Below, in pieces: positions 1 to 64,000 of a stretch of DNA of 64,000 nucleotides (within the stretch, counting starts at the first letter, position 1; each line of letters opens with the position of its first letter). Origin of the DNA: Elusimicrobiota bacterium. GTDB taxonomy: Bacteria; Elusimicrobiota; Elusimicrobia; JACQPE01. The stretch spans positions 1-64,000 of the forward strand of contig JACPAN010000009.1 in assembly GCA_016180815.1 (NCBI GenBank), written 5' to 3'. The notes beneath the pieces were generated by a model. It worked only from the letters and a program-made list of their open reading frames with translations, did no database searches and was not told the origin of the DNA. The position numbers were made by a program, and so were the translations under genes.

Positions 1-117
1 CCATTTGCTGGACATATTCGTCACGAAGGCCCAATACTTCTTCCTGCGTCCCGCGCAGCACATCCGGCTCATCGTGCGGTTTAATTTCTCTTATGCGTTC
101 TCTAAGATCGGTCAGCT
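1..117 (-). other. Open reading segment of unknown identity at the left edge
   Basis: The minus strand is open here and reads as a charged helical stretch (RERIREIKPHDEPDVLRG and onward). It runs off the window edge. Its GC is about 51%, like most of the window and unlike the 71% of the adjoining PDZ segment. It is in frame with that segment, but this may be chance. I do not recognise it. It could be the tail of a native gene cut by the chimeric junction, or simply the continuation of the PDZ protein. Confidence 0.3.
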
Positions 118-427
118 CATCGCCGGAAATCCCCAGCCGGGGGCCCCGGCCGAATATCTGGATCTCCGGAATCTCGATGTGCGGGACCACCACCTCGGGC
201 ACGCGGATGGTGCGGCCCAGGATGCGGGCCTGCCGCTCCTCCAGCGTCACCTCCACCGAGCGGGTCTGGCCGTTCCGGCTCACTTGCAAGCTCACCTTGC
301 GTCCGACCGGGGTCTCGCCCACCAGCCGGCGCAACTGGGCGGCGCTCCGCACGCGCTCGTCGGCAAACCCCAGGATGACGTCGTTCGCCTGCAAGCCGCC
401 CTTGGCCGCCGGGCTGTCTTCCTCCAC
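118..427 (-). pseudogene. Fragment of a PDZ-domain protein gene, high GC
   Basis: On the minus strand this encodes a canonical PDZ domain. It begins VEEDSPAAKGGLQANDVILG, then has the strand pattern around ETPVGRKVSLQVSRNG, then a linker rich in I, P and E (VPHIEIPEIQIFG), and then what looks like the start of a second PDZ (RLGISGDELT). Such linkers and repeats occur in trypsin-like or DegP-like secreted proteases. An in-frame TAG at 428-430 sits directly upstream of the first PDZ residue, so there is no start and no protease domain. By hand count GC is about 71% over 121-420, against about 51% before and 53% after. It is probably a foreign or chimeric insert and not a functioning gene. Confidence 0.6.
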
Positions 428-2285
428 CTATGGACCGGAAGAAACCTTCAGGATGCTGGGGTCGCACCCTCATCTGGCCGTTATCCTGGCGTTAGCCATG
501 GTCATTACCATTACCGTCATCTCTTATGCTTATTCCCGCATCATCGAACACTTTCCCTTGGGCGGGGGCGGCTATGTGATCGCCACCTCTCTTTTAGGCA
601 GGCACGCGGGGTTGCTTTCCGGCTCTGCCTTGGTGGTGGACTATATTCTGACCATTTCCGTATCCATTGCCGCGGCCACCGACGCTTTTTTCAGCTTCCT
701 GCCCATCGAATACCAGATTTTTAAATTCCCGGTCGGCCTGGTTGCCATCGCGGGTCTGGCTTTGCTTAATTCGCGGGGCGTTAAAGAGTCCATTAAAATC
801 CTTGTGCCTGTTTTTTTGGCGTTTTTGGTCACGCATGCGATTGTCATCGGCGGGGCCATTCTCCTCAATATCGGGCAATTCCCTCAGGTCGGCCGGGAAA
901 TTCAATTAGGCTTTAAAAATGATTTAGCGGCCATCGGCTGGGCCGGCATTCTGGCGATTTGCCTGCGCGCCTATGCCTTCGGCTGCGGCACATACACCGG
1001 CATCGAGGCGGTTTCCAACGGTTTGGCCATCATGCGGGAGCCCAAAGTGGAAACCGGCAAAAAGACCATGTTCTACATGGCGACTTCCCTGGCGATCACA
1101 GCTTCAGGGTTAATCCTGGCTTATCTTTTGCTGAATATTCGCCCGCTGGAGGGGAAAACCATGAATGCGGCGTTAACCCAGGGTTTTGTTGATGCCGTTT
1201 TGGGGCCGGGCAGCAATCTGGGTTCGTGGTTTTTGATGGCGACATTAATCGCTGAAGCCGCGCTCCTTGTGGTGGCGGCTCAGGCCGGGTTTATCGACGG
1301 TCCTCGCGTGATGGCCAATATGGCCCTGGATTCTTGGCTGCCTCGCCGCTTGGCCAGCCTTTCCGACCGGCTGACCATTCAAGACGGCGTTCTTTTTATG
1401 TTTGTGGCTTCGGCCGCAACCATGCTTTATGCCCACGGGCATACGGTAACCCTGGTGATCATGTATTCCATCAATGTGTTCATCACGTTTACGTTGAGCC
1501 AAATGTCCATGATCCGGTTTTGGCTCGCGAAACGAAAGCTTTACAAGGACTGGCACCGCAAAATAACGATTCACGTGATTGGTTTTATCATGTGCTTGAC
1601 CATTTTGGCGATCAACTTATATGAGAAATTTTTCGAGGGCGGATGGGTCACCATCGCGATTACGGCCAGCCTGATTGCCGTCTGCGTGCTGATTAAGCGC
1701 CATTACAATGCGGTGCGAAAAAACCTTTCCCGGCTTGACGAGATTCTTACAAATTTGCCCGGCGCTCCCGAGGCAGCCGCGCCGGCCTTAAACCCTAAGG
1801 CGCCGACGGCCATCCTTATGGTCGGCGGCTACGGCGGGCTGGGCATGCACTCGCTGTTGACCATCCAGCGGCTGTTCCCCAATTACTTCAAGAATTTTAT
1901 TTTCGTTTCCATCGGGGTCGTGGATTCCGCCGTTTTCCAAGATGTCGGGGTGGTTGACGAGGTCCGTGAAACAACCAAAGAGTTGCTTGATCGCTACATG
2001 GAGACCGCCAAGCGTTTGGGCTTGGCGGCTGATTCCAGGATGGCGGTCAGCACGGATGTTTACGACGAAGCGGAACGCGTTTGCCTGGAGATCGCCAAAG
2101 AATACCCAAGGTCCATTGTCTTCAGCGGCAAGTTGATTTTCCAGAAGGAGACTTTTTTCGACAGAATCCTTCATAACGACACGGCCTACGGCCTGCAGCG
2201 CCAACTGCAGTTTGCCGGTTTAAATACCATGGTCCTGCCGGTGCGTGTTTTGGCGCCCGCAGCCCCGGCCGCCGCCCCCTCTTAA
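411..2285 (+). CDS. APC-type amino acid or cation permease, 5' truncated
   Basis: A multi-pass inner-membrane transporter of the APC superfamily. Residues GLSSSTYGPEE followed by FPLGGGGYVIA match the first helices of this family, including the conserved glycine-rich loop. About ten further hydrophobic helices follow. A soluble C-terminal domain from about 1795 (AILMVGGYGGLGMHSLLTI) resembles the USP-like cytosolic domain of KimA-type permeases. The normal N-terminus is missing: upstream of position 411 the frame runs antisense through PDZ sequence. The first in-frame ATG in genuine permease sequence is 453, already inside the conserved region, so a working start is not visible. The stop lies one base before the helicase start. 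Substrate unknown (amino acids or K+ are common for the family). Confidence 0.8.
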   Translation, partial: GLSSSTYGPEETFRMLGSHPHLAVILALAMVITITVISYAYSRIIEHFPLGGGGYVIATSLLGRHAGLLSGSALVVDYILTISVSIAAATDAFFSFLPIEYQIFKFPVGLVAIAGLALLNSRGVKESIKILVPVFLAFLVTHAIVIGGAILLNIGQFPQVGREIQLGFKNDLAAIGWAGILAICLRAYAFGCGTYTGIEAVSNGLAIMREPKVETGKKTMFYMATSLAITASGLILAYLLLNIRPLEGKTMNAALTQGFVDAVLGPGSNLGSWFLMATLIAEAALLVVAAQAGFIDGPRVMANMALDSWLPRRLASLSDRLTIQDGVLFMFVASAATMLYAHGHTVTLVIMYSINVFITFTLSQMSMIRFWLAKRKLYKDWHRKITIHVIGFIMCLTILAINLYEKFFEGGWVTIAITASLIAVCVLIKRHYNAVRKNLSRLDEILTNLPGAPEAAAPALNPKAPTAILMVGGYGGLGMHSLLTIQRLFPNYFKNFIFVSIGVVDSAVFQDVGVVDEVRETTKELLDRYMETAKRLGLAADSRMAVSTDVYDEAERVCLEIAKEYPRSIVFSGKLIFQKETFFDRILHNDTAYGLQRQLQFAGLNTMVLPVRVLAPAAPAAAPS

Positions 2286-2286
2286 C

Positions 2287-3705
2287 ATGGAAGCCCAAAA
2301 AATTTATACCCTGGAGCAGTTGCGCCTGCGCCATCCCAACGCCTATAAGTCCTGGACTCCGGAGGAAGACGCCGAGCTTCTGAAGCAGCGTCAAAATGGG
2401 CTGGCCGTAAGAGAACTGGCCGAGCTCTTCGGCAGGAAGCGAGGGGCTATCTCCAGTCGCTTAAAGAAGCTATTGGAAACGCCGGAAGAGTCGCTCGAAC
2501 AGGAACCTTCCGGCCATCAGCCGGTGGATGAGCGGCCGAAAAAGACAACGGTGATGACCCGTCTAAGTCCGACTCCCATTTTTCTTCTGACCCAGGATCA
2601 AGAAAAAGCGCGTGAGGCGATTGACGCCTGGAGGCGGTCCGCTTCAAAACAGGTGCTGACCCTGGGCGGCTATGCCGGCACCGGCAAAACAACGGTGATC
2701 GCCGAAACCGTCAAGCGCTGGTCCAAGCGGCCGCGCGTCGCTTTCTGCTGCTACACGGGAAAAGCCGCGGATATTTTACGGGACAAGCTCGTTAAAACCG
2801 GCGCGATTAAAACCGGGGATTATTGCGGGACCATTCACGGCTTGATTTATGAAGCGGCGGGCGAGGACGCGGATGAGAAGGGAAAAATCGAGATTTGTTG
2901 GGAGAGAAAAGATTCGATTGAGGCCGATCTTCTTGTCGTGGACGAGGCGTCCATGGTATCCCGTGAGATTTGGGAGGACCTGTGTTTCTTCGGCGTGCCG
3001 ATTTTAGCGGTCGGCGATCATGGTCAATTGCCGCCGATCGGCGGTAAGGGCAATTTGATGGAAAATCCGGACATTCGTCTGGAAACCATTCATCGCCAAG
3101 CCAAGGAAAGCCCGATTATCAAACTCTCCATTATGGCCCGGGAAGAGGGGAAGATTCCGATCGGCGAATATGGGCCGTCGATTGTAAAAACCGACGACGA
3201 TGCCGCTTGTTGGCGTTATCCGTCGTTGGATAAAGTGATGTTTTTATGCGGCAGGAATAAAACCAGGGTGGCTTTAAACGCTCAAATCAGAGAGAGGCTC
3301 GGCCTGCATTCCCTCGAACCCGTGGCCGGTGATCGCGTGATTTGCTTGAGGAACGCCCGGCGCTTTAAGGTATTCAACGGCATGCTGGGCATCGTTCAAT
3401 CAATCAAAGCTTCGGGAGAAAATTTTTACCGGACCAAAATCCGGATGGATTCCGACGTTGTCTTTAAGGGCCGGATTTCCCGCTCTCAATTCGGCCAAGA
3501 GCGCACCTTGGAATACACGGAGAACCAGGGCTGCCTTTTTGACTGGGGCTATGCGCTCACCGTGCATAAAGCTCAGGGCAGCGAAGCGGCCCAAGTCGTT
3601 CTTTTCGAGGAGCGCTTCTCCCAAATGAGCGAAGATGAATGGCGCCGCTGGCTCTACACGGCCGTGACCCGGGCTTCCCAAGAGCTGGTGATTATCGGGA
3701 ATTGA
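2287..3705 (+). CDS. RecD-like superfamily 1 DNA helicase
   Basis: A 472-residue ATP-dependent helicase of the RecD/TraA/Pif1-like group. Walker A is GGYAGTGKTTVI at about residues 127-138, Walker B is LLVVDEASMVS, motif III is GDHGQLPPIG, and the UvrD_C_2 end shows ALTVHKAQGSE and YTAVTRASQELVIIG. The N-terminal 70 residues are unusual. SWTPEEDAELLKQ followed by VRELAELFGRKRGAISSRLKKL resembles a Myb/SANT-like or helix-turn-helix DNA-binding segment. The start is taken at the ATG one base after the permease stop, because the 14 upstream codons read antisense to nothing conserved and lie inside the permease end. Likely cotranscribed with the permease. Role in DNA repair or replication restart is inferred from family. 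Confidence 0.85.
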   Translation: MEAQKIYTLEQLRLRHPNAYKSWTPEEDAELLKQRQNGLAVRELAELFGRKRGAISSRLKKLLETPEESLEQEPSGHQPVDERPKKTTVMTRLSPTPIFLLTQDQEKAREAIDAWRRSASKQVLTLGGYAGTGKTTVIAETVKRWSKRPRVAFCCYTGKAADILRDKLVKTGAIKTGDYCGTIHGLIYEAAGEDADEKGKIEICWERKDSIEADLLVVDEASMVSREIWEDLCFFGVPILAVGDHGQLPPIGGKGNLMENPDIRLETIHRQAKESPIIKLSIMAREEGKIPIGEYGPSIVKTDDDAACWRYPSLDKVMFLCGRNKTRVALNAQIRERLGLHSLEPVAGDRVICLRNARRFKVFNGMLGIVQSIKASGENFYRTKIRMDSDVVFKGRISRSQFGQERTLEYTENQGCLFDWGYALTVHKAQGSEAAQVVLFEERFSQMSEDEWRRWLYTAVTRASQELVIIGN

Positions 3706-3710
3706 CTTCG

Positions 3711-4472
3711 TTACCCGGCGCGGTCGATGGCTTTGACCGCGAATGAAAGGCCGACGAGCGCAAATGCCCCGAAACAGATGAGTTCGATGAGCGCGACGGC
3801 CGGAGTTCCGACCCCAAGCAGGCTAAAACGCAGCACATCCACTTGCCAGGTCATGGGATTAATCCGGGCGATGACCTGAAACCAAGCCGGAAGATCCTCG
3901 ATGGGATAAAACATGGAGGATAAAAACATGAGGATGATATAAGCGGCGCTGGTGAATGTGTTGAACGAGTCCATGCGCGTCATGCGGATGGCCACAATCG
4001 CGAAGAGAAAAAACCATCCGGCCGTGGTCAAGGCCACGACGCCCAGCGTTGCCGGCAGCCAGGCCCAGCGCACGTTAATGCCCAAAAAAAGGGCGCCTAA
4101 TGTGATGGCCGCAAGAGAGCCGATCAAACTTAAGAGAACGTTGAAGCAGATTTTGCCCAAAAGAAATTGCCGCCGGGTGATGGGGTAAGTCAGCAGTTCA
4201 TAGAAGATGCCGGAATCCTTGTCCATGAAAAAGCCCCATGAGGTGTTCATGGCGATGCCGAACGAGCTCATGGCTAAAACGCCCGCCAAAAAGAAATCCG
4301 TGTAGGAGGCGCTGATGCCCCCGATGGCCAAATCGCCGCCCATCATGCGTTCGAATCCCAGGCCGAACAGCGTCAAATAAGCCACGGGAACGAACAGGTC
4401 CCAAAATACGAAGCCGATATTGGTTCTTCGGTGCCGGTAATCCCGGTAGAATACGGCCGCGACCGCGCTCAT
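3711..4472 (-). CDS. ABC-2 type transporter, membrane subunit
   Basis: A 253-residue inner-membrane permease of the ABC-2 (DrrB/NodJ-like) family with six predicted membrane segments. Family features visible are the N-terminal FYRDYRHRRTNIGFVFWD stretch before helix 1, the central MSSFGIAMNTSWGFFMDK loop, and the C-terminal YPIEDLPAWFQVIARINPMTW motif typical of ABC-2 exporters. It overlaps its ATPase partner by four bases (ATGA), so the two are translationally coupled and form an exporter. The substrate is unknown (drug, polysaccharide or lipid are usual). It ends five bases from the convergent helicase gene. Confidence 0.88.
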   Translation of the reverse strand: MSAVAAVFYRDYRHRRTNIGFVFWDLFVPVAYLTLFGLGFERMMGGDLAIGGISASYTDFFLAGVLAMSSFGIAMNTSWGFFMDKDSGIFYELLTYPITRRQFLLGKICFNVLLSLIGSLAAITLGALFLGINVRWAWLPATLGVVALTTAGWFFLFAIVAIRMTRMDSFNTFTSAAYIILMFLSSMFYPIEDLPAWFQVIARINPMTWQVDVLRFSLLGVGTPAVALIELICFGAFALVGLSFAVKAIDRAG

Positions 4473-5422
4473 GATTTTTGCTCCCCCACCAAATCCACGA
4501 AAATATCCTCCAAACTGGCCCCGCGTACCTCGAAATTTTTGATCGGCGCCTTGCGCGAAACAGCGGCCAGATGATCGAGCAGAGAGGTTTCCTCTTCGCC
4601 TTTAAACAGCAAATCCGCGTTTTCGCCTTCAATATTGAGCTCGGCTGGTTTAAGGTTTTGAAGAAGGCCGTTGAGATTTCCGTCCGCTTGGGCGAAGGTA
4701 ATGCGCACGCGAAAGGTTTGCTTGGATAAGCGGCGCAATTCCCGCAAATTGCCCGAAGCCAGGGTTTTACCCTGATGGATGATCATGATGTGATCGCAAA
4801 GCTCCTCGGCTTCGCTTAAAACCTGAGTGGTCAGGAGAACCGTTTTGCCGTTTTTGGCTTCCCGGCGCACGCGTTCTAGAACCCGGCGCCGCATGAAGGG
4901 GTCCATGCCGGTCGTGCATTCATCGAGGAAGACGACCGGCGCATCCGTCAGGAAGATTTTGGCCACTTGCAGGCGCCGTTTTGTGCCTTGGCTTAAATCC
5001 TGAGCCATTTCCCTGGTCTTATAGCCGAGCTCGAATTCCTCCAGGATGGCGGCGATGCGTTTGCCGGCTTCCTGTTTTGGCAGTCCGTGAAGATAAGCGT
5101 AAGTTTTTAGGTTATCTTCAACCGTCAGCATGCCGTCCACTGCAGTTTGCTGTAAAACGACCGCGATATGCCGGCGCACATCGAGCGGCTGCCGGGCAAC
5201 GTCGAAGCCGTGAACCAGCGCGCGCCCCGAACTCGGCTGAGTGATGGTGGTCAAAATTTTGACCATGGTGCTTTTGCCTGCGCCGTTGGGCCCCAACAGC
5301 CCGTAAATTTTCCCCCGGGGAACCGCGAAGGAAATGCCGTCCGCGGCCCGCACCGGTTCTTTTCCGGCTCCTATGTAAACCTTTTGGATATGTTCCGCTT
5401 CAATGGCGTTCATGGGGTTCAT
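4469..5422 (-). CDS. ABC transporter ATP-binding subunit (DrrA-like)
   Basis: A 317-residue cytoplasmic ATPase. It shows Walker A GLLGPNGAGKSTMVKIL, a Q-loop segment HIAVVLQQTAVD, signature LSQGTKRRLQVAK, Walker B APVVFLDECTTGMD and a switch region VLLTTQVLSEAEELCDHI. The C-terminal 100 residues match the regulatory tail of DrrA-type exporters. Two adjacent in-frame ATGs (MNPM) are possible starts and no strong Shine-Dalgarno separates them. It energises the ABC-2 permease encoded immediately downstream with a four-base overlap. Confidence 0.9.
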   Translation of the reverse strand: MNPMNAIEAEHIQKVYIGAGKEPVRAADGISFAVPRGKIYGLLGPNGAGKSTMVKILTTITQPSSGRALVHGFDVARQPLDVRRHIAVVLQQTAVDGMLTVEDNLKTYAYLHGLPKQEAGKRIAAILEEFELGYKTREMAQDLSQGTKRRLQVAKIFLTDAPVVFLDECTTGMDPFMRRRVLERVRREAKNGKTVLLTTQVLSEAEELCDHIMIIHQGKTLASGNLRELRRLSKQTFRVRITFAQADGNLNGLLQNLKPAELNIEGENADLLFKGEEETSLLDHLAAVSRKAPIKNFEVRGASLEDIFVDLVGEQKS

Positions 5423-5579
5423 TATTGAAAATAGCCGGGGGCCCCCGAAGGCCGGAATTGCCGGCTTTCGTTAAAGCCAGGACATCGCGGCGCAGGCGTT
5501 CGATCGCTCCTTTTTCAGTGGAGAGATAATCACCTTGGTGGGGTATCCAGCACTTTTTGAGCTCAGTTAAGCTCAACAC
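5400..5579 (-). CDS. Possible small unrecognised ORF downstream of hicA
   Basis: A 59-codon minus-strand frame starting at GTG (5577-5579). Sequence includes LSLTELKKCWIPHQGDYLST and EKGAIERLRRDVLALTKAGN, which has the residue composition of a real protein and no internal stops. Its end overlaps the first codons of the ABC ATPase gene. No good ribosome binding site is visible. It may be a remnant of a larger gene displaced by the hicBA pair, or an artefact. I do not recognise the family. Confidence 0.25.
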   Translation of the reverse strand: MLSLTELKKCWIPHQGDYLSTEKGAIERLRRDVLALTKAGNSGLRGPPAIFNNEPHERH

Positions 5580-5605
5580 GGGTCGAGCGTTCTTTAACCC
5601 TTTGT

Positions 5606-5836
5606 CTATAGGAGTTCAATAAATTCCTCCAAGGTGATTTTGGCGCCCTTGAGGATTGCGTGCAATGTTCCCGGTTTGACGGGTCTTGAGCCATGGATGA
5701 CAACGGTGCAGCGGCGTGATAAATCGTCGGCGTGCCTCATGTTGACATGGGAGCCGCGTTGAACCAGAACAATAAAATGGGCTTTCTTAAGAGCGCGGAT
5801 GACGCGCTCGCCGGATATTTGAGGGAGCTTGCTCAA
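5606..5836 (-). CDS. hicA: HicA-type mRNA interferase toxin
   Basis: A 76-residue protein of the YcfA/HicA family. It has the double-stranded RNA-binding-like fold signature ISGERVIRALKKAHFIVLVQRGSHVNM, in which the GSH motif carries the catalytic histidine, and the ending PVKPGTLHAILKGAKITLEEFIEL. HicA toxins cleave mRNA and are held inactive by HicB. The gene overlaps the upstream hicB by four bases (ATGA), the expected coupling for an antitoxin-first module. Length is slightly longer than the 55-60 residues of the shortest HicA proteins but typical of YcfA-like ones. Confidence 0.88.
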   Translation of the reverse strand: MSKLPQISGERVIRALKKAHFIVLVQRGSHVNMRHADDLSRRCTVVIHGSRPVKPGTLHAILKGAKITLEEFIELL

Positions 5837-6072
5837 GCGCGGGCGACTTCGACTTCTTTGGTGGTTACTTCACGATCACGGGGAATGGGTATTCCGTCTT
5901 TTTTCAAACCCTCCAAGTGAACCACGATAGCTTCTTTGATGTTTTCCAGGGCTTCCGTTTCGGATTCTCCCTGGCTGGCGCATCCGGGCAAAGCAGGAAC
6001 ATAGACCGAAAAACCGCCCATTTCAGGGTCCGCTTCTAAGACGACATGGTATCGATTGAGTTCCATATTCAT
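5833..6072 (-). CDS. hicB: HicB-type antitoxin
   Basis: A 79-residue HicB-like protein. YHVVLEADPEMGGFSVYVPALPGCASQGESETEALENIKEA is the conserved partial RNase-H-like fold of the family. The C-terminus is short and lacks an obvious ribbon-helix-helix or HTH DNA-binding domain, which many HicB proteins carry, so autoregulation by this protein alone is uncertain. Start at the ATG of MNMELNRY; a second ATG lies two codons inside. First gene of the hicBA pair. Confidence 0.87.
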   Translation of the reverse strand: MNMELNRYHVVLEADPEMGGFSVYVPALPGCASQGESETEALENIKEAIVVHLEGLKKDGIPIPRDREVTTKEVEVARA

Positions 6073-6124
6073 TTAAGATTACCCCTCAAAACCGCTCTTG
6101 TCAACGAGAGTCGGGACATTAAAA

Positions 6125-7528
6125 TTATAGATCAAACGCTTCACCGTAGCGTGGTAAACGAACGTTATCGTACCCCTTCTTTTTGAGATCATCGGCCAGG
6201 GCTTGGCGGTTTTTTTGATCCCCATGGACTAAAAAAATGTTTTTCGGTTTGGGGTTGATTTGCCGGATGAACCGGAGAAGATCATTCTTATCCGCGTGAG
6301 CGGAAAAGGCTTGTATTGACTTGATTTGGGCCACCACCTCGTGCCAGAGCCCGAAAATTCGAACTTTGTGTTGGCCTTCCGACAGGCGCCGGCCGAGCGT
6401 TCCTTCGGCCTGGTAGCCGACCATGACGACGACGGTGTTGGGATCGTTGATATTGTTGCGCAGATGGTGGAGGATGCGGCCTCCTTCGCACATGCCGGAA
6501 GCCGAGATGATGATATAGGGACCCTCCAATTCGTTCAATTTTTTGGAATCCTCAACGGAGCGGGCGTATCGGACCAATTCGGCCGGGATGGCTTGTTCCG
6601 CCGGCCGGGCCGATCCCCAATTAAATTTGATGTCCTTGGCGTAGCGTTTGAAAAGTTCGGTGATATTGATGGCCATAGGGCTGTCCAAGTAAACGGGGAT
6701 GGAGCCGATGCGGCCCGTGATGCGCAGCTTGGTCAAAACAAAGAGAATTTCCTGAGTGCGTTCCAAAGCGAAGCTGGGGATCAGGACTTTGCTTTTATCC
6801 CGGATGGCTTGTTCGATCGTGGCCGCGAACCGGTTTTCGCCCTCGGATAAATCCTCATGGCCGCGTCCGCCGTAAGTGCTTTCGATTAACAGATCATCGA
6901 CGCGAGCCGGCGGTTTGGGCGGGTGCATGAGTTGGCTTTCCTGACGGCCTAAATCGCCCGTGAACAAAAGAACGCGTTTTTGGGCGCCTAAAGCCGCTGT
7001 TAATTTGATCATGGCCGAGCCCAGCACATGCCCGGCATCCAATAATTGGGCCTCAACGCCGTTTCCTGCGGCGAATGTTTCGCCGTATCCGTAAGTTTTA
7101 AAAAGCCGCAATGTTTTTTGCGCGTCCTCGATTTCATAGAGGGGGTCGATGCGTTCGCCGTCGTCTTTATGGATTTTATTGAAGAAGCGCGCATCTTCCG
7201 TTTGTAAATAGGCGGAATCCTCAAGCATGATTTCGCAAAGATCGCGGGTGGCCGGCGTCGAATAAATGGGGCCCGAGTAACCCAATTTGGCCAAAACCGG
7301 CAGGCCGCCGCTGTGATCGATATGCGCGTGGCTTAACAGGACGCGATGAACCGATGAAAGGGGAAAGGGCAATTCCCTGTTTTTGAGCAGCGCTTCTTTG
7401 CGATGGCCTTGGAAAAGCCCGCAGTCGAGCAAAATGCCGGCCTGAGGCGTTTCAACGAGGTGGCGCGAACCGGTCACCTCGTCAACACCGCCGAAAAAAC
7501 TCAGTTTCAGCGCAGGAGGATTGGGCAC
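6125..7528 (-). CDS. Beta-CASP metallo-beta-lactamase RNase
   Basis: A 467-residue cytoplasmic enzyme of the RNA-processing metallo-beta-lactamase group (CPSF73/YSH1-like, COG1236). Motif 2 is SHAHIDHSGG at about residues 66-75, and further zinc ligands lie in LLDAGHVLGSAM and LFTGDLGR. LLIESTYGGRGHE precedes the beta-CASP insert, and the C-terminal part has SAHADKNDLLRFI and LVHGDQKNRQALADDL. These residues support a two-zinc ribonuclease acting on RNA. The gene stands alone between hicBA and a divergently transcribed DUF502 gene. Exact substrate cannot be told from sequence. Confidence 0.9.
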   Translation of the reverse strand: MPNPPALKLSFFGGVDEVTGSRHLVETPQAGILLDCGLFQGHRKEALLKNRELPFPLSSVHRVLLSHAHIDHSGGLPVLAKLGYSGPIYSTPATRDLCEIMLEDSAYLQTEDARFFNKIHKDDGERIDPLYEIEDAQKTLRLFKTYGYGETFAAGNGVEAQLLDAGHVLGSAMIKLTAALGAQKRVLLFTGDLGRQESQLMHPPKPPARVDDLLIESTYGGRGHEDLSEGENRFAATIEQAIRDKSKVLIPSFALERTQEILFVLTKLRITGRIGSIPVYLDSPMAINITELFKRYAKDIKFNWGSARPAEQAIPAELVRYARSVEDSKKLNELEGPYIIISASGMCEGGRILHHLRNNINDPNTVVVMVGYQAEGTLGRRLSEGQHKVRIFGLWHEVVAQIKSIQAFSAHADKNDLLRFIRQINPKPKNIFLVHGDQKNRQALADDLKKKGYDNVRLPRYGEAFDL

Positions 7529-7569
7529 AACCCCCTTGTTATAGAAATAAAAACAACGGTCCGTCGATT

Positions 7570-7584
7570 ATTCGTCCGACGAAT
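7570..7584. promoter_or_regulatory. Palindrome in the divergent promoter region
   Basis: ATTCGTC and GACGAAT form a perfect 7-bp inverted repeat around a single C. It lies in the 100-bp gap between the RNase gene (minus) and the DUF502 gene (plus), so it is a possible operator. There is no regulator gene next to it and I found no second copy in the window. Confidence 0.25.
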
Positions 7585-7628
7585 CAGCCGGCGTAACTCG
7601 ATATTTAATTCATGCTACGATTGAGGGC

Positions 7629-8171
7629 ATGAGAAAATTGGCCGGTTATTTTTTTCAGGGGCTGTTACTAGTCGGTCCTTTTGCGGCGACCGTTTACATT
7701 CTTTATGTGACGGTTTCCTTCTTGGACGGTTTATTGCCCGTCGGCTTGCCGGGATTGGGACTGCTGATCATTATCGGCCTGATCACTCTGTTGGGTTATT
7801 TGGGTTCTTTGTTTATCGCCAGGCCGTTTATCACCCTTTTTGAAAAAATTGTGGAAAAGACGCCGTTGGTCAAAATTATTTACACCGCGGTCAAGGATTT
7901 GATGACCGCTTTTGTGGGTGAAAAAAAGCGTTTCAGCGAACCTGTTTTAGTCACGGTCGGCAAAGACAGCGGTTTGCAAAAACTGGGTTTTATCACGCAA
8001 AAGGATTTGTCTGATTTGGGCATCAAGGGCAAAGTCGCGGTTTACCTGCCCCATTCCTATAACTTTTCCGGCAATCTCTTCATTGTGCCCAAGGAGAACG
8101 TGATGCCTTTGGATATTTCAGGCGCTGAAATCATGAAATTTATCGTTTCCGGCGGCGTCACCCGGCTCTAG
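7629..8171 (+). CDS. DUF502 family membrane protein
   Basis: A 180-residue protein with two N-terminal membrane segments (GLLLVGPFAATVYILYVTV and GLGLLIIIGLITLLGYLGSL). The family's conserved soluble part follows: FEKIVEKTPLVKIIYTAVKDL, a glycine-containing core LQKLGFITQKDL and a C-terminal PSG-like region (VAVYLPHSYNFSGNLFIVP). The cellular function of DUF502 proteins is not established. The start ATG has GAGGG just upstream. It is convergent with P5C dehydrogenase, and its stop codon lies inside a 16-bp palindrome. Confidence 0.85.
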   Translation: MRKLAGYFFQGLLLVGPFAATVYILYVTVSFLDGLLPVGLPGLGLLIIIGLITLLGYLGSLFIARPFITLFEKIVEKTPLVKIIYTAVKDLMTAFVGEKKRFSEPVLVTVGKDSGLQKLGFITQKDLSDLGIKGKVAVYLPHSYNFSGNLFIVPKENVMPLDISGAEIMKFIVSGGVTRL

Positions 8172-8177
8172 AGCCGG
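8162..8177. terminator. Palindrome at the convergent gene ends
   Basis: CCGGCTCTAGAGCCGG is a perfect 16-bp palindrome that contains the stop codon of the DUF502 gene and lies 18 bases from the stop of the convergent P5C dehydrogenase gene. Position suits a bidirectional terminator, but there is no loop and no T-tract, so this is a weak call. Confidence 0.25.
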
Positions 8178-8194
8178 ATCGGTCTAGGCCGGGG

Positions 8195-9826
8195 TTATTT
8201 TTCAGCCAGGAAGGGATATCGGTAATCGGTGGGGGGGACGAAGGTTTCTTTGATCGTGCGCGGGGACACCCAGCGCAGGAGATTGAGCGCGCTGCCCGCC
8301 TTGTCGTTGGTGCCCGAGGCCCTGGCCCCGCCGAAGGGCTGCTGCCCGACGACCGCGCCGGTTGGTTTGTCGTTGATGTAAAAATTACCGGCGGCATGGG
8401 TCAATGTTGCGGCGGCTTTCAAAATGGCTGCCCGGTCCGCCGCGAAAATGGAGCCGGTCAGGGCATAAGGCGAGGTCCGGTCGCAGAGCTTCAGCGCGGC
8501 GTCGAATCCGTTATCCGGGTACACATGAATGGTTAGCACCGGGCCGAAAATTTCTTCCACCATGGTTTTAAATTTTGGGTCTTGGGCTTCGATGACCGTG
8601 GGTTGGATGAAATAACCGGAGGACTCGTCCGTTTTGCCGCCGTAAATAATTTTGGCGTCTTTTTTGGCGGCACGGACAAAATCAATATAGGCTTTGATGC
8701 TGTCGTAAGCGGGTTTGTCGATGACCGCATTGATGAAATTCGTGGAATCTTCAACCGGACCCATTTTCATGCCGGCCAGCTGTCCCAGAAGATTGGATTT
8801 TATTTTAGGCCACAAGGATTTGGGGATATAGGCGCGGCTGGCCGCCGAACATTTTTGGCCTTGGTATTCGAAGGCGCCCCTGGCCAGGGCCGTAGCCACG
8901 GCTTCGGGCTGGGCGCTCGGATGAACCATGACAAAATCTTTGCCCCCGGTTTCGCCTACGATGCGCGGGTAGCTTCTGTAGTTGCGGATATTGGCGCCGA
9001 TAGTGGACCACATATCCTGGAAGGTGCCGGTTGAGCCGGTGAAGTGGATGCCGGCCAAATCCGGACTGGCTAAAACCGGGTTGCCGACTTCGCCGCCTGA
9101 GCCCGCCACCATGTTGATGACCCCGTCGGGGAGCCCCGCTTCCTTGAGAAGCTGCATGATGAAATGAGCGGTGTACACCGTGGATGAAGCCGGTTTCCAG
9201 ATTACGGTATTGCCCATGATGGCCGGCGCCGTGGGCAGATTGCCGGCAATGGAGGCGAAGTTAAAAGGCGTCACGGCGAAAATAAAGCCTTCCAACGGCC
9301 GTTGCTCCAGGTAATTCCACATCCCGCGCGAGGAAAGAGGCTGCTCTTCGTAGATTTTTTGCGCAAAATGGGCGTTGAAGCGGAAAAAGTCGATCAATTC
9401 ACAGGCCGCGTCGATTTCCGCTTGAAAAACGTTTTTGGACTGGCAAAGCATAGCCGCTGCGTTGAGCGTCGAGCGCCAGGGTCCGGCCAACAGGTCGGCG
9501 GCTTTAAGAAAAATCGCGGCTCGCGCATGGAAAGGCATGGCGGCCCAATCGGATTTGGCGGATTTGGCGGCGTTAATGGCCAGAGCCACTTCCTTGGACC
9601 CGGCTTTGTGGAAGCGGCCCAGCAGATGACGGTGATCGTGCGGCGCGCGGCAATCGGCCAATTTTCCGGTTTGGATTTCTTTGTCGCCGATATAAAGGGG
9701 GATATCGATTTTTTGCGAACGAAGTTCGGCCAACTTGTTTTTTAAATCTTGGCGTTCGGGGCTTTTGGGCGCATAAGCCAATATCGGCTCATTAACCGGC
9801 GGCGGAACGCTGATGCGTGCATTCAT
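8195..9826 (-). CDS. pruA: L-glutamate gamma-semialdehyde (P5C) dehydrogenase
   Basis: A 543-residue NAD-dependent aldehyde dehydrogenase that oxidises glutamate semialdehyde/1-pyrroline-5-carboxylate to glutamate in proline breakdown. The N-terminus PPPVNEPILAYAPKSPERQDL is diagnostic of this family. VGETGGKDFVMVHPSA carries the general-base Glu, and FEYQGQKCSAASRAYIP carries the catalytic Cys. PFGGARASGTNDKAG near the end is also typical. This is a stand-alone form without a fused proline dehydrogenase domain, and no putA/prodh gene is nearby. The start at MNARISVPPP fits the family better than the ATG five codons upstream. Neither has a clear Shine-Dalgarno. Confidence 0.9.
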   Translation of the reverse strand: MNARISVPPPVNEPILAYAPKSPERQDLKNKLAELRSQKIDIPLYIGDKEIQTGKLADCRAPHDHRHLLGRFHKAGSKEVALAINAAKSAKSDWAAMPFHARAAIFLKAADLLAGPWRSTLNAAAMLCQSKNVFQAEIDAACELIDFFRFNAHFAQKIYEEQPLSSRGMWNYLEQRPLEGFIFAVTPFNFASIAGNLPTAPAIMGNTVIWKPASSTVYTAHFIMQLLKEAGLPDGVINMVAGSGGEVGNPVLASPDLAGIHFTGSTGTFQDMWSTIGANIRNYRSYPRIVGETGGKDFVMVHPSAQPEAVATALARGAFEYQGQKCSAASRAYIPKSLWPKIKSNLLGQLAGMKMGPVEDSTNFINAVIDKPAYDSIKAYIDFVRAAKKDAKIIYGGKTDESSGYFIQPTVIEAQDPKFKTMVEEIFGPVLTIHVYPDNGFDAALKLCDRTSPYALTGSIFAADRAAILKAAATLTHAAGNFYINDKPTGAVVGQQPFGGARASGTNDKAGSALNLLRWVSPRTIKETFVPPTDYRYPFLAEK

Positions 9827-9880
9827 GAGAGGAATTATCATAGAAAACTAGGCCCTAGGGTAAAAAGTTATTATCAGGAA

Positions 9881-10441
9881 ATGAGAAAAATTCCGGCTTT
9901 GAAAACGGTTCTGTTTTTGTTGTGCTGCGCATCCGTCCGGGCCGAAATCGAGCCGGCGGTCGTTGTGAACATCCCGCAGCCCGTGGGTTTGACCATGGGC
10001 GAAAGCTGCCGGGCGGATATTCGTTTTCATATCGCTCCCGGATTCCATATTCAGGCGAATCCTGCCAGCGAAAAATTTTTGATCGCGGCAGAACTGAAAG
10101 TCGGCTCAACGACGGGAGTTCAGGCCGTCAAGGTCATTTATCCATCCGGCAAGCCGTATCGTTTAAAAGGCATCAATAAGCCGCTTTCCGTTTATGGAGG
10201 GGATTTCAGCGTTGGTTTGATCCTGACGGCCCACCCGTCGGCCAAGCCGGGGGCAAGCGAACTCAAAGGGAGTTTTCGGTTTCAAGCCTGCGATGAAAAA
10301 ACTTGTCTGTTCCCCGATAAAATTTCCGTGATTGTGCCCGTCCAAGTCTCCAAGGCGTCAAAAGCGCCGCCGGAAAACAAGAAGAATCCTAAACCCTGCG
10401 TATCCGCAGCAGCGATCAAACGCGACAGCGATGATCCATAA
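9881..10441 (+). CDS. Secreted DsbD alpha-domain-like protein
   Basis: A 186-residue exported protein. The signal peptide KTVLFLLCCASVRA is followed by a domain like the periplasmic N-terminal (alpha) domain of DsbD: FHIAPGFHIQANPASEKFLIAAEL, YPSGKPYRLKG and the redox pair in FQACDEKTCLFPDK (C-x4-C). No membrane or thioredoxin domains follow, so it is the soluble alpha domain alone. It would relay reducing equivalents, for example for cytochrome maturation or disulfide handling. The start has AGGAA a few bases upstream. The gene overlaps the next one, a diheme cytochrome, by 11 bases, which supports a shared job in the envelope. Confidence 0.78.
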   Translation: MRKIPALKTVLFLLCCASVRAEIEPAVVVNIPQPVGLTMGESCRADIRFHIAPGFHIQANPASEKFLIAAELKVGSTTGVQAVKVIYPSGKPYRLKGINKPLSVYGGDFSVGLILTAHPSAKPGASELKGSFRFQACDEKTCLFPDKISVIVPVQVSKASKAPPENKKNPKPCVSAAAIKRDSDDP

Positions 10442-11144
10442 CAACCGGGCAAAAAAATTGTTCGCAGCCGTCGCGGCGGCGTGTTCCCTTTTTCTTCAAG
10501 CCTGCCGTCAAAGCGCGCCGCGTACCCCGGAAGAATTGGGCCGGGGCGCTTACTTTAGCTTCAATTGCAATCGTTGCCATCGCATCGGGCATATGGGCAA
10601 TACGGATGCCCCGGATTTAACCTTTGTGGGCTTCAGGCACACGAAAGAATGGCTGGATTTGTGGATGCGCGATTCAAAATCCTGGAAAAAAGATACGGTC
10701 ATGCCTGATTTTCATTTGGAACCCGTGACCCGAGAAAATTTGGTGGCTTATATGGCTAGTTTAAAGGGCCAGGGTTTGGAGGGGGAGCGGCCGTGGAATG
10801 AAGCGAAATTGCTCAAGGACCCGGTCAAGCGCGGGGCTGTGCTGTACGAGCGTTTAGGCTGTGCTGCCTGCCATGGGCGCAATGGGCAGGGGGGTTACCC
10901 CAATAATAATGTGGCCGGCGGCAAAATTCCGGCTGTGATTTATGCGGCGGACGGCTATTCGAGAGAGGAGTTGGCGAATTTAATCCGAAAAGGGCGCCGT
11001 CCGGAAAAAGAAAAACCGGATGGCCTCGAACCCATGATCACCATGCCGGCCTGGGGCGATATATTAAGCGACGATGAGATCGGCGCTTTGGCGGGATACC
11101 TGTACTCTCTTCGCCCGCCGATGAGCAAGGAAGACCAGTGGTGA
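10431..11144 (+). CDS. Diheme c-type cytochrome lipoprotein
   Basis: A 237-residue protein with a lipoprotein signal (lipobox-like FLQAC at about residue 26) and two class I cytochrome c domains. Heme motifs are CNRCH and CAACH, followed by the GRNGQGG turn usual in such domains. Possible axial methionines are MPDFH in the first and MITMPAW in the second. It probably moves electrons on the periplasmic side of the membrane. Translationally coupled to the DsbD-alpha-like gene upstream and followed by a PuuD-like membrane protein, so it may pass electrons from that protein to a terminal oxidase. The partner enzyme is not in the window. Confidence 0.87.
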   Translation: MIHNNRAKKLFAAVAAACSLFLQACRQSAPRTPEELGRGAYFSFNCNRCHRIGHMGNTDAPDLTFVGFRHTKEWLDLWMRDSKSWKKDTVMPDFHLEPVTRENLVAYMASLKGQGLEGERPWNEAKLLKDPVKRGAVLYERLGCAACHGRNGQGGYPNNNVAGGKIPAVIYAADGYSREELANLIRKGRRPEKEKPDGLEPMITMPAWGDILSDDEIGALAGYLYSLRPPMSKEDQW

Positions 11145-11214
11145 GGCTTAAGTTCAGACCTCCTGACATAACCCTCGCGAATTTGTTGCACAAACCATTT
11201 TTTAAAATCTAAAA

Positions 11215-11243
11215 TTCTTGTTCTTCCGAATTTAGAACAAGAA
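11215..11243 (+). promoter_or_regulatory. Hairpin abutting the ribosome binding site of the next gene
   Basis: TTCTTGTTCT and AGAACAAGAA form a perfect 10-bp stem with a 9-base loop. The 3' arm touches the strong Shine-Dalgarno (GAAGGGGGGA, 11241-11250) of the PuuD-like gene. It may be an RNA stem controlling ribosome access, or a DNA operator; it lacks the T-run of a terminator. Confidence 0.4.
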
Positions 11244-11256
11244 GGGGGGATTGAAT

Positions 11257-11883
11257 ATGGCGCAAGAAGGTCTTTATCAAAATATGGAGCTGATCCTGCG
11301 TTGGCTGCATGTGATTGCGGGCATCACCTGGATCGGGCATCTTTATTTCTTCAATTTGGTCAATGCGGTTTTGCAGGGTATTTTGGATGACCCCACCAAA
11401 AAAGCCGTCAACCCTAAGTTGATGCCCAGGGCGTTGTGGTGGTTCCGCTGGGGAGCCATGGTGACGTTCGTGGTCGGCCTTCTTCTCTTCACGATGATTT
11501 ACATGTACACCCCGGGTTTGGGTTTCGGTCCCAGCGCCGCTTTCTCCACCGGGGACGGGCTCACTCAGCGCGCCGTTTGGATTCTTCTGGGCATGTTATT
11601 GGGCACGATCATGTGGTTCAACGTATGGTTTGTGATCTGGCCGGTCCAGAAAAAAATCCTTTCCGGCAAAGCCTCGCCGGAAGAATTGCCCGTCATTAGG
11701 AAACGGGCCGGGCTTTTTTCCCGCGTCAATACCTATCTATCTGGCCCCATGCTTGTGGGCATGCTGGCCGCCCAGCATTACGGCGCTTTTAATACGCTCA
11801 CCCTGATCGTGTTCTCCGGGGTGACCCTGCTGGCGGTCTGGGGCGCGATCAGCTCCTCAAGCAAAGTCGGAACTTCGGTTTAA
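11257..11883 (+). CDS. PuuD-like (urate hydroxylase N-terminal-type) membrane protein
   Basis: A 208-residue membrane protein of the COG3748 type, related to the membrane part of PuuD. Four hydrophobic helices are visible, with conserved histidines and tryptophans in LRWLHVIAGITWIGHLYFFN and AAQHYGAFNTL, consistent with heme or quinone-linked electron transfer. The cytochrome domain found at the C-terminus of full-length PuuD is absent here, and the diheme cytochrome encoded just upstream could supply it. The ATG at 11257 is chosen over a TTG two codons earlier because of its seven-base spacing from the GGGGGG Shine-Dalgarno. Urate as substrate is not shown: no other purine genes are near. 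Confidence 0.75.
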   Translation: MAQEGLYQNMELILRWLHVIAGITWIGHLYFFNLVNAVLQGILDDPTKKAVNPKLMPRALWWFRWGAMVTFVVGLLLFTMIYMYTPGLGFGPSAAFSTGDGLTQRAVWILLGMLLGTIMWFNVWFVIWPVQKKILSGKASPEELPVIRKRAGLFSRVNTYLSGPMLVGMLAAQHYGAFNTLTLIVFSGVTLLAVWGAISSSSKVGTSV

Positions 11884-11934
11884 CGCTTCTTTACCCTTAT
11901 TGACGTACGCGGGTAGAGCCCCTACACTAGTAAT

Positions 11935-12759
11935 GTGGCCCGATCCCGTTGTTACAGTTTATTTTTAACAAGCCTTGTTTTCGTATTGGCCGCAGGCTTG
12001 ATTCCGGTTGACGCTGCGCCGACCCGCGATGATCCCGTCTGCAGCGATGATTGGCAGGAAAACCAACGCGGCAATTGCGTGTTTGAAACGGATATGTTTT
12101 CCGGACAGCAGGAGCGATATTTTGTTCATCGAGGGGGCTGGTTGGTTAAGCCTTCCTGTTTTGAGCGTTTCGGCCGCCGGCAATTCGAAGCGGCGCTGAC
12201 CGCCGCCTGGAAAAAATTTCATCCGCAATTCGGCTTGTCGCAAGGTGGTTGCCTGGCCCATTTTAATCCGGCTTGGGGGGAGGAGCTTTTAGGGCGCATT
12301 TGGCATAAGCGCATCGTTATCACTTGCCAGGAAGCGGACGGCGATGCCTGCGCCCGCCGCCGGCCTCAAGAAGGTTATATCACGGATTTCGAAGGCAACT
12401 TGAGGCATATACCCGAACTTTATAATCTCATATCGATCGAAAGCGTTGAAGGCTGCATGATCAAGGGCAGTTCGGGCTTAGCCGGCGTTCTCTTTCACGA
12501 AACGTTGCATGCCTTGGGGGAAGATAATCTGCCCAGAGAAAGCCACAATAGGGCCTGGGCGCGGCCTCAATTAGAGTTTGTTCAAGATAGGATTTATGGC
12601 GCCGAGGCCGTATGTTTTTTCGGCGTTCGTCCCGAGCTCAGGCGTTTTGTGAACATCAGTCAGTGCCGCAATATCGCCGCGGACGAGCCCGATGATCTTT
12701 GCGATGATTTTGACACGTCCTACAGCGATTCCATGCCGCCGGGGTTCTTGAAACACTAA
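11935..12759 (+). CDS. Secreted putative zinc metallopeptidase (HETLH)
   Basis: A 274-residue exported protein starting at GTG with a clear signal peptide (FLTSLVFVLAAGLIPVDA). It has about a dozen cysteines, consistent with disulfides. FHETLHALGEDN matches the HExxHxxG zinc-binding helix of metzincins, with Asn in place of the usual third His or Asp. No other part is recognised as a known family. It probably acts in the periplasm or outside. Substrate unknown. It has its own promoter region of 50 bases and is convergent with the PorV-like gene. Confidence 0.6.
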   Translation: MARSRCYSLFLTSLVFVLAAGLIPVDAAPTRDDPVCSDDWQENQRGNCVFETDMFSGQQERYFVHRGGWLVKPSCFERFGRRQFEAALTAAWKKFHPQFGLSQGGCLAHFNPAWGEELLGRIWHKRIVITCQEADGDACARRRPQEGYITDFEGNLRHIPELYNLISIESVEGCMIKGSSGLAGVLFHETLHALGEDNLPRESHNRAWARPQLEFVQDRIYGAEAVCFFGVRPELRRFVNISQCRNIAADEPDDLCDDFDTSYSDSMPPGFLKH

Positions 12760-12781
12760 GCGGATGCAGCGCGTTCGGGTT

Positions 12782-14455
12782 TTATTGTTGTTGGGCCCCG
12801 AGAAAATTCTGCAGAAACATCCTGAGCGGTTGATTGTTGGGGTTGATTTGAATCGCTCTCTGCCACATCTCAACGGCTTTGTCTTTGAGACCCAGGGCGA
12901 AATAAGAGGAACCCAGGCGTTCGTAAGCCAGGGCATTGTTGGGATCGAGCTTGATCGTATCCTCGCAGGCTTTGGCCGCCAAATCAAAGCGGCCTTGACG
13001 GAAATACCGGTCCGCTTCCCCTAATTTGGCGCCCACATTGGCGGCCGGAGAAAGCAAGGGTTTGGACTTCTCTTCTTTCCTGCCGGATTCATCCGCGATC
13101 GTGTCATGCACGCGGCGCAAACCTTCGTCCGCGGGATCGATGGAAATCGCCTGACGCAACAACAGAAGCGCTCCTTCCGAATTGGCTTCGACGTAATCGG
13201 AAAGGCCGCGCACCGTGTAAACGTATTTTTGCTTGGCGGCTTCGGGCGAGTCCTTGCTCGGGCGTTTTAATTCTTCGCGGGTCAGCCGCAGGTAGGCGAT
13301 GATATTGGCCAGCCTTTCCTTGCGGGCGATCAACAGAACATCGGTCGGATTAAAGACCAGGGCCTTGTCCATCAGTTTGAAGGCGCGCAGGAATTTGCCT
13401 TCGCGGTAAGCTTGCACGGCTTTCTCCATATAAAGCCGGGACAAGTCCTTCCTTTGGCGTCCCCGGTCTTTGCCGAACCAGAAACCCAGGGAGAAGCGGT
13501 TTGAATTGCCTAATTCATGCATCAGGATCGCGTAGTCCAATTGAACGTTTTGATAGCGGAAACCGAGCCCGCCGGTTGTCTGCCCGGTGGCGCCCATGCC
13601 CAGGCGCAGGGAAGCGGGTCCCAAACCGTATTCCACGCCCGCTTTGATAGCCCCGGTTTGCTGCTCGAATTGTCCGGAAACCTTGAGGGCCCCCTCGAAG
13701 AGCCCGTAACTGGCGCCTAAGGCCACATTCAACGGCAATTCGTCATCCGTGCCCGCGGCCGCGAAAAACACATCCCGCATCACCACGCCCACTTCGCCGA
13801 ATTTGAACGCCCTGTAATCCGCGGCCAAGTCGAAGGACATCAGCGAGGAGGAGGCGCCGGGCAAAGTCCTGGTCAGGTATTTCATATTGCCGCCCAAAGA
13901 AAACGAAGACCCGAATTGATTGCCGTAAGACAGGGCAAAGCCGTTGGAGCCGAAGCTGTAATTGCCGACCAAATTGTTGTTTTCGTCCCTTTGTTCCACG
14001 CCCCCGATGCCCAGGCGCACGATGTTTAAGCCGATGGTCCCGGCCGCGATGGTGGGATAAGCCCAACCCATGTAATCGTAGGCGCCGCCTTCAAAGAGCC
14101 CGGCGTGCAGGAAATTGAAATTCATTCGTCCGACATAGGAAAGCCGAGCCGGGTTCCAGTAGCCGGCCGTGGCGTCGTCGGCGAGTTCCAGGGACGCGTT
14201 GGCCAATCCCAGGGAGCGCGCGCCCGCGCCGAATGTCCAGATATCTCCGGCGCTGCCGCCTAATTCCTTGGCGGATAGAGGCATGCAGAATAGGAGGGTT
14301 AACGTCAATAAGAGACGGACGGAAATTCCGTCATTGCGAGGGCCCACGTGGCCCGTGGCAATCTCATCGATAGACATTCTCTTAATGAGATTGCTTCGCC
14401 CGGGGCTCGCAATGACAGAGCGGGGAAGTTCTAAGAGGCGGATTACTTTAGCCAT
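12782..14455 (-). CDS. PorV/PorQ-family outer-membrane protein with TPR repeats
   Basis: A 557-residue protein. After a signal sequence (LLLTLTLLFCMPLSA) come about 280 residues of PorV/PorQ-like (UPF0164, FadL-like) beta-barrel: GARSLGLANASLELADDATAGYWNPA, then many alternating strands ending ILMHELGNSNRFSLGFWFG. The C-terminal third is helical with at least two TPRs (YRQGRFDLAAKACEDTIKLDP, then YERLGSSYFALGLKDKAVEM). PorV proteins are outer-membrane parts of type IX secretion that handle cargo with C-terminal signals. The ATG overlaps the stop of the giant-protein C-terminal frame (TGATG), so the two are coupled. Codons 12-41 are a double palindromic repeat inserted before the signal peptide; MSIDEI at 14377 is an alternative start. 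Confidence 0.8.
   Translation of the reverse strand: MAKVIRLLELPRSVIASPGRSNLIKRMSIDEIATGHVGPRNDGISVRLLLTLTLLFCMPLSAKELGGSAGDIWTFGAGARSLGLANASLELADDATAGYWNPARLSYVGRMNFNFLHAGLFEGGAYDYMGWAYPTIAAGTIGLNIVRLGIGGVEQRDENNNLVGNYSFGSNGFALSYGNQFGSSFSLGGNMKYLTRTLPGASSSLMSFDLAADYRAFKFGEVGVVMRDVFFAAAGTDDELPLNVALGASYGLFEGALKVSGQFEQQTGAIKAGVEYGLGPASLRLGMGATGQTTGGLGFRYQNVQLDYAILMHELGNSNRFSLGFWFGKDRGRQRKDLSRLYMEKAVQAYREGKFLRAFKLMDKALVFNPTDVLLIARKERLANIIAYLRLTREELKRPSKDSPEAAKQKYVYTVRGLSDYVEANSEGALLLLRQAISIDPADEGLRRVHDTIADESGRKEEKSKPLLSPAANVGAKLGEADRYFRQGRFDLAAKACEDTIKLDPNNALAYERLGSSYFALGLKDKAVEMWQRAIQINPNNQPLRMFLQNFLGAQQQ
14330..14416. repeat. Double palindromic repeat (inverted pair)
   Basis: Two copies of the window-wide repeat in opposite orientation with a spacer of about 17 bases. 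One copy begins GTCATTGCGAG at 14330, the other ends TCGCAATGAC at 14416. Variable centres are self-complementary (GGGCC with GGCCC; GCCC with GGGC). The pair lies inside the 5' coding end of the PorV-like gene and stays in frame, adding about 30 codons ahead of the signal peptide. Arrangement resembles a REPIN. Confidence 0.8.
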
Positions 14456-15450
14456 CAGTGAACCACCCCCAGTTTATAGACCTTGCTAGTGCCCGAAGCC
14501 TTGGCTTTGACCCGCAGCAAGTAAACGCCGAACGACACTTTTTTGCCGTCTTCCCTGGAGCCGTCCCATCGGACGGTATTGCCGCCCGCGCGAGCGCCGT
14601 CGGAGCCCGATGAGAAATTCAGCGTTTTTACCGGCATGCCGAAGAGATCGTAAATTTGGATTTCGATGTCCGTATCCTGATTCAAGTCGTAATAGATATT
14701 GGCCGCGAGTTTGCGTATATCCACGGGATTGGGGTAGGCTTGCACCGATGAGATGACTTCGGTTTTTGTGGCGAGGCCCAGAACGACCCGCGTTTCCTGC
14801 GAAGGATCGGACATCACGCCTGATCCGCTTAAAGCTTTGACCCGGTAATGATAAGTGCCGGCCGGTTGCCCGGTCAGCACGATTTGCAGTTGCCCCGCCG
14901 TGATGGTCGGGACTGAGTCCGCTTGCGGGCTGTATTGCGCGGGCTCCTGATTGGCGGCGGCCACTGCGTAGACGCTCGCCGCGCCCGCGGCTGAGACCGC
15001 GCCCGCGGTGGTGTAATAAACCGCGTGTTTCCATTGAGGCTTATCCGCACGGCGTTCCTCCACGATATAGCGGACAATGCCGGAGATGCCGATGGCCGGT
15101 TTATTCCAAGAGATGACGATATCGTTTTTTTCCGCTTGGGCCGCGGGCGGAGCCGCGAACACGGGTTTAACGAAGTCCACCGTGATGCCGTCGGAGATGC
15201 CCACCTTGGAAATATTGCCCCATGATGATTTGGCCCGGACATTGACGTAGTAGGTGTTACCGGATTGAAGCGAGAGCCCTAAAACTTCCGTGAATGTCGA
15301 CGTGGCGACCGCGGTCCAGGTTTTAAGATCCACGGCGCCAGAGGATGACCCGATGGAATATTCGTATTCAGCGATCGAACCCAAATCCACGGTGGAGACC
15401 CAGGACGCGTTCAGCTTGGTGACATTGGGCGTATAGGCTCCTTCGTCCAT
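14455..15450 (-). CDS. C-terminal part of the giant protein: Fn3 plus FlgD-like sorting domain
   Basis: A 331-codon frame with no signal peptide. It begins inside a fibronectin-III-like domain (VTKLNASWVSTVDLGSIAEY), has a second Fn3 (IVISWNKPAIGISGIVRYIV) and ends in about 85 residues resembling the FlgD Ig-like/type IX C-terminal domain: VQAYPNPVD, DIEIQIYDLFGMPVKTL, VRWDGSREDGKKVSFGVYLLRVKA. Such domains direct proteins across the outer membrane through PorV-dependent export. It is almost certainly the end of the giant protein displaced by a +1 frameshift near 15,450-15,480: reading upstream in this frame gives PSPQARMDEGAY, a smooth continuation. As a stand-alone gene it would start mid-domain. 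Confidence 0.75.
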   Translation of the reverse strand: MDEGAYTPNVTKLNASWVSTVDLGSIAEYEYSIGSSSGAVDLKTWTAVATSTFTEVLGLSLQSGNTYYVNVRAKSSWGNISKVGISDGITVDFVKPVFAAPPAAQAEKNDIVISWNKPAIGISGIVRYIVEERRADKPQWKHAVYYTTAGAVSAAGAASVYAVAAANQEPAQYSPQADSVPTITAGQLQIVLTGQPAGTYHYRVKALSGSGVMSDPSQETRVVLGLATKTEVISSVQAYPNPVDIRKLAANIYYDLNQDTDIEIQIYDLFGMPVKTLNFSSGSDGARAGGNTVRWDGSREDGKKVSFGVYLLRVKAKASGTSKVYKLGVVH

Positions 15451-18400
15451 CCGTGCCTGAGGCGATGGCGTAGCCGTCGGCCGCGGTTAGGCCCACGGTC
15501 GCGTCAACGGTCGCGGCTGAATCGATATCCACGGCCACGAAATAGGTTTTCGAAGTCACGGCAATGGTCTCGCTTATTGAGAATTGGACGAAGCCGCCGG
15601 TGAATGTCGTGGTGGCGATGGCGGTTTCAGCCGAAACCCCGCCGTAAACCCCGTCGCCGTCGTCTCGCAATAGCCTTAGGCGCGGGACGAGAGCCTCCGA
15701 CAGCGTGCCGGTTTTATCAAAACGCAATGAAGTCAGGCGCGCGTCGTCTTCATTGGTCAGGGCCGTTATTTTAACGACGCCTTGCCCTGAATAACCTTGC
15801 CCGATTTCAAGGGCCGCAATGTCTTCGAACATCAGCGTAACTTGATCCGAGAAATCCGTGACGGGCGCCAAGGCCGAATCCGCCGGGAACCCGGCATTGA
15901 CGACTAAATTGGGCGCGGAAACGATCATGTCCGATACTTGAGCCACGCGCACGCCCACCGTGGAGCCGATCACCGCGGTCCGGGAAATATCGAGCGCGAT
16001 GAAAATTTGGGATCCCGACGTGTCCACGGTCACGGGCGTGGCCAGAAACAGCGTGGATTTGCCGTCCACGAATTGTTTGATGCCCGCGGTCAGCACGGGT
16101 TCGGTCGAGGAATAGATGCCGTTTTTATCCACGTCATGGAGCACGCGGATATTGGTGATATCTTCATCTTTAATGGAACCCAGCTTAGTTACCGTGACGC
16201 CGGTCAGGTTTAAGGCATATTGGGTGGTGGCTAAGGCCAGTTTCGACATCACGCGCATGGTGGAGCCTTGAACGATGAAGGGCGGCGCCACGTCTTGCCC
16301 GGTCACGTTTAAGGCCGCAATGGTCGGATCCACGCGGGTCAGGGCTGAGTTCAAGGGGAATCCGGAATCAACGACCGTGTTGGGGCTATCAACCGTGATA
16401 TAGCTGACCGCATTGATGCCCACGCCCACGTTGATGGCTCCGCCTGCGGCCGCTGATCCTGCCATGTCATAGAGAATCAAGAGCGTAGTGGTTGAGACCG
16501 AAGCCGTGGGCGCGGGCGAGAGATTGATCAAGGCCGTGCCCCCGCCGAACACATCATTGCCTGAGCTGACCAAGGTATCTCCAAGTCCGAACACCCCATC
16601 CCCGTTGTCTTTGAAGATTTTTATTTTGCTGATCGCGCCGTCGGTCGCCCCGCCCGTCAAATTGATGCGAATTCTCTCCATGGCCGCGTTATAGGGCTGA
16701 TCCGTCCAGAATTTAACTTTCATCATGGGCACTTCGGTCACGCCTTGGAACACGGCCGCCGGCGCCATGGATTCTCCGGCCAGAGAAACTAAGAGCGGAG
16801 GCGGCCGGACCGTCACAATGCCCGATTCTCCGGCGAACGTCGAGGAGGAGACGCTGTTGGGCGCGCTGACCGTAAAGTAGTTTTCCGCCGTCCACCTGAA
16901 TTGGAACGTGTTGCCGGGCACGGCTCCGGTGGAAATATCCGCGCTCGCGAAGAAAACGGTTCCGCCTGAGGACCCGGTGCCGGGCACGATGGTGCGGTTC
17001 AACCCGGCCATAATCAGGTTTGGCCCGGCGAATGTTCCGGAAGCGATGACCAAGTCCGAAATTACTTCGAATGCTCCGGAGAGATTGGTGTCCGCGTGCA
17101 GATAGACGCGGCTGATGTCTTGGAAAGAATTGCCCTGGAAGTCGATTCTTAATTGATTCCAGGTGACATTGTTTAAATTCGAATAAAGCCGTAATTTTTC
17201 CATAGGCACTTTGGACGTGCCGAGCGAGGCGAAAGCGGGCGTGATGGTGGCGGAGGTAAATTGCACGACAACCGTGTTGGGGAATTGCTGGATGGCGGTG
17301 GTTTGAATCGAGCCGTTGGGATTGATGGGGAAATAATTGTTCAGGACGAAATCCGCGGAACCCGACAACGTGACATCCGCAGTCGAATTGATCACGGCCG
17401 AGAACGTGGAACTTACCAGAGCGTTGGCGCCGATATCAACGGTCACGAAGTAATAGCGGGTGGTTGTGTCGAGCGTTTGGGCCGTCAACCCCATATTGGC
17501 CGTGCCGTTGAAAAACGTGTTGGCGCCTTGAGAGACGAGCGTGTCCGAGCCGCTGTTAAACGACAGATCGCCGTTATCCCTCCAGAGTTTGATATTGGTG
17601 ATATCCGCATCCGGCATGGTGCCGATTTTGACCAGGCGCAGGCCCGTCCAAGAGCCGCCGTTGGAGGCCATGACCGCCCTTAACCGGTACAACGGGAAGT
17701 TTTGTGTTCCTTGCTGCACGGAGCCCACGTCCGGGATCACGTCCCCGGCGAAATACAATCCGTCCGAGGTTTCCAAAATCTGCGTGGATGAGGAGGCAAA
17801 GGGCAAGGCGGGGTTGGCCACCAGCGTGCTTTGCGCGGTTAAGATTCTCAACGAAGAGTTTGAAACCACGCGCGCGGTCAGCGTGTTATTGGCGATGGCC
17901 GTGCCTTCAACGTCATAAACGATGAAATAGGTGCGCGTCGATGTGGTGACCGTTTCTGTGGAGAACGTCAGTATTGCGGTGCCGCCGGTGGAAAACGTGC
18001 CTGAGGCGAGGAAGGTGTCCGAGCCCGCCTGAAAATTACCGTCTCCAGTTGCGTCGTGATAAAAGAGCGCGCGCTTGACGTCTGTATTGAATTCGCCTGC
18101 TTTTAAGTCCACTTGCAGCCGGTCCCAGCGGCCTGAGGCTTGGTCCGTCCACATTTCAAGTTTGGCCATGGCCACGGTCGCGCCTTGGAATGCGGAACCC
18201 GGCGCCATGTTGGAGAGTTTAGCGGTCAAGGTATGCGGCTGCTGGATCAAAGCCAGGCTGGATTGGATGGGGAAATTTGCGGCTGCGGTGGAATCCGAGC
18301 CGCCCAGCCAGCGGACATGGGTTTGAACGGGGATGGCGATGCCCGCAGTATTGCCGGCCCCGGCATTGGCCGCGACATCATAGGTGACGAAGAGAATCAT

Positions 18401-21400
18401 GGCGTTGGCCACCGTGGCCGTGCGCGTGGATTGCACGGGGTGCGTGACCGTGTAGGTGGCCGAGCCCAGGCTAAACGTGGCGTTGCCGGCTAACGGCAAG
18501 TCGATGTTTTGATCAAAAAGGCCGTTGCCGTTGGCGTCCCGCCAGACGCGAATGCCGGATATGTCCGCGTCCACGATGGTGCCCGTGGCGGTTAAAACGA
18601 TCTCGGTTAATTCGGCCGTGCCTGCATCCGGCGCCAGGGTGAGTTTGATCATGGCATTGGCCGTCGTGTCCCGGATCAGTTCAATCGGAGCCAGGCTGGC
18701 GGGGGTTACGGTTACGGCCGAGGGGCCGTCCGCCACATAAGGCGTTTTGGAGGAGAAGCCCTCCATATTGCCTTTGGTGCGATGCGAGGTGGAGAATTTA
18801 AAACTAGCCCCGGCAATGCGCACGCCGATCGTTTGTCCTACGCCGGGCAAGGCGGTGGCTTTGGGTTTGACCACGATATAGAAGGTCTTGGACGTGGCGA
18901 TGATCTCGGCCTTGCCGCCCTCAACTTGATGGCTGGAGCCGATGGTGATGGTCGAGGCGCTATTGGTGAAGCCCGGCAAGGTATTCTGGCCGATGAGCGT
19001 GTCTTGACCGGGATCGAAGCCCGCGCCTGAATTTTCCGCGTAAATGGCCACGCTCTCCACGTCGGCATCGGCCAACGTGCCCAGTTTATCCATCCAGAAC
19101 CCGGTAAAGTAGGTTGTGGTGCCGGGTTCGGATTGCATGTCGAATTTCAAAATCGAAACCAAGGCATCCTGATTAATGGAGGTGACGTTTTCCGAGGTGA
19201 CGAGAACATCCACGGACGCGGGCGTCCAATGCGGGCCATAGCAGCCGTTCCAATCGGAGAGATTGCCCAAAGAGTCGCGCCCGCGCAGCCGGACATAGTA
19301 GGTGTTGTTGCCCGTCAAGGTCAGGCTAAACGCGGTGGCCGAGGTCCAACCCGATGAGCCGCCTAAAGCCCAAGCCACGTCGCAAGCCGGGCTAGTCGAC
19401 GCTTCGACCAAAGCATCAGCCGGTGAGGACATGGTGTCGGACGACGCGGCGAAGCTCACGGAGAGCTCCCTGGCTTGCGGGAAAGAGATTCCGGTAACGG
19501 GGATGGTTAGCGATAGAACTTCATCGGAGGGCGATGTGTTTTGGCCGCCGGCCGCATAGATTCTGTTGTTCCAGGCCGCTAAGCCGAAAGTGTCTTTGTT
19601 GGAGGGCAGGCTGGTCGTGCTTTGCCAGACGTCAAGCGTGCCGTCATGTTTGAAAGAAACTTGCTGGACGGATGTGCCGACACCGCCGCCAAGGAAAAAT
19701 ATTTTGTTGTTCAAAACCAAAGCGCGGGAGCGGGCGTTGGCGACCGCCAATGGCGAATCGGTATCTTCTCGCCAGCGTGAGAGCGAGCCGTCAGGCCTGA
19801 CGCGGGCATAGTAAGTTTTATTTTCATTGACTCCGGTCCAGCCCCCGGAAACATAAATTGTGTCGTTGAAGACCGTAGCGCCGAATGTGTAAAGAGCCAG
19901 GGGTAACGGATAAGCCCTTCGCCATGCGCCCAGGGTGCCGTCTGCATTGACGGGAGCGTAGAAGACGCCGGCTTCGCCGACGCCGGTGTACCCTCCGAGA
20001 ACGTAAATGTACCCTTTGGCGTAAACGGCTTCGTGAAGAGCGAGAGCCATGGGCAGCGACGTGGTTTGCGTCCACGAAGCAATATCACCGTTGGAGTTGA
20101 TGCCGCCGAAACGAACAATATCCGTGCGACCGCCGGAATCGCTGCTGTTGCTGCAAGACGTCGCGCCGCCCAACACATAAATTCTGTTGGCCGCCGCGAC
20201 AATAGCCGCGCTGCAAATAGCCTGGGGCAGGGAAGCGCTGGCCGTGCTCCAGAGTCCGAGCGTACCGTCTTGATTGATGGTGTTGTAGAAAACTTGGGGC
20301 TGAGCGCTGACGCCGTTATGCCCGCCGACCGCATAAAGCCGGCCGTTGACCGCGGCCATATTGAAGGACGCCCGGGCCGAGGGTAGGGTCGTTAACGCTG
20401 TCCAAGAACCGCCGTAGGCGGTTTCCGTTAATTGCGGCGGCAAAGGCGGCAGATGATCTTGTGGATAAAACGGCCCGTAGCATGAGCCGTTCCATCGTCC
20501 GTCATTGCGAGCCAACGCGGTTGGCGAAGCAATCTCATTAAGGGCCGTGTCCCTGGAATTAACCCGCACAAAATAAGCCGTGCTGGTGGACAGCGAATTA
20601 CCGGTGAAACTCGTGGCCGCCGTCCACCCCGAATCCGCCGCCGGCGTCCCGGAGCAATCTGCTGACGTGGAAATTTCTATTTTATTGTGCCCGCCTGAAT
20701 GAAGCCCAGAGCCGCCTGAATCAACGGCATCGGCGAGCAGTGAAACCGCCAGTTGCCCATGGGCTGGGCTGGCGACGCCGGGGAAGGACAAATCAGCCAT
20801 CAAAACGTCGGCCGTATCCACGGTTTCGTTATTGCCGCCCAGGATATAGATTTTATTGTTCCAGGCATTGACCATGTGTTGAATGCGATGTTCCGGCAGA
20901 GCATCAGCCAAGCCGACCCAGGAGCTCAACGAGCCGTCCGCGCTGACCGTGGAATAATAAACGTCCCTTCGGGAGCCGGACAAGCCGTCGCCGACTATAA
21001 AAATTTTGTTGTTGACGACGATCGCAGGTTCAGAAGAATAGCACGCCCGGTCTGCAAGATCGGCCAAGGAAGCCCACGGGCCAAGCCGGCCTTGGGCATC
21101 GATGGGACTAGCCCGGTAAACCTTCAGATTGCAGGCTGAATCTTGCTGGCCGCCCATGACGTAAATATAGTTGCCCGCGGTGACGGCTATGCCGACGCGT
21201 TTGTTGACGGGCAGCGGTTGGGTTTCAATCCATGGAGTCAGCGAGCCGTCGGCTAAAACCGTGGTGACGAAAGTTGAAGACGATCCCGTGGTTGCGCCCA
21301 CATCGCCGCCGATGACATAAATATTGTCTTTCAAGGTTACGACGGCATGCAGCCCTAATGGTTTGGGCAACTTGTTGGCCGTTAAATCGGTGAATGGCCC

Positions 21401-24400
21401 CAAAGTTCCGTCGCTGTTTAACGGGCCTCTGTAGACGGCATCCGATACTGGATTGAATCCACCGACAACGTAAAGAAATCCTTTTTGATAAGCCAGTGAA
21501 TGGGACCAGCGCGCGGCCGGCAGCACGTTGGGGTTTTGAGTCCAAGCGCCCAGAGTGCCGTCTTTGTTGACGGCCGCTGAATAGATTTTGTCGGTTGCCA
21601 CGGAGTTAAAATTTCCGCCGACGACATAAAGCCTCGGCCCTGAAGCCGTGGGCAAAATAATGGAGGAGCCGCGTTCAATGGTTCCCGGCATCGTCGATAT
21701 TTTGACCCAGCTCGTGGGCTCGGATTGAGTCAAAGTTCCGGGCAATGGCGCGGTGGCATCCACGTTGGCGGTGTAAACCGCATCTCGCCGGTTGCCTGCT
21801 TGATCGAAAGCCGAGACCTTGACGCGGTTATTGGAGCCTTCAACAAAGGGACGAGCCGACATTTCACAAATGGAGCTATAAGGAGTCACTGTGCACGAGA
21901 GACTTTGCCAGCCGAACGAATCGCTAAAGATACGGGCGCAATTTTCAGCGGTTCCGCCGTCAGGCTCCGCCGGGCCCCATCTGGAGTGGGTTACTGCTGA
22001 ACCATCCACCCAACGCCATCCGCCGGCGTTTTCAGTTCCGTCGGCTCCCAATGTGGCGCCGTCCGTTAACCCAATGGCAATATACTGCGCATAGCCACTT
22101 AACGATCGAATGAAGTCGTCTTCAAATTGACTGTTTATGGACACAAGATCAGCGCCTTGGCTAAGACAGTTGTCGCGCAAAGTTTGCCAACTTCCGGAGC
22201 CGGTGTATTTGTAGCACCTATCGCTGATTGGGCTTGCTGCCGGGCCGCGGGCCCAGCCGGAGTGGCAGACGGCTGGAACAGTTTGAGCGGTCAGGGTCTC
22301 CAGGATCGTGGAGCCGTCTTGTCCCGTCGTGGCTACCGAACCGGATTGTATGCGGAAGTAATTGGCGCCCGAATCCGTTGAAATCGCCACCTCATGGGTG
22401 CGGGCGATGCCACGGCGGTATTCGGCCTCGATTTCCGTCTGGGAGCGGGCGTAGTTCAATATTTTGACTTCGTCTATGGCGCCTTTAAAACCGTTGCCGC
22501 TGGCCTGGGTGCCGATGTTAAGGGGATGGGTATTTTTTAAATCAGGAGTGTGGGACGCTGATGTATCCAAGGCCCCGTCTATATAGATTTTTGTGGTGGC
22601 GCCATCGTTGGTGGCCACCACAAAATGCCAGCGACCGTCATTAACAAGCGTGTTCCCAATCCGATAACCGGTGGTGCAACTGGCGGCGCTACAGAATCCC
22701 AACTTACCGTCCTCACCGGTGGCGAAGCCCCCGACATTGAATATAAAACCGTTGGCGTAGAGATACTTGCTGACAATGCCGTTGGTTACGCCGGTGACTG
22801 TTGTTTTTATCCAGGCCTGAACCGTGATGGCCGAAAGGCTATTGAGGGCTGTTATGGTGCTAAAGGCGACGTAGTTACTGCCGGAGAAATCAAGAGCATT
22901 GCCGAAGCGGCCGGTGACCCAGGTGGGTCCGCCGGTCAGGGTTCCCGTTACCCCACTGGAAGAAAGGTCTAAAGCAGCGGTTCCCGAACCTTCATCAAAA
23001 GGCAGATAAAGGATGGTGCGCGAAGAAACATCATGAGTGGCCAAACCAGAGCCCGTATCCTGAACGTTGAAAATAAAATTGGGATTGAAGACATTGGTCC
23101 AGTTGGCGGCTACGCCGGTCATGGTCGAGCCTGAGGCATTGCTGATACGGTCATTGGAAACCGTTGGGCTGGCTACCGCGATATCCACGGTCAAATCCTT
23201 GGTTGTGACATTGCCGATGGCGTCCATTACCATCAAGCGTAAACGGTTGTTTGAAGAATGCTCTTGGAAGAACGGCGTCTGGGAGGATAGCAGCACTTCG
23301 GATGCCCAGCTTGTCCGCGCTTGGCCGGCGGCTCCCAGCAGGTGATAATTGGGCGGCTGCGTGGAAACAGTAGGCAATGCGCTCCATGTGTTTGAGGAAA
23401 TGTAGTTTGCCCCGCCGTCTAGAGAATATTGGAACCTTGCGCCGTTGAACTCAAGCGCAACCTCATTCGCGCTAAGGGCTCTTTTGACCATTTTAATTTC
23501 GTCTAAATTACCTGTATAAGCCGCTCCGCCGAGTCCCGGCATTTCTCCGATATGGATGCCGTTGTTTGTGATGAAATCGCCGCCTGCCGTCGTCCCTGAA
23601 CTGATAAATTGGCCGTCGATATAAATTTTTCTGATCGTTCCATCATAAGTCGCTGCAATGTGGTGCCATCGGTTGTCGTTGATATGGTTTCCTGCGGACG
23701 ACACTGATCCTAAGTTCGGGTCGTTTAATTCGAGAACGCCGGGTCCCGCCGACCACCCCCAGGTTAGGGTAAATCCTTCGGTTCCACTCATGTAATTACC
23801 GAAAATCTCCGCCCAGGTTCCCGTGCCGTTTGTTTTAAGCCAAAGCATATAGGAGAATGGCGCTCCGTCAAAGCTGGAATGATGGGGGATAATCAGCTTC
23901 CCGCCGGTGAGCGAAAGGCCCGAACCGTTGAAACCGTCGGCCGTTTGAGCGACGGGAGCTACGATTTGACTGGGGTGATTACCATAGCCGGATTTATCTT
24001 TGGGCGGCCATTCTTCGAAGTCCAGGTAAAGCACGGTGTCCGAGGAGATGGAAACTGGGGCTGAGGAGATTCTCAGCGGGGCCGGGCCTTGAGCGGCAGC
24101 CGTTAGTTGAATATTGGGCGTAATATCGTTGACGGTCATGGTTGGGTCTCCGCAACCGGAGTAGGCATCGCCGTCTTTGGCCTGGCATTGAACGCTCATG
24201 GTTGGGGCCGTGTAAGGAATATCCACGGTCACCGTTGATGCGGCTACATTACCCTGCTGGTCGCGGATTAAGAATTGCAGGCGGTTGTTGGTGGCATGGG
24301 CGTTCCAGAAGGCGATGGTGCCGGAGGCAAGCTCCACGGAGGTGCTGCCGTTGGTTCCAGAAATGGAAATGGTCTGGATTCCCGCCTGCGCGGGAATGAC

Positions 24401-27400
24401 GGAAGTGGGGGTGGAAGGGTCAATGATCCATGTCGCGCCGCCGTCCCGGCTTAATTTCTTGGCGCCGGAATAATAATTGGCCGCGATTTCTTCGGGGGAA
24501 AGTTCGCGATTGACGATGCGTAGTTCGTCTATGGCGCCATCGTACGCACAAGGGCCGAGCCCGATATAAAGGTTTTTAGAATAGTTGGCAGCGGTGCAAG
24601 AGCCCAAATTGGCGGTTTCTTTGCCGTTGATGAAAGATTTAGCCCCATTGCTGCCGCAAGTATACGCCACATATTGCCACTGGCCGGTGATGATATGATC
24701 CTGTCCGCCGATGAGAGAATCCGGGGCTTGTAGGGCGCCGGGATTATTGCCCGTTAAGCAGGTGCCGGTACCTCTGATCCTCCATTCGGTCGTAGATGTG
24801 GACCCTTCCCATCTTACGAGGTGCTTACCGCCGCCGAAACTGTTGGGCTTGATCCACGCTTCCCATGTGATGGCGTTTTGCGAGGCGCTGAGCTGCGGCA
24901 TTGTGCTAACCCTAACGTTGTCTCCATTTCCTGTAAAATTAACGCCATTTCCGAAACGCCCGCTTGTTAATCCGGCCGTTGTTCCCGAGGTGCTGATCGT
25001 TTGTTGATATCCTGATTTATCCCTGGGAGGCCATTCTTCGAAGTCTAAGTAAAGCACCGTGCCTGAGGTGATGCCCAAGGGCTGCTGTCCGATGGCCAGG
25101 CCTGACTGCGTGTCTTGCGCGTTCATTCTGACGGTCGGGGTTGTGATATTGATTGCCGCGCAGGTCAGCGGGCTGCCGCTGGCCGTCACCCATGTTGTTT
25201 CATCTTTTTGGCGGCAGTCAACATTGGTTAAAACAGGGGGCGCGGCATCGAAATTAAACGGCCCGTAGTCTCGAGTGGAGCCCGGATCATCGCCGGCGCG
25301 ATAGGCTTGAGTATGGAAATACCAGGAGCCCGAGGCTGTTGCCGTTACCGTGGTTTTGACGACGGTGTTGGGAAAATTAGTCCCGTCGCCGAAGGATACG
25401 CCCTCATGCGGGGTCCAGGAATGCGTTAGGTTTTGATCCCATACATAGTGGACATGGTCGATCAAGGGCGGCGCGCCGAAGGTGGAATAGAAGATGAAGT
25501 AAGGGTCTCCGTACCAAGTTCCGGTTGTGCGCTGATAAGCGACATCCGGGATCATGGTAATGACGCCGGTCGAGGATCGGATCGCAAAAAGATTCGCGGG
25601 CAAAGCCGACATCGTGTCTTGCGCGCCCACAAATTTGAAATTGGCGGTGGTGGAGATTTGAACGCCGGCCGTGTTGCCCAGAGTGGCGGCTCCGGAAATG
25701 TCGTAGGAGACGAAGAAATAAACCGTGGAGCCGGAGCGCACCGTGCGCGTAGCTTGATCCACGGCCGTGACCGCGAACGTCGAGGCTCCGGAAACGAAAC
25801 TTACCGGGCTTCCAAGCTGAATATCGTTGATCGAAGAGAACAAGCCGTCGGCATTGCCGTCTCTCCAAAGACGAACGGCCGTAATATCGCCGTCAACGCC
25901 CGTTCCCGTCCTGGCCAACGTAACCGAGGACAATTCAACGGTCCCCGAATCAACGGTGACGCTGAAACCCAAAATCCCGACATTTGCCTGACCGGCGGTG
26001 ATTTGAGCGGGCACAAGGCTCACAGTTGAAATAATGGAGGCCAAGCTGGGCCCGTCGGTGATTGTCGTCAAGGCGGAGTCGGCGGGGAATGAGGGGCCCC
26101 GGACTCGATGATTCGTGTTGAATGAAAAAGCGCTCAGCGCCTCGATTCTTGTGCCGATCGTGGTATTGGGCAGGTTGTTGGCGATGGAGCGCACGGCCAC
26201 GAAATAGGTTTTGGTGGAGACCGAGAGATCAGCCTGAGGCAGTCCGCCTAAAACCGTAATCGTGGCGCTGCCTAAGGTATAGGGAGCCAGATTGCTGATT
26301 TGAGTGTCGGAGCCGTCGCTTTCAAAGGTTCCATTGCCATTATTGTCGTAATAAATGGCGAGGTCCTGGACATCCGCGTCCGGTAAAGTGCCCAGGCGTT
26401 TGACGTTTAAGCCGGAAAAATAAGTGGTCGTGCCCTGTTCCGTCCAGAGCCGTATGCGAAGCTGGCCGATACGCGAGCCTTGATTCGTGGAACCCGGCGC
26501 AATGTCTTCGATAGTGGCGTAAACCGCCGGTAAAATGAAATAAGGGCCCACGCAAGCGCCCGGCTTGGGGCTTTTCAGGCCCACGGCATCGGAACCCAGC
26601 GCGGTTATGTAGTAGCTGGTGTTGCCGGCTAGACGATCGGAGAAGGTGGTGGAGAGCCCGCTGAATCCGCCGGAGTTGACGTATTCCGGTTCGCAATGAG
26701 CGTTGGTTGAAACCGAAACCTGATTGGCTCCGGCGACAAGGCCTATATAATCGGAGGTGCCGGCCGCCAAAGCAACGGTCAAATCCCTGGGTTGAGGCGA
26801 TGTGACGCCGCTGATCGTAGTTGTTGCCCGAATAACACCCGGGCCAACACTGACCGCCCCGCAATCATAGCCGCCCATAATATAGACTTTACCGCCCAAG
26901 GCGGTTGTGGCGAATTTACGGCAGAAAGCCGGCTGGCTGACCACATTTGACCAGGCGCCCGGCTCTCCGTTCGCTCCCACGGCGGCGCTGTACATCATGG
27001 CGGGAGAATAATCTCCCATGAAATAAATCTTATTGTTCGTGGCCACGGCTTTTCCATTGGCATTGGCCGGTAGATTATTGGGTGATTGTTTCCATGTTCC
27101 GATTGTTCCATCCGCGAAAAGAGGGGCATAAAACACCATATTTGTTTCGTCTCCGGCACAAGTCCCTGTCGTATTGCCGCCCATGACAATCGCATTGTTG
27201 TTGACCAGAGCCAAACCAAAAGATGATCGTCCGGCAGGCAGACTTGTCTCGTTTCTCCACGAGCCCAAAGAGCCGTCCGTATTAATCGGCGCTGAAATAA
27301 CGCCGGCCAACGGCGGCGCCGCCGAACATTCGAAGCTGGCGCTCCAGGGCGCTGTTGTGCCGCCCACAATATAAAGCCGGTTGTTGATGGCGAAACTTCC

Positions 27401-30400
27401 ATGGTAAGACCTACCCTGGGGAAGGGGAGTTGTCTGAGCAAAGGCCGAGGAGATGTCGCCATTGGCGCCGATCGGCGCATATTCAACAGAAGTAACGGCG
27501 GCTCCCCCGCCGGCAATATAGATTCGACCTTTGTAAATTGTCGCCGAATGGGTATTTCTTGCCGTATTTAAGGTGAATGAGCCTGTGTTCCATCCGCTAA
27601 TGGTGCCATCGGCGGCTGTAACAGGATTGCTGTAATAGACGGTATTGCTGTTGATGCTGCCGTCATCGGCCCCGGCCGTGAAGTAAATCCTGCCGTTGTA
27701 AGAATCCGTGGCGCCGCTGTAGCGCGGCCCGGGCAGGGCCGACGTTGTCGTGAACGTTGTCGGCAGAACTTCTGAAAACGAAGGCGCCAGCGGCGATGAA
27801 TGATCCTGCGGGTAAAACGGCCCGTAGCAATTGGCCGCCCTCCCATCGTCATTGCGAGGGCGAGAAACGCCCGAAGCAATCTCAAAAAGAGATTCGTTCG
27901 ACGCCGCATCCCTGGCATTGATGCGCACGAAATAAGCGGTGGAGGTGGACAGCGTCGTGCCCGTGAGGGAGGTTGCCGATGTCCAGCCGGAATCAGCGGT
28001 CGGCGTGCCGGAGCAATCCGGTGAAGTGGAGATTTCAATTTTAGTTGGAGTCGCATGGAGTCCCGAACCGCCGGAATCCGCGGGGGCTGTGACAGTGACG
28101 GTTAATTGTTGATGCGCGCTGGAGGCGACTCCGTTGATGGGGATGTCCGCCGCGTAAACATTGGGCGTCGCAGCCAGAGCGTCCTTCCACCCGCCGATTG
28201 TGTACATTTTATTGCCGTACACGGCCGTGGCGCCGTAGCGCAGCGTGGCCAGACCGCTGCCCACGGATAAAGCCGTATCCGCCGTCCACGCGCCCAGGGT
28301 TCCATTGCCGGCGATCGCAGCGTAACGGACCTCGTTAGTGTCAGCGAAACCTCCAAGAATATAGAGTTTATTATTGAAAACAGCGGACATATGGTAACCC
28401 CTGGCTGTTGTCAGGGCGGTTTCAGAGCGCCATGGTCCCAAATTACCGGCCGCGTCAATGGGCGTTGCTGAGTAGACGGCGCTTTGATAGCCGACGCCGT
28501 TGACATAGCCGCCCATTACATAGATTCTGTTGCCGTAGGCATTGACGCTATGCAGCGTTCGTCTTTCGGGCAAAGGCATGGTGGCCCGCCAAGACCCAAG
28601 CGTTCCGTCGGCATTGATCGCGGCTACATACACATGACTTGTGATTTTGGTTTCGTTAAAGCTCGCGTCCCCGCCAAGGGCATAGAGAAATCCGTTTAAA
28701 GCCGCGGCCCTAATATAGCGTCCGTTGGCCGTGGGCAGGTAATTGGCTGAATTGTTGGTCCAGGAAGTGATATTGCCCGAAGCGTCGGGTTGCGCATAAA
28801 TAACCATATTGGTCGGGGAGCAGCCTTCGCAGGGCGCTCCGCCGACAAGATAGATGCGCCCGTTGTGAGCAGCCGCGCCGTGTACGGAATTCATGGCGCT
28901 GGGGGAAGTCGGCAGCGCAGCACTGGCCTGTTGCCAGGCGCCCAAAGAACCGTCTTTGGCGATGGCTGCATAGTACGCATTGTTATTGGAATTGCCTCCG
29001 ATCATGTAAAGGCGATTATTGAGGATTACGGCTGAGTTCGAATAATCAGCAACCGGCGCCGTGGAAACAACGGGCCAGCCGAGCGGGGTCCCTTGCGCGA
29101 GCGTGCCGGGCAAAGGCGGCGTCGCATCAACATTGACGGTATATGTTGTTTCGCCTTTATTGCCGCCTTGGTCATAGGCCGAAACCCGAACCCGGTTGAC
29201 GCTGCCTTCGCCCAAGTTGACCGCCGGCCGCTCGCAGATATAGGTGTACGATGAAGCGCAGCCGCCGTTATCCCGCCAGCCGTAATTGCCCGTGCCCCCG
29301 TCGCTTTGATGGACGCAATCGTCGGCGCCGCCCGGATAGCCGCCGACCCATTTGGTGAAAGTGACCGGCGTGCCGTCGGACCAGACGAAAGTGCCCTCGT
29401 TGTCGAGGTCGTTTAATCCGACGGCAAAGGCGGTCGTTTCAGCCCCGCCGATGATCTGGTTTTTGACGAAGGAGTATTCCTCGAAGCTGTTCATGGAAAC
29501 AAGATCGCCGTTGTTCTGGCGGCAGGTTTCCTGAGCCGTAATCCACGGCGCCGCGCCCATGTTCTTGTAACAGTTATTTTGAATCACGCTCCCGTTGGGT
29601 CCCTTGGTCCAACCCGAGGGGCAGACGGTGGCAGGAACTCGGGCAGTCAGGGTTTCGAGACTGGTTGAGCCCCCGGCGCCGGTGACTGCGATTGATCCTG
29701 GCTGAATGCGGAAATAATTGGCCCCGGAATCCGTTGAAATTGCCACTTCATGCGTGCGGTTGACGCCCCGGCGGTACTCCGCCTCGATTTCCGCCTGGCT
29801 GCGGGCGTAGTTGAAAATTTTGAATTCGTCAATTTTGCCGCCCCAAAAACCGGTCGGGGTCTCAAAATAAGTTCCTATTTTAATGGGTTCGCTATTGTTA
29901 ACAGGCGCGCTTTGGGCGACGCTTCTATCCAAGGCGCCGTCGACATAAAATTTAGACGTAGAGCCGTCATTGGTCCACGTCACCAGGTGCCAGCGTCCAT
30001 CATTGATTGGGGTCCTGGCATTGACATAGCCGTTTTTAAAGGCATAAAGGACGCCGGGCTGGCCTGCGCTGGATATGTTAGAGTGGGCGCCAAAAATCCA
30101 CCCTTTGGTTTGATCCCCGCTATTGATTTTTCCGGCGATGGCGCGATAAGTCGCGGTTGAAATTGTGTTGACCCAGGCTTGAACCGTCATGGCGGCAAGG
30201 CTATTGGCCGCTGTAATCGTTGTTAGGGCCACGTAATCGCCGCCGGTGTTGAAAGTCAAGGCGTTGCCAAAAATTCCTGCAGTCCAGGCAGCGCCGGTAA
30301 TGGTGCCCACGGCGCCGTTTGAGGATATATCCATGGCAGTGGTGCCTGAGCCTTCGTCAAAGGGCAGATAAAGAACAGTGGTTGATGATGGTTGATTGCC

Positions 30401-33400
30401 GATGGTTGATAAGCCCGAGCCCGTGTCTTGGACGTCAAAAATCAGATTTGGGTTGAGAATATTGGTCCAGTTTCCGGTCAGAGTGATTGTTGAGCCCTGG
30501 GCGTTTGAAATTTGATCGTTTGAGATGGCAGGATTGGCCGCTGCAATAGCGACGGTCAAATCTTTCATGGCGATATTGCCGATGGCGTCCATGCTCATGA
30601 TGCGTAGACGGTTGTTCGTGGCGTGCTCCTGAAGGAAAGGCGTCTGGGATGAGGTTAAAACCTCTCCGGCCCAAGATGTCTTGGCTCCCCCGGTGACGCC
30701 CAAAAGATGGTAGTTGGGGGGGATGGTGGAAATCGAAGGCAAAGAGGACCAGGTGTTGGAGCTGATGTAATTTGTTCCGCCGTCTAAAGAATATTTGAAT
30801 CGGGAGCCATTGAACTCCATCCAAATTTCATCATCGCTTAAGGCGCGCTTTATGAATTTGATTTCATCTAAAGTGCCGTTGGTGCAGTTGCTGCCGCCGC
30901 CAAAAGGGCAGCCGATGTAAATAGCGCTGGCGGGCTCAAGCTGAAGCGCCGTGTTGCCCATGCTTTGTAAAACGCCGTCCACATAAAGCCTATCCCTGGC
31001 CCCTGTGGCGTTAGGATCATAGACGCCTGTAATCATGTGCCAGTTGTTATCATCCACTCGGCTTGTGGCGTTGATGGCGACATTGTTTTGCCAAAAGGCA
31101 GGAGGAGAATTAGCACCGATGGCTGTATATAAGACGAAGCCGTCCCCGCCGCCGTTAAATTGAGCGAACGAATATTTATATTCCGCCGCAGCAGGTCCCT
31201 TAAACCAGAATGATGCGGTGAAAGCCGAAGGGTTGAAGCTTGGGTTGGCGGGGATAATCAGGTAATCCCCGGTTCCGTCCAAAGCCAAACCGCTGCCCGT
31301 ATGCCCGCTTCCGGTTTGCTGGGCGTTGCCCAGAATTTGCGTGGGGTGATTGCCGTGACCGGACTTATCCCTGGGCGGCCATTCTTCGAAGTCCAGATAA
31401 AGCGCGGTGTCCGAGGAAACAGAAACAGCGGCCGAGGAAATTCTTAAGGCCGCCGGGCCCGCGCTTTGCGCGGTCAATCGAATATTGGGCGTGATATCGT
31501 TGCTCGTCACCGTCGGATCGCCGCAGCCGGCAAAGGCGTCCCCGTCGTGCGCCTGGCATTGAACCGAGGAGAACGTGGGCGCGGCATAGGGGATATCAAC
31601 GGTGGTCGCGGGAGCCGTGGACACATTACCCTGGCGGTCGCGGATTAAATAAACCATTTGATTGCTCGTTGCGTGCGCGTTCCAGAAATTGACGGTTCCG
31701 GTCGCGGTCTGGACTGCCGTTGTGCCGTTGGTTCCGGCAACCTGCACCGCGCCGACCGGCGTGTGCGTGGAAGGATCGATAACCCAGGTCGCGCCGCCGT
31801 CGCGCGTGAATTTACGGGCGCCGGAGAAATAATTGGCAGCTATTTCTTCCGGCGAAAGAATTCTATTTGACAGGCGCACCTCATCAATACGGCCGCGGAA
31901 CGTGTTGCCGCCGCCGTTAGAGCTTCCAATGACGATATTGCCAGGCAAAGTGGCCAATTGCGTGGATGTGACGCGCGCTGTTTCTTTGCCGTCAAGATAA
32001 ATAATGAACAAGTCGGCGTCATTATCGGCTGTTACCACGAAATAATGCCAGGCTGGTAAATTGTTTTTGTACTGATCCCGCCCTGTCGCGAACCCCATCG
32101 TGCCGCCATTGCCGTCCAATCTCAATCCCCCGACGCCGTTGTCATCCACGGCCATGCGGAAATTGGTTGCTTCATCCATGACCATCCATTGGAGCGCGGC
32201 GTCGGCCACGGTTTGATAGAACCAAAGCTCAGAAGTGATTTTGGTGGCGTTGACGAGAACGCTGATCGTGCTGACCCGCACGTATTGCCCGTCAGCTGAT
32301 GATTCCATGGCATTGCCGAAGCGCCCGTTGGCGGTTTGCGCCAATCCATTTGGTCCTATGGTGCTGATGACATTGGCATACCCGGATTTATCCACCGGCG
32401 GCCATTCTTCGAAGTCCAGATAAAGCACGGTGCCGGAGGAAACACCCAAAGCCTGTTGCCCGATGGCCAAACCGGAATTCGCGTCCTGGACATTCATACG
32501 AATGGTGGGCGTTGAAATATCAATGCCTGCGCAGGTATTGCCCGATGCCGCCACCCAGGTTGTTTCGTCTTTTTTGCGGCATTGGATGGAGGATAACGCC
32601 GGGCGTGCGCCGTCAAAGTCATAAGGGCCGTAATCCCTGATCGCGCCCACCGATTCTGGCGCTTTATAGCCGACCACGTGCAAATACCACGATCCCGTTG
32701 CCGTGGCCGTCATCGTGGCTTTTCCGGCATTCCACAAGATGCCTTCCGTATGCGGGTCCCCGCCCCAGGCATGGGTCGGACTTTGATCCCAGAGATAATG
32801 GATGTGGTCGATGCCCTGAGCGCCGAAATTGGCGTTGAAAATGAAATTGGGATCGCCGTACCAGGTGGCGGTGGAGCGCTGTCCGGTCACATCCGGGATC
32901 GCGACTTTGATGGTCGTCAGCGCGGAGGCCGCAGGGATGGTGGCCGAAGCCGCGGTGGCGTCGTACGCTCCCTTCCAGCGCAGATAAATCGTGCTTGAGA
33001 TTTCAACGCCGACGGTATTGTCGTTGGCCGCGGAACCCGAGATGTCCAGGGCGATGAAAAAGTCCACGTTCTGTCCCTGGCGCACCGTGCGCGTGCCCTG
33101 ATCGATGGACGTGACCGTATACGTCGTCCAATCCGAGGAGAAGCTCTGCGCTCCTCCTAAAACCGTGTCTTCGCTCAAGTTGAACGCCCCGTTGCCGTTG
33201 TCGCGATACACGCGCACCGCGGACACGTCGCCGTCGACCCCGGTGCCCAGCCTCCTGACCGTGACCGAAGAAATTTCCGCGGTGCCCGAATCCACGGAGA
33301 CCCGGAATTTAAGCATGGCCAATCCGGTTTGCCCGGAAAAGGCTTCAAAGGGCGCGAGCGTGCTTGTGGACGTGACGCTGACGCTGCTGGGCCCGTCCGC

Positions 33401-36400
33401 GACCGAGGCCTGGCCGGAATCCAGAGGGAACGACGTGCCGAACGCCCGTGCTCTGGCCGGCGCCGTAAAGGCCAAGGCATTGACATCCGCAACGCGAAGC
33501 CCGACGGTGGTGAAGGGCAGGGCCGAAACTTTGGGCCGGACCGTGACGAAATAAGTTTTGGTTGAGACGCTTAAATTGGCCTGCGGCTGGCCGCCCGCGA
33601 TGGTGACGGTCGAGGAGCCTTGGCTGAACGATGCCAAGTCCCCGATCCTGATGTCCGAGGCCGAGGACCATTGCCCGTTGCCGTCGTTGTCGTACCAGAT
33701 CGAAACTTCCTGGATGTCCGCGTCCGGCAAATCGCCTAATTTCAAAACGTTCAAGCCTGAAAAATACGCGGTTTGATTGAGCTCGGTCCAGAGGCGCACT
33801 TTTAGCGTCGTGGTCGTGGCGTCTTGCTGGACGGCCGTTTGAGCCATGTCCGTCACCTCGGCGTAAACCGCGATCGGCACGAAGTAGGGTCCGAAACAGC
33901 CGTTCCAATCGGATTCATTGAGTTGAGCGTCCCGGGCCTTAACCCGGGTGTAATAGGATGTTCCGCCTTCGATGGAGTCTGAATAGCCCAGGGATGTCGA
34001 GGCCATCCAGCCGGAACTGCGATAAGTCCAGGAACAGTCGGGCTTTGACGAAACTTCGACGAAATACGGATTGGCGGGCAGCGCGATATTGTCGACGGCC
34101 GGGCTAAAGGAGATGTTCAAATCACGCGGCAGGGGGATGGTGATGCCGGAAACCGGAACAGAGGCTGAATAAACCGTGCTTTGAGACGTAGCACCGTTGC
34201 GTCCTCCGATGAATAAAAGGGTGTTATTGGCCGCCAGCAGCAAGGCGTAGTCTCTAGGCAAGGGCAGCAGATTGGAACCCGCGGTCCAAGCGCTCATTAA
34301 TCCGTCTTTATTAATGGATGTGAAATATGGGGTTCGGGCTATTGTTCCACCTTGGTAATTGCCGATGCGATAAAGCCTGTTGTTTAAGACGACCATGTCG
34401 TCTGTGTATCCAGGCTGTGGATGATCATTGCCGGTTTGTGTCCAGGGACCGATGCTGCCGTCGCCCAACGCTTGGGCGAAAACAGCGTCGCCGCCCGCGC
34501 AGCATCCTTGGTAACCCCGGCCCACGGCATAAGCTTTACCGTTGAAATAAACGCTGCCGCGTTGACTGCTGTCCGCTTGATACATCGGATGGATTTTTCT
34601 CCAGGAGTCTAAAGTTCCATCGGCGTTGATTTTTGCGGAAAACGACCCGGCGTCGGGGCCCAGGGCGTAAAGATAACCGTTGGCCGCAAACACATTGGGT
34701 TCGTTGAGCGTCGTCGGCAGACTCGGGGCTGAGTTCCATGATCCCAAAGTGCCGTCAGGGTTGACCGTGGCGTAAACAACGGTGGGCGTGGCGTATCCAC
34801 TGACCACATACATCCGGCCGTTATAGACGACAACCCCGGGAGCGCTGCGCGCTGTGGCCAAGGCATTGCCGGATAATTCGCTCCAGCTTGAGATGGTGCC
34901 GGTTGAATTGATCGTGCCCATGTAAATCGTGTTTAAGTAGGTGGGTATCGTGCTGTCATAACCGCCTACGACATAAACGCGGCCGTTGTAAACAACCCCG
35001 CCGGGGCTATAAATGGGTCTGGGCAGGGCCGCGGCCGTCGACCAAGCGACGGGTTCCCCGGTGGATGTAAAGCTCGGCGGCAGGGGAGGCGTTTTATCTT
35101 CCGTGTAAAACGGCCCGAAGCAGCCGTTCGCTTGCTCGTTTAGGGCCGCGTCGCGGCTTTTGGCTTGGATGAAATAGGCGGTCGCCGTGGAAAGCCCGGT
35201 CGCGGAAAACGGCCCGTTGCCCGTGGTCCATCCGGAATCATAAATCGGGGTCCCGCTGCAATCAGTAGTGCTGGTCACGATCACGCGATGAGGCGTGGCA
35301 TGAAGCCCGGAGCCCCCGGATTTGTCGGCTGCCCCGGCTGAAAAAGAGACGTCGAGTTGCCCATGAACGGTCGAGGTAACTCCGGGGAAGGAAAATTCGC
35401 CGGCTAAAACCGAGGTTTGATAAGTACCGCTGTAAGGATTGCCGCCGAAAACATACACCTTATTGCCGTAAGGGACCACTTTGCTTGAGGAGCGGCCCGT
35501 GGACAAGCTGACTGAGAAATTGCTCCAGGAGCCCGGACTGCCGTCGCTGTTTAAGGCCGTATAGGAAACAGTCGTTTGATTGGCGGCGCTATTGCCGCCG
35601 GATTTAAACAGGCGGTTGTTAAACAGGGCGTATCCTGAGCCTTCCGCCAGCGGGTTGACCGTGTTTTGCAGCCAAGTCCAGGTGGAGAGCCTTCCTTCCG
35701 CGTCCGTGACTTTGGCGTGCCAGAGATCGTCCGCTCCGGAGTTGGAGCCGTTGATGCCATAAAGCGTGTCCCGGAATCCGATGAACTGCCATGCGTCGTT
35801 TCCGCCTGCCGTGAATTCGGGCATGGAAAACGGATTGAGTTTCCAGGAGCTTAAATTGCCGTCGCTATTGATTTTAGCGACCCAGACCGAGGTGCTGGTG
35901 CTATAGGTGTAATCCGTGCGGTAATAAATAAAGCCGTTCATTTGCGCGGCAACCGCTGCGTTGTTTTCGCCGAAGCGGTTGCTCGGTAAATAATTGGCGG
36001 ATGAATCCACCCAAGCCCCTAAAGAACCGTTGCTGTTGATGGGTGCGTGCCAGAGAGTATTTTGGCGCACGCCACCGGCATTTAAGCCTCCTAAAACGTA
36101 AATACGTCCATTGTGGGCGAAGGCCCCATGAGCATAGCGCACCGCGGGCATGGACGTGTCCGCGACCCAGGTCCCGATTTGTCCGTCCGCGTTGACGGGC
36201 GCGCGATAAACGCCGGCTTGGGCATTGGCGGCCGAACAGTCGGAATTGATGATTCCGCCCAGCAGGTAAAAGTTTCCGCTGGCGGCGACGACTTGATAAA
36301 AGCAGCTCAAATTAGCCGGCACCGTTGAAATTTGCGGCCAACCCAGGGGTTCGTTCATGGCGAAGGTGGGCGGCAGGGGAGCCGTGAAATCAACGTTGGC

Positions 36401-39400
36401 GGTGTAGGCCGTTTCAGTTTTATTGCCGCCTTGATCGTAGGCGGAAACTCGGACCCGGTTGCTTGAGCCTTCTTTGAAGGTGACAGCCGGCATTTCGCAC
36501 AAATCGCGCATGCTGAAAGCAGTCGCGCAACCGATGGGGCGCCAAAAAAGCCAAGTGCCGGCGCCCGGGTTGCCTGTATCCACATAAGCGCAGCTTTCCG
36601 TGCCGCTTGGCCAAGCTTGCCAGCGGTTATAGGTCACGCCGCTGCCGTCCGCCCAATAATCGCTGCCCTGCGTGCCCTCGATGCCGAAGGCGGCTCCATT
36701 GCTGGCGCCGATGGCCGTGTGATTGGGAGCTAGATAGCCGCTGCTGAGCAATCGATGGAGAATGAATTCCCATTCGTCGGCGGTATTGATGGAGACCAGA
36801 TCGGCTCCCATGTTGCGGCAGGCGTCGCGAGCCCGGGTCCAGTCGACATTGACGCTGCCTAAACGATAGCAGGACTGGGCGAAGGAGGAACCTGCCGGCC
36901 CGCGCGTCCACCCCGCGGGGCAGACTGCAGGCGCCATATTGGCCGTCAGCAATTCCAGGCTGTTGGAACCGTCCACGCCGGAAACCGCCACGGACGCGGG
37001 CTGGATGTTGAAATAGTTGGAACCGGAATTCGTTGAAATCGCCACTTCGTGCGTGCGCGCGATACCCCGGCGGTATTCGGCCTGGATTTCGGCTTGGGGC
37101 CGCGCATAGTTCAATATTTTCACTTCATCGACAGCGCCCACCAGGGAGCCCCACCCGAAGAGAGGCTCTCTGCCGATTTTGATGGTGCCCGTGCTGTTGA
37201 TGTTGAGAGCATGAGCAATCGTCGTGTCCAGCGCGCCGTCGATATATATTTTTGTGGTTGAGCCGTTATTGGTGGCAACGAGGAAATGCCAACGCCCGTC
37301 ATTGACGGGAGTCTTGGCGTTGTCATAGCCGTTGGTTAATAAAAAAGTAGGCGCGCCGGTTATGCCGCCGCTTCCACCCAGGAGAAAAGTGAAGTACGGT
37401 GTAACGCCGGGACTTTGTTTGCTCAAGATGGTTCGCAACGAGCCGGAGTTTATTTTTAGCCATGCTTGAACCGTGATGGCAGTTAAGCTGTTGGCGGCCG
37501 CTATCGTGCTCATTTCAACGTAATCCGAGCCGTCAATATACAAGCCGTTGCCCAAAACCCCGGGAACCCAACTGGGGCTGTCGAAGAAAGTGCCGACGGC
37601 GCCATTGGAGGATAAATCAAGAGTCGTCGTTCCCGATCCTTCGTCAAAAGGCAGATAAAGAACAGTGCGGCTGGATACATCATGCGTGGCCAAACCCGCG
37701 CCCGTATCTTGAATATCCGTGATGATATTAGGGTTGAAGATATTCGTCCAGTTAGACGCGATGCCGGATAGCGATGTGCCGAATGAATTGGTGATGCGGT
37801 CGTTGGAAATGGCGGGATTGGCGGCGGGTATGGCTACAGTCAACTCTTTTGTCACGATATTGCCGATCGCGTCTTGGGCATAGTAACGGATTTTGTTGTT
37901 GCTCGCGTGTTCTTGAAAAAACGGCGTTTGCGTGGACATCATGACCTCGGCTTCCCAGGATAGGCGTGCGCCCTCTTGTAATTGAGCGAAATTGCGAAGG
38001 ATATGGTAATTGACCGGAGCGGAGTCGATGGCCGGGACGCCGGCCCAAGTGTTGGAGGAAATCCAAGTGGTTCCGCCGTCCGTTGAAAAGCGAAAGCGCG
38101 TGCCGTTGTAGTCGGACCAGATTTCATCCTCGGTCATGGCGCGCTTGACGACTTTGATTTCATCCGCGGTGCCGTTGACGCATAAACTGCCGGATTGTCC
38201 GCAGCCGATATAAACGGCGGCCACCGGGTCATAATTTGCGGCCACGTCATTGCTGTTGTTCAACACGCCGTCGATATAGAGTTTGCGCCGGGCGCCCGAG
38301 GCATTGGGATCATACACGCCCGCGATTAAATGCCATTTATTGTCATTAAGCAGCATGCCGATGGAGCCGACGGCATTTTGATCGCTGGCAAAAAACTGGG
38401 GGCCGCCGACACCGCTCGATGCGTCCAGCACGAATCCCCCGTCCGTGGATCCGGCGTATTGAGAAAAAAGCCTTTGTTGAGCCGGATTAGTAAATTTCAC
38501 CCAGGCCATGACCGTGGCCGCGGTTTGGCTGTCCGTGGGAAACCCAGCGCCTGCGGGCATGGCCAAATAATCCCCGGTTCCGTCAAGCAGCAATCCTTTG
38601 CCGATACGGCCCGAGGTGGTTTGCTGGGCATTGCCGTAGATTTGAGTCGGATGATTTCCGTACCCTGATTTATCCCTAGGCGGCCATTCTTCAAAGTCCA
38701 GGTAAAGCACGGTGTCCGAAGAGATGGAAACAGGGGCCGTTGAAATGCGCAAGGGCGCCGGGGCATTGGCCTGAACCGTAATGCGCAAGTTGGTTGTGAT
38801 ATCGTTGGCGGTCGCTGTCGGGTCCCCGCAGGTGATGTAGGCGGCGCCGTCTGAAGTTTGACACTTTTCATTTGTGAACGAGGGCGCGGTGTAGGGAATT
38901 TCCATGGTGGTGACCGGACCGGTGGACACATTGCCGGCTTGATCGCGGATCAAATACACCATTTGATTGTTCGTGGTATGAGCGTTCCAGAAATTAGCCG
39001 TTCCCGTGGCTTTTCTGACAATCGTGTCTCCGGTCGTGCCTGCGATCTCGACCGCGCCTGTGGCCAGGTGAGTCGAGGGATCGATGACCCAGTTCGCGCC
39101 CCCGTCACGCGTGAATTTCCTGGCGCCGGAAAAATAATTAGTCGCGATTTCTTCGGGGGAGAGCGCGCGTTTTGAAATACGGAGTTCATCGATTTTTCCC
39201 TGGAAATTTCTGCCGCCGACGGCTACGGCGTCGCAGCCGATGTCAAGATTTCTGTTGAAAGTCGGGGCCGCAACTCCGCTTTGCCGGCCTAATTCCTTGC
39301 CGTCAAGATAAAGAACATTTTCCGTGGCCGCGTTGTTCCAGGTGGCGGCCAGATAGTGCCACTCGGCTTTGTTGGAGTCGAATTGATCCTGTTTTGTTGC

Positions 39401-40696
39401 CGGAATTCCGCCGCCTCCATTTGATATCAAAATTATGCCCGGCGCCGCCGAGTCCAACGCCAGCTTTAAACCCCCGTCGCCTCCGCCTGAGGCGTCGCAA
39501 AAACCGGAGGCAGGCTGATTAGTGAAAGAGAGCAGGCCCATGCTATCGCCGTCATAAGGAATTTTGTTGAACCAGAGTTCTATGGTAATTTCCGCGGTGC
39601 CGACGAGGGCGGTCATGGTATCGACTTTGACGAATTGATCGTCCGACGTTTTATCCATGGCCGAGCCGAAGCGCCCGCTGCCGGTTTGAGCCAGGCCGTC
39701 GACGCCGCCGGTGGACACGGTATGATTGTATCCGGATTTATCTTTGGGCGGCCATTCCTCGAAGTCCAAATAAAGCACGGTCCCTGAAGCGATGCCCAAT
39801 TTTTGCTGGCCGATCACGATCCCGGAAAGGCTGTCCTGGACATCGGCGCGCACAGCCGGAGTGGAGATATTAATGGCGGAACAGGTATCTCCCGTCGCGT
39901 CGACCCAGGTCGCTTCATCTTTTTGACGGCAATCCACGTTGGCGATGGCGGGGGGGATATTGTCGAACTTAAACGGCCCAAGGTCTTGCCGGGACAGGAT
40001 ATTGCTCGATGCGTCCCGGAAGCGGACGTGGAAATACCAGTCCCCGGTGGCCGTGGCCGTGCGCGTTGAGTTGGCGGATGAAGTGACGGTGGCGTCAGGC
40101 GAGGTCCCGTCCCAGGCCGCCGAATTTTGATCCCATTTGTATTGATAGTTATCCGCAATCGTGTCGCCGAAGAAATAGGGCTTGAAATAAAACCGGCTGT
40201 CCGATTGCCAAGTCCCCGTCGTTGTCCCGACGCCCAAGGCCATGCCCGGCTTGGTGATCATTTTGAAAGGGGGCGTGCCGCCGAAAACCGTGGTATCCGC
40301 CCCCGCGCCATCATCGGCTGAAGCCGCTGTCAAATAGTAGGTCGTTCCCGGAATCAGTCCGGTGGTAAGTTTTTCGAATTCAAAGCCGCCGGTATCTTGA
40401 AGGTACGCAAGGCCGTCACCGAGCGTTCCGTCGGTTTGCACGTATTTTGTGGCGTCGATTCCATCGAGCGTGTAAGTGGACTGGATGGCGTAGAAACAGG
40501 CGTCTTCCGTGTTCCCCGTGATGTCCACGCTGATCGTGACGGTCGAGGTCCATAGCCCGGTGGTGAATTGGACAAACGGCGTGGCGCCGCCGGTAACGCC
40601 GCACCCGGCATAAGCATCGGGGACGTAGCTTAGTTGTTTAGTTATTACGAACAGAAATAGCGAGAGAAACCACCGTCTCCATTTTCGTCTTTTCAT
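15368..40696 (-). CDS. Giant secreted multidomain surface protein (LamG, C-type lectin, Kelch)
   Basis: Frame of about 8,440 codons. The start is taken at MKRRKWRRWFLSLFLFVITK, a basic n-region and hydrophobic core ending near DAYAG. The 49 upstream codons are repeat-derived or non-conserved. After an N-terminal Fn3-like region come three supermodules of about 2,450 residues and six more beta-sandwich repeats. The last 26 codons (GRRSLYAQCHQAE...) look out of frame, and the C-terminal domain continues in the 14455-15450 frame. The whole is about 8,750 residues. LamG and C-type lectin domains bind glycans or proteins; Kelch propellers are binding or galactose-oxidase-like platforms. Likely an outer-surface adhesin or predation/attachment factor; function is inferred. 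No catalytic motif was recognised. Confidence 0.9.
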   Translation of the reverse strand: MKRRKWRRWFLSLFLFVITKQLSYVPDAYAGCGVTGGATPFVQFTTGLWTSTVTISVDITGNTEDACFYAIQSTYTLDGIDATKYVQTDGTLGDGLAYLQDTGGFEFEKLTTGLIPGTTYYLTAASADDGAGADTTVFGGTPPFKMITKPGMALGVGTTTGTWQSDSRFYFKPYFFGDTIADNYQYKWDQNSAAWDGTSPDATVTSSANSTRTATATGDWYFHVRFRDASSNILSRQDLGPFKFDNIPPAIANVDCRQKDEATWVDATGDTCSAINISTPAVRADVQDSLSGIVIGQQKLGIASGTVLYLDFEEWPPKDKSGYNHTVSTGGVDGLAQTGSGRFGSAMDKTSDDQFVKVDTMTALVGTAEITIELWFNKIPYDGDSMGLLSFTNQPASGFCDASGGGDGGLKLALDSAAPGIILISNGGGGIPATKQDQFDSNKAEWHYLAATWNNAATENVLYLDGKELGRQSGVAAPTFNRNLDIGCDAVAVGGRNFQGKIDELRISKRALSPEEIATNYFSGARKFTRDGGANWVIDPSTHLATGAVEIAGTTGDTIVRKATGTANFWNAHTTNNQMVYLIRDQAGNVSTGPVTTMEIPYTAPSFTNEKCQTSDGAAYITCGDPTATANDITTNLRITVQANAPAPLRISTAPVSISSDTVLYLDFEEWPPRDKSGYGNHPTQIYGNAQQTTSGRIGKGLLLDGTGDYLAMPAGAGFPTDSQTAATVMAWVKFTNPAQQRLFSQYAGSTDGGFVLDASSGVGGPQFFASDQNAVGSIGMLLNDNKWHLIAGVYDPNASGARRKLYIDGVLNNSNDVAANYDPVAAVYIGCGQSGSLCVNGTADEIKVVKRAMTEDEIWSDYNGTRFRFSTDGGTTWISSNTWAGVPAIDSAPVNYHILRNFAQLQEGARLSWEAEVMMSTQTPFFQEHASNNKIRYYAQDAIGNIVTKELTVAIPAANPAISNDRITNSFGTSLSGIASNWTNIFNPNIITDIQDTGAGLATHDVSSRTVLYLPFDEGSGTTTLDLSSNGAVGTFFDSPSWVPGVLGNGLYIDGSDYVEMSTIAAANSLTAITVQAWLKINSGSLRTILSKQSPGVTPYFTFLLGGSGGITGAPTFLLTNGYDNAKTPVNDGRWHFLVATNNGSTTKIYIDGALDTTIAHALNINSTGTIKIGREPLFGWGSLVGAVDEVKILNYARPQAEIQAEYRRGIARTHEVAISTNSGSNYFNIQPASVAVSGVDGSNSLELLTANMAPAVCPAGWTRGPAGSSFAQSCYRLGSVNVDWTRARDACRNMGADLVSINTADEWEFILHRLLSSGYLAPNHTAIGASNGAAFGIEGTQGSDYWADGSGVTYNRWQAWPSGTESCAYVDTGNPGAGTWLFWRPIGCATAFSMRDLCEMPAVTFKEGSSNRVRVSAYDQGGNKTETAYTANVDFTAPLPPTFAMNEPLGWPQISTVPANLSCFYQVVAASGNFYLLGGIINSDCSAANAQAGVYRAPVNADGQIGTWVADTSMPAVRYAHGAFAHNGRIYVLGGLNAGGVRQNTLWHAPINSNGSLGAWVDSSANYLPSNRFGENNAAVAAQMNGFIYYRTDYTYSTSTSVWVAKINSDGNLSSWKLNPFSMPEFTAGGNDAWQFIGFRDTLYGINGSNSGADDLWHAKVTDAEGRLSTWTWLQNTVNPLAEGSGYALFNNRLFKSGGNSAANQTTVSYTALNSDGSPGSWSNFSVSLSTGRSSSKVVPYGNKVYVFGGNPYSGTYQTSVLAGEFSFPGVTSTVHGQLDVSFSAGAADKSGGSGLHATPHRVIVTSTTDCSGTPIYDSGWTTGNGPFSATGLSTATAYFIQAKSRDAALNEQANGCFGPFYTEDKTPPLPPSFTSTGEPVAWSTAAALPRPIYSPGGVVYNGRVYVVGGYDSTIPTYLNTIYMGTINSTGTISSWSELSGNALATARSAPGVVVYNGRMYVVSGYATPTVVYATVNPDGTLGSWNSAPSLPTTLNEPNVFAANGYLYALGPDAGSFSAKINADGTLDSWRKIHPMYQADSSQRGSVYFNGKAYAVGRGYQGCCAGGDAVFAQALGDGSIGPWTQTGNDHPQPGYTDDMVVLNNRLYRIGNYQGGTIARTPYFTSINKDGLMSAWTAGSNLLPLPRDYALLLAANNTLLFIGGRNGATSQSTVYSASVPVSGITIPLPRDLNISFSPAVDNIALPANPYFVEVSSKPDCSWTYRSSGWMASTSLGYSDSIEGGTSYYTRVKARDAQLNESDWNGCFGPYFVPIAVYAEVTDMAQTAVQQDATTTTLKVRLWTELNQTAYFSGLNVLKLGDLPDADIQEVSIWYDNDGNGQWSSASDIRIGDLASFSQGSSTVTIAGGQPQANLSVSTKTYFVTVRPKVSALPFTTVGLRVADVNALAFTAPARARAFGTSFPLDSGQASVADGPSSVSVTSTSTLAPFEAFSGQTGLAMLKFRVSVDSGTAEISSVTVRRLGTGVDGDVSAVRVYRDNGNGAFNLSEDTVLGGAQSFSSDWTTYTVTSIDQGTRTVRQGQNVDFFIALDISGSAANDNTVGVEISSTIYLRWKGAYDATAASATIPAASALTTIKVAIPDVTGQRSTATWYGDPNFIFNANFGAQGIDHIHYLWDQSPTHAWGGDPHTEGILWNAGKATMTATATGSWYLHVVGYKAPESVGAIRDYGPYDFDGARPALSSIQCRKKDETTWVAASGNTCAGIDISTPTIRMNVQDANSGLAIGQQALGVSSGTVLYLDFEEWPPVDKSGYANVISTIGPNGLAQTANGRFGNAMESSADGQYVRVSTISVLVNATKITSELWFYQTVADAALQWMVMDEATNFRMAVDDNGVGGLRLDGNGGTMGFATGRDQYKNNLPAWHYFVVTADNDADLFIIYLDGKETARVTSTQLATLPGNIVIGSSNGGGNTFRGRIDEVRLSNRILSPEEIAANYFSGARKFTRDGGATWVIDPSTHTPVGAVQVAGTNGTTAVQTATGTVNFWNAHATSNQMVYLIRDRQGNVSTAPATTVDIPYAAPTFSSVQCQAHDGDAFAGCGDPTVTSNDITPNIRLTAQSAGPAALRISSAAVSVSSDTALYLDFEEWPPRDKSGHGNHPTQILGNAQQTGSGHTGSGLALDGTGDYLIIPANPSFNPSAFTASFWFKGPAAAEYKYSFAQFNGGGDGFVLYTAIGANSPPAFWQNNVAINATSRVDDNNWHMITGVYDPNATGARDRLYVDGVLQSMGNTALQLEPASAIYIGCPFGGGSNCTNGTLDEIKFIKRALSDDEIWMEFNGSRFKYSLDGGTNYISSNTWSSLPSISTIPPNYHLLGVTGGAKTSWAGEVLTSSQTPFLQEHATNNRLRIMSMDAIGNIAMKDLTVAIAAANPAISNDQISNAQGSTITLTGNWTNILNPNLIFDVQDTGSGLSTIGNQPSSTTVLYLPFDEGSGTTAMDISSNGAVGTITGAAWTAGIFGNALTFNTGGDYVALTTITAANSLAAMTVQAWVNTISTATYRAIAGKINSGDQTKGWIFGAHSNISSAGQPGVLYAFKNGYVNARTPINDGRWHLVTWTNDGSTSKFYVDGALDRSVAQSAPVNNSEPIKIGTYFETPTGFWGGKIDEFKIFNYARSQAEIEAEYRRGVNRTHEVAISTDSGANYFRIQPGSIAVTGAGGSTSLETLTARVPATVCPSGWTKGPNGSVIQNNCYKNMGAAPWITAQETCRQNNGDLVSMNSFEEYSFVKNQIIGGAETTAFAVGLNDLDNEGTFVWSDGTPVTFTKWVGGYPGGADDCVHQSDGGTGNYGWRDNGGCASSYTYICERPAVNLGEGSVNRVRVSAYDQGGNKGETTYTVNVDATPPLPGTLAQGTPLGWPVVSTAPVADYSNSAVILNNRLYMIGGNSNNNAYYAAIAKDGSLGAWQQASAALPTSPSAMNSVHGAAAHNGRIYLVGGAPCEGCSPTNMVIYAQPDASGNITSWTNNSANYLPTANGRYIRAAALNGFLYALGGDASFNETKITSHVYVAAINADGTLGSWRATMPLPERRTLHSVNAYGNRIYVMGGYVNGVGYQSAVYSATPIDAAGNLGPWRSETALTTARGYHMSAVFNNKLYILGGFADTNEVRYAAIAGNGTLGAWTADTALSVGSGLATLRYGATAVYGNKMYTIGGWKDALAATPNVYAADIPINGVASSAHQQLTVTVTAPADSGGSGLHATPTKIEISTSPDCSGTPTADSGWTSATSLTGTTLSTSTAYFVRINARDAASNESLFEIASGVSRPRNDDGRAANCYGPFYPQDHSSPLAPSFSEVLPTTFTTTSALPGPRYSGATDSYNGRIYFTAGADDGSINSNTVYYSNPVTAADGTISGWNTGSFTLNTARNTHSATIYKGRIYIAGGGAAVTSVEYAPIGANGDISSAFAQTTPLPQGRSYHGSFAINNRLYIVGGTTAPWSASFECSAAPPLAGVISAPINTDGSLGSWRNETSLPAGRSSFGLALVNNNAIVMGGNTTGTCAGDETNMVFYAPLFADGTIGTWKQSPNNLPANANGKAVATNNKIYFMGDYSPAMMYSAAVGANGEPGAWSNVVSQPAFCRKFATTALGGKVYIMGGYDCGAVSVGPGVIRATTTISGVTSPQPRDLTVALAAGTSDYIGLVAGANQVSVSTNAHCEPEYVNSGGFSGLSTTFSDRLAGNTSYYITALGSDAVGLKSPKPGACVGPYFILPAVYATIEDIAPGSTNQGSRIGQLRIRLWTEQGTTTYFSGLNVKRLGTLPDADVQDLAIYYDNNGNGTFESDGSDTQISNLAPYTLGSATITVLGGLPQADLSVSTKTYFVAVRSIANNLPNTTIGTRIEALSAFSFNTNHRVRGPSFPADSALTTITDGPSLASIISTVSLVPAQITAGQANVGILGFSVTVDSGTVELSSVTLARTGTGVDGDITAVRLWRDGNADGLFSSINDIQLGSPVSFVSGASTFAVTAVDQATRTVRSGSTVYFFVSYDISGAATLGNTAGVQISTTANFKFVGAQDTMSALPANLFAIRSSTGVITMIPDVAYQRTTGTWYGDPYFIFYSTFGAPPLIDHVHYVWDQNLTHSWTPHEGVSFGDGTNFPNTVVKTTVTATASGSWYFHTQAYRAGDDPGSTRDYGPFNFDAAPPVLTNVDCRQKDETTWVTASGSPLTCAAINITTPTVRMNAQDTQSGLAIGQQPLGITSGTVLYLDFEEWPPRDKSGYQQTISTSGTTAGLTSGRFGNGVNFTGNGDNVRVSTMPQLSASQNAITWEAWIKPNSFGGGKHLVRWEGSTSTTEWRIRGTGTCLTGNNPGALQAPDSLIGGQDHIITGQWQYVAYTCGSNGAKSFINGKETANLGSCTAANYSKNLYIGLGPCAYDGAIDELRIVNRELSPEEIAANYYSGAKKLSRDGGATWIIDPSTPTSVIPAQAGIQTISISGTNGSTSVELASGTIAFWNAHATNNRLQFLIRDQQGNVAASTVTVDIPYTAPTMSVQCQAKDGDAYSGCGDPTMTVNDITPNIQLTAAAQGPAPLRISSAPVSISSDTVLYLDFEEWPPKDKSGYGNHPSQIVAPVAQTADGFNGSGLSLTGGKLIIPHHSSFDGAPFSYMLWLKTNGTGTWAEIFGNYMSGTEGFTLTWGWSAGPGVLELNDPNLGSVSSAGNHINDNRWHHIAATYDGTIRKIYIDGQFISSGTTAGGDFITNNGIHIGEMPGLGGAAYTGNLDEIKMVKRALSANEVALEFNGARFQYSLDGGANYISSNTWSALPTVSTQPPNYHLLGAAGQARTSWASEVLLSSQTPFFQEHSSNNRLRLMVMDAIGNVTTKDLTVDIAVASPTVSNDRISNASGSTMTGVAANWTNVFNPNFIFNVQDTGSGLATHDVSSRTILYLPFDEGSGTAALDLSSSGVTGTLTGGPTWVTGRFGNALDFSGSNYVAFSTITALNSLSAITVQAWIKTTVTGVTNGIVSKYLYANGFIFNVGGFATGEDGKLGFCSAASCTTGYRIGNTLVNDGRWHFVVATNDGATTKIYIDGALDTSASHTPDLKNTHPLNIGTQASGNGFKGAIDEVKILNYARSQTEIEAEYRRGIARTHEVAISTDSGANYFRIQSGSVATTGQDGSTILETLTAQTVPAVCHSGWARGPAASPISDRCYKYTGSGSWQTLRDNCLSQGADLVSINSQFEDDFIRSLSGYAQYIAIGLTDGATLGADGTENAGGWRWVDGSAVTHSRWGPAEPDGGTAENCARIFSDSFGWQSLSCTVTPYSSICEMSARPFVEGSNNRVKVSAFDQAGNRRDAVYTANVDATAPLPGTLTQSEPTSWVKISTMPGTIERGSSIILPTASGPRLYVVGGNFNSVATDKIYSAAVNKDGTLGAWTQNPNVLPAARWSHSLAYQKGFLYVVGGFNPVSDAVYRGPLNSDGTLGPFTDLTANKLPKPLGLHAVVTLKDNIYVIGGDVGATTGSSSTFVTTVLADGSLTPWIETQPLPVNKRVGIAVTAGNYIYVMGGQQDSACNLKVYRASPIDAQGRLGPWASLADLADRACYSSEPAIVVNNKIFIVGDGLSGSRRDVYYSTVSADGSLSSWVGLADALPEHRIQHMVNAWNNKIYILGGNNETVDTADVLMADLSFPGVASPAHGQLAVSLLADAVDSGGSGLHSGGHNKIEISTSADCSGTPAADSGWTAATSFTGNSLSTSTAYFVRVNSRDTALNEIASPTALARNDGRWNGSCYGPFYPQDHLPPLPPQLTETAYGGSWTALTTLPSARASFNMAAVNGRLYAVGGHNGVSAQPQVFYNTINQDGTLGLWSTASASLPQAICSAAIVAAANRIYVLGGATSCSNSSDSGGRTDIVRFGGINSNGDIASWTQTTSLPMALALHEAVYAKGYIYVLGGYTGVGEAGVFYAPVNADGTLGAWRRAYPLPLALYTFGATVFNDTIYVSGGWTGVNENKTYYARVRPDGSLSRWREDTDSPLAVANARSRALVLNNKIFFLGGGVGTSVQQVSFKHDGTLDVWQSTTSLPSNKDTFGLAAWNNRIYAAGGQNTSPSDEVLSLTIPVTGISFPQARELSVSFAASSDTMSSPADALVEASTSPACDVAWALGGSSGWTSATAFSLTLTGNNTYYVRLRGRDSLGNLSDWNGCYGPHWTPASVDVLVTSENVTSINQDALVSILKFDMQSEPGTTTYFTGFWMDKLGTLADADVESVAIYAENSGAGFDPGQDTLIGQNTLPGFTNSASTITIGSSHQVEGGKAEIIATSKTFYIVVKPKATALPGVGQTIGVRIAGASFKFSTSHRTKGNMEGFSSKTPYVADGPSAVTVTPASLAPIELIRDTTANAMIKLTLAPDAGTAELTEIVLTATGTIVDADISGIRVWRDANGNGLFDQNIDLPLAGNATFSLGSATYTVTHPVQSTRTATVANAMILFVTYDVAANAGAGNTAGIAIPVQTHVRWLGGSDSTAAANFPIQSSLALIQQPHTLTAKLSNMAPGSAFQGATVAMAKLEMWTDQASGRWDRLQVDLKAGEFNTDVKRALFYHDATGDGNFQAGSDTFLASGTFSTGGTAILTFSTETVTTSTRTYFIVYDVEGTAIANNTLTARVVSNSSLRILTAQSTLVANPALPFASSSTQILETSDGLYFAGDVIPDVGSVQQGTQNFPLYRLRAVMASNGGSWTGLRLVKIGTMPDADITNIKLWRDNGDLSFNSGSDTLVSQGANTFFNGTANMGLTAQTLDTTTRYYFVTVDIGANALVSSTFSAVINSTADVTLSGSADFVLNNYFPINPNGSIQTTAIQQFPNTVVVQFTSATITPAFASLGTSKVPMEKLRLYSNLNNVTWNQLRIDFQGNSFQDISRVYLHADTNLSGAFEVISDLVIASGTFAGPNLIMAGLNRTIVPGTGSSGGTVFFASADISTGAVPGNTFQFRWTAENYFTVSAPNSVSSSTFAGESGIVTVRPPPLLVSLAGESMAPAAVFQGVTEVPMMKVKFWTDQPYNAAMERIRINLTGGATDGAISKIKIFKDNGDGVFGLGDTLVSSGNDVFGGGTALINLSPAPTASVSTTTLLILYDMAGSAAAGGAINVGVGINAVSYITVDSPNTVVDSGFPLNSALTRVDPTIAALNVTGQDVAPPFIVQGSTMRVMSKLALATTQYALNLTGVTVTKLGSIKDEDITNIRVLHDVDKNGIYSSTEPVLTAGIKQFVDGKSTLFLATPVTVDTSGSQIFIALDISRTAVIGSTVGVRVAQVSDMIVSAPNLVVNAGFPADSALAPVTDFSDQVTLMFEDIAALEIGQGYSGQGVVKITALTNEDDARLTSLRFDKTGTLSEALVPRLRLLRDDGDGVYGGVSAETAIATTTFTGGFVQFSISETIAVTSKTYFVAVDIDSAATVDATVGLTAADGYAIASGTDGRRSLYAQCHQAERVLGLHRGFGFDR
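15490..19200 (-). repeat. Tandem beta-sandwich repeats with Asp-rich loops, tail array
   Basis: Eight consecutive repeats of about 140-155 residues; the first two also close supermodule 3. Each has a first half like AMAKLEMWTDQ, a core ADITNIKLWRDNGDLSF or AISKIKIFKDNGDGVFG, and an end like TKTYFIVYDVEGTA. The D-x-N-G-D/N-G loop resembles a calcium-binding loop. Four earlier copies close supermodules 1 and 2, giving twelve in all. They probably form a long stalk that lifts the binding domains from the cell surface. Confidence 0.75.
20501..20538. repeat. Palindromic repeat copy inside supermodule 3
   Basis: GTCATTGCGAG, centre CCAAC GCG GTTGG, then CGAAGCAATCTCATT. It is in frame with the giant gene and encodes EIASPTALARND between the two Kelch propellers, exactly where supermodule 2 has its own copy and supermodule 1 has none. 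Confidence 0.85.
21855..22268 (-). other. C-type lectin-like domain 3
   Basis: Encodes CHSGWARG, then RCYKY, DNCLSQGADLVSINSQFEDDF, WRWVDGSAVTHSRW, EPDGG, ENCARI and SSICE. The cysteine spacing and the WVDGS/W pattern match the C-type lectin fold. Its calcium site (EPD-like) appears better kept than in copy 1. Confidence 0.8.
24374..24400. repeat. Short palindromic element of the VIPAQAGIQ type
   Basis: 27 bases. On the minus strand it reads GTCATTCCCGCGCAGGCGG followed by GAATCCAG, with inner inverted repeat ATTCCCGC/GCGGGAAT. In frame in the giant gene it adds about nine residues (VIPAQAGIQ) after LamG-A of supermodule 3, where supermodules 1 and 2 read straight through. Elements with this translated signature are scattered in many bacterial genomes. 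Confidence 0.8.
27848..27884. repeat. Palindromic repeat copy inside supermodule 2
   Basis: GTCATTGCGAG, centre GGGCG AGAAA CGCCC, then GAAGCAATCTC. In frame; encodes EIASGVSRPRNDD in the linker between the Kelch propellers. Compared with the copy at 20501 the outer ends are the same but the central stem has changed on both sides, keeping pairing. Confidence 0.83.
29220..29628 (-). other. C-type lectin-like domain 2
   Basis: The most canonical copy: CPSGWTKGPNGS, NNCYK, ETCRQNNGDLVSMNSFEEYSF, FAVGLNDLDNEGTFVWSDG, TPVTFTKW, DDCVHQ, WRDNGGCASSYTYICERP. All six expected cysteines and the WSDG element are present. Binding partner (sugar or protein) cannot be read from sequence. Confidence 0.88.
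32905..40260 (-). repeat. Supermodule 1 of the giant protein
   Basis: Fn3-like region with FYFKPYFFGDTIADNYQYKW (40,260-39,960); LamG-A with LDFEEWPPKDKSGY (39,850-39,060); LamG-B (38,760-38,080); LamG-C with LPFDEGSGTTTLDLSS (37,700-37,010); C-type lectin (36,926-36,480); Kelch A with NGRIYVLGGLN (36,350-35,400); Fn3 linker without repeat insertion; Kelch B (35,060-34,150); Fn3; two beta-sandwich repeats (33,870-32,920). Boundaries are approximate. Confidence 0.82.
36480..36926 (-). other. C-type lectin-like domain 1
   Basis: Encodes CPAGWTRGPAGSSFAQ, SCYRLGSVNVDW, RDACRNMGADLVSINTADEW, WADGSGVTYNRW, ESCAYVD, GCATAFSMRDLCEMP. Cysteine pattern fits the fold. It follows LamG-C and precedes Kelch A, as in the other two copies. 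Confidence 0.83.
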
Positions 40697-40724
40697 GAGA
40701 TTGCTTCGCTTCGCTCGCAATGAC
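40694..40724. repeat. Palindromic repeat copy at the giant gene start
   Basis: On the minus strand: GTCATTGCGAGCGAAGCG followed by AAGCAATCTCATG. The last three bases are the presumed ATG of the giant gene, and no Shine-Dalgarno is visible elsewhere. Translated upstream it reads SLRAKRSNL. Confidence 0.82.
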
Positions 40725-40830
40725 GGGAATGCGAATTCAGCGCGATTTTCGATGGAAAGCGTTCGGCATATTTTTTGTTCTGCTTCGGTTCTGGTTTGGA
40801 GGGATTTGGGGAAGGCGGGGATCGGCGTTT

Positions 40831-41268
40831 TCATCGCGACCACCTGTCCGGCGGAGCCCGTCCGCGAGCCGCATTAGATTCGAGCGTTTGGGTTTTGGGC
40901 TCGGCGGCCGGTACGGTCGCTTGGGTTGCGGTTTGAGGGGGCGAAAGGGCCGAACTCTGTCGGCTCAGCATAAAGTAGAGATTGCCTGGTTGCTCGCTGG
41001 AAAGCCAATAAACGGCATGATCATCGGTTAATAGCAAGGCCTGGCCGGCCGCGGTTTCAAAATATGGGATAGTAATTCCCTCAATTCTGTCATTGCGAGG
41101 AGGCGCTGCCTCCGAAGCAATCTCATCAAAAGTATTTATTTTCATGACGGCATATTGCACCGCCGGTTTGACGGTTTCAGCGCTTTCCATCGAGGCAGCT
41201 TCGGACGGAGCCCCGCTTAGAAAAAGAAAAATAGCGGCAAAGGGAATCAGGTAAAGGAGGGCGGGCAT
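40831..41268 (-). CDS. Small secreted protein of unknown function
   Basis: About 145 residues when started at MPALLYLIPFAAIFLFLSGA, which gives a clean signal peptide. An ATG at 41328 would add 20 residues of weakly hydrophobic sequence. The mature part contains an in-frame palindromic repeat (DEIASEAAPPRND) followed by IPYFETAAGQALLLTDDHAVYWLSSEQPGNLYFML, which has the look of a small beta domain, and a low-complexity A/P/T tail. It lies directly upstream of the giant gene on the same strand and may be its accessory. No family recognised. Confidence 0.5.
   Translation of the reverse strand: MPALLYLIPFAAIFLFLSGAPSEAASMESAETVKPAVQYAVMKINTFDEIASEAAPPRNDRIEGITIPYFETAAGQALLLTDDHAVYWLSSEQPGNLYFMLSRQSSALSPPQTATQATVPAAEPKTQTLESNAARGRAPPDRWSR
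41089..41126. repeat. Palindromic repeat copy inside the small secreted gene
   Basis: GTCATTGCGAG, centre GGAGGC GCT GCCTCC, then GAAGCAATCTCAT. It is in frame in the gene at 40831-41268 on the minus strand and encodes DEIASEAAPPRND. The central stem differs from other copies but is fully self-complementary. Confidence 0.85.
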
Positions 41269-41438
41269 TAAAAATAATGTGCCCGAAACAATCGAAATAG
41301 CAGGAATGACTCCCTCAAGCAGTCCCATATCAATTATTAACCCAAACGCTCTATTCTTTTAATACCCCCTGGTTTGGGCGTTGTCAAGGCCGGTTTTACG
41401 GCTTTTTCGGGGGGTTGAAAACGCTTTAATACGGGTTC

Positions 41439-42242
41439 ATGCGCAAGTATCTACGCGTTTTTTTGTTAAACCTGACGGAGGCCCTGTCCAGGCGCGCTTC
41501 CTTTATGATGGAGCGGGTGCGCAGCCTGTCCCTTGTGTTGTCCCTTTATTTTCTATGGTCGGCTTTGATCGGGACAGGGCAGGGTGGGGATCAATTCCTC
41601 GGTTACACTCGCTCCCAAATGTTGACTTATGTCCTGGGCTTAAGCTTATTGCGCGCCTTGGTTTTATCCAGCCGGGCCTTTGAGTTGACCTGGGAAATCG
41701 CCAGAGGGCGCCTCTCCGCGCATTTGATGCGTCCGGTGAATATGTTCGGGTATCAGTTCGCGCTCGATTGTTCGGATAAAATCATTCGCCTGGCCGCGGC
41801 GGTTGTTGAGGTCGGGATGTTGACTTTTCTTTTAAAGGCCGATCTCTATTGGCCGGATTCTTGGGCGAATTTAGCTTGGGCTTTGGCTTGCGTGGGCCTG
41901 GCTCTCATTCTTTATTATTTGATCAGCCTGTCCTTGGCCTCTTCGGGTTTTTGGAGCGCGGAATCCATCGGGTTTTTGTGGGCGGCGTCGTTGGTGATGG
42001 AATTCTGCTCGGGCGCGTTTTTTCCGCTGGATGTGCTGCCGGCCGCGGCGCGTGAATTTTTATTAATGCTGCCGTTTCCCTACCTTGTCTATTTTCCCCT
42101 TAACGTTTATCTCGAGCGCTTAAATCCACAGGAGATCGCCGCCGGCATCGGCATTCTTTTGGGCTGGATCGGCTGTTTTTATTTTATCGTCCGTTCATTA
42201 TGGCGCCGGGGGTTGCAATCCTACCAAGCCGAGGGCGGATAA
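41439..42242 (+). CDS. ABC-2 family transporter permease (first of a split pair)
   Basis: A 267-residue inner-membrane protein of the ABC2_membrane_6/DUF990 type with six helices. The N-terminus MRKYLRVFLLNLTEALSRRASFMMERV and the motif IARGRLSAHLMRPVN are typical. In this family two different permeases and an ATPase normally form one operon. Here the matching second permease is at 43154-43951, separated by an inverted EamA gene, and no ATPase gene is beside them. It is convergent with EamA, seven bases apart. Confidence 0.82.
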   Translation: MRKYLRVFLLNLTEALSRRASFMMERVRSLSLVLSLYFLWSALIGTGQGGDQFLGYTRSQMLTYVLGLSLLRALVLSSRAFELTWEIARGRLSAHLMRPVNMFGYQFALDCSDKIIRLAAAVVEVGMLTFLLKADLYWPDSWANLAWALACVGLALILYYLISLSLASSGFWSAESIGFLWAASLVMEFCSGAFFPLDVLPAAAREFLLMLPFPYLVYFPLNVYLERLNPQEIAAGIGILLGWIGCFYFIVRSLWRRGLQSYQAEGG

Positions 42243-42249
42243 GCCTGGT

Positions 42250-43113
42250 TTATGGCTTGAGGATCATCAGCCCCAGGCCCCCTAGAATGGCCAGCCAAGC
42301 CGCGACGCGCTTAAACCCCAGCTCTTCCCCGAAGAAAATTTTGCCGTAAATGCCGGCAGCCACCAGGCCCAATCGTTTAATCGCCAGCGGATAAGCGGCA
42401 TGGGTCAACAACTGAGCCTTGATTTGAATAATGCCGGCGACGGCGGAGAGCTGGCCGATCAAAGCCAGGCTGGCGATGCCGGACAATGTGCCCAGGCGCG
42501 AGAGTTCGCCCGGCCGGCGCAGAAAAATAAGCGCCAGAATGCCCGAGGCCGTGATGGAATCGCGGACGATCAGGAAAAACGCAGGCGATGAATGAACCGT
42601 GCCCAGTTTGTCCAAGTTGGCGGCCACGGACCACATCAGCGCGCAGGACAGGGCATAACGGTGGGATTTGTCCGTGAATTTCAGCGGCTCGGTCCAGGGC
42701 ATTCCGGGCTTCAATCCTAAAAGGTAGACGCCGAGGCAGACCAGGGGCAGACCGGTCAAGCCGCCTAAGCCGGCGTGATCGCCCAAGAGAATCGGATTGG
42801 TCAACAGCATAAAAGCCGGTGAAAGCGCGATCAAGGGGAAAACCGCGCCTAACTCTCCAACGCTGATGGCTTTCATGTAAAGAAAGATGGAAACGAGATT
42901 GATGGCGGCGCTTCCCAAAGCCGCGGGCCAGAACGCCGGGCCTAAAACGGGTACTTCCGAACTCAGCAGCGCGGCGAAATAAACGGGCACGGCGAAAAGG
43001 AATAAAGCCAGGGACATGATACCGCTGGAAAAACCGCGCCTGGAGAGATGTTTGCACCAGGCCCCTTCCGTGGCGTGAAGCAGAGCTGCGGAAAGACCCA
43101 TGAGAATCCACAT
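42250..43113 (-). CDS. EamA/DMT-family transporter
   Basis: A 287-residue membrane protein with ten predicted helices in two EamA repeats. The first begins MWILMGLSAALLHATEGAWCK and the second carries the family's end GIYGKIFFGEELGFKRVAAWLAILGGLGLMIL. Likely exports small metabolites, substrate unknown. The start is placed at MWILMG, because the 14 codons upstream are the palindromic repeat (LLRFARND). It sits inverted between two ABC-2 permease genes that usually lie side by side. Confidence 0.83.
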   Translation of the reverse strand: MWILMGLSAALLHATEGAWCKHLSRRGFSSGIMSLALFLFAVPVYFAALLSSEVPVLGPAFWPAALGSAAINLVSIFLYMKAISVGELGAVFPLIALSPAFMLLTNPILLGDHAGLGGLTGLPLVCLGVYLLGLKPGMPWTEPLKFTDKSHRYALSCALMWSVAANLDKLGTVHSSPAFFLIVRDSITASGILALIFLRRPGELSRLGTLSGIASLALIGQLSAVAGIIQIKAQLLTHAAYPLAIKRLGLVAAGIYGKIFFGEELGFKRVAAWLAILGGLGLMILKP

Positions 43114-43125
43114 TGCTATGATTCT

Positions 43126-43155
43126 GTCATTGCGAGCGAAGCGAAGCAATCTCAT
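43126..43155. repeat. Palindromic repeat copy between divergent transporter genes
   Basis: GTCATTGCGAGCGAAGCG followed by AAGCAATCTCAT. The final AT plus the next G makes the ATG of the ABC-2 permease at 43154, the same arrangement as at the giant gene start. It also forms the leader of the divergent EamA gene. Confidence 0.82.
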
Positions 43156-43951
43156 GAAAACCCTGCGCCGCTATGGCCGCATCTGGTTTCGTCTGGCGCA
43201 GATGAGTTTCGCCGAGGTTTGGGCCACGAGGATCAATTCCCTGGGCTGGCTATTGGGCAAGCTGGTGCGGCTTATTTTTTTCTTTATGTTCATCGTGGCG
43301 ATTTTCCGGCATACGAATTCTCTGCGCGGTTACACGTTGCCCGAAGCCGCTTTGTTCTTTTTGACGTTCAATCTCGTGGATTTGATGGCCCAGCTTTTTT
43401 TCCGGGGCATTTACGGCATCCGCCGCATCGTCGTGGAGGGCGAGCTCGATTATTACCTTCTTCATCCCGCGAACCCGCTCTTTCGCATCGCTTGCCAAAC
43501 CGTGGATATCCTTGATTTTTTGACGGCCGTGCCCGTGATTGTTCTGACGTTCTGGGCCATGGGGCATTTGCCTGCCGAAGCCTTGGGCGCGGATCGCTTG
43601 GCGCTGTATTTACTGTTGGTCGCGGGCGGCGTGGCTATTGCCTTCGCCATTCATGTGTGCGTGGCCGCCGTCGCGGTCGCCACGCAGCAATTGGAGAACA
43701 CGATTTGGCTGTACCGGGACCTGATGATTTTAGGGCGCTTTCCTTCGGATATTTACACCGAGGGCATGCGGTTTTTTCTGACGTTCGTGATCCCCGTGGC
43801 CGTGATGACGAGTTTCCCGGCCAAGGCGTTGCTGGGCTTATTAAGCTGGCCTTGGGTGGTTTTTGCCGTGTTTCTGGCCGCGGGTTCCGTGGCCGCGTCC
43901 TTGCGGTTGTGGCAATTTTGCTTGGCGCGCTATACATCCGTTTCCAGTTGA
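43154..43951 (+). CDS. ABC-2 family transporter permease (second of a split pair)
   Basis: A 265-residue membrane protein of the DUF990 type. Typical parts are the N-terminal RYGRIWFRLAQMSFAEVWATRINSL, the central LDYYLLHPANPLFRIACQTVD and the GRFPSDIY motif in front of the last helices. It would pair with the permease at 41439-42242 and an ATPase encoded elsewhere. The start ATG lies at the edge of a palindromic repeat and has no Shine-Dalgarno, so initiation may be weak or leaderless. Followed after 21 bases by a response regulator. Confidence 0.82.
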   Translation: MKTLRRYGRIWFRLAQMSFAEVWATRINSLGWLLGKLVRLIFFFMFIVAIFRHTNSLRGYTLPEAALFFLTFNLVDLMAQLFFRGIYGIRRIVVEGELDYYLLHPANPLFRIACQTVDILDFLTAVPVIVLTFWAMGHLPAEALGADRLALYLLLVAGGVAIAFAIHVCVAAVAVATQQLENTIWLYRDLMILGRFPSDIYTEGMRFFLTFVIPVAVMTSFPAKALLGLLSWPWVVFAVFLAAGSVAASLRLWQFCLARYTSVSS

Positions 43952-43972
43952 CGTATTATTGAGGACAAATTT

Positions 43973-44908
43973 ATGGCCAGAATCCTGGTTGTCGATGATG
44001 AGCCGGATCTCAGGCGTTTGGTGGTCAGCCACTTAAAAACCCAGGCCCATGAGGTCGTGGAAGCCGTCGACGGCCTGGAGGCCTTGAAATTCGCTTTGGG
44101 CAATCCTCCGGATTTGATTATCCTGGACGTTCAAATGCCCAATCTTTCCGGATTTGAAGTCTGCAAGGAACTGCGCCAGAATTTGCGCACGCGCTATGTG
44201 CCCATTCTTTTTTTGACGGCCCGCCGGCAAATCCCGGATAAAATTCAGGGTTTGGCTTTGGGCGCGGACGATTATTTGGCCAAGCCGTTTCACGCCGGGG
44301 AATTGGACGCGCGCATCAACGGTATTTTGCGCAGAAGCTCCCAGCAATTAGGCGCCAATCCTTTGACGCGCTTGCCCGGCGGCCCGGCGATCGAGGAGGA
44401 GGCTCTGCGGCGCTTAAGATCCGGGCAGCTCTTCGCCTTCACGTATATCGACATCGATCATTTCAAAGCCTATAACGATTTTTATGGGTACAAGAAAGGC
44501 GATGAAGTCATCAAAGCCTTGGCCCAAGTCATCATCGAAACAACGGATGCCAAGGGCGACCCGGATGACTTCGTGGGCCATATCGGCGGCGATGATTTCA
44601 TCACTCTCGGCCGCATTGAAGGCGCCGCGGCCCGGGCGCAAATCATCGCCGAACGTTTCGACCGGCAATCGCCCATGTTCTACGCCGACAAGGAGCGCGA
44701 GCGCGGCTTTATCGTGACCAGGGGTCGAAGGGGTCAGGAGCAGGAATTTCCGCTGATGACCCTCTCCATCGCCGTCGTGGACACGGAATCAAAGACCATC
44801 GAGCATTACGCGCGCTTGGCCCAATTGGCGTCCGAGCTGAAAACGTACGCCAAGTCTTCGGGCGATCGGAAGGTTTCGCTGGTGGTGACGGATCGCCGCA
44901 AAGAATGA
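43973..44908 (+). CDS. Response regulator with GGDEF-like output domain
   Basis: A 311-residue cytoplasmic protein. Receiver domain at residues 1-120: acidic pocket VVDDEPDL, phosphoacceptor Asp in LIILDVQMPN, Thr in LFLTARR and Lys in DDYLAKPF. The second half is a GGDEF-type domain: TYIDIDHFKAYNDFYGYKKGDEVI, then signature HIGGDDFI (GGDDF instead of GGDEF). Metal- and substrate-binding residues (D-x-D-x-F, N-D) remain. It may make cyclic di-GMP, or it may be degenerate; no RxxD inhibitory site is visible in front of the signature. Followed by a cytochrome and another receiver protein on the same strand. Confidence 0.88.
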   Translation: MARILVVDDEPDLRRLVVSHLKTQAHEVVEAVDGLEALKFALGNPPDLIILDVQMPNLSGFEVCKELRQNLRTRYVPILFLTARRQIPDKIQGLALGADDYLAKPFHAGELDARINGILRRSSQQLGANPLTRLPGGPAIEEEALRRLRSGQLFAFTYIDIDHFKAYNDFYGYKKGDEVIKALAQVIIETTDAKGDPDDFVGHIGGDDFITLGRIEGAAARAQIIAERFDRQSPMFYADKERERGFIVTRGRRGQEQEFPLMTLSIAVVDTESKTIEHYARLAQLASELKTYAKSSGDRKVSLVVTDRRKE

Positions 44909-44998
44909 CGGATTGGGCGAATCTTGAAAAAGATCGTGCAACTTGCCAGAATCCAAGTGTCCAGTTTTAATTTCCAATCAATCAGGAGGTTTCACGCG

Positions 44999-45697
44999 AT
45001 GAATCGGCGAACAATCAACAGCGCGTCAATTTTTATTTTCGGGGCTTTAGTGACAGGCTTTTTATTGGGAACGTCTTATGCGGCCGACGCGAAGGGTAAA
45101 ACCAAGGCCAAAAAAGAAGAGGGGTCTTCTTTCGAAGCGGAAAAAGCCAAGGCTTTAGCTCAGCCTTATGCCAATGACATGACGTGGATGACGGCCGATG
45201 AGCGCAATCAATTCGTCAAGGATTATGAGGAGAAACACCTCAAGGCTTATCCGGACGTTCACAAGAAGGCGTTTGCTGCGATGAAACTTAAATGCGCCAA
45301 GTGTCACGAAGTCGTGCGTCCGCTCAATTCCCAGTTTTTTGAGCCCGATGGCAAAGATGTCGCGGAGCGCAATAAGAAAGTGGCGGATCTTAAAAAAAGC
45401 CAGCCGGCTCTTTTCCAGGATAAAAACGTTTTGCAGCCCGAGGGCGACATCTGGCAGCGCTATGTCAAGCGCATGATGGCCAAGCCCGGCTGCGAGATCA
45501 GCAAGGATGAAGGCAAGCAGATTTGGAATTTCCTGGTCTATGATTCCGTGCAAAGAAAAATCGGCGCCAAGAAAGACGAATGGCAGGCGCATCGAAAGGG
45601 GCTATTGGCGAAGTTTAAAGAGAAACACCCGGCCCGTTTTAGCGAGCTTTACGGCGGAGCCCACGATAAAGAAAAAGCCTCCAAAGGCGGCAAGTAA
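44999..45697 (+). CDS. Exported monoheme cytochrome c-like protein
   Basis: A 232-residue protein with a signal peptide (IFIFGALVTGFLLGTSYA) and a Lys-rich mature chain. One heme motif is present, KCAKCHEVVR, and a possible distal ligand lies in the MMAKPGCEISKDEGKQIWNFLVYD region, the usual ending of class I cytochromes. A strong AGGAGGT Shine-Dalgarno lies 10 bases before the ATG, which decides this start over an in-frame ATG 25 codons upstream. Placed between two response-regulator genes. Electron-transfer role in the periplasm is inferred. Confidence 0.78.
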   Translation: MNRRTINSASIFIFGALVTGFLLGTSYAADAKGKTKAKKEEGSSFEAEKAKALAQPYANDMTWMTADERNQFVKDYEEKHLKAYPDVHKKAFAAMKLKCAKCHEVVRPLNSQFFEPDGKDVAERNKKVADLKKSQPALFQDKNVLQPEGDIWQRYVKRMMAKPGCEISKDEGKQIWNFLVYDSVQRKIGAKKDEWQAHRKGLLAKFKEKHPARFSELYGGAHDKEKASKGGK

Positions 45698-45726
45698 AAG
45701 CCTTTTGATCGGCGCAGGAAGCATTT

Positions 45727-46113
45727 ATGGCGAAAATTCTTGTCATTGACGATGAGCCGGAGATGCTGGATTTAATCCGCATCATCCTGGAAGGCGCCGG
45801 TCACCGGGTGGCGACTTGCGACACCGGGCGAAGGGCATGGGAAGCTATTGTGGAAACCAGGCCCGACCTTTTGGTCTTGGATGTGATGCTGCCCGGCGTG
45901 GACGGTTATTCGCTTCAGACTAAAATGGCCCAGGAAAAAGCCACGCAAAATATCCCTATTTTGATTTTGACCGCTCTTGAACCGGCCAAAACGCTGTTCG
46001 AGAAGGCGGGTAATGTCGCCGGTTTTCTGGCTAAGCCGTTTCGGTCCGAAGATTTGTTGTCTAAAGTGAAAGCGACTCTCGGGGCGGAAGTAACAAAAGG
46101 GGACGTAGCTTAG
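45727..46113 (+). CDS. Single-domain response regulator
   Basis: A 128-residue receiver domain without an output domain: VIDDEPEM acidic pair, phosphoacceptor in LLVLDVMLPGVDG, Thr in ILTAL, Lys in FLAKPF. Such CheY-like proteins act by protein contact after phosphorylation. No histidine kinase is encoded in the window. A start at MAKILVID with GCAGGAAG upstream is clear. Its stop codon is inside the following terminator hairpin. Confidence 0.88.
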   Translation: MAKILVIDDEPEMLDLIRIILEGAGHRVATCDTGRRAWEAIVETRPDLLVLDVMLPGVDGYSLQTKMAQEKATQNIPILILTALEPAKTLFEKAGNVAGFLAKPFRSEDLLSKVKATLGAEVTKGDVA

Positions 46114-46126
46114 TCCCCTTCTTCTT
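46097..46126. terminator. Rho-independent terminator between convergent genes
   Basis: AAGGGGAC and GTCCCCTT form an 8-bp stem with an 8-base loop, followed by CTTCTT on the plus strand. It overlaps the stop of the response regulator gene and lies at the end of the convergent ETF-QO gene. Confidence 0.65.
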
Positions 46127-47792
46127 ACATTCGCGTATATCTTGGGCCGCTTCCGCCTTCTCGAGGGGACCATCTGGGAGCGACGACGTCGGTGGCTTTG
46201 CAATCAATGCAATTGGGCGGATTAATCCGGAGCGAGCCCTCCACAACCTCATAAACCCCAGCCGGGCAGACGCTCGCGTAAAACTCCGCTAAAGCCGGGT
46301 TAATCTCTTTCGAAGCCAAGAGATGAGACGGGATATTGTCTCGCGTTGAGTTGCCTGCTTGGTTCACCATATCCAATTTAGAGAAGGTGAGTTTGCCGTC
46401 GGGGGAAAATTTCGTTTTTTCCGTTCCATTGCGGATCGCGCGGCTGTCGGGTTCCGCAGGGACGCGGCCGCCGAAAAGAGCGCCGCCCGTGATCAAAGAG
46501 AGGCCGGCTTTAATAGACCCCAGCCAGAAACCTTCTTTAAAGGCCAGCCGCATATTCCGGCGTCGATAAAGATCCTGATGGATAAAGCTGTCGCGCACTT
46601 TTTGATCATAAGCGGCCAGGGATTGATCGGAAAAGTTTTTCGATTTCAGCGCCTCGAATAAGGTTTCAGCCGCCAGGATGCCGGAGGCCATGGCATAGTG
46701 AACGCCCTTGAGGGAGGCGACCTCCACCAGGCCGGCTGAATCGCCGACAATAAGGACGCCCGAACCGGATAAGCGTGAAGGGAGAGACCAATAACCGCCT
46801 TCCGGAATCGTTTTGGCTCCGGACTCCACGATTTGTCCGCCTTCCAAATACTTGCGGAAGAAGGGATGTTGTTTGAGCTGTTGAAGAAGATAATGCACAT
46901 CCAAAGAGGCATCGCCATAATCTAAGCCGACCACCAACCCCAGGGCCACGTGATTATCTTTTAAGGGGTAAAAGAAACTGCCGCCGAAGGTGCGGGTATT
47001 GAGCGGCCAGCCCATGGTATGCACAACCGCATCGTGCGCTTTGGGGACTTTCCATACTTCTTTGACGCCCAGGGCGTAGATTTGGGGATTAGGAGATTGA
47101 ATGTTTTGCCACTTGAGGAAGGCTTGGGTCAGATAACCCCTGGTCCCTTCTCCTAGCACCACGGTTTTAGCCGTGATATCGGTCCCCGGTTGAAAATTCG
47201 ATAAAGGTTCGCCTTGACGGCCCCGGCCGGAATCCGTCGTGCGCACGCCGACCGTTTTATCACCCTGAACCAAAAGCGTGCTGACCGGAAAACCGGTTAA
47301 AATATCCACCCCGGCTTCCTGAGCTTTTTCGGCCAGCCAGCGCACAACCTTGCAGAGGGAAGCGACGTAAAAGCCTTGATTATGCATGGTGGGAGGAGTG
47401 GGCAGGCGAAACGCTTGCTTAGGCGTCAGGAAATAGACGGCGTCTTGTTTGACCGGACCCTCAAAAGGAAGTTCCGAGAGCGGAATTGCCGGGAAAAGTT
47501 CGTTGAAGGCTCGAGGGTTGATCACCGCTCCCGAAAGAATGTGATGCCCGACCTCCGCGGATTTTTCAAGGACCCCGATGGTCACTTGGCCGAAGGCCCC
47601 GTTCGTCCGATCGTTTTCTTCTTTAACAAGCTGCGAAAGTTTGATCGCGCCGGCCAGGCTAGCCGGCCCGGCCCCCACGAAAAGAACATCGAAAGAAACG
47701 GCATCCGCCGACGGGGATTCTGTCCGGATGATGTCATTGACGGGAAGTTCAAGCTGATAGTCTGATGGGCGGAAGGCTTTTGTCGCATTCAT
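46125..47792 (-). CDS. Electron transfer flavoprotein-ubiquinone oxidoreductase
   Basis: A 555-residue membrane-associated flavoprotein that passes electrons from ETF to the quinone pool. FAD-binding GAGPASLAGAIKLSQL, then EVGHHILSGAVINPRAFNELFP and GVHYAMASGILAAETLFEAL match the family. The C-terminal iron-sulfur domain has CPAGVYEVVEG and NCIDCKATDVVAPRW, then REGGSGPRYTRM. The usual fourth cysteine (CKTCD in well-known members) is Thr here, leaving three cysteine ligands. This enzyme links the acyl-CoA genes at 50522-57575 to respiration. No etfAB genes are in the window. Confidence 0.9.
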   Translation of the reverse strand: MNATKAFRPSDYQLELPVNDIIRTESPSADAVSFDVLFVGAGPASLAGAIKLSQLVKEENDRTNGAFGQVTIGVLEKSAEVGHHILSGAVINPRAFNELFPAIPLSELPFEGPVKQDAVYFLTPKQAFRLPTPPTMHNQGFYVASLCKVVRWLAEKAQEAGVDILTGFPVSTLLVQGDKTVGVRTTDSGRGRQGEPLSNFQPGTDITAKTVVLGEGTRGYLTQAFLKWQNIQSPNPQIYALGVKEVWKVPKAHDAVVHTMGWPLNTRTFGGSFFYPLKDNHVALGLVVGLDYGDASLDVHYLLQQLKQHPFFRKYLEGGQIVESGAKTIPEGGYWSLPSRLSGSGVLIVGDSAGLVEVASLKGVHYAMASGILAAETLFEALKSKNFSDQSLAAYDQKVRDSFIHQDLYRRRNMRLAFKEGFWLGSIKAGLSLITGGALFGGRVPAEPDSRAIRNGTEKTKFSPDGKLTFSKLDMVNQAGNSTRDNIPSHLLASKEINPALAEFYASVCPAGVYEVVEGSLRINPPNCIDCKATDVVAPRWSPREGGSGPRYTRM

Positions 47793-47899
47793 CTTAAAAT
47801 TCTCCTTATCATCGTATTGGTTGAGTCTATTGAAAATATTATTTTAGAAATTAGGGCTGTCCTTGCGCTTGGTGGTTGCTCGGTGTATCCTCAGCAGTA

Positions 47900-48904
47900 A
47901 TGGGCCGTTTACTCCATAAGGCGGTGTTGTCCACGGCGGCTGCCGTATTGCTGGCGGCGTCCGGCCTTCATGCTCAGAAACCACCGGACTCCCAAGGCGG
48001 TTCCAAATCCAAGCGACCGTATTTGGGCCGGCCTTGTGAATTTTCCGACCGGGCGCCTCTTTACGCCGGGGTCGAGCGGCTGTTGATTTTGAGTTACGAC
48101 GGCCGCATCATCAACAGGGGCAATCTTAATCTCATTACGGATTCCGTCCATAAAAAATTTATTCAGGAGATCGTTTGCCTGATGGCCAGCTCCAGGGTCA
48201 ATCCTTTGGGAGAAATGGTCCAGCGCCTTGACGAGCCTGTAACCGTTGAATTCGGCCATACCTGCGAAGGGGGGCATTATGATTTTACTCGACGTCGTAT
48301 TGCGGTGCTGTTTATGCCCGGAACTTGCACCGGCGACGACCCGTTCCGGGTTTTTTATCATGAGCTGGGTCATGCCGTATTCTCCGACCAGGTGATCAGA
48401 AATTCATCGCGAAAAGCCTATCAGCTTCTGGCGGAGTCCCTGGGCTCTTGCCACGATGAATCGATTTTTGACCGTGCCGACGGCAGCCTGCTGCTGGCGA
48501 TGGACGCCCGGACCAGCCCTTTCCACGCCCTGGATGAAGGATTGGCTGACGGCATGGCCATAGCCCTGACCCGGGGACCGTTTGCATCGGTTATGGCTGT
48601 TAGCCGCGGCAGCGGTAATGATCCGATTCAAAATCTCATCGTGGAAGTCGGATCGCCGGCCTGGATCGAGAAGCCTTGGCTTGAGCAGCAGGCGAATGAG
48701 TGGTTTGTGGTTTTGCTGATTTGGAAATATTTGGGCGCTTCCGAGCGTGAAATCATTGCCGGTTTGAATCGGCTCACGCGTGTTCGCGGCGGCCCGATGA
48801 ATATGGAGGAGTTTTTGACGGGTTTGGCTCAAGTCGATCCCGGCGGCAAAGAAAAGATTAACGGTCTTCTGGATGAGCTAAATGCCGGTTGGCGGATTCC
48901 TTAG
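47900..48904 (+). CDS. Secreted putative zinc metalloprotease (HELGH)
   Basis: About 334 residues with an N-terminal signal peptide (VLSTAAAVLLAASGLHAQ). The zinc motif FYHELGHAVFSD is followed about 60 residues later by ALDEGLADGMA, whose Glu is a plausible third ligand as in gluzincins. Several cysteines (CEF, CLM, CEGG, CTGD, CHDE) suggest disulfides. The family is not recognised. It is probably a periplasmic or extracellular peptidase. An ATG eight codons upstream is also possible. It differs in sequence from the HETLH protein at 11935-12759 but shares the general plan. Confidence 0.6.
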   Translation: MGRLLHKAVLSTAAAVLLAASGLHAQKPPDSQGGSKSKRPYLGRPCEFSDRAPLYAGVERLLILSYDGRIINRGNLNLITDSVHKKFIQEIVCLMASSRVNPLGEMVQRLDEPVTVEFGHTCEGGHYDFTRRRIAVLFMPGTCTGDDPFRVFYHELGHAVFSDQVIRNSSRKAYQLLAESLGSCHDESIFDRADGSLLLAMDARTSPFHALDEGLADGMAIALTRGPFASVMAVSRGSGNDPIQNLIVEVGSPAWIEKPWLEQQANEWFVVLLIWKYLGASEREIIAGLNRLTRVRGGPMNMEEFLTGLAQVDPGGKEKINGLLDELNAGWRIP

Positions 48905-48911
48905 CCGGCTG

Positions 48912-50381
48912 TTAAATCAAAAGCCCGGCGATGGTGGCTGTGGTGAATGAGGCGAGCGCGCCCACGATCATGGCCCTTAACCCCAGCTTGGCTAAATCAT
49001 GGCGCCTAGTCGGCGCAATGCCGGAAATGCCGCCGATTTGAATGGCGATGGAAGAAAAATTGGCGAATCCCGACAGCGCGTAGGTCGCGATCACGACCGA
49101 GCGATACGATAAGGGCGTTCCGGTTTTGAGCATGTCGGCTAATTGCAGATAAGCCACGAATTCATTAACCACGGTTTTCACGCCCAAGAGCTGCCCGACG
49201 GTAAAACAATCCTGGCTTGGAACGCCCATAATCCAGGCCAGGGGCCAGCCAACCCAGCCGAAGACTTGTTGCAGGGAAAGGTTGGGCCATCCGATCAAAT
49301 TCCCGGCTTGGCCCAACAGCGCATTGGCCATGGCGATTAAGGCGATAAAAGCCAGCAGCATGGCCGCCACGTTAAAAGCCAGATGCAGCCCTTCCGTGGC
49401 TCCCCGGCTGGCGGCGTCGATGGCGTTGGCGTCGATTTTTTTGACTTCGACATGCATTTTGCTGCGGGTTTCAGGCTCTTTGGTTTCCGGAAACGCCAGT
49501 TTGGCGCAGACCAAAGCCGCGGGCGCGCTCATCACGGATTGAGCGATCATGTGCCCCGCCACATCCGGAAAGAAATCCCTGAGCATGCCCACATAAGCGG
49601 CCAGCACCCCGCCTGCGGTGTTGGCGAAGCCGCCCACCATAATGGCCATCAATTCGCTTTGCGTCATTTTTTCGATATAGGGCTTGACGACCAGGGGCGC
49701 TTCGGTCTGCCCGACGAAAATATTGGCGGCATTGGAGAGGGTTTCGGCGCCGGAAGTTTTCATGGTTTTATACATGGCCACCGCAAAGAGACGCACCACC
49801 CATTGCATGACGCCCACATGATAGAGCACGGTCATAAACGAGGAGAAGAAGATGATGGTGGGCAGCACTTGAAAGGTGAAATTGACGAAGGAGCTGTCCA
49901 CCTGCCCGGTGACGAAGGATCGAAACAGGAAAGCGGAACCTTCTTGAGTGAAACCCAGCAGCGCGTTCATGCCGTCGTTTAATTTATCGAACAGCCAAAG
50001 GCCGGGACCGGTTTTCAAAACGAAAATGCCGAATAGAAGCTGAAGGCCCATGCCCCAGCCCACGACGCGCCAGGGGATGATTTTTTTATTCGGGGAAAAA
50101 AGCCAGCAAAGAGCCAGGATGACGAAAATGCCCAAGAACGAAATAGCCCGTTGGCGCATGTCTAAGGGCGTTTGCTCGGCTTTGATTTGTTTGATATGGG
50201 AAGCGATGGCATTGGCCGAGGAGGGGGCTTCGTTGCCGGCCGTCACCGGTTCGGTGGATTCCTGCGCTTGAGCCGCGTTGCCCCGCAGGGCCCAGGAGAG
50301 AAAACCTCCTTGGGCCGCGCCGATGACGCCGCAGATGAGGAAAATGACCCAGATGCGGACTGATTTAGGATTCACCAGCAT
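48912..50381 (-). CDS. Concentrative nucleoside transporter (CNT/NupC family)
   Basis: A 489-residue inner-membrane symporter that imports nucleosides with Na+ or H+. CNT hallmarks: VLPTIIFFSSFMTVLYHVGVMQWVV, GAETLSNAANIFVGQTEAPLVV (the substrate-binding hairpin region), MVGGFANTAGGVLAAYVGML and SGFANFSSIAIQIGGISGIAPTRR. The N-terminal extension with an extra helix and a Q/E/A-rich linker (residues 1-75) precedes the core and is longer than in E. coli NupC. It is convergent with the HELGH gene, eight bases apart. Confidence 0.92.
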   Translation of the reverse strand: MLVNPKSVRIWVIFLICGVIGAAQGGFLSWALRGNAAQAQESTEPVTAGNEAPSSANAIASHIKQIKAEQTPLDMRQRAISFLGIFVILALCWLFSPNKKIIPWRVVGWGMGLQLLFGIFVLKTGPGLWLFDKLNDGMNALLGFTQEGSAFLFRSFVTGQVDSSFVNFTFQVLPTIIFFSSFMTVLYHVGVMQWVVRLFAVAMYKTMKTSGAETLSNAANIFVGQTEAPLVVKPYIEKMTQSELMAIMVGGFANTAGGVLAAYVGMLRDFFPDVAGHMIAQSVMSAPAALVCAKLAFPETKEPETRSKMHVEVKKIDANAIDAASRGATEGLHLAFNVAAMLLAFIALIAMANALLGQAGNLIGWPNLSLQQVFGWVGWPLAWIMGVPSQDCFTVGQLLGVKTVVNEFVAYLQLADMLKTGTPLSYRSVVIATYALSGFANFSSIAIQIGGISGIAPTRRHDLAKLGLRAMIVGALASFTTATIAGLLI

Positions 50382-50461
50382 GGGAATAGCGAAGATAGCA
50401 TATCTTGTAGAATTTGAAGGGCTGTCAGCCCATGAAAACAGCGATTAATACGATCAGGAGG

Positions 50462-50510
50462 TCTGCAGGGGTCCCGCCTCAGGCGGGCCAGCGTCCTCCG
50501 GAGCTCTGCA
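50462..50510. repeat. Small palindromic insert flanked by TCTGCA
   Basis: CCCGCCT C AGGCGGG palindrome (50473-50487) within a 37-base segment bounded by two direct copies of TCTGCA (50462-50467 and 50505-50510). Each TCTGCA is adjacent to an AGGAGG (50456-50461 and 50512-50517). This looks like a small element that inserted in the leader of the aldehyde dehydrogenase gene and duplicated a 6-base target. Confidence 0.4.
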
Positions 50511-50521
50511 CAGGAGGATTC

Positions 50522-52039
50522 ATGTCCGCAACCGTTGCCCTTGAGATTCATGCTTCGGTGCGCGCGTTTTTATCCAAAGGACCCAAGAAAATGCTCATCG
50601 GCGGGCAATGGGTAGACGCTGTTGCAGGCAAAACGTTCGATGCTTTAAACCCGGCGACCGCGGAGGTTTTGGCGCGCGTGGCCGAAGGCGGCCAAGAAGA
50701 CATCAACCGGGCCGTGGCCGCGGCCCGCAAAGCTTTTGAGCAGGGGCCTTGGCCGAAAATGACCGCGTCCGAGCGCAGCCGCTTGTTGAACAAAATCGCG
50801 GATGTGATCGAGGCGCATGCGGATGAATTGGCCCAATTGGAAACTTTAAACAACGGCAAAACCATCCGCGAAAGCCGCAAAGGCGATATGCCGCTGGTTG
50901 TGGATTTACTGCGCTATTGGGCGGGCTGGCCGACCAAAATTCACGGAGAGACCATTCCGATCAGCGTGCCTTACGCGCCGGGCGCTAAATTTTTCAATTA
51001 CACGGTGCGAGAGCCCGTCGGGGTCATCGGCGCCATTATTCCGTGGAATTTTCCCTTGCTCATGGCCATTGAGCGTATTGCCCCGGCCTTGGCCTGCGGC
51101 AATACTTTGGTTTTAAAACCGGCGGAGCAAACGCCGTTGACGGCCTTAAGGCTGGGCGAATTATTGCTTGAAGCCGGGGTTCCGGAAGGCGTGGTGAATA
51201 TCGTGCCCGGGTTCGGGCCGACGGCCGGCGCCGCCTTGGCGAGTCATCACGACGTGGACAAGGTGACGTTTACCGGTTCCACTGAAGTCGGCCGGGAAAT
51301 CGTCAAAGCCTCGGCGGGGAATCTAAAACGTTTGTCGTTGGAATTAGGCGGCAAGTCCCCCAATATCGTTTTTGCGGACGCGGATTTGGAGGCTGCGGCC
51401 AAGGGCATGTTCATGGGCATTTTTTACAATCAGGGCCAATGCTGTTCCGCGGGTTCCAGGATTTTTATCGAAAAATCAAAATACGAAGCCTTGCTGGAAA
51501 CCTTGGTGGCCAAGGCGAAGACCATACGCCAAGGGCCGGGCCTGGACCCTAATACGCATATGGGTCCGTTGGTTTCCGAGGAGCAGCTAAAACGGGTGAT
51601 GAGTTATGTGGAATCCGGCAAAAAAGAAGGCGCCAAGGTTCTCGCCGGAGGCGAGCGAAGCGACGGGCCTTTATCGAAAGGCTATTTCGTCAAGCCAACG
51701 GTGTTTACCGGCGTCAAAGACGATATGAAAATCGCCCAAGAGGAGATTTTCGGGCCCGTGGCGGCCGTGATCCCGTTTGAAAGCGTTGATGAAGTGATCG
51801 CGCGCTCCAACGCCACGGTGTACGGTTTGGTGGCCGGGGTTTGGACTAAAGACGTCAAAAAGGCGTTCAACGTGGCCCATGCCTTGAAGGCCGGCACGGT
51901 ATGGATCAACTGCTATCACTTCGTGGATTCCGCCTCGCCTTGGGGCGGCTATAAGCAATCAGGGTACGGCCGTGAAAAAGGCCGATACGCCATTGATTTG
52001 TACACGCAAATTAAAAGCGTTTGGGTTGATTTGAATTAA
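50522..52039 (+). CDS. NAD(P)-dependent aldehyde dehydrogenase
   Basis: A 505-residue ALDH of the phenylacetaldehyde/betaine aldehyde/class 1-like group. It has cofactor motif PWNFPLLM, VTFTGSTEVGREI, general base in LELGGKSPNIVFADAD, catalytic Cys in NQGQCCSAGSR and EEIFGPVAAVIPF. It oxidises an aldehyde to a carboxylic acid. The start at MSATVALEI is supported by CAGGAGG six bases ahead. It is followed 15 bases later by the PaaA-like gene, so its substrate may be the aldehyde precursor of the acid handled by that pathway (phenylacetaldehyde is an attractive but unproven guess). Confidence 0.9.
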   Translation: MSATVALEIHASVRAFLSKGPKKMLIGGQWVDAVAGKTFDALNPATAEVLARVAEGGQEDINRAVAAARKAFEQGPWPKMTASERSRLLNKIADVIEAHADELAQLETLNNGKTIRESRKGDMPLVVDLLRYWAGWPTKIHGETIPISVPYAPGAKFFNYTVREPVGVIGAIIPWNFPLLMAIERIAPALACGNTLVLKPAEQTPLTALRLGELLLEAGVPEGVVNIVPGFGPTAGAALASHHDVDKVTFTGSTEVGREIVKASAGNLKRLSLELGGKSPNIVFADADLEAAAKGMFMGIFYNQGQCCSAGSRIFIEKSKYEALLETLVAKAKTIRQGPGLDPNTHMGPLVSEEQLKRVMSYVESGKKEGAKVLAGGERSDGPLSKGYFVKPTVFTGVKDDMKIAQEEIFGPVAAVIPFESVDEVIARSNATVYGLVAGVWTKDVKKAFNVAHALKAGTVWINCYHFVDSASPWGGYKQSGYGREKGRYAIDLYTQIKSVWVDLN

Positions 52040-52054
52040 GAGGGGGACGCATCA

Positions 52055-52876
52055 ATGATGTCCGAAAATGCAAAAGAGCAGAGTTTGGCCGAGAAATTGT
52101 CCAAAGGCGAGCGTATTGCCTCGCTCGATGAGATGACTCAGGAATACCGCGAGCATTTGACCAATTTGATGATGATGCAGGCGGATTCCGAGTTGGCCGG
52201 GGCGTTCGGCTATGTGCCCTGGATTATGAAATCACCCAGCATCCAGGAAACCCTTACCGTGGCTCAAATCGTCAAAGACGAGGTGCGCCACGCGCGCGTC
52301 ATGTACCGGTTGTTGGAATCCATGGGCGTTGAAGTCCAGGGTTATTACGAGAGTCATAATTTCAGCTTAAGGGTCAGCGAGCAGGAATTGGGCACCCGGC
52401 GCGTGGCTGAAGATAAGCGGGTCAATATTTTTTATTACCCCATCGAAACCTGGTATGACTTCATCATGTTCAATTTCTGCATGGACCGGGGCGCGGGCCA
52501 TCAGCTTGAGGACGCCAAGGAGTGCTCTTATCAGCCCTGGTGCGATGTCATGGAAGGCATTTTCAAGGAAGAAGCCATGCACATGGCGCACGGGGATTAT
52601 TGGGTCAAGCGTTTGGCCGCTGATGAGCGCACGCGCGAGAAAACCCAAGATGCGTTAAACCGATGGTACCCGCGCACCATGAATATTTTCGGCCGCGGCA
52701 ATTCCCCGAAAAATAAAATTTATCGAAAGCTGGGCTTGAAAAAACGCGACAACGAGCAAGTCCGGCAAGCCTTCGCGGATGAGGTTAAGGCCAGATGCGG
52801 GGAATTCGGGCTGGCTGTACCCGAGTGGAAGCCCGAAGAAGCGAAAATGCTCGAGGAACCCTTCATCCCGGGATGA
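52055..52876 (+). CDS. PaaA/PaaC-like ferritin-fold diiron protein
   Basis: A 273-residue protein of the phenylacetyl-CoA epoxidase subunit family. Diiron ligands are visible: Glu in MMQADSELAGAFG, then KDEVRHARVMYRLLE (ExxH), Asp/Glu in DRGAGHQLEDAKE, and KEEAMHMAHGDYW (ExxH). The C-terminal FGRGNSPKNKIYRKLGLKKRDNEQVRQAF resembles PaaA. E. coli PaaA is somewhat longer (about 309). The other subunits PaaB, PaaC, PaaD and the reductase PaaE are not in the window, so this is an orphan that may be a divergent mono-oxygenase. Context with hydroxyacyl-CoA dehydrogenase and PaaG-like genes favours a CoA-thioester substrate. Confidence 0.78.
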   Translation: MMSENAKEQSLAEKLSKGERIASLDEMTQEYREHLTNLMMMQADSELAGAFGYVPWIMKSPSIQETLTVAQIVKDEVRHARVMYRLLESMGVEVQGYYESHNFSLRVSEQELGTRRVAEDKRVNIFYYPIETWYDFIMFNFCMDRGAGHQLEDAKECSYQPWCDVMEGIFKEEAMHMAHGDYWVKRLAADERTREKTQDALNRWYPRTMNIFGRGNSPKNKIYRKLGLKKRDNEQVRQAFADEVKARCGEFGLAVPEWKPEEAKMLEEPFIPG

Positions 52877-52885
52877 TTCCTTCCT

Positions 52886-53030
52886 GTCATTGCGAGGAGC
52901 GAAGCGACGAAGCAATCTCATAAATGTTTGAAAAACAGTTTTATGTTTATTTTTTGATTAGCAATTCGAATCCAGAATGGAAGGATTTGTACGAACTTTT
53001 ATGAGATTGCTTCGCTGCGCTCGCAATGAC
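52886..53030. repeat. Inverted pair of palindromic repeats with spacer (MITE/REPIN-like)
   Basis: Left copy 52886-52921 (GTCATTGCGAGGAGCGAAG, ending GCAATCTCAT) and right inverted copy 53001-53030 (ATGAGATTGC, ending TCGCAATGAC), separated by an A/T-rich spacer of 79 bases. It fills the gap between the PaaA-like gene and the hydroxyacyl-CoA dehydrogenase gene, and could terminate or stabilise transcripts there. Its right edge almost reaches the Shine-Dalgarno (GGAGATAGG) of the latter. Confidence 0.82.
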
Positions 53031-53040
53031 GGAGATAGGC

Positions 53041-54126
53041 ATGGCCATTAAAAAACTCGGCGTTGTCGGCGCCGGGACCATGGGCCGCGGCATCGTCCAG
53101 GTGGCGGCCGAAGCCGGATACGAGACCGTTGTTTACGATTTGTCGCGGGATATTTTAGACCGGGCCCTATCGGAAATTCACCGCCGCCTCCTGAGGCTCG
53201 AAGAAAAGGGAAAGCTAAAACAGGGGGATGCCGTCAAAGCCCTTGGGCGCATCCACCCGACTTCCGACTGGGCCGATTTTAAAAATTGCGATTTTGTCGT
53301 TGAAGCCGTGGCCGAGGAACTGGGCGCCAAACAAGGCGTTTTCCGGAACCTTGAAGCCGCGGTTTCTGCATCCGCGGTTTTAGCCAGCAACACATCCTCC
53401 ATTTCCATCGACGCCATCGCCTCCGCCTGTAAAAATCCCGATCGCGTCGTCGGCATGCACTATTTCAATCCTGTTCCGGTCATGAAACTCATCGAAATCA
53501 TTAAGGGCCGGGCGACGTCCGACTTGGCGCTGGAGACGGCCCGAACCCTGGCCCGCTCCTTGCGCAAAACCATCGTTGAGGCCAAGGACGCGCCCGGCTT
53601 CATCGTCAATCGTATTCTGCGGCCGTATTTTATCGAGCCGCTGCGCTTGATCGAGCAGGGTTTGGCGGACATTGAGTCCGTTGACGCGGCTTTGCGCTCC
53701 ATGGGTTATCCCATGGGGCCTTTTCAATTGGCGGATTTCATCGGTTTGGATGTCAATCTGGCGATTACTAAGGTTGTTTATGACGCCCTTGGCAAGCCGG
53801 AACGATTGAAGCCCAGCGCGGTGCAAGAAACTTTGGTCAAAGAAGGCTGTTTAGGCAGAAAAAACGGCCGGGGCTATTACCTTTATGACGGCCAGCAAGT
53901 GATCGGCCCCAACCCGAGATTGTCCGATGTTTGCCCTTCGCCATCGGGCCGATCAAGCAGGGAAGAGACGGCTTGGCGGGTGTTAAAAGCGCAAATCGCG
54001 GAAGCCGAAATTTTGATTAACGACGGCATCGCCACGGCCGAGCATATTGATTTAGCCATGCGCCTGGGCACCAATTCCCCGCGCGGCCCATTTGAGTGGA
54101 AGGCGGAGCTTCATGCTAAAGCGTAA
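53041..54126 (+). CDS. 3-hydroxyacyl-CoA dehydrogenase
   Basis: A 361-residue NAD-dependent enzyme of beta-oxidation. Rossmann motif GVVGAGTMGRGIVQVAAEAG with Asp at the end of strand 2 (VVYDLS), catalytic His-Glu pair in VGMHYFNPVPVMKLIEII, NTSSIS and the C-terminal helical domain GFIVNRILRPYFIEPLRLIEQG. An extended C-terminus beyond the usual 280-290 residues has a second small 3HCDH_C-like segment (AQIAEAEILINDGIATAEHID). The ATG at 53041 is chosen; five codons upstream belong to the repeat. PaaH-like role is likely. First gene of a tightly overlapping operon. Confidence 0.9.
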   Translation: MAIKKLGVVGAGTMGRGIVQVAAEAGYETVVYDLSRDILDRALSEIHRRLLRLEEKGKLKQGDAVKALGRIHPTSDWADFKNCDFVVEAVAEELGAKQGVFRNLEAAVSASAVLASNTSSISIDAIASACKNPDRVVGMHYFNPVPVMKLIEIIKGRATSDLALETARTLARSLRKTIVEAKDAPGFIVNRILRPYFIEPLRLIEQGLADIESVDAALRSMGYPMGPFQLADFIGLDVNLAITKVVYDALGKPERLKPSAVQETLVKEGCLGRKNGRGYYLYDGQQVIGPNPRLSDVCPSPSGRSSREETAWRVLKAQIAEAEILINDGIATAEHIDLAMRLGTNSPRGPFEWKAELHAKA

Positions 54127-54376
54127 AGAGAAAAAGAGCCCCAGGCCAAAAAACGGTTTAAGCAAAAAGACAGTGGGGGAACTCTTAAAAAAACACCCCA
54201 AAACGTTAGGTGTTTTCGACCATCACGGCGTTCATTTTTGCGCCGGGTGCTTCATCACGCTTTTTTCTCCGCTCAAAAAAGCCGCGGCTTACCATGCGGT
54301 TGAAAATTTCGACGTTTTTCTTCAAGACGTCCGCCGGGCGCTCCGCGGCCGCGTTGCCGGCCCCAATCATCATTAA
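54113..54376 (+). CDS. Small CxxC protein (DUF1858/ScdA-N-like)
   Basis: An 87-residue protein: a basic head ([12 protein letters not shown]), then [20 protein letters not shown] and FCAGCF, with a helical end [14 protein letters not shown]. The LLKxxPxxxxVFxxxGxxFCxGC pattern is that of DUF1858 and of the N-terminal domain of iron-sulfur repair proteins, where the cysteines may bind iron or act in redox. It overlaps the upstream gene by 14 bases and ends one base before the thiolase start, so it belongs to the operon. Function in acyl-CoA catabolism is unknown. Confidence 0.7.
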
Positions 54377-54377
54377 C

Positions 54378-55577
54378 GTGCCCGAAGCCCTGCTCATCAA
54401 CGCCGTCCGAAGCCCGATGGGAAAATTAGGGGGCGCTTTATCAGGCGTGCGCCCGGATGATCTGGCTGCTTTCGTGATCGCCGAGCTCATCAACCGATCG
54501 GGCATCCCTGCCGATCAAATCGACGATGTGATGTTCGGCTGCGCCAATCAGGCGGGAGAAGACAATCGCAATGTGGCGCGCATGGCCGCTTTGTTGGCGG
54601 GCTTGCCGCAGCAAGTGCCCGGGGTCACCGTCAATCGCCTTTGCGCGTCGGGCCTGGAAGCCGTCAATCAGGCGGCCAGGGCCGTGATCGCGGGGGAAGG
54701 GGACATGTTCATCGCCGGAGGCGTTGAGTCCATGAGCCGCGCCCCCTGGGCCATCCCCAAGCCGGAAACCGGATTTCCCTACGGCAATATCACGGCCTAT
54801 GACACGGCCTTGGGGTGGCGGTTCCCCAATCCTAAATTGGCCGCAAAATTTCCCTTGGAATCCATGGGAGAAACCGCGGAGAATGTTTATGACAAGAGCA
54901 AAATTTCCCGTGAAGATCAGGACCGTTTCGCTTTAGCCAGCCATCAGAAGGCTTGGGCCGCGACGCAATCCGGCCGCTTCAAGGAAGAAATTGTTCCGGT
55001 GGCCATTGCTTCCAAGAAGGGCTCGACCATCGTGAGCATCGATGAAACGATACGTCCGGAAACCGACCTCAACAAGCTGGCCGCCTTAAAACCCGCGTTT
55101 CGCGCCAATGGCACGGTGACCGCCGGCAATTCTTCGTCGTTAAACGACGGCGCCGCGGCTGTTTTGGTATTAAGCGAGAAAAAAACAAAGGCTTTGGGGC
55201 TAAAGCCCATGGCCAAATGGCTGGGATCGGCTGCAGCCGGCGTCGACCCAAGATACATGGGCTTGGGCCCGGTTCCGGCGGTCAAAAAACTTTTGGCGCG
55301 CACCGGAATCAAATTGGAACAAATCGATTTGATCGAATTAAACGAAGCTTTTGCCGTGCAATCCTTGGCCGTGATCCGCGAATTGGGCTTGGACGAGGCT
55401 AAAGTCAATGTCAACGGCGGGGCCATTGCTTTAGGTCACCCCCTGGGTTGTTCAGGCGCAAGGATTTTGACGGCCTTGCTTTACGAGATGAAAAGAAGAA
55501 AGGCGCGTTACGGTTTGGCGACTTTATGCATCGGCGTGGGCCAAGGCGTGGCCACGCTGATCGAACAAACGCCATGA
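54378..55577 (+). CDS. Acetyl-CoA acyltransferase (thiolase)
   Basis: A 399-residue thiolase that cleaves 3-oxoacyl-CoA to acetyl-CoA, or condenses two acyl-CoAs. Nucleophilic Cys is in [18 protein letters not shown], His in [14 protein letters not shown] and [20 protein letters not shown] (second Cys and GHP motif). The start is a GTG ([19 protein letters not shown]) one base after the upstream stop. No ATG fits, and the residues before it do not match thiolases. Translation is probably coupled. PaaJ-like or degradative thiolase by context. Confidence 0.9.
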
Positions 55578-55972
55578 AGCCGGGAATTAGCAAGGCTAAA
55601 AAAGCCGTATTCGTGGATAAAGCCAAGCCCTGGATGAGGCCTTACATGCCCGGGTATGTGAATCACCCCGTGTATTCCACCTGGGCCATGATCCGGGCCA
55701 TGGAATGCGCGGCGCGCAAGCTGCTTCAGCCGTATCTTGAAGAGGGCGAGGATGCCGTGGGCTGCGAAGTGAAAGCGCAGCATTTGGCGCCGGCGGCTCT
55801 GGGGGAAACCATCCGGGTGACGGCCAAGTTCAAGGGAGTCAAAGGTCCGGTGATCACCTGCCGTTTGGAAGCTCATTGCGGAAAAAGCAAAATAGGGGAA
55901 GGCGAACACAAGCAGTTTGTTTTCAGCAGGGATCGGTACCGAAAATTTTTAAAACATGCAAACAATCGATGA
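55574..55972 (+). CDS. Hotdog-fold thioesterase-like protein
   Basis: A 132-residue protein resembling the fluoroacetyl-CoA thioesterase-like hotdog family: [42 protein letters not shown], then [21 protein letters not shown] and [16 protein letters not shown]. It probably hydrolyses or guards acyl-CoA thioesters formed in the pathway. Overlaps the thiolase stop (ATGA) and the crotonase start by four bases. Length fits the family. Confidence 0.78.
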
Positions 55973-56775
55973 ACACAAAAGCTAAGCCGGTTGAACCCAA
56001 AGCGCAGGGCAGCCCCGTTGAGCTTGTCCGCAAGCCGCCTATCGCCGTTTGTTTTTTAAACAGGCCGGAGGCCTTGAACGCTTTATCCGACGCCGTGATC
56101 GAAGAATTGGCGGTCCGCCTCGAAGAGTTGGACCGCGACGAATCCATCGGCGCCATTGTTTTGGCCGGGCGCGGACGGGCGTTTGCCGCAGGGGCGGATA
56201 TCAAAGGCATGGTTGAAGCAACGGAAGAGGAAATGTCCAAATCGGACCGGTTGGCCAAGTGGCTGAGGGTTTGGAAGACAAAAAAACCCTTGATTGCGGC
56301 CGTGCATGGATTTGCTTTAGGCGGAGGCTGCGAACTGGTCATGGGCTGCGATCTGATCGTGGCGGCCGAAGACGCGGAATTCGGCCAGCCTGAAATTTTA
56401 ATCGGGATTATGCCCGGCGCCGGCGGGACCCAGCGCCTGACTCGCGCCGTTGGAGCAAACCGGGCCATGGAATTGGTATTGACCGGGCGGCGTTTCAGCG
56501 CCCAAGAAGCGCATTCTTGGGGCTTGGTCAATAAAGTCGTGCCCAAGGAATTGCTGTTGCCTGAAACCGAAGCCCTGGCCTTGGAAATCGCCAAACGTCC
56601 TCGCGTGGCCGCGATGCGCGCCAAAGAAGCCGTTCTGAAGGCCGGCGATGTTCCTTTGCATGAAGGGTTGAGGTTTGAGCGCCAGCTTTTTTACAGCTTG
56701 TTCTCTACCGAGGACCAAAAGGAGGGCATGCGGGCCTTTTTGCAAAAGAGGGAGCCTAAATTCAAAAACAAATGA
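55969..56775 (+). CDS. Enoyl-CoA hydratase (PaaF-like)
   Basis: A 268-residue crotonase. Oxyanion-hole segments are RAFAAGADIKGM and VHGFALGGGCELVMGCD; both catalytic glutamates are present (GGGCE and FGQPEILIGIMPGAGGTQRL). It hydrates 2-enoyl-CoA to 3-hydroxyacyl-CoA for the dehydrogenase encoded upstream. Four-base overlaps on both sides show translational coupling. Confidence 0.9.
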   Translation: MNTKAKPVEPKAQGSPVELVRKPPIAVCFLNRPEALNALSDAVIEELAVRLEELDRDESIGAIVLAGRGRAFAAGADIKGMVEATEEEMSKSDRLAKWLRVWKTKKPLIAAVHGFALGGGCELVMGCDLIVAAEDAEFGQPEILIGIMPGAGGTQRLTRAVGANRAMELVLTGRRFSAQEAHSWGLVNKVVPKELLLPETEALALEIAKRPRVAAMRAKEAVLKAGDVPLHEGLRFERQLFYSLFSTEDQKEGMRAFLQKREPKFKNK

Positions 56776-57575
56776 GCGCCGATAGCCAAGAAATTCTTAT
56801 TGAGCGCCAGGGCGTCGTTCTAACAATAACGCTTAACCGGCCGCAGGCCATGAATGCCTTAACCGCAGGCATGCTGGCCGCGCTTAAAAAAACCCTCAGG
56901 GAGGCCTCGGGCGACGTAACGCTTAAGGCCGTTGTTTTGACGGGGATGGGCCGGGGTTTTTGCGTGGGCGCTGATTTGTCGGATTTTAAAAAACGGGTGG
57001 ACGCCGGACAAATGCTGGGTTTCCGCAAGGAATTGGACGACAATTTTCATCCCGTGGCCAAAATGATCAGAAGCATGCCTCAGATTGTGATCGGCCGCAT
57101 TAACGGCACTTGCGCCGGAGCGGGATTGGCTTTGGCCTTAGTCTGTGATATTAAATTTGCGCCGCTGGGGACCGGCTTTGTCGGGGCTTTTGCCAAGGTG
57201 GGGTTGGCGCCGGATACCGGCTCAAGCTATCTGGTTACCCACGCCATGGGCTATTCGAAGGCTATGGAGTTCTTTTTGACCAAGGGCCGGGCTACAGCCG
57301 AGGATTTAGCGGCCTGCGGCTTAATCAACAAGGCGGTTTCTCCCGAGGCGTTGGACCAGGAAGTTGAGGCCGCTATTAAGGAGTTATCGGAATTGCCCGC
57401 CCAGGCCATTGTTTTGACCAAGCGCGCTCTCCAGTTTGCCTCCCAAGCCCGGTATTTTGACGAAGCCCTGGCTTATGAAGCCGCGGCCCAGGAGTATTTG
57501 GGCCGGACGGCTGATCATGCCGAGGGCTTGGCCGCATTCTTGGAAAAAAGAAAGCCGGTCTATACAGGGAAATAG
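56772..57575 (+). CDS. Crotonase-family isomerase (PaaG-like)
   Basis: A 267-residue crotonase that lacks both hydratase glutamates: the positions read GTCAGAGLALALVCD and GLAPDTGSSYLVTH. The Asp in LAPDTG corresponds to the catalytic Asp of PaaG-type isomerases, which convert ring-epoxy-phenylacetyl-CoA to the oxepin or shift double bonds. With the PaaA-like gene in the same cluster, a role in an epoxidase route is likely. It is the last gene of the operon, and 150 bases follow before the next gene. Confidence 0.85.
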   Translation: MSADSQEILIERQGVVLTITLNRPQAMNALTAGMLAALKKTLREASGDVTLKAVVLTGMGRGFCVGADLSDFKKRVDAGQMLGFRKELDDNFHPVAKMIRSMPQIVIGRINGTCAGAGLALALVCDIKFAPLGTGFVGAFAKVGLAPDTGSSYLVTHAMGYSKAMEFFLTKGRATAEDLAACGLINKAVSPEALDQEVEAAIKELSELPAQAIVLTKRALQFASQARYFDEALAYEAAAQEYLGRTADHAEGLAAFLEKRKPVYTGK

Positions 57576-57576
57576 A

Positions 57577-57730
57577 CTTTAGTCCCATCTTAGATTAGGT
57601 CTTTAGTCCCTCTAAAAATAGGTTTTCTTCCTGGCTGTTTATGGGCCCTATGACCCTAGGAGCCGGATAGAGGCGGGTCTATACTTTAAACAGTCGGAGT
57701 TGGGGTGGCCAAACCCCTTCACCCGAAGCC
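57577..57730 (+). promoter_or_regulatory. Structured intergenic leader upstream of the transglycosylase gene
   Basis: Contains two direct copies of CTTTAGTCCC (57577-57586 and 57601-57610), a long-range inverted pair CTGTTTA/TAAACAG enclosing GGGCCCTATGACCCTAGG (57643-57660), and a short GGGGT/ACCCC stem near 57,700. The layout suggests a folded leader RNA or operator region. It does not match the consensus of a cyclic di-GMP riboswitch or another class I know. Confidence 0.3.
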
Positions 57731-58462
57731 ATGAGTAGGGAAAACAAATCGATCCTTTACCCGGCCTTTAAAGCAAGGCAAAGACGCCTTCGCAGCTTGA
57801 TTGTCGCCTCCGGGACCTTTATTATTCTAACGGGCGTGTTTATGGCTTTCTATATATTGCCCTTGATCACCTCAAACGGGCGGCAGGTTGAGGCCGCTGT
57901 TTCAAGATGGCAGTTATCAATCCCTCCTCAACAGCAAGCTTGGATCGGGCATCTGGTCATGAGCGAGGGCTTTTATAAACATGATTCTTTGATCTGGGAT
58001 TCCGCGATTAAGCATGAGTTGGACCCTAATTTGTGGAAGGCCGTGGTCATGGTTGAGTCAGCCGGCAAAGAAAATTCAAGATCCCGGGTCGGCGCCGTGG
58101 GCTTGTCTCAGTTAATGCCCCGGACGGCTGAGGCGATGGGGATTCATAAGGATGATCATTACAACCCCGCCGCCAACCTGCGCGCGGGCGCCGGCTATTT
58201 AAGCCTTCTTCTGAAGCGTTACAATGGCCGCACGGATTTGGCTTTGGCCGCTTATAATGCCGGCCCCGGCGCCGTGCGCCGTCATCAAGGAATCCCCGCT
58301 TTCAAGGAAACCCAAAAATTCGTCAATGCCGTTTTTTTGCTGAAACATTGGATCGAAGACAACCCGGAAACCTGGGCGATGACCGCGCCCGCGGGCGTGG
58401 CTGTTGCTGAAGACGCCGGGGTTCCTATCAAGCTTTTGAAATTTCAAGCCGCTACTCTCTAA
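57731..58462 (+). CDS. Membrane-anchored lytic transglycosylase (SLT domain)
   Basis: A 243-residue protein with one N-terminal membrane anchor (SLIVASGTFIILTGVFMAFYIL) and an SLT domain from about residue 90. Catalytic Glu in AVVMVESAGKENSRSRVGAVGLSQLMPRTA, then NPAANLRAGAGYLSLLLKRY and DLALAAYNAGPGAVRR, which together define family 1 transglycosylases. It cuts the peptidoglycan glycan strand, forming 1,6-anhydromuramic ends, in the periplasm. It stands alone between two intergenic regions rich in CCCTAGG-type motifs. Confidence 0.9.
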   Translation: MSRENKSILYPAFKARQRRLRSLIVASGTFIILTGVFMAFYILPLITSNGRQVEAAVSRWQLSIPPQQQAWIGHLVMSEGFYKHDSLIWDSAIKHELDPNLWKAVVMVESAGKENSRSRVGAVGLSQLMPRTAEAMGIHKDDHYNPAANLRAGAGYLSLLLKRYNGRTDLALAAYNAGPGAVRRHQGIPAFKETQKFVNAVFLLKHWIEDNPETWAMTAPAGVAVAEDAGVPIKLLKFQAATL

Positions 58463-58603
58463 CCCATTATCTAAAGTCCCGCATTACCCTAGGGCTTAAG
58501 CTCCTACCCTCCTAACCCCGAAGGACCCTGGCTTAGCGCCTCCATTGAGTGTTTAATTATTTTTGTTCGCAACATCCCCAGAAACTTTGACGGTGGAGGA
58601 ACG

Positions 58604-60193
58604 ATGAAGAAGGTCGCGGCTTGTTCGTTGGTTTTTTTGTTTTCATTCCAACCCTATCCGGCCTTGGCTCAGGATATTCCCAATATCGAAGGCATCGGCT
58701 TGGCGCAATCCCGTTTTGACGGCGCCGAGCGCTCGGGAGCCGCTTCCGGAGGAAGCGCTACGTTGACCCCGATTCAGCTTTTTGAAGACGGCACGGCTTT
58801 GATGGAAGAGCGAACGGAATCGTTGGGGCGCACCAGGCATGACCCTTGGTGCCGCTGCGGCGTCGATTGGCATGGCGGCGAGGTCCGGGAATCCCATCGC
58901 ATCACGCGCCGCTACCGAATCGTCAATCCCGAGCTTTATTCCCAAACCAGAGCCGAAGAAGCGGCCCGTGGCGCGGGCGACGGCGCCGCGGCCAGGGTCG
59001 GCCTTCTCTCCGGTTTGGGCGTGGGCGCGGCTTCGTTCGGGGTAACGGCCGGAGGACTTCATCTTTTGCGTCGAGGGCGATTCGGCGCAATGCCCGCGGC
59101 CGTGCCGTGGGTGGTCGGCGGCGCGGTGGCCTTGGCTGCAGGCATCGGTTCCGGCGTTCATTTCGGCGACCGGGCTTATCAGCGTTCTTATGGGGAGGCG
59201 TATGAGCCGGCTTATCGCAGGGCTAGGCAAAAGGCCGATTTAGAGCCCGAGTGGGATTCGGCGAGCACCGTGGGGCCGCGCGTCGTCGAGACGTTCGACA
59301 ACCGAGCTCCCGCTGATTCACCTTGCCATTCTTCATATACGCGCCAGCCGGGACAGACGCCTGTTTTCAGTGGGGATTGCCGGCCTACGGTATCGTTGAG
59401 TTTTGACAGCGGGGCGGTTCCGGGCTCCTTGAGCGCGGTTGTCCGCATGGAGAGCGATTTGTTTACAGCTGTCGAACGCATGCGCGGGTATGCGGCGTTG
59501 ACCTTCAGCGTGGGCGATGCCTGGGGGCAGGAATGGACTTCATTGAGCGGCTTAAGCGAGTCCTCCATGATCGCGGCCGTGGGCAGTTTTCATTTGTCCG
59601 AGGCCGCTGTTTGTCCGCGTCCCTCAAGTCAACCTTACCGGCGCTATCTCAAAGCCGCGGTGTCGGTCAAGGATCGTTTTACGGGAGGCCGGCTGTCGGG
59701 GTTTGCCGATTACGAGGCGCATGCCGAGTATCTTTGTCCGGCGACCCAACCGGCTTCGCCGCCGGCGCCATCGCGATGGCTGGGCGTTCAATATGGGTTC
59801 AGCAGCGACGGCATTCAGGTATCGGCGAGCGTGCGCATCGTCAATGAGGGTGAGTTTTACCGGATGAGGGCGGACGGCGGCTACGTGGAGTTAAGGTTTT
59901 ATGCCGGCGATCGCAGCGGGCAAGAGCGCAGGCTTTTATCCAACCGGAGTTTCAGCATGACCACGCCGCGCGCTTCTTTCACTTTTCCCTTGAACAGCGT
60001 TTGCAACCGGGCGAGCTACGAATCGTACGAGAGGTTTTTAAAAGTCCGGGCCTTCCCAAGGGATGTGAATGGGCGTGCCGACGCTCATTACGGCGAATTC
60101 AAAGGCGCGCGCATGCGCGTTGTCTGCGCCGGCAGCGAGTGGGAGAATTACGAATTTCTGGAAGAGCTTGAAGAAAGCATCAATATTGATTAG
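58604..60193 (+). CDS. Secreted protein of unknown family, paralogue of the next gene
   Basis: A 529-residue exported protein (signal KKVAACSLVFLFSFQPYPALA). The N-terminal part has WCRCG, then RRYRIVNPELYSQTRAEEA, a glycine-rich hydrophobic hairpin (GLLSGLGVGAASFGVTAGGL, then WVVGGAVALAAGIGSGVHFG) and AYRRARQKADLEPE. The same elements in the same order occur in the protein at 60215-60934. The C-terminal 270 residues, absent from the paralogue, show two related beta-rich halves, each with a Cys near the end (SEAAVCPRPSSQPYRRYLKA; LNSVCNRASYESYERFLKV). No known family or function recognised. Good Shine-Dalgarno (GGTGGAGG). Confidence 0.7.
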   Translation: MKKVAACSLVFLFSFQPYPALAQDIPNIEGIGLAQSRFDGAERSGAASGGSATLTPIQLFEDGTALMEERTESLGRTRHDPWCRCGVDWHGGEVRESHRITRRYRIVNPELYSQTRAEEAARGAGDGAAARVGLLSGLGVGAASFGVTAGGLHLLRRGRFGAMPAAVPWVVGGAVALAAGIGSGVHFGDRAYQRSYGEAYEPAYRRARQKADLEPEWDSASTVGPRVVETFDNRAPADSPCHSSYTRQPGQTPVFSGDCRPTVSLSFDSGAVPGSLSAVVRMESDLFTAVERMRGYAALTFSVGDAWGQEWTSLSGLSESSMIAAVGSFHLSEAAVCPRPSSQPYRRYLKAAVSVKDRFTGGRLSGFADYEAHAEYLCPATQPASPPAPSRWLGVQYGFSSDGIQVSASVRIVNEGEFYRMRADGGYVELRFYAGDRSGQERRLLSNRSFSMTTPRASFTFPLNSVCNRASYESYERFLKVRAFPRDVNGRADAHYGEFKGARMRVVCAGSEWENYEFLEELEESINID

Positions 60194-60214
60194 TTAAGGA
60201 GGCAGATAGCAATC

Positions 60215-60934
60215 ATGAGATACAGCGCAAAGTCATGGACAGCGTTTCTTGCTTTGGGTTTGGTGATGCCTGCGTTCGGCGAGCCGACCCCGAGAGCTGA
60301 ATTAAAAATCGACCCCATGGTGAGCACGCTTCGCCTGGGCGTGATGATGGATGCGACGCCTGAGTCGCCCGTTCGCCGCGACGGCACGCAATTGGTCCGC
60401 ACGGAGCGGGGCCAGCCGACGGAGCGAATTATCTCCGGTCGGTGCAATTGCCTTGAGTACGGCGTCGTCGGCACGGATCGCGACGGCAATGAGATCCGGC
60501 AATGCGTCCGGTCGAATTGGCAGCCCGGTTCCGTTAACCGGGAAGTTGAAGTCCGCCGTTATCACCGTATCGTCAATCCTGAGCTTTACGCCAACAGCCG
60601 GGCTTCTTCAGCCGGAACGACAACCGGCATTTTAACCGGTTTGGGGTTTGGCGCAGCCGCGGCTTTGGTAACCGGTTTGGGGTTGAAGTTTTTGGCTAAA
60701 ACTAGAACACCGGTGGCCGGCGCCTCAGCCGCCATTGCCGGCGTTGTGACCGCCGTCGGCGCGGGCATGTTCTTTGGCTCAAGGGCCAAAGGCCCGGCCT
60801 ATGACGAGGCGCTTCACCGCGCGCGCACGAATCCGGATTTGGAGCCGGAGCGCAATGTGGAGAGCACTCCGATCAGGGCCATTGATACTCAGCCGCCCTT
60901 GACCGGTTCCGATTGTTCGCTGTTTAGACCGTAA
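60215..60934 (+). CDS. Secreted protein of unknown family, short paralogue
   Basis: A 239-residue exported protein (signal SWTAFLALGLVMPAFG). Shared with the upstream gene product: a CxC motif (GRCNCLEYG), VRRYHRIVNPELYANSRA, a two-segment glycine-zipper-like hydrophobic hairpin (TGLGFGAAAALVTGLGLKFL; AIAGVVTAVGAGMFFGS) and RARTNPDLEPERN. It lacks the beta-rich C-terminal half. The hairpin may insert in a membrane. AAGGAGG precedes the ATG by about 11 bases and the gap to the upstream gene is 21 bases, so the two are cotranscribed. Ends before a strong terminator. Confidence 0.7.
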   Translation: MRYSAKSWTAFLALGLVMPAFGEPTPRAELKIDPMVSTLRLGVMMDATPESPVRRDGTQLVRTERGQPTERIISGRCNCLEYGVVGTDRDGNEIRQCVRSNWQPGSVNREVEVRRYHRIVNPELYANSRASSAGTTTGILTGLGFGAAAALVTGLGLKFLAKTRTPVAGASAAIAGVVTAVGAGMFFGSRAKGPAYDEALHRARTNPDLEPERNVESTPIRAIDTQPPLTGSDCSLFRP

Positions 60935-60947
60935 GGATTGAACTTTA

Positions 60948-60987
60948 GGCGGCCGGCGGGGTTTACCCCGCCGGCCGCCTTATCTTT
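60948..60987 (+). terminator. Strong GC hairpin terminator
   Basis: GGCGGCCGGCGGGG, loop TTTA, CCCCGCCGGCCGCC: a perfect 14-bp stem (60948-60961 with 60966-60979) followed by TTATCTTT. It closes the paralogous secreted pair and precedes the next gene by 28 bases. Confidence 0.8.
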
Positions 60988-61007
60988 AAACGCGCAAGGG
61001 AGGGGGA

Positions 61008-61562
61008 ATGAAATTCCTTGTCGCCGTCTTGACCGTCATGATCTCGGCCGGCCATCAGCCTCTGGCCGGCGAAGGACCCGTTGACGCGACGTTTATTGAA
61101 ATTCACGAAGGAGGGCGATGGCGCCCTCATCAAAATCTTCGTTTCGACATCGAGCGATTCGCCGTTTACGAGCAACGCCGTTACAGCGGCGCTGCTAAAC
61201 CCACTGGCCAGCTTGGGGCGCAAATTTCGGGACATTGGGGGCGCGCCTCCGAGGCTTCGGGCAAGGCGGAAATCCGCGTCGTCCGTCTTGAAATCCGTCC
61301 CAACGGCGCCGGTTCCCCCAGGCGTTGGGGCATCGTTGAAATCGTCGAAGGCTCCCCTGTGCCGCGCCCGCCCGGGCGTATTGCGCTTGAGCCCGGTTTG
61401 TCGCAACGGGTTTTATACCAAGCCCGGCCGGCCCCGGGCGCAGCGGCCCTTAAGCCCGCTTTAACCGAAGGAGCCGCGATTTCAGCCAGGCTGATTATTC
61501 GTATCGGCAACCGGATGGGCCGGGTTGTTCTCCCCTTAACCCGGCTTGTCGTCGCTTATTAA
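61008..61562 (+). CDS. Small secreted protein of unknown function
   Basis: A 184-residue exported protein (signal KFLVAVLTVMISAGHQPLAG). The mature part is beta-rich and basic, with FIEIHEGGRWRPHQNLRFDIERFAVYEQRRYS and a C-terminal ISARLIIRIGNRMGRVVLPLTRLVV. Not recognised. AAGGGAGGGG precedes the ATG. Its last 27 bases overlap the end of the convergent FGGY kinase gene. Confidence 0.6.
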   Translation: MKFLVAVLTVMISAGHQPLAGEGPVDATFIEIHEGGRWRPHQNLRFDIERFAVYEQRRYSGAAKPTGQLGAQISGHWGRASEASGKAEIRVVRLEIRPNGAGSPRRWGIVEIVEGSPVPRPPGRIALEPGLSQRVLYQARPAPGAAALKPALTEGAAISARLIIRIGNRMGRVVLPLTRLVVAY

Positions 61563-62993
61563 AGCCAGAAGAGCCGCTTCGGCGCGAGCGCGGTAACAGG
61601 CCGCTTCTTCGCGAAGAGAAGGCGCCGGGACAACCGGCTTCCCCAAGCGGATCGAACATTTCGCCTGCGGCCAAGCGGCCAGGCATGCTCCCAACGCCGT
61701 TAAGTCGGGGTTTTCAGCCGGGCGAACCGGCAAATCAAGATATTCGGCCAGAATATTCAAAAGCCCGGAACTCTTGGAAAGCCCGCCGGAAGCCGTCAAC
61801 TTGTTGGGATAAAAGGGCGTTCCTGCAAGCGGTTTTAAAATTTCCCAAAACAGATGCGTCAGCCCCAGAAGAAAAGCCAGGACAATGTCCTCGCGCGTAT
61901 TGCCTTGATGCAGGCCGTTGACGGCCACTTTGACGTCGCCGCGCCAAAAAGGGGCGGATAATCCTCCGAATCCTCCGGAAACAACGGGCAGGAGCCCCCA
62001 TTGCCCTTTTTTCGGCGGCCGGAATCGATCCGTGTCTTTTAAAAGCCCGGCATTTTTAAGCCAGAGCAGCGCGCCTTGAATGCTGGTCACCGTTCCTTCA
62101 AGGCAGTAAAGAATCCGGCCGTTTTCTTTCCTTAAGATTCCGGAGAGCAAACCCTTGGCGCGCGCCGGTTTGCGGCCCGTGGGCAGCAATAAAAAACCGC
62201 CCGTGCCCAAATTAATCAGAGCCGGTTGATCGTTCGCGCAGGATTCGAGCGCCCAATAAGCCCCCTGTTGATCGCCGATCATGCCGCTTAAACGCGCGGT
62301 TCGGGAGGGCAAATCGATGGTCCCGTAATCATCCGAGGTCTCCCTGAGTTCGGGCAAAAACGGTTTGGGCACGCCAAAAGCCGAACACAGCGCCAAATCC
62401 CAGTCGCCGGAGTCGATATTCAGCAGCAATGTTCGTTGAGCATGGGTCGGATCGACGAGCAGCCGGTCGCTTTTGGTCAGGCGCGCCGCCAGGTAGGACG
62501 ACAGGGGAGCCAATCGGATTGTTCCTTGGCGCGCTTCTTCGCCGAAATTGTATTTTTCAAAAAGCCAAATGATTTTGCTCAGCATGTAGTAGGGAGTCAG
62601 GTAAAGCCCGGTTCTCTCGTAAACAAGCGGCGCTTTGTCTTGGAGCGCGTTCAAGAGTTCCAACCCGCGCGTATCCTGCCAGGAAATGACCGGCGTCAGC
62701 GCTTCGAGGGTTCCCGCGCGGACGAAAAGAAAACTGGAGCGCTGGCAGGCCAGGCCGACGCTGAGGCGCCGGCGGGCCGGGGCCCGGGCGGCCAATCGTT
62801 TCAGCACGCGCCGGACGCTATGGAGGATATCTTCCGGGTCGTGTTCGACGAATTGCCGGTTGCCTTCGGCCCGGCGCCGGGTTTTAATACCGGCGCGTTC
62901 GGAGGCGAGAATTTTTTTGTTTTTCGGGTCGTAGAGGATGCCCTTGGTGGAGCTTGATCCCTGATCAAGCCCGATCAGGAGAGGCTTGGTCAC
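61536..62993 (-). CDS. FGGY-family carbohydrate kinase
   Basis: A 485-residue cytoplasmic sugar or polyol kinase. Phosphate-binding GLDQGSSSTKGILYD at the start, VISWQDTRG, AQRTLLLNIDSGDWD, GMIGDQQGAYWA and the adenosine-site-like LTASGGLSKSSGLLNILAEYL fit the glycerol kinase/FGGY fold. The exact substrate (glycerol, xylulose or another) is not clear; the usual glycerol kinase motif set is only partly kept. It overlaps the upstream nuclease gene by four bases (ATGA). Confidence 0.83.
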   Translation of the reverse strand: MTKPLLIGLDQGSSSTKGILYDPKNKKILASERAGIKTRRRAEGNRQFVEHDPEDILHSVRRVLKRLAARAPARRRLSVGLACQRSSFLFVRAGTLEALTPVISWQDTRGLELLNALQDKAPLVYERTGLYLTPYYMLSKIIWLFEKYNFGEEARQGTIRLAPLSSYLAARLTKSDRLLVDPTHAQRTLLLNIDSGDWDLALCSAFGVPKPFLPELRETSDDYGTIDLPSRTARLSGMIGDQQGAYWALESCANDQPALINLGTGGFLLLPTGRKPARAKGLLSGILRKENGRILYCLEGTVTSIQGALLWLKNAGLLKDTDRFRPPKKGQWGLLPVVSGGFGGLSAPFWRGDVKVAVNGLHQGNTREDIVLAFLLGLTHLFWEILKPLAGTPFYPNKLTASGGLSKSSGLLNILAEYLDLPVRPAENPDLTALGACLAAWPQAKCSIRLGKPVVPAPSLREEAACYRARAEAALLALISDDKPG

Positions 62994-63931
62994 CTTTTAA
63001 CGGCCGGGTCCGCGATGAGCAGCCGAAGGCGGGTGATTTCTCCTTGGAGCTCTTGAACTTTTTGCTCAAGCTGCCCAACCCGGTTTTCCAAAGCCGCCTG
63101 CGGACTCATCGGGGGCGCGGTTGTCGGGGGATTCGATTCGGCCGGCATTGCGGGCGAAGCCGAAAGCGCCGCCTGCGCCGTCGTTTTCATCGTCATGGTT
63201 TTGGGCCGGTCATTGTTGCCCCACGCCGGGCAAATCGGGCGATAGTCGCAGCGCAGGCATTTTCTTTCTTCGGGTTTTGGATCGAATATTTTTTTATCGA
63301 TCGACGATTTAACCTGGATGATTTCTTTCCTTAGTCCGCGCACCAGAGTGTCGGGATGCCGCTCCACGCTGATGGGGTTTAAGGTCGGCAGATGATAAAG
63401 GGTCAGCCGGGCCACCGGCAGGCCGAACGCCGCTTCCGTGGCCAGTTGATAGAGCGTCAATTGTTCATCCTGGCGGGGCCGCCAATAGGCGAAGGATTTG
63501 CCGGTCTTATAATCCATGACATGGAGCTCGCCGGTCGGCAGCTTGTCGATGCGGTCGATTTTACCCGTGACCTCGACGCCGTCGAAATGATGGTTGAACG
63601 AATACTCGGTGGCGAACGCAGGCTGCCAATCCGCGATATGTTTGGCGTAGAAGGCGCGCACGATGCGAGAGCCCTCGGCGAATTGGAGCTTTTCTTCTTT
63701 TTCCGACGCATAGCCTCCCCTGACCCAGTTCGTTTCAAAGTAATGAAGGATTTCTTCCAGCGAGGGAGCCATGAGCTGGGAACGGTAGAGGAACTCCAGC
63801 GCCTTGTGCACGGACTGTCCGAAAGAAAAATAGGATTTGGGCGCTTCCTTGATGCCGTCGACGTAGCGGAATTTAAAACGCTGGGGGCATTCTTTGTAGA
63901 GATTAATCGAAGAGAAGGAGAGGGCCCTCAT
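62990..63931 (-). CDS. RecB-family PD-(D/E)XK nuclease with Fe-S cysteines
   Basis: A 313-residue protein. The N-terminus SFSSINLYKECPQRFKFRYVDGIKE, FGQSVHKALEFLY, catalytic GKIDRIDK and HVMDYKTGKSF, and QLTLYQLA match the PDDEXK_1/RecB-AddB nuclease family. Cysteines at the ECPQR site and in CLRCDYRPICP could bind a 4Fe-4S cluster, as in AddB and Cas4. After residue 240 an A/P-rich linker leads to a short coiled coil (ENRVGQLEQKVQELQGEITRLRLL), an unusual addition. Part of a minus-strand operon with the kinase and an upstream partial gene, with ATGA overlaps on both sides. Confidence 0.85.
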   Translation of the reverse strand: MRALSFSSINLYKECPQRFKFRYVDGIKEAPKSYFSFGQSVHKALEFLYRSQLMAPSLEEILHYFETNWVRGGYASEKEEKLQFAEGSRIVRAFYAKHIADWQPAFATEYSFNHHFDGVEVTGKIDRIDKLPTGELHVMDYKTGKSFAYWRPRQDEQLTLYQLATEAAFGLPVARLTLYHLPTLNPISVERHPDTLVRGLRKEIIQVKSSIDKKIFDPKPEERKCLRCDYRPICPAWGNNDRPKTMTMKTTAQAALSASPAMPAESNPPTTAPPMSPQAALENRVGQLEQKVQELQGEITRLRLLIADPAVKR

Positions 63932-64000
63932 TTTTTTGTTATGCCTGATCTTGCCAGAAGTTCGCTGTGCGGCTCTTTGCGTTCGCCGGCGCCGATTCGC
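63928..64000 (-). CDS. C-terminal end of an upstream gene (partial)
   Basis: The minus strand is open from the window edge to a TGA at 63928-63930 that overlaps the nuclease ATG (ATGA). It encodes IGAGERKEPHSELLARSGIT and two Lys. The precise overlap, repeated throughout this operon, makes it a likely real gene end. Too short to identify. Confidence 0.5.
   Translation of the reverse strand, partial: RIGAGERKEPHSELLARSGITKK

What the first reader, a model, noticed from the sequence alone, without database searches (positions are those of the whole stretch)
58604..60934. New paralogous pair of secreted proteins with CxC, RIVNPELY and a glycine hairpin
Two adjacent genes share, in order, a CxC motif, RRYxRIVNPELY, a two-segment glycine-rich hydrophobic hairpin and a DLEPE motif. 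The longer one adds two related beta-rich units. I do not recognise the family. The neighbouring transglycosylase suggests an envelope role, with the hairpin possibly membrane-inserted.
Basis: seen in the sequence. Interest (0 to 1): 0.52.

Follow-up and report, generated by a model that had tools for sequence, protein, structure and literature searches.

The report
Paired secreted glycine-hairpin proteins in Elusimicrobia
Two neighbouring genes in an uncultured Elusimicrobia bacterium encode related exported proteins that probably anchor in a membrane with a glycine-rich helical hairpin; they belong to an undescribed, lineage-restricted protein family whose function is still a guess.

Summary
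A (58604-60193, 529 aa) and B (60215-60934, 239 aa) are adjacent, related, signal-peptide-bearing proteins (43% identity over B 100-224). A's two extra units are homologous to each other. Neither protein has a significant match in the family libraries or PDB sequences searched. They are not a lone pair: 17 family members were found (9 in this genome, 7 in its three relatives, 1 in another Elusimicrobia family), and tandem pairs recur. Architecture: signal peptide, usually an FDG motif, Y-x-I-V-N-R-x-x-Y, a GxxxG hairpin, often a KPExF tail. AlphaFold2 of B gives a confident small beta domain with the hairpin inserted before its last strand. A's extra units resemble tandem FnIII/Ig-like sandwiches and recur in other Elusimicrobia proteins. 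The hairpin loop is +3/-0 in A, B and A's orthologue, suggesting an inner-membrane hairpin with both ends in the periplasm. Best reading: a membrane-anchored A-B complex displaying FnIII-like domains. A Cdz-like glycine-zipper toxin is not excluded. The transglycosylase link is unsupported elsewhere. Separately, 6 of 8 DUF4423-type regulators in this genome lie 103-257 bp divergent from secreted hairpin genes.

The parts
58604..60193 (+). Gene A, 529 aa secreted protein: signal peptide, RFDGA motif, CRC, beta core, YRIVNPELY, Gly-zipper hairpin, DLEPE, then two FnIII/Ig-like units
58604..58735 (+). Signal peptide plus N-terminal FDG motif (RFDGA, residues 37-41) shared with other secreted proteins of this genome
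58997..59167 (+). Gly-zipper hairpin of A, about residues 132-188, loop with 3 basic and no acidic residues
   Evidence: not modelled with confidence in A (pLDDT under 50)
59375..59749 (+). Beta unit 1 of A (residues 258-382), FnIII/Ig-like sandwich
59774..60136 (+). Beta unit 2 of A (residues 391-511), FnIII/Ig-like sandwich
60215..60934 (+). Gene B, 239 aa secreted protein: the same core and hairpin without the beta units
60386..60571 (+). Beta core of B (residues 58-119), five strands, pLDDT about 90 over most of it
60578..60829 (+). Two-helix Gly-zipper hairpin of B (residues 122-205), followed by a last strand at 212-223
60947..60980 (+). Strong intrinsic-terminator-like hairpin (15-bp stem) after B, separating A-B from gene C
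   Evidence: -38.1 kcal/mol, z -6.8
61008..61562 (+). Gene C, 184 aa secreted protein; a relative lies downstream of secreted FDG/2TM genes elsewhere in the genome; association with A-B unproven
57731..58462 (+). Upstream SLT-domain transglycosylase (neighbour; not shown to belong)

Best explanation
A and B are Sec-exported envelope proteins of a lineage-specific Elusimicrobia family. Each inserts a two-helix glycine-zipper hairpin in a membrane, most likely the inner one with the basic loop on the cytoplasmic side, so that the small beta core and the C-terminus stay in the periplasm. As related products of one transcription unit they probably pack through their zippers into a hetero-oligomer. 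B supplies the bare core, and A carries two FnIII/Ig-like domains that reach out to bind a wall, outer-membrane or surface ligand. Shown by computation: homology, architecture, recurrence in relatives, the zippers, the loop charge, B's predicted beta core with inserted hairpin. Inferred: signal peptides (by eye), choice of membrane, A-B assembly, ligand binding.
For: Signal peptides and adjacency, with a strong terminator-like hairpin right after B. Shared core: B finds A at 2.3e-16; A, B and the G001 orthologue form one clade at 99/98. A has a 609-aa orthologue with the same domain order in another genus (33% identity). GxxxG-type zippers lie in 16 of 17 rows (the C5 member has none). Loop +3/-0 in A, B, the G001 orthologue and the G001 C53 member. 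AlphaFold2 of B: mean pLDDT 75.4, beta core about 90, helices 122-160 and 167-205, return strand 212-223. A's beta units: pLDDT about 75-90, FnIII/Ig-type neighbours, best Z 8.7, rmsd 2.8 over 103 aa; the unit recurs in other proteins of G001, G178, G211 and G214.
Against: No experiment and no localisation predictor was available; signal peptides were judged by eye. Eleven of 17 rows have uncharged loops and two more show no clear two-helix hairpin in that script, so the positive-inside argument covers a subgroup only. pTM for B is 0.52, and A's hairpin has pLDDT under 50. Moderate hydrophobicity would also suit the outer membrane. A-B contact is inferred from gene order only. A Z of 8.7 is near the level that models without a clear relative reach (tool note).
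Confidence: 0.45

Rival explanations
1. A and B work like outer-membrane glycine-zipper proteins (SlyB, 17-kDa antigen, Gly-zipper OmpA lipoproteins): the hairpin sits in the outer membrane and the proteins stabilise or organise it.
For: The family profile's hairpin columns weakly match SlyB (7ojf, E 0.11) and Gly-zipper OmpA lipoproteins of other Elusimicrobia (E 2.0e-5 and 6.4e-5 per genome; identified). Hairpin hydrophobicity is moderate.
Against: No lipobox cysteine at the end of either signal peptide; no Pfam Gly-zipper match in A or B; the hairpin matches span only the hairpin and may be compositional; 9 diverged copies in one genome is unlike SlyB (recalled).
Confidence: 0.2
2. A and B are a two-protein, surface-held glycine-zipper toxin pair that works like CdzC/CdzD of Caulobacter: the zippers insert in a target membrane and kill on contact.
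For: Adjacent paralogues with extended zippers recur as pairs in three genomes (G000, G002, G003). Weak hairpin matches include colicins A and S4 and a haemolysin BL component (E 0.14-0.32). Large diverged copy number. CdzC/CdzD are a two-protein glycine-zipper bacteriocin (passages of PMC5380434).
Against: Sec signal peptide rather than type I secretion; no ABC exporter genes and no candidate 3-TM immunity gene beside A-B (by eye); FnIII-like domains in A are unlike Cdz; the PDB matches may be compositional.
Confidence: 0.15
3. Lineage-specific surface or extracellular-matrix proteins: A's tandem FnIII-like units act as an adhesin or matrix scaffold, as in RbmA of Vibrio.
For: RbmA 4kkq is among the Foldseek matches (E 3.5e-5, TMt 0.41); the window also encodes an 8491-aa lectin/kelch protein.
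Against: The match is at the level of fold class; no route across the outer membrane was identified; B lacks the units.
Confidence: 0.12
4. A and B are accessory proteins of the neighbouring SLT transglycosylase, tethering or regulating it at the wall.
For: SLT gene 141 bp upstream on the same strand; both are envelope proteins.
Against: No SLT gene noticed beside other members; untestable for the G001 orthologue (contig end).
Confidence: 0.08

Closest known systems
Gly-zipper outer-membrane proteins (SlyB; PF05433, PF13441, PF13488)
   Same: Exported; two-helix GxxxG hairpin
   Different: No lipobox in A/B, no profile match for A or B, hairpin inserted in a beta core, FnIII-like units in A
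CdzC/CdzD glycine-zipper bacteriocin (Caulobacter)
   Same: Adjacent gene pair, extended glycine zippers, envelope setting
   Different: Cdz uses type I secretion and a 3-TM immunity protein; A/B have Sec signals, a beta core, and no such genes beside them
RbmA and other tandem FnIII proteins
   Same: Two consecutive FnIII/Ig-like sandwiches
   Different: Fold-class resemblance only; A adds the hairpin core
Periplasmic membrane-fusion proteins (MacA, AcrA)
   Same: Beta domains with an inserted long helical hairpin (Z 6.0-6.9, rmsd 6.5-6.9)
   Different: Their hairpin is soluble, not a glycine zipper (recalled); Z is below the level of meaning for long helices (tool note)

Membership tests
Pfam glycine-zipper families (PF05433, PF13441, PF13488) | Profile score above the curated cut-off | tested here: not met
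   A and B: no match. Of 15 members scanned, one matches PF05433 at E 0.53 and one PF13441 at 0.61. Controls: two OmpA lipoproteins pass a Gly-zipper cut-off
SlyB / 17-kDa antigen OM lipoproteins | Lipobox cysteine at the signal-peptide cleavage site | tested here: not met
   By eye: A ends ..ALAQD, B ..AFGEP; A's only early Cys is C8, inside the h-region
SlyB / 17-kDa antigen OM lipoproteins | Outer-membrane location | not testable with these tools
   No localisation data
Cdz two-protein glycine-zipper bacteriocins | Adjacent pair of glycine-zipper proteins | tested here: met
   also pairs on G000 C13, G003 C113, G002 C49
Cdz two-protein glycine-zipper bacteriocins | Type I secretion genes in the cluster | tested here: not met
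   No exporter gene between 57.5 and 64 kb (by eye)
Cdz two-protein glycine-zipper bacteriocins | Linked multi-TM immunity gene | tested here: inconclusive
   None seen beside A-B; a distant immunity gene was not searched for
Cdz two-protein glycine-zipper bacteriocins | Contact-dependent killing | not testable with these tools
   Needs experiment
FnIII/Ig-like domains (beta units of A) | FnIII/Ig-like sandwich fold | tested here: inconclusive
   Z up to 8.7, rmsd 2.8 over 103 aa; no Pfam match for the four units
New FDG-hairpin Elusimicrobia family (defined here) | Signal peptide, Y-x-I-V-N/D-R-x-x-Y-type strand, GxxxG hairpin | tested here: met
   B lacks the FDG motif (MMDA in its place)

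The most novel reading that the evidence does not exclude
A-B is one locus of a genome-wide, lineage-specific secreted system. Some twenty or more small exported proteins, most with a glycine-rich hairpin, many marked by a common mature N-terminal FDG-type motif that acts as a sorting or assembly signal, and many controlled by divergent DUF4423-type regulators, form hetero-oligomers in or on membranes and mediate contact with, or killing of, other cells.
Probability: 0.15. Interest if true: 0.75.

Novelty: new variant of a known kind. Interest (0 to 1): 0.42.

Why it matters
It defines a testable, previously unmatched family in a barely cultured phylum: 17 members, conserved architecture, a confident beta core carrying a glycine-zipper hairpin. 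It also gives an independent FnIII-like domain seen so far only in Elusimicrobia. If the wider pattern holds (FDG motif, DUF4423-type regulators, repeated pairs), it would be a new class of secreted hairpin system and would give a first handle on DUF4423 regulators, a domain named in only one paper of the library searched.

Tried and rejected
Rejected: A/B as Pfam TrbC, FUSC, AbgT or DUF4781 (E 0.054-1.5, hydrophobic chance). The match at G000 C4:108805 (E 0.006, stop inside, beside an SHMT-like gene). Eleven of the 16 genomes matched: they align from profile column 98 or later, most over hairpin columns only; three of those loci were opened, two being Gly-zipper OmpA lipoproteins and one an unrelated 549-aa protein; eight were not opened. 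G191 (E 7.7e-4, hairpin columns only). Beta-unit matches in G053 and G166 (E 0.005-0.007, with stops). C-family matches in G074, G138, G185, G043 (E 0.005-0.008). G001 C27 as DUF4423 (E 0.005, a Fic-like protein by eye). Three of 7 non-seed matches of the FDG profile (C22, C10:22141, C5:5889) judged chance by eye. A phage origin: no match in 50,697 phage records, no useful PHROG, no significant viral fold. My own guess that the 8491-aa ORF is an NRPS/PKS (written in the notebook) was wrong: it is lectin/kelch.

Led nowhere: PDB sequence searches; Foldseek on B (no match at E 0.001 or better; VIA Z up to 6.9, hairpin only; the beta core was barely tested there). Paper searches on Elusimicrobia secreted proteins, groundwater Elusimicrobia and SlyB gave nothing used here (listings only); passages of PMC8386478 and of PMC12546842 were seen and not used further. 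One alignment (A7) misaligned hairpins onto beta units and was not used for folding.

Limits: the class search scored at most 13 candidates in crowded genomes, so members could be missed. FDG enrichment (15 of 80 SP-like ORFs with the motif in the first 40 aa after the h-region, against 14 occurrences in 18,548 aa of the rest, p 3e-6) is biased, since most of the stretches were picked through these families. The mechanical hairpin test near DUF4423 genes gave 5 of 8 and missed known members on C15; its controls, 0 of 6 slices, are weak because part of them is one giant ORF.

Full report
1. What is in the window. Gene A (58604-60193) and gene B (60215-60934) are open frames on the + strand, 21 bp apart, each with an N-terminal signal peptide as judged by eye. 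A then carries two units that are related to each other (BLASTP E 2e-10, 35% over 98 aa; two-sequence profiles 91.5% probability). A terminator-like hairpin with a 15-bp stem, -38.1 kcal/mol, z -6.8 against shuffles, follows B, so A-B looks like one transcription unit and gene C (61008-61562) another. Terminator-like matches as a class are no more frequent here than in shuffles (8 found, 7.1 expected); it is the strength of this one that stands out.

2. No known family. Neither A nor B passes a cut-off in Pfam or NCBIfam, nor has a useful match in PHROGs or PADLOC. A has no PDB sequence match, and profiles of the family and of the beta units find nothing below E 0.075 in the PDB. Of 15 family members scanned singly, none reaches E 0.03 in Pfam.

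3. A family, not a lone pair. A profile of five proteins of this genome (A1) found further members at E 1.3e-30 to 5.6e-6 in all four genomes of the order, including four non-seed places in this genome (C15, C16, C24, C5). With 15 rows (A3) the class search (235 genomes) gave 16 genomes at E 0.001 or better. I accept five: the four of the own family, and G204 (E 3.1e-16, not a seed). The other 11 align only from profile column 98 on, mostly the hairpin, and are dropped; three of their loci were opened. That makes 17 proteins: 9 in G000, 2 in G001, 2 in G002, 3 in G003, 1 in G204 (aligned). Seeds score high by construction. A phylum search (340 genomes) with a narrower four-row profile gave 5 genomes, one of them a hairpin-only match, and missed G001. 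A pattern scan of genome contigs with that profile found one locus, JACQWW010000157.1, an Elusimicrobia groundwater MAG, whose contig length equals that of G003 C113; this gives the lineage.

4. Architecture. Signal peptide; usually a mature N-terminal FDG motif (absent in B); a Cys region, which is CxC in A, B and the G001 orthologue; a Y-x-I-V-N/D-R-x-x-Y strand (RIVNPELY in A/B); a hairpin with GxxxG-type zippers in 16 of 17 rows (pattern [GAS]xxxGxxx[GAS]; the C5 member has none); and, in many members, a KPExF-type tail strand. Tandem pairs occur on C9 (A/B), on C13, in G003 and in G002. A, B and the G001 A-orthologue form a supported clade (99/98; most other forks are open). The orthologue (L005, 609 aa) has the same domain order (33% identity); its upstream side is cut by a contig end, so the transglycosylase neighbour cannot be checked there. 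No SLT gene was noticed beside other members (read by eye).

5. Structure. AlphaFold2 of B on the 17-row alignment: mean pLDDT 75.4, pTM 0.52; five strands at 58-119 with pLDDT about 90, helices 122-160 and 167-205, and a strand at 212-223 after the hairpin. Foldseek found no PDB match below E 0.3; VIA gave Z up to 6.9, hairpin only. A on a 7-row alignment: mean pLDDT 63.9; the beta units are confident (about 75-90), the hairpin is not (under 50). The units resemble FnIII/Ig-like sandwiches (Foldseek 144 matches at E 0.001 or better; VIA best Z 8.7, rmsd 2.8 over 103 aa). That is fold-class evidence, not family membership. Bacterial RbmA (4kkq) is in the Foldseek list at E 3.5e-5, TMt 0.41. 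The unit is an independent domain: a four-row profile matched 7 of 235 genomes, of which G001 (a second protein with two units), G178 (two units), G211 and G214 give convincing non-seed finds (best E per genome 1.5e-10 to 9.8e-22); G053 and G166 are dropped.

6. Membrane topology. The loop between the two apolar helices holds 3 basic and no acidic residues in A, B, the G001 orthologue and the G001 C53 member. It is uncharged in 11 rows, and two rows (a short 148-aa frame in G003, and the C5 member, which shows no second apolar helix) cannot be read. By the positive-inside rule (established knowledge) A and B would cross the inner membrane with a cytoplasmic loop and both ends in the periplasm. 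For the other members this argument is silent.

7. Mechanism. Shown: homology, domain order, zippers, loop charge, predicted beta core with inserted hairpin. Inferred: inner-membrane hairpin, A-B zipper packing, and FnIII-like units binding a ligand. Rivals are an outer-membrane glycine-zipper role (SlyB-like), a Cdz-like two-protein toxin, a matrix or adhesin role, and a transglycosylase partner. For Cdz I saw passages of PMC5380434: CdzC/CdzD are glycine-zipper proteins exported by a type I system, CdzC forms outer-membrane aggregates, and CdzI, with three predicted TM helices, gives immunity. A/B lack the type I genes nearby and have Sec signals.

8. The wider pattern. A 37-position profile of the N-terminal region in the own genome gave 20 places at E 10 or better. 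The top 13 are the 13 seeds; of 7 non-seed places (E 0.006-0.37) I judge 4 to be secreted proteins with the motif in the right place (C16:61552, C4:88930, C5:105576, C10:97459) and 3 chance. Enrichment in fetched stretches is biased by how they were chosen. DUF4423 (PF14394) has 8 matches in this genome (3 over the cut-off, one of them only together with its neighbours in the frame) and none convincing in G001-G003. Two of the eight, on C21 and C3, had not been looked at before and served as a test: both lie beside secreted hairpin genes. In all, 6 of 8 are divergent from such a gene by 103-257 bp (C15, C16:74.0k, both on C5, C21, C3; read by eye); C16:63.8k and C13:111.5k are not. A mechanical test found 5 of 8 within 5 kb and 0 of 6 weak control slices. 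None lies near A-B. Gene C has a relative (BLASTP E 3e-9, 24%) downstream of secreted FDG/2TM genes on C13.

9. Novelty. The family is new to the libraries searched, and no paper holding both 'Elusimicrobiota' and 'glycine zipper' was found. Secreted glycine-zipper hairpin proteins are a known kind, so I call it a new variant of a known kind.

Noticed in passing
L079 7831-8676, L078 11539-12420, L127 2369-3232 and 5230-6093, L139 7165-8055, L140 6869-7735: DUF4423-type HTH-like regulator genes divergent by 103-257 bp from secreted hairpin genes: 6 of 8 such regulators in this genome. The two on C21 and C3 were examined as a test and fitted.
   Followed up: partly
G000 C13, C15, C16, C4, C5, C10 (L104, L079, L078, L122, L123, L124): Otherwise unrelated secreted proteins share an FDG-type motif about 10-35 residues after the signal-peptide core; possible sorting or assembly signal.
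   Followed up: partly
window 15371-40843 (-): One 8491-aa open frame with repeated Laminin_G_3 and Kelch domains: a giant lectin-like, probably surface, protein.
   Followed up: partly
L075 5819-6808 and L123 1925-2836: A weakly similar secreted 'ACxxYWP' protein (BLASTP E 2e-5) lies beside hairpin genes in two genera: a possible conserved partner.
   Followed up: partly
L074 (G001 C82), L105 (G001 C68): Dense runs of small signal-peptide proteins of unknown family, several with glycine-rich apolar segments; L105 8039-8569 is a weak relative of gene C (E 3.5e-4).
   Followed up: no
window 61008-61562: Gene C belongs to a small family in this genome (C9, C13:101.6k, C13:102.8k), with a similar-looking protein at C16:62k (L121 1871-2380, by eye).
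   Followed up: partly
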